Positions 1-33,232 of a stretch of 33,232 nt of DNA are shown here, piece after piece. The DNA comes from a virus. Each line of letters opens with the position of its first letter. Within the stretch, counting starts at the first letter, position 1. Both the position numbers and the translations under genes were made by a program. The notes under the pieces were generated by a model, which was given only the letters and a program-made list of their open reading frames with translations, was not told where the DNA came from and searched no databases. The stretch is taken from positions 1 to 33,232 of the IMG/VR virus record IMGVR_UViG_3300009537_000090; one strand, written 5' to 3'.

Positions 1-401
1 TCCTGCGCGTTGGTTGGGTTCGCGAGGTTAGCGATCACGCGACTCAGGGCTTCATACTTGCCCGTGGTCTGCGAATAGTTGAGGCCGTCAATCGCGGCGT
101 CAATCCCTTCGATGGCGCGGTACAGTGATTGCAGCGCGGCCTTGTCGAGGTTGCTTTCGGTCAGGTTCGCACCTGAGACGAAGTCCACGAGCGGCGTAGA
201 GGGTGTTACGCGTTTGATGCGGATGCGTGCGCCAGAGGCGGCGGCTGCATTGAGTTGAATCGTGGACGTTGTCGGCCACGTGAATGTCACACTGACACCG
301 TTCACGTAGACCAGTACGTGTGAACTCAGAATGTAGTTGAAGGTCACATTGTACGGGCCGGTCGTGCCGTCGCCTGTGTAGTCTACGTAAGATAGGGCCA
401 T
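1..401 (-). CDS. Tail fibre protein, T7 gp17-like N-terminal domain (partial)
   Basis: The reading frame starts at the ATG complementary to 399-401 and runs off the left edge, leaving about 133 codons. The N-terminus has the layout of the T7 tail-fibre attachment domain: an opening MALSYVDYTGDG, then NYILSSHVLVYVNGV, an FTWP segment, RIRIKRVTP followed by LVDF, and a later LDKAALQSLY helix. In T7 this domain binds the fibre trimer to the tail, while the missing C-terminal part contacts the host receptor. It follows the internal virion protein genes as gene 17 follows gene 16 in T7. A hairpin sits just upstream at 422-448. No good Shine-Dalgarno is visible before this ATG. The family call is firm; receptor specificity cannot be judged because the distal part is missing. 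Confidence 0.93.
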   Translation of the reverse strand, partial: MALSYVDYTGDGTTGPYNVTFNYILSSHVLVYVNGVSVTFTWPTTSTIQLNAAAASGARIRIKRVTPSTPLVDFVSGANLTESNLDKAALQSLYRAIEGIDAAIDGLNYSQTTGKYEALSRVIANLANPTNAQ

Positions 402-421
402 TGTGGTTTCTATAAATTAGG

Positions 422-448
422 CCCCAGCTATCGGGGTGATAGCCGGGG
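422..448 (-). terminator. Stem-loop between internal virion protein and fibre genes
   Basis: CCCC-A-GCTATC pairs with GATAGC-C-GGGG around a 5-nt loop, giving 10 bp interrupted by one A/C mismatch. On the minus strand it is followed by CCTAATTTAT rather than a clear U run, so it is a weak terminator or an mRNA processing or stability element. It occupies most of the 58-nt gap before the fibre gene. Confidence 0.4.
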
Positions 449-459
449 TGGGTTGAGGT

Positions 460-3400
460 TTAGGGCAAGGGACGACCCAGTAGGGTCTCCAATGCCCGGC
501 GCTTGTCGGACTGAACGTCTGAACCAAGCTCGGGGAACTCCTTGAGTAACTGCGCTTGTGCTTTCTGGCGGTAGCCGGCCACGACCTTCTTGATCATGTA
601 GCCACGGCTGCCCTCGTAATCCACTTCGCTGTCCGTCATGCTGGAAGCATATTTCGGAAGCGACATTTCATGCTCAAGGCGAGCGCGGAGTGTACGGCCG
701 GAACTGTCGGTGACAACTTTCCCAGCCAGTTCCTGCCAGCGCGAATACTGCTCGCCGGTCAGTTCCTGATGAGAAATACTCTTTGGAAGCTGGGGGATAC
801 CAACACCGAGTCGTGCTATCTCCAACACCACAGGGTCGTCCGTGAGGGTGTCGCTGTAGATAGGTGATACCAGATCAGGCCCGAGGCCGGGCGCGTAGTG
901 CACCGGTTCACCAAACAGGTCGCGGCGTGCAGCCACGCTACTGCTCAAGTACGGGATGCGGGCTTTGACGGCGTCGAGGAGGGTGCGAATTTCTTTGACT
1001 TCCGGGTCAACACCCACGCGCAGTTGATTGAACACGTTCGGAACGAACGAGGACGTTATCTTGCGGAGGTAGTCACCAGCCCCTTTGTTTGGGTCGTCCA
1101 ACGCTGCGACGACAGAGGACACACTTTCCATCCAAGTTTTGTTGGTGATGTTGTTGCGGAATGCCAGCATCGTGCCAGCAACGAGATCATTTAACTCGTA
1201 CTCATCCACATGACCCGCCAAGTCGGCGAGATCAGCCACCACCCCAAAGAACATACCGAAGGGGTCTAGGCGGTTGTAGGCAATGTATTCATCACCCACT
1301 TTGAACGAGTAGTCCTGCATGCCGGCTTCGCGACGTTCACGCGCGGTGGCGTAACGCTTGCTCTTATCGGGGTAGTACGTCCCGCCACCCGTTAAGTTAC
1401 CGGAGAGGGCGAGCGTGACGGCACCCGTGTAGAGCATGATGCCCATACCCGTTTTCGCCAACTCCAAGTCAGCCGCGCGTCCACCTTTCGCAAGGTTAGC
1501 GCGTGCCTGTGACGCCAGCAGGTTGAGGCCCGGTGTGCGTGTACCGAAGTATTTAAAAATGTTGGTGGGGGTACGGATGAACGGAAGGACGAGACGAGCG
1601 AGTGGCATCTGACTCACGAAATTCTGGCCGGCCTTACCTACTTCACCTAGTTCTTGGGTGAAGGTATTGAACCGAGCAGCGGCAACGCCGATATCGTGGA
1701 GACCTTTGGGAGGGGCAGAGATGATGTTCTGCACTTCCGCCTTGAAGGCCTCACCGGTCAGTCCCTTGCGGGAGGCTTGACCGTAAGCGTTGGCCGTGAC
1801 TTCCATGCGGTAGCCAATCGACTTGAACAACTCGTCCGTCGAGAGCATCAGCCGGGAAGGAATACGTGTCACAAACCCGAAGAGGTCGAGACCTTGTCCC
1901 AACCAGCCACTGGCCTTGAACGCCTCTGCCGAAATGGCGTGGTGGCGATGTTCAAAGCGCGTCATCTGATCGAGGACCGGCGTTTCCGTCGCCAGTGTGC
2001 GCCATGCCGACCCAAATTCCTCAACATCGAATGCAAGGAGTTCTTTGGCAGCTTTGAAGTCACCTTTCGTGGCGAGCTTCACAGCACCCTTGAGAGCGGT
2101 GCGTCCGCGCTGGGAGATACGCAGGGCTTCGCCGATACCCTGACGGATACCGACGAGTTGGCCTGTGAGTTCCTTGGCCATGACCGCATCGTTACCCCGG
2201 AGGGTGCTGATGCCTACCGCGATGGCACGCTCGGTGACGGCGGCGGGAATCATAAACGTGTTGGACAGGGCGTTGACCACGAACGTCTTGGGACCACTCA
2301 ACAGGGAGTTGATGTAGTATTCCAGTACGGCGTCATTGGTGCGTGCCCATGCGGTACCGCGTACGAAGTTATTAATCTCCACCGGGTCCGTCATGCGGGC
2401 CACCTTACGCGCGAAGTTACGACTGACCTCGTAGCCACCGTGGGCGTTGAGGAGTGCATCGAGCGCATCACCCTGCTCCATGACTTTCGCCATGAGCTTG
2501 TGGGCGTTAAGGGCGCGGGCGATTTCCGTTTGGGCGGATTTCACTTGACCATGGACAGCGGCGGCCACCTTGACGTGCTTCTGGAGTTTGACGAGGTCTT
2601 CCACCGAGCCGGATTTCTCCGCGATCACGGCGAGTTCGTTGGTACGCTTGGCCACGGAGGCCAGCATGTGACGGGCCGCGAGCATCTTGGCGTCGAGGTT
2701 CTTCGTGCCCGTGTAGAGCGCGTTGACCTTGTCGACTCCCATGCCCAGCATGTCCGCCACTTCCTTGACGGTCTCGTGCGAACGCACGGCACCGCCCTTG
2801 GCGTTGGTGATGACCTTCGCGAAAAACTCGGAGGTTTTGTCGTAGACCTGCTTGAGGTCTGCACCACCCTCGACATTATCGAGGTTGAAGTCGATGGACT
2901 TCTCGGCGGTGGCGATGTCACCATCCCGTACCGCCTTGGCAAACTTCTCGGCGTCATCGGGACGGATACGAACGTACGGCTGTTGCCGGTTCACCACCTG
3001 ATGCGGGGGTGCGGGTAAGTCCGCGGCGGCCTTAACGGCCTGTGTGGCTTCGGCACTGGCCACCTTCGCGGGTGCAGCGTCTGCGGCCTTGGCGACATTG
3101 GCGGCTTCTACCTTGGCGGCGGATTCATCAGCCACCTTCTTGAGGTTGGCGTCCAGCGCGTCGGCGGCGGCCTTGGGGTCTTTCCCCTTGAATAAAGCGT
3201 TCTTCGCAAGGCGTGTGGCTTTGAACAAGCCATCCGCCATCACACCGAGACCGAGACCTTCGATGGCGTTCTTCATACGCCCTTCGGCGTTGGAGTCGTT
3301 CGGGTCAGCGGCCAGATAATCCGTGATCGGATTACGCAGTGACGGCGTCATGTTGTTAATAAGGTCAGAGACGCGAGCCTCGTGCGGGTCAAAGCCCACC

Positions 3401-3924
3401 GCGTCGGTGACAGCACCGGCTGTCATCGCGGTCTTCCATGTGCGAGCGGCACCCATCGCCCGGAGGGCTTTGGTCACCGGTATCATGCCGGCGATAAACT
3501 GCGAGGCACCACGCACTAGCTGGGGGCCAAGTGCGTCGGAGCGTTCGACTTCGGGAAGGGTGTTAGCCACGTCCTTGAACAACGAAATGCTCTTGGCGGT
3601 TTCCTTGGGGTCAATCAGTTCTTCCCCGTACACCGCGTTGGCGGTTTCGTACAGGTTTTCACCCAGCCACTGTGAGAAGTCATTCAGGGAATACAATCCC
3701 TGTACGGCAGTCTCACGTGCCCCGCCCACCACTTGCATTCCGTAGTCACTCAAGCTGCCACTATTGGGGTTTTTCTTAGCAGTGGCGTCCTGCTGGGGTG
3801 GTACTTCGGCGGTGGGCGCCGCCTTGGCGCGGGCCAGAATCTCATCAGCGGTGCGGTTAGCTATCGCTTCGGGAGTTTCTGCGGCCGCGCGGCGTGCGGA
3901 GTAATGCTCGGAAACGTCTGTCAT
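460..3924 (-). CDS. Large internal virion (DNA ejection) protein, T7 gp16 position
   Basis: This 1154-residue protein occupies the place of T7 gene 16 (internal virion protein D, 1318 residues), between a gp15-like gene and the fibre. I see no lytic transglycosylase domain at its N-terminus, where T7 gp16 carries one. Instead the N-terminus is polar (MTDVSEHYSARRAAAE), followed by helical Ala/Lys-rich regions and possible membrane-active stretches, such as a glycine-rich hydrophobic segment near residue 820 (GIMLYTGAVTLALSG) and LLSGPKTFVVNALSN near residue 555. The ORF also opens at an upstream TTG (3939), but the ATG at 3924 has GAGGACAAC before it and is preferred. The expected role is in the internal core and the trans-envelope ejection channel. 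Role follows from gene order and size; sequence similarity to T7 gp16 itself is not obvious by eye. Confidence 0.75.
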   Translation of the reverse strand: MTDVSEHYSARRAAAETPEAIANRTADEILARAKAAPTAEVPPQQDATAKKNPNSGSLSDYGMQVVGGARETAVQGLYSLNDFSQWLGENLYETANAVYGEELIDPKETAKSISLFKDVANTLPEVERSDALGPQLVRGASQFIAGMIPVTKALRAMGAARTWKTAMTAGAVTDAVGFDPHEARVSDLINNMTPSLRNPITDYLAADPNDSNAEGRMKNAIEGLGLGVMADGLFKATRLAKNALFKGKDPKAAADALDANLKKVADESAAKVEAANVAKAADAAPAKVASAEATQAVKAAADLPAPPHQVVNRQQPYVRIRPDDAEKFAKAVRDGDIATAEKSIDFNLDNVEGGADLKQVYDKTSEFFAKVITNAKGGAVRSHETVKEVADMLGMGVDKVNALYTGTKNLDAKMLAARHMLASVAKRTNELAVIAEKSGSVEDLVKLQKHVKVAAAVHGQVKSAQTEIARALNAHKLMAKVMEQGDALDALLNAHGGYEVSRNFARKVARMTDPVEINNFVRGTAWARTNDAVLEYYINSLLSGPKTFVVNALSNTFMIPAAVTERAIAVGISTLRGNDAVMAKELTGQLVGIRQGIGEALRISQRGRTALKGAVKLATKGDFKAAKELLAFDVEEFGSAWRTLATETPVLDQMTRFEHRHHAISAEAFKASGWLGQGLDLFGFVTRIPSRLMLSTDELFKSIGYRMEVTANAYGQASRKGLTGEAFKAEVQNIISAPPKGLHDIGVAAARFNTFTQELGEVGKAGQNFVSQMPLARLVLPFIRTPTNIFKYFGTRTPGLNLLASQARANLAKGGRAADLELAKTGMGIMLYTGAVTLALSGNLTGGGTYYPDKSKRYATARERREAGMQDYSFKVGDEYIAYNRLDPFGMFFGVVADLADLAGHVDEYELNDLVAGTMLAFRNNITNKTWMESVSSVVAALDDPNKGAGDYLRKITSSFVPNVFNQLRVGVDPEVKEIRTLLDAVKARIPYLSSSVAARRDLFGEPVHYAPGLGPDLVSPIYSDTLTDDPVVLEIARLGVGIPQLPKSISHQELTGEQYSRWQELAGKVVTDSSGRTLRARLEHEMSLPKYASSMTDSEVDYEGSRGYMIKKVVAGYRQKAQAQLLKEFPELGSDVQSDKRRALETLLGRPLP

Positions 3925-3942
3925 GTTGTCCTCGGACAATTA

Positions 3943-5610
3943 CTACTTTGATTTTTTGGATTTGAACTGCTGCTGGGCTTCGGCCGCAGCCGCGTGCATT
4001 TTGAGCAGTTCGTGTTCCCGGTTGAATTGATCGGGAGTGAGCTTCTTTTCACGGAGACGTCGGGCCAGTTCCACTTCACGGACTTGCCATGGAGCGTCCG
4101 GCATATCGACGGCCACTTGGGGGAGAGGTAGCGTGGAGATATCGTCGGCCGGCACGTAGCGTGCCTTGATGTTGTTGGCGATCTTCCAGAGGTCTTCCGT
4201 GTTCTTGGCGGTCTGCGCGGACTGATAGAACTCCATCAGTGCATTTGCGCGGCGGCGTTCGGCGGCCTTGTCGAAGTCTGCGAGACCACCGGGCGTGAGC
4301 CACTTCGTAAGCGTGGACTCCACGTTCTGATAATCGCGTGTGCCGGCAATACCAACACCTTTCGCTTGCACTTCCTTGACCACATTAAGCAGCCGGGTGG
4401 TGGCTTTGTTGTCGATCTGGTTGGTGAGACGGGCACGGCGGATTTCTGCGAAACCCACGCGGCCGGTGTACGCTTCGTACTCCAGCTTGGCTTCGGCATC
4501 CACATCGTTCGGGCGGAAGTCGTCTTCGTAGGCGAGCTTCACGGCGAACTTGCGGTCTTCCTGCGTCAGGCCTTCTTTAAGCTGGTTGTACTTAACCTTG
4601 ATGTCCTGACCTTTATAGTGGTCGTCGAGCAGGTCGGCCATGACGGACTCGCTGGTCTTCTTGCGGGCATCATCGTCCATCTTGTGCTGGCGGACGTAGT
4701 TGGTGTAGCCGGCGGTGTCGGCGGTGTCCTTGGCTTGCTGCACGGTACCGGGATATTGCATCGCCAGTGACGGCGTACCATCCGGGGACGGCATGTCGAA
4801 CACTTCGAGAATGGTGGAATCACCAAGTTGCGTGGCCATCGCTGACAGCGCGTCGAGGTTCGTCTTGTTCTGTTTGCTATACGGGATGTTCAAAAACTCG
4901 CGGGCGTCTTTACGCTGCGCGTGGACGGCGGTGTATAACGCCTGTTTGTATTCTGCGTGTGTGGCGTAGGAGTCTTTATTCGCCACCACATCCTTGACGG
5001 CGGACACCAGCAACGAGTTGGCAGCACCCTCGACATTCTTGGCAACGACCTTGCCTTTGTGTTCGTGGTCGGCGGCCGAAACTTTGGATTGGTGCTGGGC
5101 CATGACTTGCGCGTACGTGCTTGCGAACAGCGGATTGTTCAGCCCTTCGAGGTCGGTCGCCGTGCGGGCGCGAAATAACTCAGCGGGATTGATGTTGTCC
5201 TTGTCGCTGTTCTCATATTGCGCGGTTACTTCTGCGCCAGCGCGAGTGGCCTCGGCGTGGGCCATCGCGGCCATGTAGGCGTCCTGAAAATATCGCGACT
5301 GCTCCCACTTCATGGTCCCCGCCTTGACGCGCTTCTTGACTTCGGCCAGTGATAGCTGTTCGGTCTGCGCGGCAGTCGTACCACGCTGACCGGCCTCGAT
5401 GTTCTGATTTGCTTGCGCGACTTCGAGGTATTTTGTGAGGCCGGGCGCGAAGCCCTTAAACGCTTCGGCGAGTTCGGACGCAGCGGACTGCGCCGGGGTC
5501 ACGAAGGTGCTCACCGGTCGCGCTTGCGGGGTGAAGCTGCCGTCCAGTGACGAGCCTTTCCGGGCACGTGAAATGGTGCCGGGGGCGGTGCGGGTGTTTT
5601 CGCGAGGCAT
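3943..5610 (-). CDS. Internal virion protein, T7 gp15-like
   Basis: The product is 555 residues, almost entirely predicted helical and charged, with a basic start (MPRENTRTAPGTISRARKG) and a lysine-rich end (QQQFKSKKSK). It sits between a gp14-like gene and the gp16-position gene, where T7 encodes internal virion protein C (gp15, 747 residues). In T7, gp14, gp15 and gp16 form the core stack and are ejected to build the periplasmic tunnel. There is no signal peptide and no recognisable enzyme motif. The ATG at 5610 has AAGGTAACCTCC in front of it. It is shorter than T7 gp15. The assignment rests on synteny, size and helical character, so it is moderately secure. Confidence 0.75.
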   Translation of the reverse strand: MPRENTRTAPGTISRARKGSSLDGSFTPQARPVSTFVTPAQSAASELAEAFKGFAPGLTKYLEVAQANQNIEAGQRGTTAAQTEQLSLAEVKKRVKAGTMKWEQSRYFQDAYMAAMAHAEATRAGAEVTAQYENSDKDNINPAELFRARTATDLEGLNNPLFASTYAQVMAQHQSKVSAADHEHKGKVVAKNVEGAANSLLVSAVKDVVANKDSYATHAEYKQALYTAVHAQRKDAREFLNIPYSKQNKTNLDALSAMATQLGDSTILEVFDMPSPDGTPSLAMQYPGTVQQAKDTADTAGYTNYVRQHKMDDDARKKTSESVMADLLDDHYKGQDIKVKYNQLKEGLTQEDRKFAVKLAYEDDFRPNDVDAEAKLEYEAYTGRVGFAEIRRARLTNQIDNKATTRLLNVVKEVQAKGVGIAGTRDYQNVESTLTKWLTPGGLADFDKAAERRRANALMEFYQSAQTAKNTEDLWKIANNIKARYVPADDISTLPLPQVAVDMPDAPWQVREVELARRLREKKLTPDQFNREHELLKMHAAAAEAQQQFKSKKSK

Positions 5611-5620
5611 GGAGGTTACC

Positions 5621-6151
5621 TTACTTGATTGGTTTCTTTTGGTTGGCCGCTATGGACAAAGCTGACCCCGCAATACTGAGGAACGGGGTGAGGAGGCTGG
5701 GGGCACGAGCCTTGTTCAAGGTGGACTGTGTCTGTGAGGTGACGGCTTGGCGCTCACGTGCGATCTGTGCCTGCGTTGCGTCGGCTTGCTTATCGACTGA
5801 CGCGATGTCGCGCCCGACGTCAGCCTTGGAGGCGGCCTGTAGGCGCTGGGACAGGAACCCGCCCACACCCGATTCACCCACAGCCACGTTAAGGCGTGAG
5901 GCTTCGGCCTCTTGTTTGAGGGCGAGTGCGGATTTCTTCTCAACGGCGGCTTCGCTCGTTTCCTGTGATTGCGCGTTAAGTGCGGCCTGCTGATTGTTAA
6001 AATCAGCCAGTGCAGCGCTGCGGGTATTCTTGGCATCCGTGCGTGCACCAGCCGCACTAGAGAGGGCCTGCACACCTTGGACGGCGAGCGCTGCCCAGCC
6101 GAGGGGCGTCATGGTGGAAAATGCTCCGGTTACGGCAGCAGGTAAGCTCAT
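5621..6151 (-). CDS. Internal virion protein, T7 gp14-like
   Basis: A 176-residue protein with a hydrophobic N-terminal segment (LGWAALAVQGVQALSSAAG), a long Gln/Ala-rich helix with coiled-coil character through residues 40-145, and a hydrophobic C-terminus (LLTPFLSIAGSALSIAANQ). This is the typical build of T7 gp14 (196 residues), which forms a pore in the outer membrane during DNA ejection. The start overlaps the stop of the upstream acetyltransferase-like gene as ATGA, indicating translational coupling. Position and physicochemical pattern support the call; no catalytic function is expected. Confidence 0.8.
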   Translation of the reverse strand: MSLPAAVTGAFSTMTPLGWAALAVQGVQALSSAAGARTDAKNTRSAALADFNNQQAALNAQSQETSEAAVEKKSALALKQEAEASRLNVAVGESGVGGFLSQRLQAASKADVGRDIASVDKQADATQAQIARERQAVTSQTQSTLNKARAPSLLTPFLSIAGSALSIAANQKKPIK

Positions 6152-6612
6152 TGGTGAATGTACTCGTAATAGAGGAAGGGTTGATCAGGGAGGAGGAATA
6201 TCGGGCTGGAAGAGAAACGGAACCCGAGGCGGGTCAAGTAATGACGCGCCGCCCGATTCTCTTCGAGAATGTAATTGAACAGCTTGTACTGCATCGAGAG
6301 TACGGCAAGAAACTGTTTGGAGTAGTGCCATAACTCCTGTTTATAGTCAGCAATGTCGGTCGCCAGTAGGAGCCACGGGCAGGCCGTCGCGTTATCTACT
6401 TTGCTATAACCAAAAATAGCGAGGCACGTGCCGTCCTTCGCACGCACACTCAGACATTCCGTTGCGGACGCCACCGCCTCCAGCAGGTACTCTTGCGGTT
6501 CAGCCTCGCGTCCAAACGCAGCCGTACATTCCATGAGAGTCATGGCCGAGAGGCGCTGGGACAACGATTCGATATCCGCCGGAGTTACCTGCTGGAAGGT
6601 GATGGGTTTCAC
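6148..6612 (-). CDS. T7 gp13-position protein with GNAT-like features
   Basis: The 154-residue product starts best at a GTG whose bases overlap the stop of tail tubular protein B (GTGA), with AAGGAAAG upstream; an ATG at 6648 would lengthen it by 12 residues inside the previous gene. The protein begins KPITFQQVTPADIESL and ends with ENRAARHYLTRLGFRFSS, the shape of an N-acetyltransferase fold (N-x-x-A-R-x-x-L-x-x-L-G-F). In T7-like phages this slot holds gp13, a small morphogenesis protein needed for correct internal core assembly, and GNAT-like members occur there. Whether this copy can bind acetyl-CoA is not evident, since no clear Q/RxxGxG/A loop is seen. Family placement is moderately confident; enzyme activity is only inferred. 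Confidence 0.65.
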   Translation of the reverse strand: MKPITFQQVTPADIESLSQRLSAMTLMECTAAFGREAEPQEYLLEAVASATECLSVRAKDGTCLAIFGYSKVDNATACPWLLLATDIADYKQELWHYSKQFLAVLSMQYKLFNYILEENRAARHYLTRLGFRFSSSPIFLLPDQPFLYYEYIHQ

Positions 6613-8972
6613 AAAGGCTTTCCTTTCTTGTTGAACTCCCCATGCCACGTGGCACTGAGTAGTGCGAGCGGTAGCGGGGAATCAGAGGTGACGGTGATAT
6701 TCAGCGTCGGGGCTTTACCCCGTGCTGGAATCTTTACCACCATCTCCTCGATGAGTGGGGTTTCCACTGTGACCCGGTTGATCGGTGAGCCGTACTCGTA
6801 GGTACGGGCTTCGCGACCTTCCGGTGTGACGGTGACCTTGAGGTAGCCAGTGGGGCCACACGCTAAGTACACCTTGCGGATTTGCAGGCGCCCGTCAACA
6901 ACGGACGTGGTGCCGTCCTGCGCTTGCACGCGGACATTTAACGGACTGAACGTGTAGGTGAACGTCGAGGCCAGCCCGAGGTACACCCGGCCGGTGGCGT
7001 AGTTACCGGACACGCGTAGGGTGGTTGTCGCCGGCTGAGTGGCCAGCAACACCGCGCCCTTCTTTCCCGCACCCCAATCGTCCGTGAGGACGACATAGGA
7101 CTTGGCGTTACCGTGGTTGTAGGTCAGCGTCCATGTAGTCCAATCGTTGGTGGCGTCATACGTCCCACTCGCTTGAATCATGCGCCGGTCGAGGTGTGGT
7201 ACATAGCCGCACTCGTTAATGGCGGTGGTGTCGGCCGTGAGTTGCGCTTTGACCAACGACAGGTCAGTCGCACTAAACTTCACAGTCATGTACACCACGC
7301 TGCCAATAACCTTTACGCCTTGGACCTCAGCGGTGGACGGGAGCGTCCACGTCCCCCAACTGGAGAGGATTTTGGTTGTTCCGTTCCACGCCATCTTGTA
7401 CACGTACAGCTTGTTCTTCGCACCATCCGTGAGGACAACAATGAAGTCGTCATTCACGCTGGCGGCAATGACACGCGTGCCGGCGGGAATCAGCTTGGAC
7501 ACGTGGCTGGTGATGTCATTCGCGGAGGTTCCGTTACCTTGATCGGTGACGAAGTATTCCCACAGGGCCGCGTACGTCCCACGCTCGGAGGTGAAGTACA
7601 GATTCTGACCAGCACCTTCCGGCTTGCAGAGAGCGGACGTTTCGTAGTCCGTGGCCACGTCAATACGCGCGGTCTCGTGCGTAAGGGCACCATCCGCCGT
7701 CAGGTTAAACTGACTTTGATCGGACAGCAGCATCAGGGAGCGGTCGAAGGGCACCGCGTGTTTGATTAGCGTGGATTTGTTGTGTGATACCGAAGTGTCG
7801 ATGGGGTCACTGTCTCGAACGTCCCGCGCCGTTTCCGGCCAGAAGTTAAAGAAGTCCCCTGCACGCGACAGGACGGTGTTGTCCCCAGCACACATGCCGA
7901 GGCGATTGCGATAAAAGAAGATATCGGAAATGGTACGACCCACGAAGGATGGGTTAGGCACGGAGGTGGTATCGCCTACGTTGCGCTTGTCCCATGTGGC
8001 TTTCTTAAAGGTGAACGTCCCGTTCGATTCGCGCACCAGAATGTGGGGCATGGTGGAGGCGTTGAAACCACGCACAGCACCCGAGGCGTCGGCGTAATAA
8101 GTTTCTTCCCAAATAGAACCGTGACCCGTGGTGCCATCACTTTCCTTCGTGATCATCACGTAGTAATCACCGGCCGACTCACCGTCGGTCCCGATCACCT
8201 TGATCATCTTCCCCACCAGCATCTGCGGGGGGAGGTCACTAAACTGCTTCACCTCATCCTTGAGGACTTGAATGGCATTGTTCCCCTGCGGGTCTTTCAC
8301 CGTGAGGGCTGGGGGTGGAGTCTGCCCGCCGTCGTAGTTCAGCCACACTAAATTACCCCAAATCCCGCCGGTAATGCCGGTGGTACCGTAAGCGGCGTTG
8401 ATGGCGTTGCGTAATTGAAGCGCCAGCGACTGTGAATCATTCGTGGCGGCGACCACGGTGTAATCCACACCCGCCACACGTGCGGTATAGCTGAGTCCCG
8501 AGACGGAACTCTTCACCCAAAAGGCGTTGCTGAAATAGCGCGTATCATGTCGCGCCTCGGCGGACGCCATGGCTACGGTGCGTTGCTTGTTGACGATGAA
8601 GGTGTAGTCGGCAACCGTGATGGCTGAAAGGTTATCCGCCATGTCCCCATATTGAGAGATGTAATCCACACCGTCGGGTGTGTTTACGGTCTTGGCGTTG
8701 CCCGCGAGGTCAAACACTTGAATGCTGGCATTCTTAATGAACACCACATATCGCTCGGCGGTATCGCGGTTAATCCAGTGCATGAACGGACGGGACACCG
8801 GGTTGGCGCTGAGCACCTTGACCTGCTCCAGCGGGGGCTTCTGCGTCAGTCCCAGCGTGGGGGACGGCAGGGCGTTGTCCTGTGCCTCACACTGTGTGTT
8901 GTTACGGACAACTACCGGCTGCTGGGAGATACCACCCAACAGGTTCGGGAGAGTTTGACTGACGAGGGGCAT
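6609..8972 (-). CDS. Tail tubular protein B (nozzle), T7 gp12-like
   Basis: A 787-residue protein, close to the T7 gp12 length of 794. The N-terminus (MPLVSQTLPNLLGGISQQPVVV) is the signature opening of this family, and VGRTISDIFFYRNRLGMCAGDN followed by FWPETARDVRDSDPID is another widely conserved block. Gp12 forms the hexameric nozzle at the distal end of the tail and holds the DNA until ejection. It starts 2 nt after the stop of tail tubular A and overlaps the next gene by 4 nt, so these are co-translated. The identification is secure. Confidence 0.96.
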   Translation of the reverse strand: MPLVSQTLPNLLGGISQQPVVVRNNTQCEAQDNALPSPTLGLTQKPPLEQVKVLSANPVSRPFMHWINRDTAERYVVFIKNASIQVFDLAGNAKTVNTPDGVDYISQYGDMADNLSAITVADYTFIVNKQRTVAMASAEARHDTRYFSNAFWVKSSVSGLSYTARVAGVDYTVVAATNDSQSLALQLRNAINAAYGTTGITGGIWGNLVWLNYDGGQTPPPALTVKDPQGNNAIQVLKDEVKQFSDLPPQMLVGKMIKVIGTDGESAGDYYVMITKESDGTTGHGSIWEETYYADASGAVRGFNASTMPHILVRESNGTFTFKKATWDKRNVGDTTSVPNPSFVGRTISDIFFYRNRLGMCAGDNTVLSRAGDFFNFWPETARDVRDSDPIDTSVSHNKSTLIKHAVPFDRSLMLLSDQSQFNLTADGALTHETARIDVATDYETSALCKPEGAGQNLYFTSERGTYAALWEYFVTDQGNGTSANDITSHVSKLIPAGTRVIAASVNDDFIVVLTDGAKNKLYVYKMAWNGTTKILSSWGTWTLPSTAEVQGVKVIGSVVYMTVKFSATDLSLVKAQLTADTTAINECGYVPHLDRRMIQASGTYDATNDWTTWTLTYNHGNAKSYVVLTDDWGAGKKGAVLLATQPATTTLRVSGNYATGRVYLGLASTFTYTFSPLNVRVQAQDGTTSVVDGRLQIRKVYLACGPTGYLKVTVTPEGREARTYEYGSPINRVTVETPLIEEMVVKIPARGKAPTLNITVTSDSPLPLALLSATWHGEFNKKGKPL

Positions 8973-8974
8973 GT

Positions 8975-9562
8975 TTAAATCCGTCGGTTGACGACGCGGA
9001 AGGCGGCGTGTTCGTTAAAGATATTGGTGTCGGCGGCTTCCACTTCGGCGTCGATGAGGACAGTGAGAGCGTCAAGTTCTTCCTGCGCGGTGAATTGCTC
9101 CACGGCGGCATCACCCTGTATCCGGCGCTGGAAGCGTCGGGCAGCAACGATGGCGATGTAATCGCGGGCGGCCTGTGGAATTTCTTCGTACGGCAGGAGC
9201 CATACCACATCCACTTTCAGTTCTTGCGTGAAGGTGTACTTGCGGTTGGTTTTGTCATACAGACGATTGCCGCGAACAGTGACGTCCGTGGCGGGATTGG
9301 TAGCGTCCAGACGCGCGACGTTGGTGGCGAGTACGATCTCACCGTTGCCGTTCGGCGTCATGGGGTAGTTGGTCTCGGAGTTAAACTCCCAGCCGCGAGT
9401 CTGGAAACTGCGGGAGACAACACCCAGCATGCGGACTGCCATCGAAACGTCTTCGTCGGTTACGTCTTCCAGAGAGCTAACCGGCGGCTCGCCGATGGTG
9501 TCGAGCATGAGGTTCACAGCGTCGATAGCCGTGGTTAAGACAGGAATGGTTAAGATGGACAT
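8975..9562 (-). CDS. Tail tubular protein A (adaptor), T7 gp11-like
   Basis: The product is 195 residues against 196 for T7 gp11. It shows the conserved opening (TAIDAVNLMLDTIGEPPVSS), RSFQTRGWEFN, and DYIAIVAARRFQRR, all typical of the podoviral adaptor that docks under the portal and joins it to the nozzle. The gene lies directly downstream of an intrinsic terminator (9572-9609) and is tightly followed by tail tubular B. The identification is secure. Confidence 0.96.
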   Translation of the reverse strand: MSILTIPVLTTAIDAVNLMLDTIGEPPVSSLEDVTDEDVSMAVRMLGVVSRSFQTRGWEFNSETNYPMTPNGNGEIVLATNVARLDATNPATDVTVRGNRLYDKTNRKYTFTQELKVDVVWLLPYEEIPQAARDYIAIVAARRFQRRIQGDAAVEQFTAQEELDALTVLIDAEVEAADTNIFNEHAAFRVVNRRI

Positions 9563-9571
9563 GGGGTGCCA

Positions 9572-9609
9572 GAAAAAAATGGGGCACAGCGGGGTGAACC
9601 GTGTGCCCC
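9572..9609 (-). terminator. Rho-independent terminator after the capsid cluster
   Basis: On the minus strand GGGGCACA pairs with TGTGCCCC, with an inner CGG/CCG extension and the loop TTCACC, followed by ATTTTTTTC. The position, after capsid and its accessory genes and before tail tubular A, matches the late terminator T-phi of T7, which reduces expression of tail genes relative to capsid. Confidence 0.85.
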
Positions 9610-9628
9610 TGTTTGTACTAGGAGTGGT

Positions 9629-10252
9629 TTAGTAAACGACTACGACGAGGTCAGGCTCGGTCGAACCAACAAGCGAGAACTTCATCAGCACTTCTTCGGC
9701 TGTGATGGTGTGCTTGAGGGCTGCTGCGGCCGTGCTGTCGACAGCGTACCACGTGGCACCACCGTCGGGTGAGCACTTGAGGGTCAGCGTGCCGCCACCA
9801 AAATCACCGTACGCCGCCCAGCCGATGGGGCTGAAATAGTCGCGCAGTGTTAAGATTTGGGAATCGCCGTCTACCAAGAAGGCTAAGTGATCGACCGTCT
9901 CGAACCGCAGCGCGGAGGCTTTCACAACGATGTCGAGTTCAGCAGAGTTCCCTGCACCCGGATTGGTGTCGCGTAAATCAAAGCGGATACGCGTGCAGCC
10001 ATACAGGGCCATGTGAGTTTTGAAGCTGTTGGCGGTGGCGGTCGTTATGACATCCGCACCGGGAACATCAAGCCACGTGGTCCCACCATCCGGTGAGGCC
10101 TGTAGCACTAAGTCCCCATCGTCAAAGTCAACTTCGGCTCCGAAGTAAACGTCTAAGTGAAACGCCGTACCAAGCGAACTGAGGTCGAGGGTGGGTGTGG
10201 CGGCTTCCGCCGTCAACGTGTCGAATACGTGGTAAAGAGTTGATTTGGACAT
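9629..10252 (-). CDS. Asp-box repeat protein, second tandem copy
   Basis: This 207-residue protein is a clear paralogue of the gene 11 nt upstream: both begin MSK-(A/S)-(S/T)-LYH-(A/V)-F and share LGTAFHxDVYFGA, FKTHxxLYGxTRIRF and SPxGWAAxG. It contains two Asp-box motifs, SPDGGTTW near residue 53 and SPDGGATW near residue 162, so the protein itself is an internal duplication of about 110 residues. Asp boxes (S-x-D-x-G-x-T-W) form beta-hairpin turns in beta-propeller and beta-sandwich folds. There is no enzymatic motif. Placement between capsid and tail tubular A suggests a virion surface or decoration protein, possibly a glycan binder; this is inference. AAGGTAACTCCCC precedes the ATG. Confidence 0.7.
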   Translation of the reverse strand: MSKSTLYHVFDTLTAEAATPTLDLSSLGTAFHLDVYFGAEVDFDDGDLVLQASPDGGTTWLDVPGADVITTATANSFKTHMALYGCTRIRFDLRDTNPGAGNSAELDIVVKASALRFETVDHLAFLVDGDSQILTLRDYFSPIGWAAYGDFGGGTLTLKCSPDGGATWYAVDSTAAAALKHTITAEEVLMKFSLVGSTEPDLVVVVY

Positions 10253-10263
10253 GGGGAGTTACC

Positions 10264-10875
10264 TTAGTAAACGCGGACGTTAATTGCGGGAGCAGAGGCG
10301 GCGCTGGCAAGCGTGAACTTGTACAGAATTTCTTCTGCCGATTCGGTGTGCTTGAGAGCGTTGGCGGAAGCGGAGTCCACGGCAAACCAAGTGGTCCCAC
10401 CGTCCGGTGAGCACTTGAGCGTAAGGACACCACTGTCCCACGTGCCCCACGCGGCCCAGCCCATGGGGCTTAGGCGGTCACGCATGGTGAACACAGCGGA
10501 GTCACCGTTGGCGATGAACGTGAATACCTTGACGGGCGCGTAGCGTAATCCGGTGGCCAACACAACGGGGTTAAGCGTCGGGGTGGTGGAACCTGCCAGC
10601 TTGAAGCGGATGCGCGTGGCACCGTACAGGTACAGATGAGTCTTGAACGTATTCGCGGTGGCGGCAGAGATCGCGGCGGCACCCGGAACGTCAACCCACG
10701 TGGTCCCACCGTCAGGTGAGGCCTGTAGTTGTAAGTTACCAGAGCCGAACGACACGCCCGCACCGAAATACACGTCAATGTGAAACGCCGTACCCAACGT
10801 GCTCAGGTCAACGGCCGCAGTGTTGCCGTCTGCTGAGAGTGTGGTGAAGGCGTGATAAAGGGATGCTTTGGACAT
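10264..10875 (-). CDS. Asp-box repeat protein, first tandem copy
   Basis: A 203-residue protein carrying two Asp boxes of identical sequence (SPDGGTTW, near residues 53 and 158), each followed by a similar V/A-D-x motif, which shows an internal duplication. Together with its downstream paralogue the pair holds four Asp boxes. Conserved blocks between the copies include TLGTAFHIDVYFGA, LQASPDGGTTW, TRIRF and LTLKCSPDGGTTW. It is translated from an ATG with AAGGTAACC upstream. It follows the major capsid gene, so it is probably made at high level from the same message. I do not recognise a named phage family; a head-decoration or head-fibre role is the best inference. Confidence 0.7.
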   Translation of the reverse strand: MSKASLYHAFTTLSADGNTAAVDLSTLGTAFHIDVYFGAGVSFGSGNLQLQASPDGGTTWVDVPGAAAISAATANTFKTHLYLYGATRIRFKLAGSTTPTLNPVVLATGLRYAPVKVFTFIANGDSAVFTMRDRLSPMGWAAWGTWDSGVLTLKCSPDGGTTWFAVDSASANALKHTESAEEILYKFTLASAASAPAINVRVY

Positions 10876-10913
10876 GAGATAGGTTACCTTGATGTGTGAG
10901 TGAGGAAGAGATG

Positions 10914-10933
10914 GCCCCTCCGTTAAGAGGGGC
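10914..10933 (-). other. Stem-loop after capsid gene
   Basis: A perfect 7-bp stem (GCCCCTC/GAGGGGC) with a 6-nt loop lies in the 83-nt gap between capsid and the first Asp-box gene. No U run follows on the minus strand, so it is more likely an mRNA stabiliser or processing site than a terminator. Confidence 0.45.
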
Positions 10934-10958
10934 GCATCGTGCTAGGTCTTACTCAGAC

Positions 10959-11888
10959 TTAGGCAATTTTCATTTCCACGGAGCACTCGGGACGAGTGAT
11001 GCCATGGCCAATCGCGTACTTGCTCACGATCAGCGTGCCCTGATGGGTCACGAGGTAGTCGGACTCGGTAGCGAGGTCCAACAGTTTCACGGTACCAACG
11101 GCCTGCTTCTGCATCACGACGCCACGGGTATTGGTGAAGTTACCCTGATAGGAGCCGGATTGAATGTTGGCGGACGGAAGGTGGTTGCTCTTGACGATTT
11201 CAACATTGTTGACCATCAGTTTGCCACCCTTGTCATACGACGCGCCAGTCACGCCATAGTCACGATTCAAAATCGTGGTGTTCTGCGCGAGCAGGTAATA
11301 CTGCGCGGGCTTGAACACGGCGAAGCGGTCCATGTCAGGAACGTCTTTCTCGTCCATCGCCTGTGAAGCATTCCACACGCCAGCCAGAATGTCGGCTGAG
11401 ACGGAGGCAAAGTTGGCGTTGGTGAGGGCGCTGCCGCCGTTTCCACCGGAGACGGTGGCGGAGGCGCGGGCAGCGAGTACGGCGACTTGCAGGACGTTGA
11501 CGTCCCAAGCCTTCGCTAACGCGCGGCCACACTCAGTCGAGTAGATGGAGCGGTAGTCGAAGTGGTTCATCGCTTCGTCGAGGTTCGGAATGAACACCGG
11601 GGCAACCAGCAGGTCGTCGATGGCGATTGTGCGCTCATTAACATTGCTGGCCTGACCCACGATCATCGTGCCGGGGGTGTGATAGGAGGCGTCGACTTTC
11701 CACGTTGCCGGGAACTTGGCCGATTTGCCTTCGGAGATTGTGCGGACAGTGTGACGCGACAGCATCACGTTCGCTTCCTCAAACGCAGTCAGGACTTCGC
11801 CCGACCAAGTGATGAGGAACATAGCTTTTGCATCGCCGCCGCCGTTAACTTGGCCAATGCGGACAGATGTCATATCAGGGGCTGCCAT
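10959..11888 (-). CDS. Major capsid protein, T7 gp10-like
   Basis: The preferred ATG at 11888 gives 309 residues beginning MAAPDMTSVRIGQVNG; an in-frame ATG at 11930 adds 14 residues but has no Shine-Dalgarno and precedes the conserved start. Family features visible are the early GGGDAKAMFLITWSGEVLTAFEE, a SGKSAKFP-like block (SEGKSAKFPATWK), VAPVFIPNLDEAMNHFD, and the C-terminal LLAQNTTILNRDYG and GTLIVSKYAIGHGITRPE. This is an HK97-fold capsid subunit that builds the T=7 icosahedral head. It follows the scaffold gene after a 245-nt non-coding stretch that probably carries its own expression signals. No frameshift extension like T7 gp10B is evident. Confidence 0.95.
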   Translation of the reverse strand: MAAPDMTSVRIGQVNGGGDAKAMFLITWSGEVLTAFEEANVMLSRHTVRTISEGKSAKFPATWKVDASYHTPGTMIVGQASNVNERTIAIDDLLVAPVFIPNLDEAMNHFDYRSIYSTECGRALAKAWDVNVLQVAVLAARASATVSGGNGGSALTNANFASVSADILAGVWNASQAMDEKDVPDMDRFAVFKPAQYYLLAQNTTILNRDYGVTGASYDKGGKLMVNNVEIVKSNHLPSANIQSGSYQGNFTNTRGVVMQKQAVGTVKLLDLATESDYLVTHQGTLIVSKYAIGHGITRPECSVEMKIA

Positions 11889-12133
11889 TTTGGAGTCTCT
11901 ATATAATGATAAGGTTAAGGGAAATGCCATTGCTGGCGGTCTTGGTTCGGTTGTGGTTACTTATCGTGGCTACGGGTTATCGTCCCTCGGGACGGCCTGT
12001 GGTACGACGCGGCGTGACAACGGAACAAATGAGTGAGGGGAGCGTCGAGGGGGGTGACGCGGACTCGGAGGAGAGGCGAGTGCATCCCCTCCCACTGTCC
12101 ACTCTAATGAATGAACAGGGAGAGAGTAGTCTC
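11889..12133 (-). other. Non-coding stretch between scaffold and capsid genes
   Basis: About 245 nt without a supportable gene. It contains a perfect palindrome CGTCCCTCGGGACG at 11981-11994 that can form a short hairpin, and an AT-rich patch (ATTATATAGAG) just before the capsid start. In T7 this interval holds the strong phi10 promoter. I could not match the promoter-like repeat seen at 15181, 26029 and 28612 here; a diverged copy is possible but not demonstrable by eye. Confidence 0.5.
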
Positions 12134-12925
12134 TTATTTGAGATTTGAACGCATGGCCTTGCGGGCGACGTTCTGACGATACATCTCGTTCGTCTTGTAG
12201 TTGGCCGAATTTACATCGGCCAGCCATTCAGCGCGGGAGGCGTAGGAGCCTGCCCCATTGTTACCACCCCCACTCCCACCACTTAACAGGTCGGGATTGG
12301 CGGCTTTGTAACGGGCGTTCAGGCCCTGCACTGCGAGCTTAATCTGCTCGGATGAACCCTTGAGGGATTCGTTGAAGGCTTCGCGCTCGGTGTCGCTGAG
12401 ATTGTGAGAAGCCCACTGCACCATGGCGTCGTATGCCTCGGCGCTACCCACGGAACCCTTGATGGATTCTACGGTACGCTCGGCGTCAGACTTGAGGGTG
12501 GCGATCACGCCATCCACAAACGTCTTGTCGAAACCGAGTGAGTCGAGTTTCGTGTACGTCTGTTCGGACAGGGTGCCGTTGGTGGCCATCTCCTGCGTCA
12601 GGGCAGCCATGTCCACCTTGGAGGCGGCGGCGGCTTGCTGATCGGGAGTTAGGGCGGGAGCATCATCCTTCTTAGCGGGGGTGCGGGCCTTCTCCAGTTC
12701 GGTGTACGACTTGAGCAGGGCTTCGGTGTTTAACTCACCCTTCTCGGTGTTCCAGAATTTCTCTGGCACGGAGTCGGGGCGGGACGGAACACCACTGGCG
12801 TTGGGGTCAGGGACGTTGGCCTTCATCGCCGCACCGGCGGCTGCGACCTTATCGGCCATGGCCTTGTTGTGGGCTTCGTTATCGGCGGCGTTGTTGGGGG
12901 CGGGGGCGTTATGCGTGTCAACCAT
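12134..12925 (-). CDS. Capsid assembly scaffold protein, T7 gp9-like
   Basis: A 263-residue acidic, Ala-rich and helical protein with no membrane segments, located between portal and capsid as is T7 gene 9 (307 residues). It contains SRPDSVPEKFWN followed by a helix ending in LLKSYTELEKA, a widely conserved block of podoviral scaffolds, and a glycine-rich linker (LLSGGSGGGNNGAGSY) before a basic C-terminus (RQNVARKAMRSNLK) of the type that contacts the coat protein. Its ATG overlaps the stop of the preceding small gene (TAATG). The role is to nucleate procapsid assembly and then leave the head. Confidence 0.93.
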   Translation of the reverse strand: MVDTHNAPAPNNAADNEAHNKAMADKVAAAGAAMKANVPDPNASGVPSRPDSVPEKFWNTEKGELNTEALLKSYTELEKARTPAKKDDAPALTPDQQAAAASKVDMAALTQEMATNGTLSEQTYTKLDSLGFDKTFVDGVIATLKSDAERTVESIKGSVGSAEAYDAMVQWASHNLSDTEREAFNESLKGSSEQIKLAVQGLNARYKAANPDLLSGGSGGGNNGAGSYASRAEWLADVNSANYKTNEMYRQNVARKAMRSNLK

Positions 12926-13143
12926 TACAGGTCCGTCCGAATCGTGCCATTGCCAAGGTTCGTGTGCACCGGCTCACGCTTAACAAACGGCTGCTTCTTG
13001 GAAACGGCCACCATATCCGATGAGGATTTCTGCATCGCGGCCATCGCCTTTTCCAGTTCAGCAATCTTCTGGAGCAGCACGGCGGTCGCGTCGGGGGTGA
13101 CTTCGGTGGGGGTTGCGTCTTTGTCTTTGGCGTCTTTCGCCAT
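12925..13143 (-). CDS. Small coiled-coil protein between portal and scaffold
   Basis: A 72-residue hydrophilic protein: a Lys/Asp-rich start (MAKDAKDKDATPTE), a predicted helix with heptad spacing (LLQKIAELEKAMAAMQKS), and a tail ending GNGTIRTDL. A strong Shine-Dalgarno (GAGGAGATGTACC) precedes the ATG, and its stop overlaps the scaffold start. Small genes at this place in related phages are usually unassigned. A structural or assembly role is plausible from context only. Confidence 0.7.
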   Translation of the reverse strand: MAKDAKDKDATPTEVTPDATAVLLQKIAELEKAMAAMQKSSSDMVAVSKKQPFVKREPVHTNLGNGTIRTDL

Positions 13144-13164
13144 GGTACATCTCCTCTTCTGGTA

Positions 13165-14724
13165 CTACTGTTGGGGTTCGGTAGGTAGGGCCTGCTCAGG
13201 TTGAGCGGCGGCATTGCCCACTTGTTTGATCACTTCGGGTCCGACACGGGCAGCCAAGGCGGCCATCTGTGCTTGCTCTTCCTTCGCCTTGATGTCAGCC
13301 GCACTCTTCACCAACCCAACCGGGTCGATGTTATGATAGGCGGCCGCGCGGTTGATGTACTCAGGAACTTCCAGATTGGCCGCAATCGCTTCCGGCCCGA
13401 GTTCTTTCAGGTCGGCCATGAAGGCGCGAAGCTGGGACATCTTGTGGCCACGGCCAATGGCGTCAACGCCAGTGGTCAGGGTGATGCTGAGTAAGTTTCC
13501 ACTAACCTTCGGAATCTCACCGCGTGCACGCATACGCGCCATCTTCATCTTGAGGATGGGACGCAGCACTTCGGCAGACGAGGCGGTGTAGATACCACCC
13601 AAGCCGTCGTCCAGTTCGCCGGCCATGTACCGAATCTCTTCGGCCGTGACGCGCTCACCTTTACGTTGGATGGCACTGTGCAGCAGGAACACGTATTGCA
13701 GGCGTTCGGCAATGTCCTTCGCCGCATTGAACGCGACGGTGAAGTCGGCGTTCTTGTCGAGGCGTAAGGGTTGCATGTCAACCGGCCTGCCGGAACGGAC
13801 AGCGCCGTTCGGGGCTTCAATAACTTTTGCGGAGGTGGTGCCGTTGGGGTCACGCAGCCACACGACTTTCGCCGCGTTCGCCGCGCCTTCCACCAGCGCC
13901 TGACTCAGGGCTTCATAGGAGCGCAGGTCACCGTAGGCGTATTCTTCCACGTAGCCACGGCCGTAATCTTGACCGGACACCGGGATGAGACGATGCGCCG
14001 CAAAGGGAACATCATCAAGGGAATAATCGCCGCCCATGCCGGGCACGGTCTTACCATTAATTTCCTGTGATACCGTCCACTTCTTATCCAAGCGGCTGAC
14101 GGAGGTGTACAGTTCCACATCGGATTCTTTCTGGCTGCCGTCGGTGTTATTCTCCACCTTCACATCGCACGCCTGTCGAATGGACTCAGACAAGGTGCGC
14201 GGGGAAATTTTATCCATCAGGTACAGTTCCAACAGATTACCGGCATGGTCGCGCTGGGCGACAAAGCGGTCGAGCGGATACAATACGAGGGTGCCTTTCT
14301 TCGGTTCGTGGGTGACCACGTTACCCGCCACCAGCAGGTGCTTGAACAGTTCGATGGACACAACGCGGTCGTCGCTCACATCGAAGTCGTTCGTGATGAG
14401 GCGCTCGAACTTGGCCAATGCCTGTTCCAGTTCGGACAGGCCGGCGTCGACTTGAGCCAATTCCTGTAATACGTCCGCCGGGACACCAAGGATAAACGGA
14501 GCCACGCCCACGGGAAACATGGTGATGGCGAGTTTGCTGGCGAGGTGGTTGACACCACGTGCGCCGAGGGATTGATATGGCTGCTCTAACTGCGTGCCGT
14601 CAGAAAACCCTTGAGGCGGGTACAGGGCGGGGATGGTCACTTTCGAGACTTCACGCGCACGCCGCAAGAAAGGCTCACGGTCATTCGCGAGTTTTTCGTA
14701 ACGCGCTTTCAGGGTATTAGACAT
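13165..14724 (-). CDS. Portal (head-tail connector) protein, T7 gp8-like
   Basis: The product is 519 residues, near the 536 of T7 gp8. Recognisable features are the opening ARYEKLANDREPFLRRARE, TIPALYPPQG, the YQSLGARGVNHLASKL block, FKHLLVAGN, and RKGERVTAEEIRYMAGELDD followed by GGIYTASSAE, all hallmarks of podoviral portals. Twelve copies form the vertex channel for DNA packaging and ejection. The gene is the first large one of the virion module, shortly after the promoter-like element at 15181-15205. The identification is secure. Confidence 0.96.
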   Translation of the reverse strand: MSNTLKARYEKLANDREPFLRRAREVSKVTIPALYPPQGFSDGTQLEQPYQSLGARGVNHLASKLAITMFPVGVAPFILGVPADVLQELAQVDAGLSELEQALAKFERLITNDFDVSDDRVVSIELFKHLLVAGNVVTHEPKKGTLVLYPLDRFVAQRDHAGNLLELYLMDKISPRTLSESIRQACDVKVENNTDGSQKESDVELYTSVSRLDKKWTVSQEINGKTVPGMGGDYSLDDVPFAAHRLIPVSGQDYGRGYVEEYAYGDLRSYEALSQALVEGAANAAKVVWLRDPNGTTSAKVIEAPNGAVRSGRPVDMQPLRLDKNADFTVAFNAAKDIAERLQYVFLLHSAIQRKGERVTAEEIRYMAGELDDGLGGIYTASSAEVLRPILKMKMARMRARGEIPKVSGNLLSITLTTGVDAIGRGHKMSQLRAFMADLKELGPEAIAANLEVPEYINRAAAYHNIDPVGLVKSAADIKAKEEQAQMAALAARVGPEVIKQVGNAAAQPEQALPTEPQQ

Positions 14725-14727
14725 GGG

Positions 14728-14907
14728 TTAGCTCGGGATGGAGAGGCCGGTGCTGGGGGAGTTACGGGGGATACGTAGGGCAGACACACCCAGCGCACGC
14801 TTGTTTTTGGTATTAAGGGCGGGTGCGGCGGGACCTGCCTGCTCCAGCTTCGGGGCGAGGAGCGGTGTCTGAGGGACAGGGATGGAGGGTGCCTTAAACA
14901 TAGACAT
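14728..14907 (-). CDS. Small virion-module protein, T7 gp7.3-position
   Basis: The gene gives about 59 residues, MSMFKAPSIPVPQTPLLAP then a Pro/Ala-rich stretch, KNKRALGVSALRIP and GLSIPS. The exact start is uncertain: three in-frame ATGs (14915, 14907, 14901) lie inside the end of the upstream gene. The Pro-rich head followed by a short LRIP motif and a terminal L-x-IP resembles small proteins encoded just before the portal in many T7-like phages; T7 gp7.3 at this position is a virion protein needed for infectivity. Assignment by position and composition only. Confidence 0.6.
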   Translation of the reverse strand: MSMFKAPSIPVPQTPLLAPKLEQAGPAAPALNTKNKRALGVSALRIPRNSPSTGLSIPS

Positions 14908-15079
14908 CGGGGTCATTCTCGGGGTTATTGAGGCGGAACAAGAGGGAGTCCACGAGCTTACGCTGGCCGGCGTAGAAGAAGATTTCACGCTCGGTCATGC
15001 ATTGGGACGGGCAGCGATGCGGGACGTCAGCGTCCAGATCGGCAATCAATTCAGCGGCTAAGTGTGGGATTGGTTTCAT
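14894..15079 (-). CDS. Small conserved phage protein upstream of portal
   Basis: A 61-residue protein (MKPIPHLAAELIADLDADVP... ending LNNPENDPDVYV) with a helix MTEREIFFYAGQRKLVDSLLFRL. ERE-x(3)-x-AG-x-R-x-LVD type helices are common in small proteins next to the portal gene of autographiviruses. It is the first gene after the promoter and terminator pair at 15134-15205. The Shine-Dalgarno is poor (CCTGAAC). Function unknown. Confidence 0.65.
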   Translation of the reverse strand: MKPIPHLAAELIADLDADVPHRCPSQCMTEREIFFYAGQRKLVDSLLFRLNNPENDPDVYV

Positions 15080-15133
15080 GTTCAGGACTGGGGGATTTCC
15101 ACGTTTTGTGAACAGCGGGGATTTCAGTAGGAG

Positions 15134-15165
15134 AAAAAACCCATCGGCTGCGGGAGTCGATGGGT
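15134..15165 (-). terminator. Rho-independent terminator at the entry of the virion module
   Basis: On the minus strand ACCCATCG pairs perfectly with CGATGGGT around an 11-nt loop, followed directly by TTTTTTCTCC. It lies only about 15-20 nt downstream of the promoter-like repeat at 15181-15205 and upstream of the virion genes. It could stop host polymerase coming from the middle genes, or define a very short transcript. Confidence 0.8.
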
Positions 15166-15180
15166 ATATAAGGAGACGTG

Positions 15181-15205
15181 GTAAAGCGTATATGGGTGTT
15201 GGGGG
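15181..15205 (-). promoter_or_regulatory. Putative phage RNAP promoter, third copy
   Basis: This sequence matches the 25-bp element at 26029 and 28612 in 19 of 25 positions. On the minus strand the shared core is CCCYAACACSCATATRY then GCTTYAC. It lies in the gap between the last middle gene and the virion module, where a class III promoter is expected. Recognition by the window's RNAP is inferred from repetition and placement. Confidence 0.65.
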
Positions 15206-15409
15206 TTAACCTTTTGATTCAGCAGCAATAGCTTCATCCTGCTCCCAAGCAGGTAAACCGGGGAGCGCCAGACATTCAGTGCAGCCGATCTGCCGCTGTG
15301 CCCACCGCATGTAGTAATCCATTGCCGTTTTGACCGGCGGGGGCGCCTGCCCGCACTGAGTGTGAAACTTGCAGGTGTTGCAATCGCGGATCACTTCGGG
15401 GGCTGCCAT
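15206..15409 (-). CDS. Small Cys-rich protein after exonuclease
   Basis: A 67-residue protein starting at 15409 (AAAGGAGCC upstream), overlapping the end of the exonuclease gene. Cysteines are arranged as C-x2-C-x5-C near residues 10-18 and C-x2-C near residue 45, a pattern that could bind one zinc or an iron-sulphur cluster. It begins MAAPEVIRDCNTCKF. Function unknown; it closes the DNA-metabolism block. Confidence 0.7.
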   Translation of the reverse strand: MAAPEVIRDCNTCKFHTQCGQAPPPVKTAMDYYMRWAQRQIGCTECLALPGLPAWEQDEAIAAESKG

Positions 15410-16143
15410 AGAATTGGCTCCTTTCGCTTGAAGTCGTAATCCGTGTGCCGCAGGATGCGGGCACATCGGGCCTGCTGGAGGGCGTCCTCTTCCGTGAGAC
15501 CGCGTGTGCGGTAGGCATTGACGATAACGTCCCACGGCGCGGTTTCGTTGGCGAGCGCATCATCCAGTATCCGGCCGGCCCGTACCGGACCAATGCCGGG
15601 GCAGCCGGGGTAGGTGTCCACCGCATCGCCGGTCAGGCACTGAATGTAAAACGCGTAATCCGCCTCAGCCTCCGTAATCAGGCGGGGTGCTTCATCCTTC
15701 CCCGGATTGAATAACCAGCCGGGGATGGTGGCCAAGTCCTTGTCGATGGAGACCACGATGCGTTTGCCTTTATGAGGCTTGGTGGACAGGATGCCGCACA
15801 CATCGTCGGCCTCAAGGCCCGGCTTGATGTACGACTTGTATGTCGTCGCCATCCACTCCCGCAGGGCAAACAACAGGGTGGGTTTCTCGCCACGGTTCTT
15901 CTTGTAGCCGGGGAAGATAGCCTTACGAAAGTTTGGCTGGTCGTAGTCGGTCAACGCAGCGTAAATTTCATCGCACCCAATCTGCTCAGCCAATTCGCTG
16001 ATGTGTTTCTGCAAACTCAGGAAGGCCGCATCGGCATCCTCAGTGTGAGCGACGACACCGTCAGCCCACTCAATGTGGGTGGTGTGGCGGTGTGCGTGCT
16101 CATAGCAGAACGAGTCAGCATCCAGTAGCATGACACTATTCAT
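15391..16143 (-). CDS. 5'-3' exonuclease, T7 gp6-like (FEN family)
   Basis: A 250-residue FEN/PIN-family nuclease; T7 gp6 has 300. Metal-binding acidic residues lie in MLLDADSFCYE (near residue 8), KPGLEADDVCG (near residue 110), VVSIDKDLATIPG (near residue 135) and LTGDAVDTYPGCPGIGP, the last being the helix-hairpin-helix region that contacts DNA. YKKNR near residue 80 is the basic arch motif. It removes primers and degrades host DNA to nucleotides. GAGGTAACAA precedes the ATG. The call is secure. Confidence 0.95.
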   Translation of the reverse strand: MNSVMLLDADSFCYEHAHRHTTHIEWADGVVAHTEDADAAFLSLQKHISELAEQIGCDEIYAALTDYDQPNFRKAIFPGYKKNRGEKPTLLFALREWMATTYKSYIKPGLEADDVCGILSTKPHKGKRIVVSIDKDLATIPGWLFNPGKDEAPRLITEAEADYAFYIQCLTGDAVDTYPGCPGIGPVRAGRILDDALANETAPWDVIVNAYRTRGLTEEDALQQARCARILRHTDYDFKRKEPILWQPPK

Positions 16144-16202
16144 TTGTTACCTCGTTACTTGCGGAATAATTTAAGGCGGCGGAAAAAGCGATGTGCTCGG
16201 GC

Positions 16203-16595
16203 CTATGGCCCATACGGCGGTATTGCCGCACGCTTCTCGAAGTAGCGCGACAGTCCCCATGCGGCGGGCGATACGCCCATCAGGGTCATAACCGGTTCAG
16301 CCCAAGTTGGGATGTCAATGGCGTTGATCACGCAGTACGCCGCGAAGCCGGCCATAGCGAAGCTACCCAGCGGGCGCAACAGACCTTTCACGATCTGGTC
16401 CCCGGCCATGGAGAGCTTCACGATGGCGTCAATCCATGGCGTGGTCTGCTGTTGCAGGATGGTGCGCTCGAAATCCATGCGGGCCTGCGCGAGGCGTACG
16501 GTCAATTCCATCTGCTTGTCCACATCCGGCGTGATTTCCTTCACGATACCGAAGAGGTCAGAGAAGATGGCACCAACGGTTGATAGTAAACTCAT
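16203..16595 (-). CDS. Holin-like three-TM membrane protein
   Basis: The 130-residue protein has an amphipathic N-terminal half with EITPDVDKQMELTVRLAQARMDFERTILQQQ, then hydrophobic segments at about residues 55-70, 72-92 (SFAMAGFAAYCVINAI) and 100-115, ending GLSRYFEKRAAIPPYGP. The LLRP at the start of the second segment and the terminal W-G-x-S-R-x-x-E-K resemble the GTA-type 3TM holin family. It would form lesions in the inner membrane at lysis. It has a strong Shine-Dalgarno (AAGGAGTCACC). T7 places its holin after the fibre, so this position is different. No spanin gene is visible next to it. Good but not certain. Confidence 0.75.
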   Translation of the reverse strand: MSLLSTVGAIFSDLFGIVKEITPDVDKQMELTVRLAQARMDFERTILQQQTTPWIDAIVKLSMAGDQIVKGLLRPLGSFAMAGFAAYCVINAIDIPTWAEPVMTLMGVSPAAWGLSRYFEKRAAIPPYGP

Positions 16596-16604
16596 GGTGA
16601 CTCC

Positions 16605-16859
16605 TTAATGCAGTGAGGCGGGGGTGGGGGCTGGCTTGTCGTCCTCATGTAGCGCACACGAAGCGATGGCACTGACGGCCGACTCCGCTGACGGGTCGCC
16701 CTCGGTGGCACGCTTCACCACGTGAAGGAAAGCGTTAACCATGTACGAGAGATCACACGCGGGACTTTCACGGTGATCATCGGTGCAGCCGTTGGCCTCG
16801 CTACTACCGGCGGCCTTCACGCCTGCGTCGCTGTCCGTGAGGGTGATGATGATTTTCAT
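16605..16859 (-). CDS. Small hypothetical protein upstream of holin
   Basis: An 84-residue protein starting MKIIITLTDSDAGVKAAGSSEANG, with two central cysteines and a helical C-terminal half (YMVNAFLHVVKRATEG, then AESAVSAIASCALHEDD). The beta-strand start followed by acidic residues resembles small phage proteins of unknown role. Its ATG overlaps the stop of the preceding gene (ATGA). It is 9 nt before the holin start. No function can be assigned. Confidence 0.7.
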   Translation of the reverse strand: MKIIITLTDSDAGVKAAGSSEANGCTDDHRESPACDLSYMVNAFLHVVKRATEGDPSAESAVSAIASCALHEDDKPAPTPASLH

Positions 16860-17044
16860 GTTGCGTTCCTCTGTTTGATTTTGATGGCCCGCTCAATCTT
16901 GTTACGATCACGCGGTCGGCACGTCGGCAATGCCTTCTCCAGTTCAGCGAGGGTCATACGATCAGCCGAGCGTTCGCTGTCGCGGTTGCCGATCTTGTTT
17001 TTGATACGCGGCGTGCGCCGGATAACTTTCACTTGACCTTTCAT
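16856..17044 (-). CDS. Small basic protein
   Basis: The coupled ATG at 17044 (ATGA with the HNH gene stop, AGAGGAAAC upstream) gives 62 residues, MKGQVKVIRRTPRIKNKIGN and then a helix MTLAELEKALPTCRPRDRNKIERAIKIKQRN. It is strongly basic, so nucleic-acid or protein contact is possible. It is not a recognised family. The longer open frame to 17101 runs into the HNH coding sequence and has no better start. Confidence 0.65.
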   Translation of the reverse strand: MKGQVKVIRRTPRIKNKIGNRDSERSADRMTLAELEKALPTCRPRDRNKIERAIKIKQRNAT

Positions 17045-17544
17045 TTCTGTTTCCTCTTTGAAATGGTTGTACGTGTGGAACCCACATGCGAGCGAAGCCA
17101 TGAGACAAGCTGCACTAATTCATGGAGGGTCGCATCATTCTTGATGCGGTTGGCGCGTTGGGAGAGGACAACAACGTTGTTCTTCGTATAGCCGAGTGCC
17201 GGAACTACTCGGTCAAGGGACGGGGCATACTCTCGGTGCCCAACGCGAAGCCGTACACCAAACACCGGACACCGCGCGGGTATCTTAACGTCGGCGTATG
17301 TGAGGTTGAATGGGATGCCACGTTTACGCGCACGATACTTCGCGGTTCGCACCATCTGAGACACAGGAGTCTTACGGTGATATCTACGGCAGTTGTTGGC
17401 GTGTCGAGCGCGGGAGGCGGGTTTCTTCGCAGCACGAGACCGACACGCTTTACACCAACCCTGCAACCCATCGTGCGTCACACGATTGACTCCAAACTGC
17501 GCCCACTTCCGACACTTAGGACATTTCTTCTTAGTGGGTGTCAT
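17041..17544 (-). CDS. HNH-type endonuclease with zinc ribbon, possible homing enzyme
   Basis: A 167-residue basic protein. Residues 8-34 form a C-x2-C...C-x2-C zinc ribbon (CPKC and CKAC). The C-terminal half carries the variant HNH/endonuclease VII-like pattern CPVFGVRL, then SLDRVVPALGYTKNNVVVLS and QRANRIKNDAT, where the S-L-D-R, the N-N/V-V-V-L-S strand and the final N-x-x-K-N-D helix make the metal site. It overlaps the end of the DNA polymerase gene by 14 nt. Free-standing HNH enzymes beside DNA polymerase genes are often homing endonucleases, T7 gp5.3 being an example at the same place. A role in recombination is the alternative. Confidence 0.8.
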   Translation of the reverse strand: MTPTKKKCPKCRKWAQFGVNRVTHDGLQGWCKACRSRAAKKPASRARHANNCRRYHRKTPVSQMVRTAKYRARKRGIPFNLTYADVKIPARCPVFGVRLRVGHREYAPSLDRVVPALGYTKNNVVVLSQRANRIKNDATLHELVQLVSWLRSHVGSTRTTISKRKQK

Positions 17545-19420
17545 ACCAGTTGTCCCCGATTACGTAGTTAGCTGCGAGCGGGCAGCGGAAGTTTAGTTGA
17601 CGGCCGGCCTCAGCGATGGCCCAACATGCCGTATACCCGTACTCTTTCGCGAGATGTGGGAGGACTTCGGCCTGAACTTCGTCGTGAACGTTTGCTACCA
17701 TGTGGTAGTGCTCGCCGTGGTGGATGCCTTTCTCTGCCAGCTTGTCCACCAGTATCACCAGTGCGTACTTCATTTGAATCGCACCAGCCGCTTGCAGCAA
17801 CGTATTGAGCGCCGCGTGTTCCGCACGCACGAACAGGGGACGACCATCGAGACCTTTGAGTTGACCGGCGGAACGCGCCTTGTCCTTCACCGCTTTGGTC
17901 AACGCACCGAGCGCGGGGAGTCCTGACATCAGGGCAGCGCGGGATTTCTTCCCGAGTGTGGCGATACCCTTCTTACCCTTGGGGCGCTTGTTGAGGGGGA
18001 AGAACTCGGACGTGATGAGGCCCAGCTTGAAATCACCGGCACCGTAGATCATGGCGTAGAACCAAGTCTTCGCATTGTCGCGGGCAGTGAACTTGTCACT
18101 AATCCACATCAGCTTCATCGTCGGGTCGAAGCCTAGTGCCTTGCAGTTCACACTGTGCATGTCCGTGCCGTCTTCCTTGCGGCCTTCCAACACTGTCTTG
18201 ATGTAGGCACCGTCGTCGTAACGCGCCATGTAGCCGGCAAGGTCACGCAACTCCAACGCGTCCGCATCCCAGCCCACCAGTACGTATCCCTTCCGAGCGT
18301 GAAATAGCACGCGGCACTCTTTACCCCACGGGGAGCGCGGCGCGGGGACTTGCCCGAGGTTCGGCTCGTAGTGGGACATGCGGTTGGTCACAGCACCGCA
18401 CGGGTTGATGTCACCATGGAGGACGTTGTTACTGGCGTGCTTGAGCCACGCCTTATCACCTTCGGCAATTTGCCCGATGCGCTTATTGAGCATCAGGTAC
18501 TCCGTGATGGTTACGGCACAGGGGTACGTCAACTTACTTAGGACGTCTTCGTCTACCTTGGCGGCACCATCATCGGTGAACTCCACTGGCTCCCACTTGT
18601 AGACATTGATCAGACGGTTGGCGATGTGGTGACGTGAACTGGAATTGAACTCCACCAGCTTCACCTTACACATCGCTGCACCGGCGACGTATCCCATCTT
18701 GAGATTGTCGCGCTTCGGGACGAAGTCCTTACCACCGTCACGCATATAGAACGGGGGGAACAGCGCACGCATTTCCTGTTCAATCTGCGTGCGCCGCTCA
18801 ACCAGTTGGGCGTACAGGGCGGCGGCCCCTTGGATGTCAAAGGCAAAGCCGCGATTCACTGTACGGGCGATGATGGCAGCCACGCGATGCTCCGTGCGTG
18901 AGGCGCGTGTGGCGTGATCGCCGGCCATCAGTTTGCGTGCTACCTCCACTGTGGTTAGCACGTCCTGCTCGCAGTAGTCTTCCATCTCCGGTGACCACTG
19001 CTCCCAACCTCCCGTGTATTCTGTCTTCGGTGCACCGACGCGGTGACCCCACGATTCGAGCGAGTGTTTGCCAAATAGCTTGGAGGGTATCCACTTCCCC
19101 CGGCGGAACTTGTGGGCGCGTGCGTCGCGGTCGCGCATGTCGGCGTAATACATACGTGACAGCACCAGCGTATCCACCACCTCAGCCTTCGGCACCCACC
19201 CGTACACCTGCTTCAACAGTGGCAGGTCATACGAGATAACACCGTGACCAACAATACTGGTGGTCGTGGTGGAGTCGAGCATGGCGAGGCCAGCCGGGAT
19301 GTCCTTACCACGGAAGCGTGTGACTTCTTTCGTGTCGATGTCCGCGATCACCAAGCAATGCACGGTGTCCGCAACTCGCAACAGGCCGTTGGCCTCTATG
19401 TCAAACACGAGAGTCGTCAT
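17531..19420 (-). CDS. DNA polymerase (family A), T7 gp5-like with shortened thioredoxin-binding insert
   Basis: The 629-residue enzyme has an active-looking 3'-5' exonuclease domain (D7-x-E9 in FDIEANGL; D65 in SYDLP; Y149-x3-D153 in YCEQDV) and all polymerase motifs: A at D385 (GWDADALELR), B at R447-x3-K451-x3-Y455-x3-Y459 (RDNAKTWFYAMIYGAG) and C at H579-D580-E581. The C-terminal residue is His, as in T7. It is about 75 residues shorter than T7 gp5 (704); between LFPPFYMRDGG and YVAGA only about a dozen residues replace the long basic loops of the T7 thioredoxin-binding domain. Thioredoxin use is therefore doubtful. GAGGAAACCCC precedes the ATG. It replicates the phage genome with the primase-helicase and SSB. 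Confidence 0.97.
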   Translation of the reverse strand: MTTLVFDIEANGLLRVADTVHCLVIADIDTKEVTRFRGKDIPAGLAMLDSTTTTSIVGHGVISYDLPLLKQVYGWVPKAEVVDTLVLSRMYYADMRDRDARAHKFRRGKWIPSKLFGKHSLESWGHRVGAPKTEYTGGWEQWSPEMEDYCEQDVLTTVEVARKLMAGDHATRASRTEHRVAAIIARTVNRGFAFDIQGAAALYAQLVERRTQIEQEMRALFPPFYMRDGGKDFVPKRDNLKMGYVAGAAMCKVKLVEFNSSSRHHIANRLINVYKWEPVEFTDDGAAKVDEDVLSKLTYPCAVTITEYLMLNKRIGQIAEGDKAWLKHASNNVLHGDINPCGAVTNRMSHYEPNLGQVPAPRSPWGKECRVLFHARKGYVLVGWDADALELRDLAGYMARYDDGAYIKTVLEGRKEDGTDMHSVNCKALGFDPTMKLMWISDKFTARDNAKTWFYAMIYGAGDFKLGLITSEFFPLNKRPKGKKGIATLGKKSRAALMSGLPALGALTKAVKDKARSAGQLKGLDGRPLFVRAEHAALNTLLQAAGAIQMKYALVILVDKLAEKGIHHGEHYHMVANVHDEVQAEVLPHLAKEYGYTACWAIAEAGRQLNFRCPLAANYVIGDNWYDTH

Positions 19421-19429
19421 GGGGTTTCC

Positions 19430-19858
19430 TCAAAAGCGAAAGGGGATAATGATTTGTGTACCGATAACTCCGGTGTCTTTACCTCCCACCTCGAAGGGTG
19501 GAATGATGATCAGGCGGACAACACCGACGCGTACCGTGAGGGCCACCATCGGAACAACCGGGGCGTACTCGTAGCCGGTAACAGCACCGACCACCGCACC
19601 CACTTCGATTGACCCAACGTGTGCGAGGGGTAGGCCATACGAAACGTATGTGGTGGTGTGCCACTCACTGTTGTGATACGCGCCCACCTGCCAGCGTCCG
19701 CACTCCACGCCCGCGCCAAGGTTGTTCTCGTTACGCTCAATGTCACGGTTGAAGTGGTACGACGCGGTGTTGATCACCGGATTACAATCTGCAATCGCAA
19801 GGGTTGCACAGATGAAACTCAAGGCGAAAAGAATAACGAACGCGGAGAGTCGCGACAT
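19430..19858 (-). CDS. Secreted or outer-membrane barrel-like protein
   Basis: A 142-residue protein with a clear signal peptide (MSRLSAFVILFALSFICATLAIA, cleavage likely at AIA-D). The mature part has alternating strands: NTASYHFNRDIERNENNLGAGVECG, WQVGAYHNSEWHTTTYVSYG, GSIEVGAVVGAVTGYEYAP and GVVRLIIIPPFEVG, ending in IIIPFRF with a terminal Phe typical of outer-membrane barrels. The opening SYHF-x-R and GAYHNSE resemble small phage and bacterial barrel-like proteins related in style to lipid A-modifying enzymes, though I cannot confirm a catalytic set. It is out of place among replication genes. It may alter the host envelope, for instance superinfection exclusion. Shine-Dalgarno AGGAG is good. 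Confidence 0.65.
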   Translation of the reverse strand: MSRLSAFVILFALSFICATLAIADCNPVINTASYHFNRDIERNENNLGAGVECGRWQVGAYHNSEWHTTTYVSYGLPLAHVGSIEVGAVVGAVTGYEYAPVVPMVALTVRVGVVRLIIIPPFEVGGKDTGVIGTQIIIPFRF

Positions 19859-19868
19859 GGTGGTACTC

Positions 19869-20000
19869 CTAAATGAAAGTTAAGGCAGCGCCGAGAAACG
19901 CACCAACAATGGACGCGGCGAAAATAATCACGAGCATCACCGCCACCATCACCACCAGATTAACTATCCGGTGTGGGAGGGAGTGGTGGCGTATGTTCAT
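19869..20000 (-). CDS. Single-pass membrane peptide
   Basis: A 43-residue ORF beginning MNIRHHSLPHRIVNLVVM with one long hydrophobic helix (VVMVAVMLVIIFAASIVGAF). Its ATG overlaps the stop of the preceding gene (ATGA). The positive N-terminus predicts N-in orientation. It could be a lysis accessory or exclusion peptide; nothing identifies it. Confidence 0.6.
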   Translation of the reverse strand: MNIRHHSLPHRIVNLVVMVAVMLVIIFAASIVGAFLGAALTFI

Positions 20001-20524
20001 GTACCGGAAAGTGATTGGTGGGTTTCCCACATTGGATAGGGGTTACCAATTTCCGCATCCCCGAGACAGTCCACACAGACTTGAGACGCACCGCGAATGT
20101 AGCGGCAGGTCGCGCAGTTACGCGCCGCGTCCACCGTCGGTCCCTTGTACAGTGTGGTGGGGAGGGTGGGAGGCGCTAAACTTCTCACCGTCACTTCCGC
20201 AGCCATATTGGCTACAGCATCACGTTCCCGCGCCTCAAGTTTTTTCTCCAGATCAGCTAGTGACCGCCACGACCGCTTGGTTGCGTGCAACACATCATCG
20301 GCATCAACCTCGGTACCCATCGCCTCGTCGAACAGGTGGCGACATAGTGCGTCGAGTTCGTCACCACTCTTACTACGGTCCCAATGTAGCGGCTTACCGG
20401 GGTTGTGTTGGTCATTCCCAATACGCGACAGTTCAGCCACGGCCGCCAGTGCGCGGGGAAAGTACTTGATGAGGCCACTGTACAGCGGGATATTCTTACG
20501 AGCCTTAGCATTAGTGGGTAACAT
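19997..20524 (-). CDS. dATP/dGTP diphosphohydrolase-like domain protein (DUF5664-type)
   Basis: The 175-residue protein shows the signature of this phage-wide family: KNIPLYSGLIKYFPRALAAV, SRIGNDQHNPGKPLHW, DRSKSGDELDALCRHL, a central DADDVLHATKRSWRSLADLE, and a helix LEKKLEARERDA. Members resemble MazG-type all-alpha NTP pyrophosphohydrolases and are annotated as dATP/dGTP diphosphohydrolase N-terminal domains. Here a C-terminal extension holds cysteines C-x2-C and C-x2-C (NCATCRY, VCVDCLG), a likely zinc knuckle. It may adjust the dNTP pool. No PurZ-like gene is present, so a 2-aminoadenine genome is not indicated. AGGAGACTCT precedes the ATG. Confidence 0.75.
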   Translation of the reverse strand: MLPTNAKARKNIPLYSGLIKYFPRALAAVAELSRIGNDQHNPGKPLHWDRSKSGDELDALCRHLFDEAMGTEVDADDVLHATKRSWRSLADLEKKLEARERDAVANMAAEVTVRSLAPPTLPTTLYKGPTVDAARNCATCRYIRGASQVCVDCLGDAEIGNPYPMWETHQSLSGT

Positions 20525-20765
20525 AGAGTCTCCTCACAAAAGAATTAATGACCCGGTGTAGACCGGCGTTGAAAAATCTCCGCATCACAAAGCTGCGGGC
20601 GATGGATGCAACGGTGAAGATGGAAGTGATGATGAGGTTGTCACCCGTCGTAACCGCATACCCCATCATCGGACCAACCACTTGCCACAACCCGAAGGAC
20701 ACGACGAAGCCCACGGCCGTGCTGGCGCACGCCTCCAGCAAGGACTCCAGTTTGGATTGCTGCAT
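20511..20765 (-). CDS. DUF7220-like two-TM membrane protein
   Basis: An 84-residue protein with two hydrophobic segments (TAVGFVVSFGLWQVVGPMMG and LIITSIFTVASIARSFVM), then RRFFNAGLHRV. The layout L-E-A-x-x-S-T-A-V-G-F-x-V-S at the start and FT-V-A-S-I-x-R-S-x-x-M-R-R-x-F-N at the end is the conserved pattern of a small phage membrane family (DUF7220). Its role is unknown; it may link replication to the membrane or act in exclusion. It begins 1 nt after the primase-helicase stop (TAATATG) and overlaps the next gene by 14 nt. Confidence 0.75.
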   Translation of the reverse strand: MQQSKLESLLEACASTAVGFVVSFGLWQVVGPMMGYAVTTGDNLIITSIFTVASIARSFVMRRFFNAGLHRVINSFVRRLYVTH

Positions 20766-20766
20766 A

Positions 20767-22398
20767 TTAGAAGTCCTTGTTGGGGGTGGAGGGTTCGTTG
20801 TGCGTGTCGAACGGACACTGCTCTGTCTCGAACAGTCGGCCCGTTGCTGGGTCGTAGCCGAGATAGAACATACGTCCGGTAGACTGACCGGTGTATCGGT
20901 CTTTCAGTACGCGGAACGTGGTGGTGTGGCGTTCCACTTCATTCTCACTTTGTTGATTACGCTCAAGGCCAAACATGAAGTGTGACCAGAAGCCAATCGA
21001 GCGTGAGCCTTTGAAGTGGCGGATGGTTACGCGCCCACCTTCCTCATGTGGTTTCCCTTCCGGTGTGGCGAGGTGTGATACCATGGTGAGAGAGACATTC
21101 AGTTCCTTCACAAGCGAACCGATCTGCGCCATGATCTTCTCCAACGCCTTGCGCTCGTCTTCCTCTTCCGCCGCGAGGGCGGTGAGATGGTCGAGGTAGA
21201 ACAGGCGCACACCTTCTGCCCGTGCGAGGTAGCGGATGGTGGCACGTATGGTCTCCCACTCGGCGGAACCGAAGTGGTCGTACATGAACAGGCCATCGTC
21301 CTTCTGCAACGTGTCGAGTGCCGTCACCAGTTCGTCTTGGGTCCAGCCATCATCAGGAACATGGAAGCGTTTACCGGCGAGCTTGCCGGCAATGCGCTTG
21401 GCTGTTTCATCCGGCTGCTGCTCAAGGAAGAACACGGCCACCTTCTCGTGTAACTCGGTCAGGTCGTGCACCACTTGCTGGGTGAGTAGGTCAGTTTTAC
21501 CGACACCCGTTCCGGCGCCGAAGCAGTAGACTTCACCGAGGCGGCGGCCATAGGTGATCTGCGTCAGCATGGGGAGACACCACGGCAGGCCCACCTCTGG
21601 CTGCATGAGTACCTTCTCGCGCACATCATCCAGCTTCACCACCCCGTCAGGGCGGTAGGACTTCGCACCCCAAATGGCGTCGATGATTTCCTTGGTGCGC
21701 CCCGCTTGCAGCATGGCGTTGGCGTCCTTCACCGGCAGTGAGGCGATCTTCGCCTTGCCGGGGGAGAGCAGTAGCGCACACTCACGCGCGGCCTTCTGGC
21801 CCGGCTCGTCCATGTCGAACATGAAGATTACGGACTCAAACTTCTCCAGCCATTCACTCGCCATAACAACAGCCTTCGCCGCGCCTTGCGCTCCATTGGG
21901 TACGGACACCACCGGCCACTTATTCCCTTGCGCCTGTGACACGGACAAGGCATCTATCTCCCCCTCGGTGATCACAACCATCTTGCCGCTATCGCGCCAC
22001 AGGTGCTGGCCATACAGGCCGGCGTGCTTCGTATCCCCAAGGAACAGGAAGTCCTTGTTGGGGAAGCGCACCTTCTGTGCCACCACCTTGTTCTCAACAA
22101 CGTAGTTGGCAATCTGTACCGGCTTACCACTGAACTCGCCCACGTGGTACTTCCACTTGGCGCAGGTCTCAGCGGTGATACCACGCTTGGATAATGCGCG
22201 GGCGTCCCCAATGGCAATCAAGTCTTTACTCATTTTCTTTCCTTTGGTGCTGGCCGGGGCAGCGGGTTTGTCAGCCGGAAAGTAGGTACCGCATGAGAAG
22301 CAGAAGCGGTGCCCGTCGTCGTACAGGGCGACGGCATCACTCGAAGAGCAGGACTCACACGGTAGTTTTGTTTCAACTACCTGTGAGTCGTCACTCAT
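20767..22398 (-). CDS. Primase-helicase, T7 gp4-like
   Basis: A 543-residue bifunctional enzyme (T7 gp4 is 566). Zinc-binding cysteines C14, C17, C33 and C36 form the primase ribbon. The TOPRIM domain has the catalytic Glu at 145 (ITEGEID) and the acidic pair D195/D197 (FDMDEPG). The RecA-like helicase domain has Walker A at residues 294-302 (GAGTGVGKT), Walker B near D403 (FYLDHLTAL), and the downstream SHLATPEG and HFKGSRSIGFWSHFMFGLERN motifs. It unwinds DNA as a hexamer and makes primers for the polymerase. The start overlaps the previous gene by 8 nt. A second start at codon 56 has its own ribosome-binding site. Confidence 0.96.
   Translation of the reverse strand: MSDDSQVVETKLPCESCSSSDAVALYDDGHRFCFSCGTYFPADKPAAPASTKGKKMSKDLIAIGDARALSKRGITAETCAKWKYHVGEFSGKPVQIANYVVENKVVAQKVRFPNKDFLFLGDTKHAGLYGQHLWRDSGKMVVITEGEIDALSVSQAQGNKWPVVSVPNGAQGAAKAVVMASEWLEKFESVIFMFDMDEPGQKAARECALLLSPGKAKIASLPVKDANAMLQAGRTKEIIDAIWGAKSYRPDGVVKLDDVREKVLMQPEVGLPWCLPMLTQITYGRRLGEVYCFGAGTGVGKTDLLTQQVVHDLTELHEKVAVFFLEQQPDETAKRIAGKLAGKRFHVPDDGWTQDELVTALDTLQKDDGLFMYDHFGSAEWETIRATIRYLARAEGVRLFYLDHLTALAAEEEDERKALEKIMAQIGSLVKELNVSLTMVSHLATPEGKPHEEGGRVTIRHFKGSRSIGFWSHFMFGLERNQQSENEVERHTTTFRVLKDRYTGQSTGRMFYLGYDPATGRLFETEQCPFDTHNEPSTPNKDF
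22231..22245 (-). promoter_or_regulatory. Internal ribosome-binding site for a gp4B-like short helicase
   Basis: AAAGG lies 7 nt upstream of ATG codon 56 (MSKDLIAIG) of the primase-helicase. Translation from here gives a 488-residue product lacking the zinc ribbon but keeping TOPRIM and helicase domains, as T7 gp4B (start at codon 64) does. Confidence 0.7.
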
Positions 22399-22615
22399 GT
22401 TCCTGTAATCCTATGTCGCGGAGACGGCGACGCAGCGTGTGGGTGGCAGCCATTAGGTCGTCCAGTTCCCACGGATACAGGTAGATGCTGCCAATGGGGG
22501 TGGTAATCTGATAGGACACCACCCGATTGCGGTGGGTCGAGGCGGTGATGCGCGACGGTCTGTCACCCTCGTCTTCACCGAATTGCTCAGTCAGTGGGCG
22601 GCGCATGTGTGGCAT
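22391..22615 (-). CDS. Small hypothetical protein upstream of primase-helicase
   Basis: A 74-residue protein (MPHMRRPLTEQFGEDEGDRP..., then VSYQITTPIGSIYLYPWELDDLMAATHTLRRRL). AGGAGAATCAC precedes the ATG. The central beta segment and the amphipathic C-terminal helix suggest a compact domain, but I do not recognise it. Its end overlaps the primase-helicase start by 8 nt, so the two are coupled. Confidence 0.7.
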   Translation of the reverse strand: MPHMRRPLTEQFGEDEGDRPSRITASTHRNRVVSYQITTPIGSIYLYPWELDDLMAATHTLRRRLRDIGLQEHE

Positions 22616-22636
22616 GTGATTCTCCTCAAGAAGTGA

Positions 22637-23047
22637 TTAATGTGGACCGCAGGACCAGCCCTTCGCTTGGCCCCAATTCGGACCGGTGGTACCTAGTTCG
22701 GACGACGCATCGCACTGGATGCGGAAGGTGATGGCGAAGTTACCGTTGAGTTTCCAACCGGCGTGACATTGCAGGTACTGGCGGCGGACCGTAGGGTCAC
22801 CGGACCAGCGCACCATGATGCCAACGTAGAAGGGCAGCATCACACGAACGAACACGATACCGTTCTGGTACAGCGAGCCGTCGTGCTTACCCCTAAGCAG
22901 CGTACCGTCCACGTGGGTGTAGTCGTGACGTTCCACTGTGCCGCAGCCCCATTGAAAGGTGAACAGCGGGTGGATGTACTTCGCCGGGATGTCGAGACGC
23001 ATAGCCCAGCCACCCACGGTGGCCCGTAGGGTCTTAAAAAATTCCAT
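22637..23047 (-). CDS. Hypothetical protein, first gene after a strong terminator
   Basis: The 136-residue protein begins MEFFKTLRATVGGWAMRLDIPAK and is rich in aromatic residues and glycine, with beta-like segments (GIVFVRVMLPFYVGIMVRWSG; GWKLNGNFAITFRIQCD) and Cys and Trp near its end (GWSCGPH). It lacks a signal peptide. GAGGTAATTCC precedes the ATG. It is the first gene downstream of the intrinsic terminator at 23062-23090, so it must be reached by read-through or by a promoter I did not find. Not a recognised family. Confidence 0.7.
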   Translation of the reverse strand: MEFFKTLRATVGGWAMRLDIPAKYIHPLFTFQWGCGTVERHDYTHVDGTLLRGKHDGSLYQNGIVFVRVMLPFYVGIMVRWSGDPTVRRQYLQCHAGWKLNGNFAITFRIQCDASSELGTTGPNWGQAKGWSCGPH

Positions 23048-23061
23048 GGAATTACCTCACG

Positions 23062-23090
23062 AAAAAAAAGAAGGGAGGCCGAAGCCTCCC
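23062..23090 (-). terminator. Rho-independent terminator with UUCG loop
   Basis: On the minus strand GGGAGGC-TTCG-GCCTCCC is followed by TTCTTTTTTTT: a perfect 7-bp G+C stem, the extra-stable UUCG tetraloop and a U-rich tract. This is the clearest terminator in the window. It separates the SSB-lysin block from the primase-polymerase block. Confidence 0.92.
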
Positions 23091-23095
23091 GTGTG

Positions 23096-23224
23096 TTACT
23101 TCCAGCCGAATGCCTTGCGGATGCGGCGTATCAATCGCCACGGGCTGTAGACACCTATCTTTTGAGCGCGTAGCACGGCATCAAGGAGGGCGAGCCGCAT
23201 GATGGGGTTGTGAATTTTCTTCAT
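23096..23224 (-). CDS. Small basic peptide before terminator
   Basis: A 42-residue ORF, MKKIHNPIMRLALLDAVLRA followed by SPWRLIRRIRKAFGWK, coupled to the preceding stop (ATGA). It is strongly basic and amphipathic. It ends a few bases before the UUCG terminator. It is supported by the coupling and fit between neighbours; function unknown. Confidence 0.55.
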   Translation of the reverse strand: MKKIHNPIMRLALLDAVLRAQKIGVYSPWRLIRRIRKAFGWK

Positions 23225-23562
23225 GCGGCTTTCTTCCTTTCCACCAGTTGCAGCAGGTAGTCGAACGTCCAGCAGTTAATATCGACAGAGTTATCCAGTT
23301 CGTAAGAATCACGGACAGTGCCGGCGGCGGTATCGACATACAACACGGAGTTGTCCTTAGCAAACAGCCGATAGCGGGCGTAGCGTTTACCCCGCGCGTC
23401 GGCCACCACCTGCGTGGTGATGGTCAGCGGGTGCGGGAGTATCTTGTTCAACTCGTAGACCCGCGCCGCCAAGCGGTAGATACCGTACACGCCAATCGCT
23501 TGTAGCGGTGTGAGGTGGTCGTTATGCAGCAGGTGTTCCAACACGAGTGTCTTCTGTGTCAT
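23221..23562 (-). CDS. Helix-turn-helix protein
   Basis: The preferred ATG at 23562 (AGAGGTAATCCC upstream) gives 113 residues. MTQKTLVLEHLLHNDHLTPL, QAIGVYGIYRLAARVYELNK is the pattern of a small phage and bacterial HTH domain (L-T-x-x-x-A-L/I-x-x-Y-G-x-x-R-L-A-A-R-I-x-E-L). Residues 45-113 have beta strands (KRYARYRLFAKDN, DSYELDN), perhaps a second domain. It could regulate middle transcription, or be a replication accessory protein. The longer frame to 23676 runs back into the lysin gene and lacks a ribosome-binding site. Confidence 0.75.
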   Translation of the reverse strand: MTQKTLVLEHLLHNDHLTPLQAIGVYGIYRLAARVYELNKILPHPLTITTQVVADARGKRYARYRLFAKDNSVLYVDTAAGTVRDSYELDNSVDINCWTFDYLLQLVERKKAA

Positions 23563-23572
23563 GGGATTACCT

Positions 23573-24028
23573 CTAATCATGGATGATGAACATAATTTTC
23601 TGTTTGAAATGTTCCGGGCTGGGGTCATCCCAGCCGAGGAACACCAGAAGGTTATGGAAAGCCACGCGGGAACCACTCAAGCGGTAGTGATCGTCCATCC
23701 ATTCATGGTCGCGCACCTTATGCACCGCAGTGCCTACCAAGATGCAGCCGTCGGTATCTTCCGGGGTGTTACCACTGTGGATGCGGATGCCGGTGAAGCC
23801 GGGCACGTTCAGTACGTGCGGCATGTACCGCGCATACTTGGGGGACCAGTCGAATACCAATTCATACACGCCGGCCGGGATGGCGGTCTTACCCGGCGCC
23901 TTCACCACGCCATCCGTGAGGCGGGGAGAATCTTCCATGGTGTAACACAGCAGCTTGCCATCCGGCTTCGTGAGTATTCCCACGATGCACTCGTCGGTCT
24001 CTACTTGAGGCCATAGGTTTAACTTCAT
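23573..24028 (-). CDS. DUF5675 protein at the T7 lysozyme position
   Basis: From the ATG at 24028 (AAGGAGTCATC upstream, ATGA overlap with the RusA gene) the product has 151 residues. It carries the DUF5675 pattern: GKTAIPAGVYELVFDWSPKY, VLNVPGFTGIRIHSGNTPED, TDGCILVG, where the I-H-x-G-N and T-x-G-C pieces resemble the His and Cys of L,D-transpeptidase-like catalytic sites. Members are common next to phage lysis genes and are thought to be peptidoglycan-active. T7 places lysozyme (gp3.5, also an RNAP inhibitor) exactly between endonuclease and primase, so this is a likely functional substitute. There is no signal peptide, so a holin would be needed for export. Confidence 0.75.
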   Translation of the reverse strand: MKLNLWPQVETDECIVGILTKPDGKLLCYTMEDSPRLTDGVVKAPGKTAIPAGVYELVFDWSPKYARYMPHVLNVPGFTGIRIHSGNTPEDTDGCILVGTAVHKVRDHEWMDDHYRLSGSRVAFHNLLVFLGWDDPSPEHFKQKIMFIIHD

Positions 24029-24492
24029 GATGACTCCTTGAGTACGGGGTATATCCACACGAGGGTGTGTGGAACTTCATCGGGATTAGCGAACCGTTTG
24101 AGTGAGACGAGGGCAATCACTTGGTCGTCGTCAGACCAGCCCAGCTTTCGTTTTGACAGAGCATCGAGCGTGGCCTTGGCAAAGTTATCAACATCACCAC
24201 GTGGCCATTCGCGCTTGGTCGTCTTAGGACGCGCGACAATATGCTCAATGATTGCTACTACCTCACCCTCATACGCCACACCGAAAGCACCCGATAGGTC
24301 AGCATCAGCAGCCTTCATCCAGTTCTTATACGTGGCGCAGTAGTACGTGCCCCAGCGGGACACACGCGGTCGTGAGGCAGGGACCGGCGGGACGTTGATG
24401 CAAAACTGGAGGGCAGGCTGATGCGTACCCTCCAAGTGTTGCTTCAAGATGGTGAGCGCAGACTTAGAAGTCTTCGCCGTCAACCGTTTCAT
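24025..24492 (-). CDS. RusA-like Holliday junction resolvase
   Basis: A protein of about 155 residues (start at 24492; an upstream start at 24576 would lie within the SSB gene). Family features are INVPPVPASRPRVSRWGTYY, YKNWMKAA and the metal site RGDVDNFAKATLDALSKRKL followed by SDDDQV, with the conserved aspartates of RusA. The enzyme resolves branched DNA before packaging. In T7 the same slot holds gp3 endonuclease I, a different fold doing the same job. It overlaps the SSB end by about 29 nt and the lysin start by 4 nt. Confidence 0.9.
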   Translation of the reverse strand: MKRLTAKTSKSALTILKQHLEGTHQPALQFCINVPPVPASRPRVSRWGTYYCATYKNWMKAADADLSGAFGVAYEGEVVAIIEHIVARPKTTKREWPRGDVDNFAKATLDALSKRKLGWSDDDQVIALVSLKRFANPDEVPHTLVWIYPVLKESS

Positions 24493-25147
24493 CACCGCCC
24501 ACTTCGGTGGCGTCCGGGGCGGACTCGTCCGCACTGAAACCATCTTCGTCGGTATTGAAGCCGTAGCTCGTGGCACTCTTGCCGGCGTATTCCACCAGCG
24601 TCACGATCTGCGCGGCCTGCAAGTCCAGCGTCACGCCGGCCTTGTCGGTGGCGTTCATGAAGTACTTACGCATGGAGTAGGCGAGGTAGCCCACGGTGCC
24701 TCCACCAATCTTCACGGTCTTGAGGTCGAGCGGTTTACCCTTCGCATCGAATACCGGAATGGTGATGGCCTTGATGGTACCGTCGCGTAGTTTGATCTCT
24801 GCGTTCTGCTTGAACTTGAAGATCGTGCGGCCGGTCTCGTTACCCGCCGCGTCCACTTCCGCGTCATACGGATATGCCTTCTCCATCTTCTTGGCCTTGG
24901 CAACCTTCTTGCCATCCTTCGAGGCAATCAGTTCCGCCTTCGCTTCGGCAAACGACTCGTCAACCTGCTCATTGAGGAAGGCTTTGAGTTTGTCTGCAAC
25001 TTCACCTTCCAGCAGAAGGTTGACCTTGAACGCTGGCTTGGACGTGGTGCCGTCATCGAACTCGCGGGTATCCGGCCTGTTCAGGTGTGGGTATTGAAAC
25101 TCCCCTTTCGGGGTCTGGTACTGCGGGCGCTTCTCTTTCTTTGCCAT
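24464..25147 (-). CDS. Single-stranded DNA-binding protein, T7 gp2.5-like
   Basis: A 227-residue protein (T7 gp2.5: 232). It begins MAKKEKRPQYQTPKGEFQYP, has the OB-fold core with FKVNLLLEGE, TIFKFKQNAEIK, IPVFDAKGKPLD and KIGGGTVGYLAYSMRKYFM, and ends in an acidic tail whose last residue is Phe (GDETVDGEDF), the feature by which gp2.5 contacts polymerase and helicase. It coats single-stranded DNA and coordinates the replisome. The Shine-Dalgarno before the ATG is CTGGAG at a long spacing. Secure. Confidence 0.95.
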   Translation of the reverse strand: MAKKEKRPQYQTPKGEFQYPHLNRPDTREFDDGTTSKPAFKVNLLLEGEVADKLKAFLNEQVDESFAEAKAELIASKDGKKVAKAKKMEKAYPYDAEVDAAGNETGRTIFKFKQNAEIKLRDGTIKAITIPVFDAKGKPLDLKTVKIGGGTVGYLAYSMRKYFMNATDKAGVTLDLQAAQIVTLVEYAGKSATSYGFNTDEDGFSADESAPDATEVGGDETVDGEDF

Positions 25148-25172
25148 TGAAAATTTCTCCAGTGAAAATGAA

Positions 25173-25283
25173 TTAGGGATAACAAACTCGGTACAGGATG
25201 TTGGCGATGTGCCAGCCTTGGGTCACAAGGATGGTGCACATAATCGCCAGCACCCAATGGACGAACGGATTCAGCCGAGCCAT
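25173..25283 (-). CDS. Single-pass membrane peptide before SSB
   Basis: A 36-residue ORF, MARLNPFVHWVLAIMCTILV then TQGWHIANILYRVCYP. GAGGATGATTC precedes the ATG and it overlaps the end of the preceding gene by 13 nt. One hydrophobic helix is visible. Small, but well fitted between its neighbours; function unknown. Confidence 0.6.
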   Translation of the reverse strand: MARLNPFVHWVLAIMCTILVTQGWHIANILYRVCYP

Positions 25284-25435
25284 GAATCATCCTCGATGTG
25301 GAAGTCACACCGCTCCACGTCGTCCTCGGTAACACCGTGCTGGTTCATGTCCATCATGGTGTCGGTGGCGATCACGCCATCCTCATGCAACTCGCGAACA
25401 GCACGGGACAGCACAGCATCACGTTGCATCGACAT
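25271..25435 (-). CDS. Small acidic protein
   Basis: The preferred ATG at 25435 (AGGAGAATCAAG upstream) yields 54 residues: MSMQRDAVLSRAVRELHEDG followed by VIATDTMMDMNQHGVTEDDV and an acidic end. The helix plus acidic tail suggests a protein-interaction role, possibly host take-over. It overlaps the gene before it by about 17 nt. Not recognised. Confidence 0.6.
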   Translation of the reverse strand: MSMQRDAVLSRAVRELHEDGVIATDTMMDMNQHGVTEDDVERCDFHIEDDSWLG

Positions 25436-25742
25436 CTTGATTCTCCTCAGTGTTGGTTGCGGGGACGGCATCCGGCAGGCAGCACACGGAGCGCTCGTCG
25501 CGCTTGTCGCGTTGCTTCGTGCCAACATGCGGGTCGTACTTGCTGCGGTTGTGCTTCGCGAGGAAGCGCAGGCGGTCGATGATGGGCGGGATGTGTTCCA
25601 TCCGCTGCTCAGCGTCGACCAACATCTTCCACTGCGCCTCGCTCAAGTCACACATCGGGCGATCAAGTAGGTGTGCAACCACGAGCCGGGAGTTGAACAG
25701 TTGGTTGCGTGCATACTGGTACGCGAAGGTGTGAATGTTCAT
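25419..25742 (-). CDS. Hypothetical helical protein
   Basis: A 107-residue protein starting MNIHTFAYQYARNQLFNSRL, with LSEAQWKMLVDAEQRMEHIPPIIDRL and a charged lysine/arginine region (KHNRSKYDPHVGTKQRDKRDE). Predicted mainly helical. Its start overlaps the previous stop as ATGA. No family recognised. It is in the block read from the promoter-like element at 26029-26053. Confidence 0.65.
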   Translation of the reverse strand: MNIHTFAYQYARNQLFNSRLVVAHLLDRPMCDLSEAQWKMLVDAEQRMEHIPPIIDRLRFLAKHNRSKYDPHVGTKQRDKRDERSVCCLPDAVPATNTEENQDVDAT

Positions 25743-26002
25743 CGCGCTAACTCCCGCGTGATGTACTCCCGCAGGGCATTAGCGTGCTCCGTACGGGTGT
25801 GGTCCTTGTCCATCAGCAGGCGATCACCCAAGGCCAGCGCATCGCGCGGGTCTACTCGGTAGTGTTCGCACAGCAACAGGAACAAGGTGGAGATAGCACC
25901 CACCTGCGTGGCCGGGGTGTCGGACTGCACGGCGTCAATGACCCGGAAGGCCACGAGCGCCGAGACTGCCGGGTCCAGCATGGATAGTTGGTCGGGGTTC
26001 AT
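25739..26002 (-). CDS. Small hypothetical protein, first gene after RNAP
   Basis: The ATG at 26002 (AGGAGACCT upstream) gives 87 residues: MNPDQLSMLDPAVSALVAFR, then helices (IGAISTLFLLLCEHYRVDP-type, TEHANALREYITRELAR). It is the first gene downstream of the promoter-like element, as class II genes follow gene 1 in T7. Not recognised. Confidence 0.65.
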   Translation of the reverse strand: MNPDQLSMLDPAVSALVAFRVIDAVQSDTPATQVGAISTLFLLLCEHYRVDPRDALALGDRLLMDKDHTRTEHANALREYITRELAR

Positions 26003-26028
26003 AGGTCTCCTCGGTTGACGAAATGTGT

Positions 26029-26053
26029 GTGAAGCACATATGCGTGTTAGGGT
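26029..26053 (-). promoter_or_regulatory. Putative phage RNAP promoter, second copy
   Basis: The element is identical over 25 bp to 28612-28636 and 19/25 like 15181-15205. On the minus strand it reads ACCCTAACACGCATATG then TGCTTCAC. It lies between the RNAP stop and the next gene. TAACACG recalls TAATACG of the T7 promoter. Confidence 0.75.
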
Positions 26054-26087
26054 ATCCGCCCCTGCGACGGTCGCAGAGGTGGGACTA

Positions 26088-28484
26088 TTAGGCAAAGAAA
26101 TACTCCGAGTCCTTGACCACCGCCAATTCCAAGCTGCCCATGGGCGGGGGTAGGGGTAACTCGATGCCGGGATTGGCCTGCATTAACTCGGCCCGGAGTA
26201 GACTCAGGGTGTCTACGCTGTACTGCTCGATGAATGCCTCGCGTAACTCCTCAGCCATCGTGTCTACATCTGCCGCCAGCGTGCCGTAGCTGTCATGAAT
26301 CATGGCAAACTCGGTGACACCACGATCTGCACAACGCAGTACCGTGATCATCAGGTGGGCGGCATCGTACGAGTGGATGAAGTTCGGGCTGACCCCGACG
26401 GCTTGCTTACGCTTGTCTACTTCCTGACTATCAAAGTCCAGCAGTTGGAGTGACGTACGCTTACCACCCACCATCACCGTGATACGCAAGTCACCCACCG
26501 GGCGGGAGTAGAGTTGTATCACCCGGAAACCCTGCGGTGCGGTCCACTGTACGTAGTGGCCAGCGTCCGCCACCTGCCGGGCCACGTCCTTTAACCACCC
26601 CATGGCCACACCCGCCGCTACCACAACACGGTCGATGGATGCCGCGATAACTTCCGCCACAAACTTACAACGCGGAAACATATCGTGTGCCTCACCCGCC
26701 TGCATGTGTCCTTCCTTCCGTAAGTAGTCGATGAGTTGATCACGCATTCCTGATTGAGTGACCCCGTACGGTACCGTCATCACCGCACGCTTCACGGTAG
26801 CGCGGGTAATCCCCAGCGTCAGCCACCATGCGGCATGGATGGACGCCTCCGTATCCTCACCCACCATGAGGCGTTTCAGTTCTTCCGTCACCACGTCCGC
26901 TACCTTCTGGTAAACGTCGTGGGGTTTATCACCGGGCACTAGGTTGGTGGCCATACCCCCAATCGGGTCACGCAAGATGGCTGAAAAATTTTGCAGCCCA
27001 TTACACGACCCATCGAGGGCAACCGGCAGCTTGGAGATGAAGGCATCACCTTGCACGGTGTACCCCATCCACTCGAAGCACGCCGCCAGCGCCTGCCACG
27101 GTGCATCGGCTTCGCACCAGAAGCGTTCACCATCCAGTGGGTTCATGGCAGCGTCGAGCAGCTTGGCTTCGTGGGCCTGCACCCACGCTACCCGTTCCTC
27201 GAAGGACACCTTGTCGATGCCGAAGAGGTTGGCGATATGTACCGCCAGCCAGTACGCACCGTTCTCCCCGAGCGGTTTGCCGTTGTGAAAGCGGAGCAGG
27301 GCACGGCCGGTGTCACTGGCCTGCGGGTGTAGCTCGGTCGAGACCGGATACATACGACCGCGCCAATCCAACGTGTGCACAAAGTACAACGGCGCTAAAT
27401 CAGTAAATTTCTCGGCGAGATACAGTTGTTGCATCACGGCGCCGCGCTTGGAAACCATACGCTGATTCTCCGCGTACACCAGCGCGGCCGCACGCCGCCA
27501 TATTTTGCGGGCGACTTCGTTCGTGGCAATGTCAACAGGCTTGGCCGGGAGCGGGGTTGATTCTTGACAGATCAAATCACCCACGGTCAGGCCGGCAGCC
27601 CATGCACTAGACATCACGTCGTACACCGAGCGATTGATTTCCCACTCGGTACGTTGCACGGCGTTGACGGCGGCGTAGGTGTTGGTGAGGTCGGCATCCC
27701 GCGCCACCGCTTCATACGTGGTCGGCTGATGTGTCTTGATCAGGTACGAGCGCAGCTTACGAAAGCCACCACTCCGTATGGATATCCACGGCGTGGGTGG
27801 CACGATCATCGGCATACCGAATGGCGCCAGCGCCGCGCAGCGCTCGTTCCATTGTGTCAGTTGCAGGGCCACCTCCGGGTTGAACACAAGGTGTGACTCT
27901 TTCTTGGTCACGCGTCGGTTAACCGTGTGGATATGGATGCCACCACCGGTGGCCTGCACCACCATGTCCAGCAGGGAAGCACCCAGCAACACACGGTTAC
28001 GGTTGAGTATGATAAAGGGTGTGCCGGCGTTCCGCACGGTGAAGCGGGTCACGGCCCGGCGGTGTCGCTCGGACTGGGACTTGGACAGACGCTTCTCGGT
28101 CCACGCCGCCAGCGCCGGGTCCACGGTCTGCCATTCAATATGCTCGATCACCAGCCCGGCAATGTTACCGGCGGCAGTGCCCATGCGCCGGCAGGAGAAG
28201 GCCGAGTCGATGGCACTACGCAGGGCGAGGAGGGCGATCTGTTTGGTATCCTGCCCGAGCAACAGGTTGGCCACGGCCACCCGCTTGCCGGCACGGCCGG
28301 CCTCGGCGATGACCATGAGGTCATCCAGTTCCTTGATCAGGTTCATAATCCACAGGCGCAGCAGGCGCTTGCCCGGTGGGGAGTCCGCCAGCCCACGCTC
28401 ATCCAGCAGGTCGTTGTACCGCTTGGTCCCAACCTCACGGGACTCCTCTTCCAAGGCCAGTTGAAGCTCTTCTCTGTCGATCAT
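26088..28484 (-). CDS. Single-subunit DNA-directed RNA polymerase, T7 gp1-like
   Basis: The preferred ATG at 28484 (GGAGAATCAG upstream) gives 798 residues; the open frame continues to 28541 without a ribosome-binding site. T7 RNAP has 883. Conserved elements, numbered from this start: DWRGRMYPV near 373; the first catalytic Asp at 491 (DGSCNGLQNFSAILRD); RATVKRAVMTVPYG with the O-helix Lys 565 and Tyr 573; HSYDAAHL near 704; and the second catalytic Asp at 731 (MIHDSYGT). It ends YFFA, like the FAFA foot of T7. The probable specificity loop is around residues 664-685. It should transcribe the promoter-like repeats. It lies between the attP region and the middle genes. Confidence 0.97.
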   Translation of the reverse strand: MIDREELQLALEEESREVGTKRYNDLLDERGLADSPPGKRLLRLWIMNLIKELDDLMVIAEAGRAGKRVAVANLLLGQDTKQIALLALRSAIDSAFSCRRMGTAAGNIAGLVIEHIEWQTVDPALAAWTEKRLSKSQSERHRRAVTRFTVRNAGTPFIILNRNRVLLGASLLDMVVQATGGGIHIHTVNRRVTKKESHLVFNPEVALQLTQWNERCAALAPFGMPMIVPPTPWISIRSGGFRKLRSYLIKTHQPTTYEAVARDADLTNTYAAVNAVQRTEWEINRSVYDVMSSAWAAGLTVGDLICQESTPLPAKPVDIATNEVARKIWRRAAALVYAENQRMVSKRGAVMQQLYLAEKFTDLAPLYFVHTLDWRGRMYPVSTELHPQASDTGRALLRFHNGKPLGENGAYWLAVHIANLFGIDKVSFEERVAWVQAHEAKLLDAAMNPLDGERFWCEADAPWQALAACFEWMGYTVQGDAFISKLPVALDGSCNGLQNFSAILRDPIGGMATNLVPGDKPHDVYQKVADVVTEELKRLMVGEDTEASIHAAWWLTLGITRATVKRAVMTVPYGVTQSGMRDQLIDYLRKEGHMQAGEAHDMFPRCKFVAEVIAASIDRVVVAAGVAMGWLKDVARQVADAGHYVQWTAPQGFRVIQLYSRPVGDLRITVMVGGKRTSLQLLDFDSQEVDKRKQAVGVSPNFIHSYDAAHLMITVLRCADRGVTEFAMIHDSYGTLAADVDTMAEELREAFIEQYSVDTLSLLRAELMQANPGIELPLPPPMGSLELAVVKDSEYFFA

Positions 28485-28524
28485 CTGATTCTCCATACAG
28501 TTGCAGGCGTGGAACTGATGAGGC

Positions 28525-28556
28525 AAAAAACGCCCCGTCATCCTATGAGGGTGACG
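28525..28556 (-). terminator. Weak terminator-like hairpin upstream of RNAP
   Basis: CGTCACCC and GGATGACG can pair (8 positions, one C/A mismatch on the minus-strand RNA, a G/U wobble on the plus-strand RNA), followed on the minus strand by GGGGCGTTTTTT. It sits between attP and the RNAP gene and could limit read-through from int or, in a lysogen, from the host tRNA. Confidence 0.35.
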
Positions 28557-28580
28557 AAGCGTGTGAATCTTACTTACACT

Positions 28581-28597
28581 CTTAGTGTGACACTAAG
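28581..28597. promoter_or_regulatory. Palindromic operator-like site
   Basis: CTTAGTGTGACACTAAG is a perfect 8-bp inverted repeat around a single central base. It is placed between the promoter-like element 28612-28636 and the RNAP start, ideal for a repressor of RNAP expression. Its centre contains the TGACAC motif repeated around attP. Confidence 0.55.
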
Positions 28598-28611
28598 GTG
28601 CACACTCAGGG

Positions 28612-28636
28612 GTGAAGCACATATGCGTGTTAGGGT
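28612..28636 (-). promoter_or_regulatory. Putative phage RNAP promoter, first copy
   Basis: Identical over 25 bp to 26029-26053. It lies about 130 nt upstream of the RNAP start, so the polymerase could be autoactivated. The match ends abruptly on both sides, as for a discrete protein-binding site. Confidence 0.7.
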
Positions 28637-28655
28637 CCCGCACTAGACCTGCGTG

Positions 28656-28670
28656 CACAGCGTGACACAC
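28656..28670. repeat. Direct repeat, attP arm copy A
   Basis: CACAGCGTGACACAC is repeated exactly at 28883-28897, on the other side of the attP core. Related TGACAC copies occur at 28588-28593 and 28816-28821. The spacing suggests integrase arm-type sites. An inverted GACACA/TGTGTC pair lies at 28664-28680. Confidence 0.6.
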
Positions 28671-28721
28671 ATTTTGTGTCCACAAACTTAAGAGACCAGA
28701 TGAGGATAGTGAGGTAAGCTA

Positions 28722-28780
28722 TGGTACCGAGGAGAGGACTTGAACCTCCACGAGCTTGCGCCCGCTAGCACCTGAATCTA
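28722..28780 (-). other. attP core: 3' portion of a tRNA-Leu(CAG)
   Basis: On the minus strand these 59 nt read as the 3' part of a tRNA-Leu: anticodon arm (TAGATTCAGGTGCTA, anticodon CAG), a long variable arm (GCGGGCGCAAGCTCGT), the T arm (GGAGG-TTCAAGT-CCTCT), the 3' acceptor strand CCTCGGT, and ACCA. The D arm and 5' acceptor strand are absent, so it is not a functional tRNA. It is the form of a phage attachment core that restores the host gene after integration. It starts about 120 nt beyond the integrase stop. An 8-bp inverted repeat (ACCAGATG at 28695-28702, CATCTGGT at 28786-28793) flanks it. Confidence 0.88.
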
Positions 28781-28882
28781 TCCCACATCTGGTATCATTG
28801 CAGTTCTACAACGGCTGACACACTGATTCAACAACTTAATGGTTCCGTTTCTGCAATGGTCTCATACACTTATGTTATAAAA

Positions 28883-28897
28883 CACAGCGTGACACAC
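28883..28897. repeat. Direct repeat, attP arm copy B
   Basis: An exact 15-bp copy of 28656-28670, one base short of the integrase stop codon. With copy A it brackets the attP core about 100 nt away on the int side and about 50 nt on the RNAP side. Confidence 0.6.
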
Positions 28898-29923
28898 TCA
28901 ACCCTGTGCGCGGCGTGCCAGCGGCAGCACGTTGCCACCCATGGGCACCCGCTCCAGCGCATCACGTGCACCGGCCAGCTTGCTCGGGTCAAGGTGGGCG
29001 TACCGCTCGGTGACCTTGATCGTGCTGTGCCCCAGCCACTGCTTGATGGTATACAGGTCGACACCCTCAGCCAGCAACCGGCTGGCGCAGGTGTGGCGCA
29101 GGGCGTGGCGGTTCACTTCCTTATCGAGACCGCAGGACTTTAGCGCCGCCTTCCAACGGTGAGCTATCGAGCCTTGTGTGATGCCAGCAAAGGCCGGACC
29201 ACCATTCACCACCCAGCGGGCGAGGGCGACGGCTACGCGTTTGGTCATGGGCACGCTACGGGTGCTACCGTTCTTCGTTTCCACGAAGGTCACGAGTCCG
29301 TTCTGCGTGCTCACGTCCCGGTGTGTCAGCCGCAGCGCCTCACTGAGACGGGCACCAGTGTCCACCAGTACCACGATCAGGTCCGCCATGATCTGCTGGC
29401 CGGTGTCCTCGAAGTAGATCACCAGTGCGTTCTCTTCATCACGGGTGACCACCCGCATGCGACCACGCGACTCGGGACGCTTGACCGGGAAGCGGGGCAG
29501 TTCATGCAGTCGCTGCTGGGCAGCGGCGTGGCGCAGCATGCGTTGCAGCGCCGCCACCTTGCGATTGATGGTGCCGGGTTTGTCCCCGCGTGCGTCCAGT
29601 TCCTTAATCCAATTCGAGATGGACGCTGCCGACACCATGCGAAGCGGAGTCTCGGCACCGAAGTGCTCCACTATCTGGCCGTAGGCATAGCGCACGATGG
29701 CGGCATACTTACGCCCGGTGTAATGCTCCACCAACACATCGTCGGCCGCCTGCTGGATGGTGTACTCCACCACCCCCAGCGGTTCGCCCGACTCTAGCCG
29801 GCGCAGCATGTCCCGCTCGCGCTTGGCTGCCTCCTGCTTGTCGCCCGTGCCCAGCGTGCGGCGCACCACTGTGCCGTCCGCGAGGCGTAGACGGGACCAC
29901 CATACAGTTCCGCGTTTATACAT
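28898..29923 (-). CDS. Tyrosine recombinase integrase
   Basis: A 341-residue integrase with the full catalytic set: R192 (DTGARLSEAL), K217 (VETKNGS), H273-x2-R276 (HALRHT), H299 (WLGHS) and the nucleophile Y308 (TERYAH). Residues 1-45 look like an N-terminal arm-binding strand region (MYKRGTVWWSRLRLADGTVV) and about 50-140 form the core-binding SAM-like domain. It would insert the phage at the host tRNA-Leu gene through the adjacent attP. It starts 2 nt after the stop of the MarR-like gene (AGGAGACTGACC before the ATG), so both are one operon. No separate excisionase is recognised, unless the small gene at 30248-30439 serves this role. Confidence 0.96.
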   Translation of the reverse strand: MYKRGTVWWSRLRLADGTVVRRTLGTGDKQEAAKRERDMLRRLESGEPLGVVEYTIQQAADDVLVEHYTGRKYAAIVRYAYGQIVEHFGAETPLRMVSAASISNWIKELDARGDKPGTINRKVAALQRMLRHAAAQQRLHELPRFPVKRPESRGRMRVVTRDEENALVIYFEDTGQQIMADLIVVLVDTGARLSEALRLTHRDVSTQNGLVTFVETKNGSTRSVPMTKRVAVALARWVVNGGPAFAGITQGSIAHRWKAALKSCGLDKEVNRHALRHTCASRLLAEGVDLYTIKQWLGHSTIKVTERYAHLDPSKLAGARDALERVPMGGNVLPLARRAQG

Positions 29924-29925
29924 GG

Positions 29926-30276
29926 TCAGTCTCCTATTGTGTTAACAAGTCCGTCAACATAATTTTTCCCTTTGGTCGTGAGACTAATCACGGTGAAGCG
30001 GCGGTCAGTCTCATCTTCCGTAGCGTCCAGCAATCCCAACCCGCTCGACCCATCAGCTTGCTTCCGGGCGGTCAGGCGGTGGACGTTGCGTGAGCAGGTC
30101 GACTTGGTCAGGCGCAGTGCCTTCTCAATGTCGGTCTGATACAACCGCTCACGCGCGGCCACCAACAACAACGTCTCCAACAGTTGCAACTCGGCTTGTC
30201 CATAATCCTCACCAAACTTCATCAACATCTTGACGAGGAGTGCAGCTTTATGTGCTGTACCTTTTTTTGGACTCAC
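29926..30276 (-). CDS. MarR-like winged-helix regulator
   Basis: A 116-residue protein starting at a GTG (AGGAG upstream, 8-nt spacing). The fold pattern is MarR-like: dimerisation helix (AHKAALLVKMLMKFGEDYGQ), ELQLLETLLLVAARERLYQT, the recognition helix DIEKALRLTKSTCSRNVHRL, and a wing ending DRRFTVISLTTKGKNYVDGL, whose R-x-x-x-I-x-L-T-x-x-G is typical. It is coupled to the integrase gene. A role as lysogeny repressor or in control of int is inferred from this linkage; the inverted repeats at 30535-30574 and the palindrome at 28581-28597 are possible targets. Confidence 0.8.
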   Translation of the reverse strand: MSPKKGTAHKAALLVKMLMKFGEDYGQAELQLLETLLLVAARERLYQTDIEKALRLTKSTCSRNVHRLTARKQADGSSGLGLLDATEDETDRRFTVISLTTKGKNYVDGLVNTIGD

Positions 30277-30439
30277 GGCACCTCTCCTTTTCGTTTTTCC
30301 ACGAGATTTCTAAATAGTACCACCCGGCTTCCATGACCAAGTTACGGCACCATGGATTGGACTCTAAGTACACTGAAACGCGACGATGAAAACTGCTGCG
30401 TCCGGCGTACACTTCAACGCCAAATAATTTGTAGAACAC
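30248..30439 (-). CDS. Small basic protein upstream of MarR-like gene
   Basis: The preferred GTG at 30439 (GAGGGTTGACT upstream) gives 63 residues beginning FYKLFGVEVYAGRSSFHRRV after the start. It has aromatic residues and a very basic C-terminus (KNEKERCRESKKRYST), and overlaps the MarR-like gene by 29 nt. A TTG at 30445 is an alternative start overlapping the stop of the leader peptide. Small size, basic charge and position near int make an excisionase-like role possible, but no fold is recognisable. Confidence 0.5.
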   Translation of the reverse strand: MFYKLFGVEVYAGRSSFHRRVSVYLESNPWCRNLVMEAGWYYLEISWKNEKERCRESKKRYST

Positions 30440-30441
30440 AG

Positions 30442-30507
30442 TCAACCCTCAATGTTAGGCGGGGCGGTTCCGACTATTCGAGTCGGTAGGGAATCGGCCC
30501 GCCGCAT
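30442..30507 (-). CDS. Possible leader peptide with internal hairpin
   Basis: A 21-codon ORF (MRRADSLPTRIVGTAPPNIE then G, stop) begins at an ATG with AAGGG 7 nt upstream; an ATG at 30528 would extend it to 28 codons. Its stop TGA is embedded in TTGACTGTG at the start of the next gene. The long hairpin 30458-30503 lies within it, so ribosome progress would open or close the structure. It may be a translational attenuator for the lysogeny operon. Confidence 0.4.
   Translation of the reverse strand: MRRADSLPTRIVGTAPPNIEG
30458..30503. repeat. Long imperfect inverted repeat
   Basis: GGCGGG pairs with CCCGCC; inside, CG-G-TTCC can pair with GGGAA-T-CG, and an inner CCGACT/AGTCGG stem with loop ATTCG competes for the middle pairs. 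No U run follows on either strand, so it is not a standard terminator. It is the most structured segment of the early leader. Confidence 0.65.
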
Positions 30508-30650
30508 GTTCAATCCCTTGTCCCACATCTCCTATGAATGTTATCACTGTCATTCACTTATTGTTGCATGAATGAAGTGGTCGCGCTACCGAAACAGTCC
30601 GTACTGTAGCGATTCAATAGCAAGCAAGTTTCATACCTGACAGCCTTGCT
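30508..30650 (-). promoter_or_regulatory. Intergenic control region upstream of lysogeny operon
   Basis: About 140 nt without a gene. It holds TGAATG (30535), CATTCA (30551) and TGAATG (30569): one half-site three times, in alternating orientation, separated by 10 and 12 nt. They are operator-like and the segment is AT-richer than the rest. A short ACAGT/ACTGT hairpin lies just upstream of them in reading direction. No convincing -35/-10 pair is obvious. Confidence 0.5.
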
Positions 30651-30941
30651 CTACATCTCTGCCCGACGTACGGCCATCGTAGGCACGCGGTCCGTGCCAA
30701 GATGCTTGGCCGCCCGGGCGGTGATGCCAAACTTCTTCCCCATTTCAATGAATTGCAGCACGGCCTTGTCGCTGGCAGCCTCATCGTAGAAGGTGAAGTA
30801 CACCTCTTTCTCGGCTGAGAAGGTGCGGACATCCAGCCCGGCGCTGTCAATGATGATCACTTTGACATGCCGGTCGTCGCCGCCTACCAGCAGGCCGTGC
30901 CGGTACCCGTCGTCATACAGCTTAATCAGTTGTGGCTTCAT
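30651..30941 (-). CDS. Small conserved-type early protein
   Basis: A 96-residue protein: MKPQLIKLYDDGYRHGLLVG, VKVIIIDSAGLDVRTFSAEK, then AVLQFIEMGKKFGITARAAK. The GY-x-x-GLLVG and V-I-D-S pattern and the FIEMGKKFGI helix are seen in small early proteins of T7-like phages, without known function. Its ATG overlaps the preceding stop (ATGA). It is the last gene of the early block before the lysogeny control region. Confidence 0.75.
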   Translation of the reverse strand: MKPQLIKLYDDGYRHGLLVGGDDRHVKVIIIDSAGLDVRTFSAEKEVYFTFYDEAASDKAVLQFIEMGKKFGITARAAKHLGTDRVPTMAVRRAEM

Positions 30942-31126
30942 GCTTTTCTCCGATAAAGTATTGCGTAGCGTGGTAAGAACTCAGCCCCCGGCCCGACAAA
31001 CTTTACTGCGTGCCCCATCCGCACGAGGGTATTAAGGGTGGGGAGTGATGCTCTGAGGTCGTGTGCACTACGCCACGCATGCTCCAACCTCATCAATGCC
31101 CGAAGCTGTGCGGCTGATAGCTTCAT
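30938..31126 (-). CDS. Small early protein
   Basis: 62 residues from the coupled ATG at 31126: MKLSAAQLRALMRLEHAWRS followed by a beta-like VKFVGPGAEFLPRYAILYRRK. The layout (helices, then a wing-like hairpin) resembles a minimal winged helix, with LPTLNTLVRMGHAVKFVG as the possible recognition part, but this is weak. It may be a small transcription modulator. Confidence 0.65.
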   Translation of the reverse strand: MKLSAAQLRALMRLEHAWRSAHDLRASLPTLNTLVRMGHAVKFVGPGAEFLPRYAILYRRKA

Positions 31127-31260
31127 ATTGTTGCCACCACTAACACCAGCAACGCCACCGCCCCGATGATGAACCATAGGTAGGACTCGGTGTCGCGTTT
31201 CGACTGCTGGTACAACTCGTTCATGGCAGCGTCTCTAAACTTACGCTTCTCTGCGTTCAT
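31123..31260 (-). CDS. Single-pass membrane peptide (early)
   Basis: 45 residues: a charged head (MNAEKRKFRDAAMNELYQQS) and a C-terminal hydrophobic helix (LWFIIGAVALLVLVVATI). Both ends are coupled by ATGA. It is likely a tail-anchored or N-in membrane protein; exclusion or host take-over is possible. Not recognised. Confidence 0.65.
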   Translation of the reverse strand: MNAEKRKFRDAAMNELYQQSKRDTESYLWFIIGAVALLVLVVATI

Positions 31261-31370
31261 GGTTTCCTCCCGATATAGGAATAGAAAACGTACTTGATCA
31301 CCACATACAGGGCACCGAGTCGCGATGCTCCGTACATGCGTGCGATACGCCAAACGAAAAGTAATTTCAT
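31257..31370 (-). CDS. Small basic hydrophobic peptide (early)
   Basis: 37 residues, MKLLFVWRIARMYGASRLGA then LYVVIKYVFYSYIGRKP. GGAGGTGCAAC precedes the ATG, and both ends are ATGA overlaps. The mixture of aromatic and basic residues suggests a membrane-associated helix. It appears genuine despite its length, because the coupling is precise. Confidence 0.6.
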   Translation of the reverse strand: MKLLFVWRIARMYGASRLGALYVVIKYVFYSYIGRKP

Positions 31371-31579
31371 GTTGCACCTCCGATATGGTTGAGGACGTCG
31401 GACCATTCACGAAAAAAAGGGGCGTCACGCCACAGCACGTCCGTGTTCTTCGGCCTGACATACCACCCACCCGGCGCATTGGTGTTGCCGTCATAGAATT
31501 GCAGTGCCTCAAACTGGCAGCCATCGGGCAGTGGCCCGCCGATGCCAGAAGAGAAGGCGTTGTTTACGTTCTTACTCAT
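31367..31579 (-). CDS. Small early protein, Gly/Trp-rich
   Basis: 70 residues from the ATG at 31579 (GGAGGTAAGC upstream): MSKNVNNAFSSGIGGPLPDG, CQFEALQFYDGNTNAPGGWY, VRPKNTDVLWRDAPFFREWS. No family recognised. A strong Shine-Dalgarno and an 8-nt overlap with the preceding gene support it. Confidence 0.65.
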   Translation of the reverse strand: MSKNVNNAFSSGIGGPLPDGCQFEALQFYDGNTNAPGGWYVRPKNTDVLWRDAPFFREWSDVLNHIGGAT

Positions 31580-31808
31580 GCTTACCTCCACGTTTCAGTT
31601 TTTCCAGATTCAAGACAGCTTCCCGGTACTCGTCACTGTCCACGCCATAGTCAGCCTTGGCGTTGTCCACGTAGCATTGATAGAGACATGCCGCGCAGTA
31701 CCCGTCATTGATGCCGGCCTCACCACGCCCGGTGTCGCGGGTCAGCTTGCCGCAGATACCGCAGGGATACGTGCCACGTTTCCCGAAGCGGTTATATTTG
31801 TGTGTCAT
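31572..31808 (-). CDS. Zinc-ribbon-like early protein
   Basis: 78 residues from the ATG at 31808 (GGAGGCAAGC upstream): MTHKYNRFGKRGTYPCGICG, then a second pair CAAC within GYCAACLYQC. The C-x2-C...C-x2-C spacing predicts one zinc site. The C-terminus is a charged helix (YREAVLNLEKLKRGG). Likely a small protein- or nucleic-acid-binding module of the early block. Confidence 0.7.
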   Translation of the reverse strand: MTHKYNRFGKRGTYPCGICGKLTRDTGRGEAGINDGYCAACLYQCYVDNAKADYGVDSDEYREAVLNLEKLKRGGKHE

Positions 31809-31821
31809 GCTTGCCTCCAGA

Positions 31822-31908
31822 TTAAGGGCTGAGAAATTGAACGGCGAACCATGCCAGCAGCATGATCTGCCCGAGTAACAACATGTCATTTATATATTCC
31901 ACGGTCAT
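31822..31908 (-). CDS. 28-residue membrane peptide (early)
   Basis: MTVEYINDMLLLGQIMLLAW then FAVQFLSP: one hydrophobic helix. Its ATG overlaps the SprT-like gene stop (ATGA) and ACGGAGGT is immediately upstream; a GTG two codons later has better spacing. Its end lies just before the Shine-Dalgarno of the next gene. Confidence 0.5.
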   Translation of the reverse strand: MTVEYINDMLLLGQIMLLAWFAVQFLSP

Positions 31909-32420
31909 ACCTCCGTATGCTTGGGTTTAGGGATAAGAGGGGACCGGCACCGAGTGCACCGGTACACCGCGCCACGCCCGATCTTGCGATGGCGCACGAT
32001 GCCCAGCGGGAAGTCGCGGTTACACGCGCAGGTGTATATAAACTTACGCGTCCGGCGTACCTCCGCGTTGGCCGTGTCGTATGAATGACAGCGGCGCGGC
32101 TCCACACCTAATGCCCGCATAACGTGCTGCCACAGGCGGCCGTGCGCTCGCTCACCGGGACGCGTGAGGTTGGTCACGAAGTGGGCGTATTCGTGGGGCA
32201 CAGTCTGCTGCAAGTACTCGGCCTCATTCTCGCGTGCCAGTACTTCATTCACGCGCATGATGCACTGCCCCGTTTGCAGGTTGGTGCGTGCCATACCGGC
32301 CACCTGTCCGCGCAGATCGAATACCACCCTGACCGAGTTAGGCCGCACGAAGGATTTACCCCACAGCAGGGATGAACACTCTGCAATGCGTGCCTCAATT
32401 TTCTGCAACAGCGTTTCCAT
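31905..32420 (-). CDS. SprT-like zinc metalloprotease
   Basis: 171 residues from the ATG at 32420 (AAGGGGGA upstream; a GTG at 32441 is less likely). The catalytic HEYAH (H-E-x-x-H) is in VPHEYAHFVTN, followed by HGRLWQHVMRALGVEPRRCH, the next conserved helix of SprT/Spartan-type peptidases. A C-terminal zinc ribbon is formed by YTCACN and YRCTRC. Early SprT-like genes are common in T7-like phages; they may remove host DNA-bound proteins or modify regulators. It is the best-recognised gene of the early block. Confidence 0.9.
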   Translation of the reverse strand: METLLQKIEARIAECSSLLWGKSFVRPNSVRVVFDLRGQVAGMARTNLQTGQCIMRVNEVLARENEAEYLQQTVPHEYAHFVTNLTRPGERAHGRLWQHVMRALGVEPRRCHSYDTANAEVRRTRKFIYTCACNRDFPLGIVRHRKIGRGAVYRCTRCRSPLIPKPKHTEV

Positions 32421-32430
32421 GTGGTCCCCC

Positions 32431-32622
32431 TTACCGGTCACGGTCCGGCGCTTCGGCCGGGTTAAAGTCGATTAGATACAGGTCCGAGACACGCTCGAAT
32501 CGGTCATACAATTTTTCGTATGCCTCACTGGTGCAACAGGCGCTGACCGTGTGCGTGTGCTGCTCGCACGCACCCAGCGTCCAGAGTGGCACGCCCCTGA
32601 ATTGGAAGGTGTACTGATTCAT
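32431..32622 (-). CDS. Small early protein with paired cysteines
   Basis: 63 residues from the coupled ATG at 32622 (GGGGGAAACAAGC upstream): MNQYTFQFRGVPLWTLGACE, with a later ACCTSEAYEKLYDRFERVSD and an end DFNPAEAPDRDR. The three cysteines do not form an obvious zinc site. Predicted beta hairpin then helix. Unknown function. Confidence 0.65.
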   Translation of the reverse strand: MNQYTFQFRGVPLWTLGACEQHTHTVSACCTSEAYEKLYDRFERVSDLYLIDFNPAEAPDRDR

Positions 32623-32897
32623 GCTTGTTTCCCCCGGCGCACGCGGCGCTTCGGCGTGCAAACTTTCCGTGGCCACAGTGCGCGGCCATCCAGCACCATC
32701 CAGTCACCCGACACGAACCCCAGCATCGGCGCTTTATTCCAACACCGCGTGCAGGACACATGCTTGTTATCGGTTGGACCCAGCACCGCCACGGCGGCCG
32801 GAGCGTCGAGGATTTCCCCGCACTCCGGGCACGTGATCTGCCGGCCTATCAGTCCGCACAACACTTCGCGCATCATTGGTACATTAATGTCTTCCAT
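32619..32897 (-). CDS. Zinc-ribbon early protein
   Basis: 92 residues from the ATG at 32897 (GAGGTGACG upstream): MEDINVPMMREVLCGLIGRQ, then ITCPECGEIL and SCTRCWNK, giving a C-x2-C...C-x2-C ribbon, and a basic tail (KVCTPKRRVRRGKQA). The basic tail suggests nucleic-acid binding. Its stop overlaps the next start (ATGA). Function unknown. Confidence 0.7.
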   Translation of the reverse strand: MEDINVPMMREVLCGLIGRQITCPECGEILDAPAAVAVLGPTDNKHVSCTRCWNKAPMLGFVSGDWMVLDGRALWPRKVCTPKRRVRRGKQA

Positions 32898-32907
32898 TTT
32901 CGTCACC

Positions 32908-33099
32908 TCACAAATCATGTAACACGTTATCCGTGGCGTCCTGAAAACAGCGCGGCCCGCAGCACCGCGCCTCACCCCACGATTGATACATCCGGTTGGT
33001 CAATTCCCCGCACTCACAGCAGGACCGGAAGTTATCCGCGAGCCTGTAGTAATTTCCCTTTTCGTCGTCATACAGTGTGTGTAATTTCATACCGTCCAC
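32908..33099 (-). CDS. Zinc-finger-like early protein
   Basis: 63 residues from a GTG at 33099 (GGAGGG upstream) or 60 from the ATG at 33090. KLHTLYDDEKGNYYRLADNF is followed by RSCCECGELT and EARCCGPRCFQDA, a Cys4-type arrangement. It has homologous-looking organisation to the zinc-ribbon genes downstream in the same block. Function unknown. Confidence 0.65.
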   Translation of the reverse strand: MDGMKLHTLYDDEKGNYYRLADNFRSCCECGELTNRMYQSWGEARCCGPRCFQDATDNVLHDL

Positions 33100-33102
33100 G
33101 TC

Positions 33103-33232
33103 TCAGCCCTCCAGCAGTTCACGCAGCGCCCGGGCTGCGTCTAGGTTGATTTCCTCCGCGTCAGTGTTGTCCAGCCCGAGAGAGGGCAGGGCGCGGCGTG
33201 CGTCCATGCTTGCGTCAAATAGTGGTGTATCG
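33103..33232 (-). CDS. Partial early gene at the right edge
   Basis: An open frame enters from the right edge and ends at a TGA 4 nt before the next start; its last residues include MDARRALPSLGLDNTDAEEI then NLDAARALRELLEG. The visible part is acidic and helical. The ribosome-binding site of the next gene overlaps its end. The start may lie outside the window, or be the ATG inside it. Confidence 0.55.
   Translation of the reverse strand, partial: DTPLFDASMDARRALPSLGLDNTDAEEINLDAARALRELLEG

Follow-up and report, generated by a model that had tools for sequence, protein, structure and literature searches.

T7-like phages have long been regarded as strictly lytic. The locus described here, where an integrase gene (int) lies next to the gene for a T7-type RNA polymerase (RNAP), raises the question of how a phage of this kind silences a self-amplifying RNAP in a lysogen; LUZ100 and the T7-like cyanophages gave no stable lysogens. 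The original prediction for this locus was that integration itself would be the switch. We examined this with the 33,232-nt stretch of IMG/VR record IMGVR_UViG_3300009537_000090 (hereafter the window) and with prophages of related phages.

The minus strand of the window carries, in this order, a marR-like gene, int, a 3' fragment of tRNA-Leu(CAG) and the RNAP gene, as read from the sequence and its open reading frames. The marR-like gene (29926..30276) lies directly upstream of int and encodes a winged-helix protein that is a candidate repressor (or excisionase). Its product matches Pfam MarR_2 (6e-7) and PHROG 9665, a transcriptional regulator (3e-20), and homologues occur at the equivalent position in CRP-125, CRP-171, LUZ100, P-SSP7 and a Methylovorus prophage. 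This gene was absent from the original prediction. The tyrosine integrase (28898..29923; Pfam Phage_integrase, 5e-26) keeps the catalytic positions R192, R276, H299 and Y308, and no close relatives of it were found in IMG/VR. The single-subunit RNAP (26088..28484; Pfam RNA_pol, 7.5e-112) begins with an ATG at 28484 that is preceded by GGAG, ends at 26088, keeps the catalytic positions D510, K584, Y592 and D750, and is 36.7% identical to the RNAP of Caulobacter phage S2B. A start at 28541 was rejected because this position is inside a hairpin. Other T7-like genes encode SSB, a RusA-like nuclease, primase/helicase, DNA polymerase, exonuclease, head-tail adaptor, scaffold, capsid and tail. RNAP, replication and structural genes thus stand in T7-like order, and with the marR-like gene and a tyrosine integrase upstream of RNAP the phage has the make-up of a temperate T7-like phage (Autographiviridae with int).

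The attP core (28722..28776, minus strand) is a further feature of temperate T7-like phages, an attP that matches a tRNA gene. It consists of 55 nt from the 3' part of tRNA-Leu(CAG), from the anticodon loop to CCA (TTCAGGT...CCA), and reads towards RNAP, with 237 nt between its CCA and the RNAP ATG. Int, core and RNAP are therefore co-directional, as had been predicted. When counted by eye on aligned sequences, 50 of the 55 nt are identical to one bacterial tRNA-Leu(CAG), and where the variable arm differs, the pairing of its stem is preserved; because of this match and the paired stem, the fragment is not a chance resemblance. It was rejected as a complete phage tRNA, since ARAGORN finds none, and as a terminator, since it has no T-run. 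No exact match to part of the core was found in IMG/VR. In 398 Pseudomonadota genomes there was no exact tRNA, the nearest having one mismatch within the last 29 nt, and the core was not found in 146 genomes of one order. The proposed search of bacterial genomes gave neither a prophage of the window phage nor its own host or exact host tRNA among the genomes searched, but it did reveal the predicted geometry in relatives.

Several sequence elements lie between the core and RNAP. A 25-nt sequence, ACCCTAACACGCATATGTGCTTCAC, on the minus strand upstream of RNAP (28612..28636) is a candidate promoter for the phage RNAP, with equivalent placement in relatives and as phi1 in LUZ100. An exact second copy (26029..26053, minus strand) lies just after RNAP, as phi2 does in LUZ100, and a diverged third copy with 6 of 25 positions mismatched (15181..15205, minus strand) has a terminator-like hairpin (–13.4 kcal/mol, z –1.9) after it. 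The copy between core and RNAP was not part of the original prediction. Just downstream of this candidate promoter is a perfect 17-nt palindrome (28581..28597), a candidate repressor operator that is the sole perfect palindrome with arms of at least 8 nt in the whole window; it has no copy at the other promoter copies within the window. Just before RNAP there is an intrinsic-terminator-like hairpin followed by T6 (28525..28562, minus strand; hairpin 28562-28530), with a folding energy of –19.6 kcal/mol (z –4.7) that was matched by 0 of 25 shuffles. Among 110 relatives, 27 have a terminator upstream of RNAP, versus 10 of 440 shuffles. The palindrome and "weak hairpin" of the original prediction are both real, but the hairpin is strong. 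We found no convincing host promoter from the core to RNAP, the best site scoring 8.9, which 7% of shuffles equalled. One weak sigma70-like site (28567-28540), which overlaps the terminator, is a possible host promoter for RNAP. No Rfam matches were found.

The integrated geometry can be seen in 26 prophages of relatives in bacterial contigs. In these, int lies ~37–44 kb downstream of RNAP on the same strand and contig, and the two genes are at opposite ends of the prophage, which bears out that part of the original prediction. We call a prophage class A when a tRNA reads into its RNAP gene and class B when none does. In three class A prophages (Methylovorus, Caulobacter and Marinicella), RNAP lies behind an intact tRNA that reads towards it. 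Nine other prophages have their intact tRNA at the int end, in convergent orientation, and most of the relatives whose tRNA att site could be resolved have an intact tRNA that does not read into RNAP. Because of these nine, tRNA read-through into RNAP appears to be lineage-specific. The idea that RNAP in a lysogen is behind an intact tRNA-Leu holds for the Methylovorus prophage, where the distance is ~0.2 kb, but not for the nine with a convergent tRNA. The RNAP end of the Methylovorus prophage reads tRNA-Leu, phage promoter, repeated AGTGTTAC-type sites, terminator and RNAP. At its far end are a marR-like gene, int, the second att copy and host tig, with int 146 nt before this copy of the 60-bp att repeat. 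In the Marinicella prophage a strong sigma70-type promoter is predicted between the tRNA and RNAP; a host-type promoter at this place had been named as evidence against the original prediction, and it is present in this relative but not, in convincing form, in the window. A role for the terminator specifically against tRNA read-through is weakened by class B prophages, which often carry one.

The core of the window phage is also flanked by two exact direct copies of a 15-nt sequence, GTGTGTCACGCTGTG, one next to the int stop codon (28883..28897, minus strand) and one on the RNAP side (28656..28670, minus strand). These are the only two copies in the window at fewer than two mismatches, and they are ~106 nt (int side) and ~51 nt (RNAP side) from the core, as integrase arm sites would be. 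The repeats and the palindrome could then be arm or excisionase sites, not operators, and the marR-like protein an excisionase; winged-helix excisionases exist, such as RdfS (PMC11963761). We consider this possible but on the unlikely side. In the Methylovorus prophage, AGTGTTAC-type sites are also found beside phage promoters ~15 and ~35 kb from that of RNAP, which fits a regulator better, and the matches of the marR-like protein are to MarR_2 and to a PHROG named transcriptional regulator.

Together, these data support the idea that the locus is probably the start-up and lysogeny module of a temperate T7-like phage. In such a module, the marR-like gene and int would be followed by attP on the 3' half of tRNA-Leu(CAG) and then by RNAP with its control region. 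After integration at a host tRNA-Leu(CAG), marR-int would be at one prophage end and RNAP at the other, ~0.24 kb behind the rebuilt tRNA. Host transcription into RNAP would come from the tRNA gene in a lysogen and from the phage early operon in the free phage, so that integration probably only swaps its upstream source; in either state, it would meet the terminator just before RNAP. A small amount of RNAP would amplify itself, since RNAP carries its own phage-type promoter. The promoter-, operator- and terminator-like sequences stay with RNAP after integration, and therefore insertion alone is probably not the off-switch. Silence in the lysogen would most likely depend on the terminator and on repression of the promoter, probably by the MarR-like protein at nearby sites, with separation from the early operon as one layer and not the whole switch. 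Gene order, core, sequence elements and the integrated geometry of relatives are observed; what the promoter, operator and terminator do, which protein is the repressor and how this phage's own lysogen behaves are inferred.

A more elaborate form of this model is rather doubtful. It would be a state-dependent switch on the phage RNAP from early-operon to host-tRNA read-through, where the terminator and a repressor of the self-amplifying promoter set the induction threshold and leakiness follows tRNA orientation (classes A, B and C). The recurrent order of att, control elements and RNAP, with varied tRNA orientation across the 26 prophages, makes the idea open to testing: should read-through from the tRNA be important, prophages with a tRNA reading into RNAP would be expected to differ from the others in RNAP leakage and induction rate.

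Integration could also be a transient side path of an essentially lytic phage, with no regulatory meaning in the position of attP. For P-SSP7 and S-TIP37, site-specific integration was shown by PCR and no stable lysogens were found (PMC8776855), none were obtained with LUZ100 (PMC10134795), and P-SSP7 shares the order marR-int-attP-RNAP. Because T7-like cyanophages with this order lacked stable lysogeny (PMC8776855), the window phage may form no lysogens. We nonetheless regard a mere side path as improbable, since many related prophages in bacterial chromosomes have both att copies intact and RNAP-side control elements recur across unrelated lineages. Quite improbable is the original prediction that recombination itself cuts the cascade, with RNAP separated from the early operon, dependent on tRNA read-through and restored by excision alone. 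In its favour, relatives do show the geometry, no convincing host promoter was found in the window between core and RNAP, and in Tn916 such separation can serve as the main control (PMC11658703). Against it, RNAP retains a candidate phage promoter on the RNAP side of attP, class B relatives have no tRNA reading into RNAP, Marinicella has its sigma70-type promoter, T7-like cyanophages integrate without stable lysogeny (PMC8776855) and the early read-through supposed to be intact in free phage is already limited by a terminator in LUZ100 (T4), as predicted here at 28562-28530.

Both the gene arrangement (P-SSP7, LUZ100) and state-dependent transcription of this sort (Tn916, ICEKp1) are already known. 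P-SSP7 and S-TIP37 share the order of marR-like gene, int, attP in tRNA-Leu and T7-like RNAP, but in both the attP motif corresponds to the first half of tRNA-Leu (PMC8776855), whereas that of the window phage corresponds to the 3' part. In LUZ100, transcriptomics mapped terminator T4 after int and phage promoter phi1 before RNAP, and a read-through and feedback model was proposed with a marR-int operon (PMC10134795). The window phage resembles it in having marR-int upstream of RNAP, a terminator between int and RNAP, and phage promoters directly before and after RNAP. By contrast, LUZ100 carries a complete tRNA-Leu that separates marR from int, and its T4 precedes the phage promoter whereas our terminator follows it; the elements of the window phage are predicted. 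Two Roseobacter phages, CRP-125 and CRP-171, compared here in gene order and in the gap before RNAP, have MarR, int, a ~250-nt gap with a terminator and a repeated promoter-like motif, RNAP and SSB, but the CRP-125 RNAP is only 34% identical to ours. The prophage of Methylovorus sp. MM2 shows the class of integrated geometry predicted for the window phage, with intact tRNA-Leu, promoter repeat, operator-like sites, terminator and RNAP at one end and int with the marR-like gene at the other; its RNAP is 39% identical to ours, and its site is a tRNA-Leu(UAG) beside tig instead of tRNA-Leu(CAG). T7-like prophages of Pelagibacter and Fonsibacter are also integrated in tRNA-Leu (UAG), but with a short 11-bp core and a phage-borne replacement tRNA-Leu (PMC6811365).

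Outside T7-like phages, integration-dependent immunity of the mycobacteriophage BPs kind has attP within the gene for the repressor, which is therefore altered by integration (PMC4557955). We rejected this for the window phage, whose core does not overlap the marR-like gene and is placed between int and RNAP. Closer parallels are Tn916 and ICEKp1, in which integration places a different promoter upstream of a key gene. Transcription enters ICEKp1 from a host tRNA promoter and is attenuated by a stem-loop, and Tn916 is insulated by a terminator at its end (PMC11658703, PMC13023037). At the sequence level, class A relatives have the geometry for such a promoter swap, and an element-borne terminator is predicted in the window between host promoter and RNAP (28562-28525). 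Tn916 and ICEKp1 are conjugative elements in which control of int or transfer genes was demonstrated experimentally, whereas in the window phage the controlled gene would be an RNA polymerase.

The T7-like phage in the window (33,232 bases, from an IMG/VR virus record) has its genes on the minus strand, in the 5' to 3' order small early genes, a marR-like gene (30276-29926), a tyrosine integrase gene (int; 29923-28898), a 55-nt piece of tRNA-Leu(CAG) forming the attP core (28776-28722), a 237-nt control region and the gene for a T7-type RNA polymerase (RNAP; 28484-26088). This bears out the original prediction of int, a tRNA-Leu-like core and RNAP all in one direction. The core spans the anticodon loop to the CCA and is directed towards RNAP. 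By manual count, 50 of its 55 positions are identical to a bacterial tRNA-Leu(CAG) (from L183), and the stem of the variable arm stays paired despite the mismatches there. We also found a 15-nt repeat on either side of the core, a feature absent from the earlier account.

Several other features of the window were observed. Upstream of the marR-like gene is a large non-coding hairpin (30450-30520), stronger on the plus strand (z -3.0), for which an Rfam search gave no match. The early region encodes a SprT-like metalloprotease with a zinc ribbon (31905-32441, minus strand; Pfam 9e-13). Between the DNA polymerase and primase region, a gene (19430-19858, minus) matches PHROG 3600 (E 1e-18), annotated as PagP-like with roles in lipid A acylation and antimicrobial peptide resistance, an unusual cargo for a T7-like phage. 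Past the capsid gene, two neighbouring genes of ~205 codons (9629-10875, minus) are diverged tandem duplicates with 71-73% DNA identity in two blocks.

Bacterial genomes contain relatives of the RNAP. In 26 of these an int match occurs on the RNAP strand, ~37-44 kb further downstream, and the lengths of the contigs confirm that the pair shares one contig. Insertion between these two genes, which places them at opposite prophage ends, is thus widespread in this phage group. Prophages whose tRNA att repeat was resolved were assigned to classes A, B and C. In class A, the intact tRNA is at the RNAP side and has the same direction as RNAP (Methylovorus, tRNA-Leu, 60-bp repeat; Marinicella, tRNA-Phe, 56 bp; Caulobacter, tRNA-Ser, 19 bp); the core in the window is of this type. 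The intact tRNA of class B is at the int side and convergent with int, and is tRNA-Leu (Rhodanobacter, n=3; Stenotrophomonas, n=1), tRNA-His (n=2), tRNA-Cys (Xanthobacter, n=2) or tRNA-Ser (Novosphingobium, n=1). Class C has a repeat from the 5' half of the tRNA, with the intact copy at the int side in the direction of int (Rhodopseudomonas, tRNA-Leu; Aminobacter, tRNA-Cys), so that the host tRNA promoter would point towards RNAP. The attP motifs of the cyanophages likewise correspond to the first half of tRNA-Leu (PMC8776855). One viral contig (L002, 1-412) starts ~400 nt before RNAP and carries an antisense tRNA-His 3' fragment, comparable to class B prophages; it may be a trimmed provirus end.

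The 25-nt sequence ACCCTAACACGCATATGTGCTTCAC, not mentioned in the original prediction, has exactly two exact copies. One, a candidate promoter for the phage RNAP, lies between the core and RNAP (28636-28612, minus) and the other directly past RNAP (26053-26029, minus), a placement like that of the phage promoters phi1 and phi2 of Pseudomonas phage LUZ100. Repeats upstream of RNAP were also found in L019, L021, L023, L027, L045 and the Roseobacter phages CRP-125 and CRP-171, usually with a second copy ~2.5 kb later. In the Methylovorus prophage, a motif like GGGATAAACACCCACTGTAGGA, similar to the T7 promoter, occurs four times, and palindrome-like sites adjoin three of these four phage promoters. 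Directly downstream of the promoter candidate in the window is CTTAGTGTGACACTAAG (28581-28597), the sole perfect palindrome of such length in the whole window. The hairpin before RNAP, called weak in the original prediction, is strong (-19.6 kcal/mol, z -4.7) and is followed by T6. In 27 of 110 relatives a predicted terminator of this kind (-14 kcal/mol or better) lay within 300 nt upstream of RNAP; shuffled sequences gave 10 of 440, and stretches within the RNAP gene 4 of 110. Ahead of the structural genes (15110-15205, minus), a diverged third copy of ACCCTAACACGCATATGTGCTTCAC precedes a terminator-like hairpin with a T-run, the same sequence of elements as upstream of RNAP.

It had been proposed that integration is itself the switch, with recombination cutting the lytic cascade by uncoupling RNAP from the early operon. 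The opposite ends in the 26 relatives agree with this, but RNAP retains a candidate phage promoter, and in the Marinicella prophage (L023, 9653-10001) a strong sigma70-type promoter (TTGACT-17-TATGAT; score 12.7, equalled by 1% of shuffles) lies between the intact tRNA-Phe and RNAP, which is the arrangement said to speak against the idea. Also counting against it, most transcripts in free LUZ100 phage end after int (PMC10134795), and T7-like cyanophages integrate at tRNA-Leu yet no stable lysogen was found (PMC8776855). For the phage in the window itself the proposal is possible, because the sole sigma70-type candidate between core and RNAP is weak (TTCACA-16-TAGGAT, 28567-28540). In Marinicella, the promoter spacer holds a short inverted repeat, a terminator is absent between tRNA-Phe and RNAP, and two in-frame TGA stops interrupt the integrase gene.

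The most likely mechanism overall combines early read-through, a terminator, a self-amplifying promoter and repression. During infection, host polymerase reading from the early region past the terminator would yield a small supply of RNAP, which would then use its own promoter to transcribe the RNAP gene, as in the model proposed for LUZ100 (PMC10134795). Integration would move the early region and marR-int to the far prophage end, leaving the rebuilt tRNA-Leu or a local promoter as the only sources of host transcription into RNAP, and the terminator would still face it. Since the phage promoter remains with RNAP, any leakage would self-amplify unless repressed. The marR-like gene beside int is conserved in relatives; together with the palindrome at the promoter and the Methylovorus sites, these candidate elements make repression a likely second lock on RNAP. 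Separation from the early region would therefore be one layer of control, not the switch. In two contigs of a Vampirovibrionales MAG, three (L030, 8349-9752) and two (L046, 6181-7017) successive marR-like genes lie directly upstream of a T7-like RNAP, with no integrase match at these loci.

The gene order and integration at tRNA-Leu have been described for cyanophages (PMC8776855), SAR11 phages and Rhizobium phages. In the literature searched, the coverage of which was incomplete, we found no statement of what such an arrangement means for a phage RNA polymerase. Among conjugative elements, Tn916 is an established case of transcription that depends on recombination, with a terminator carried by the element itself (PMC11658703), and int of ICEKp1 uses the host tRNA promoter, with attenuation by a stem-loop (PMC13023037).
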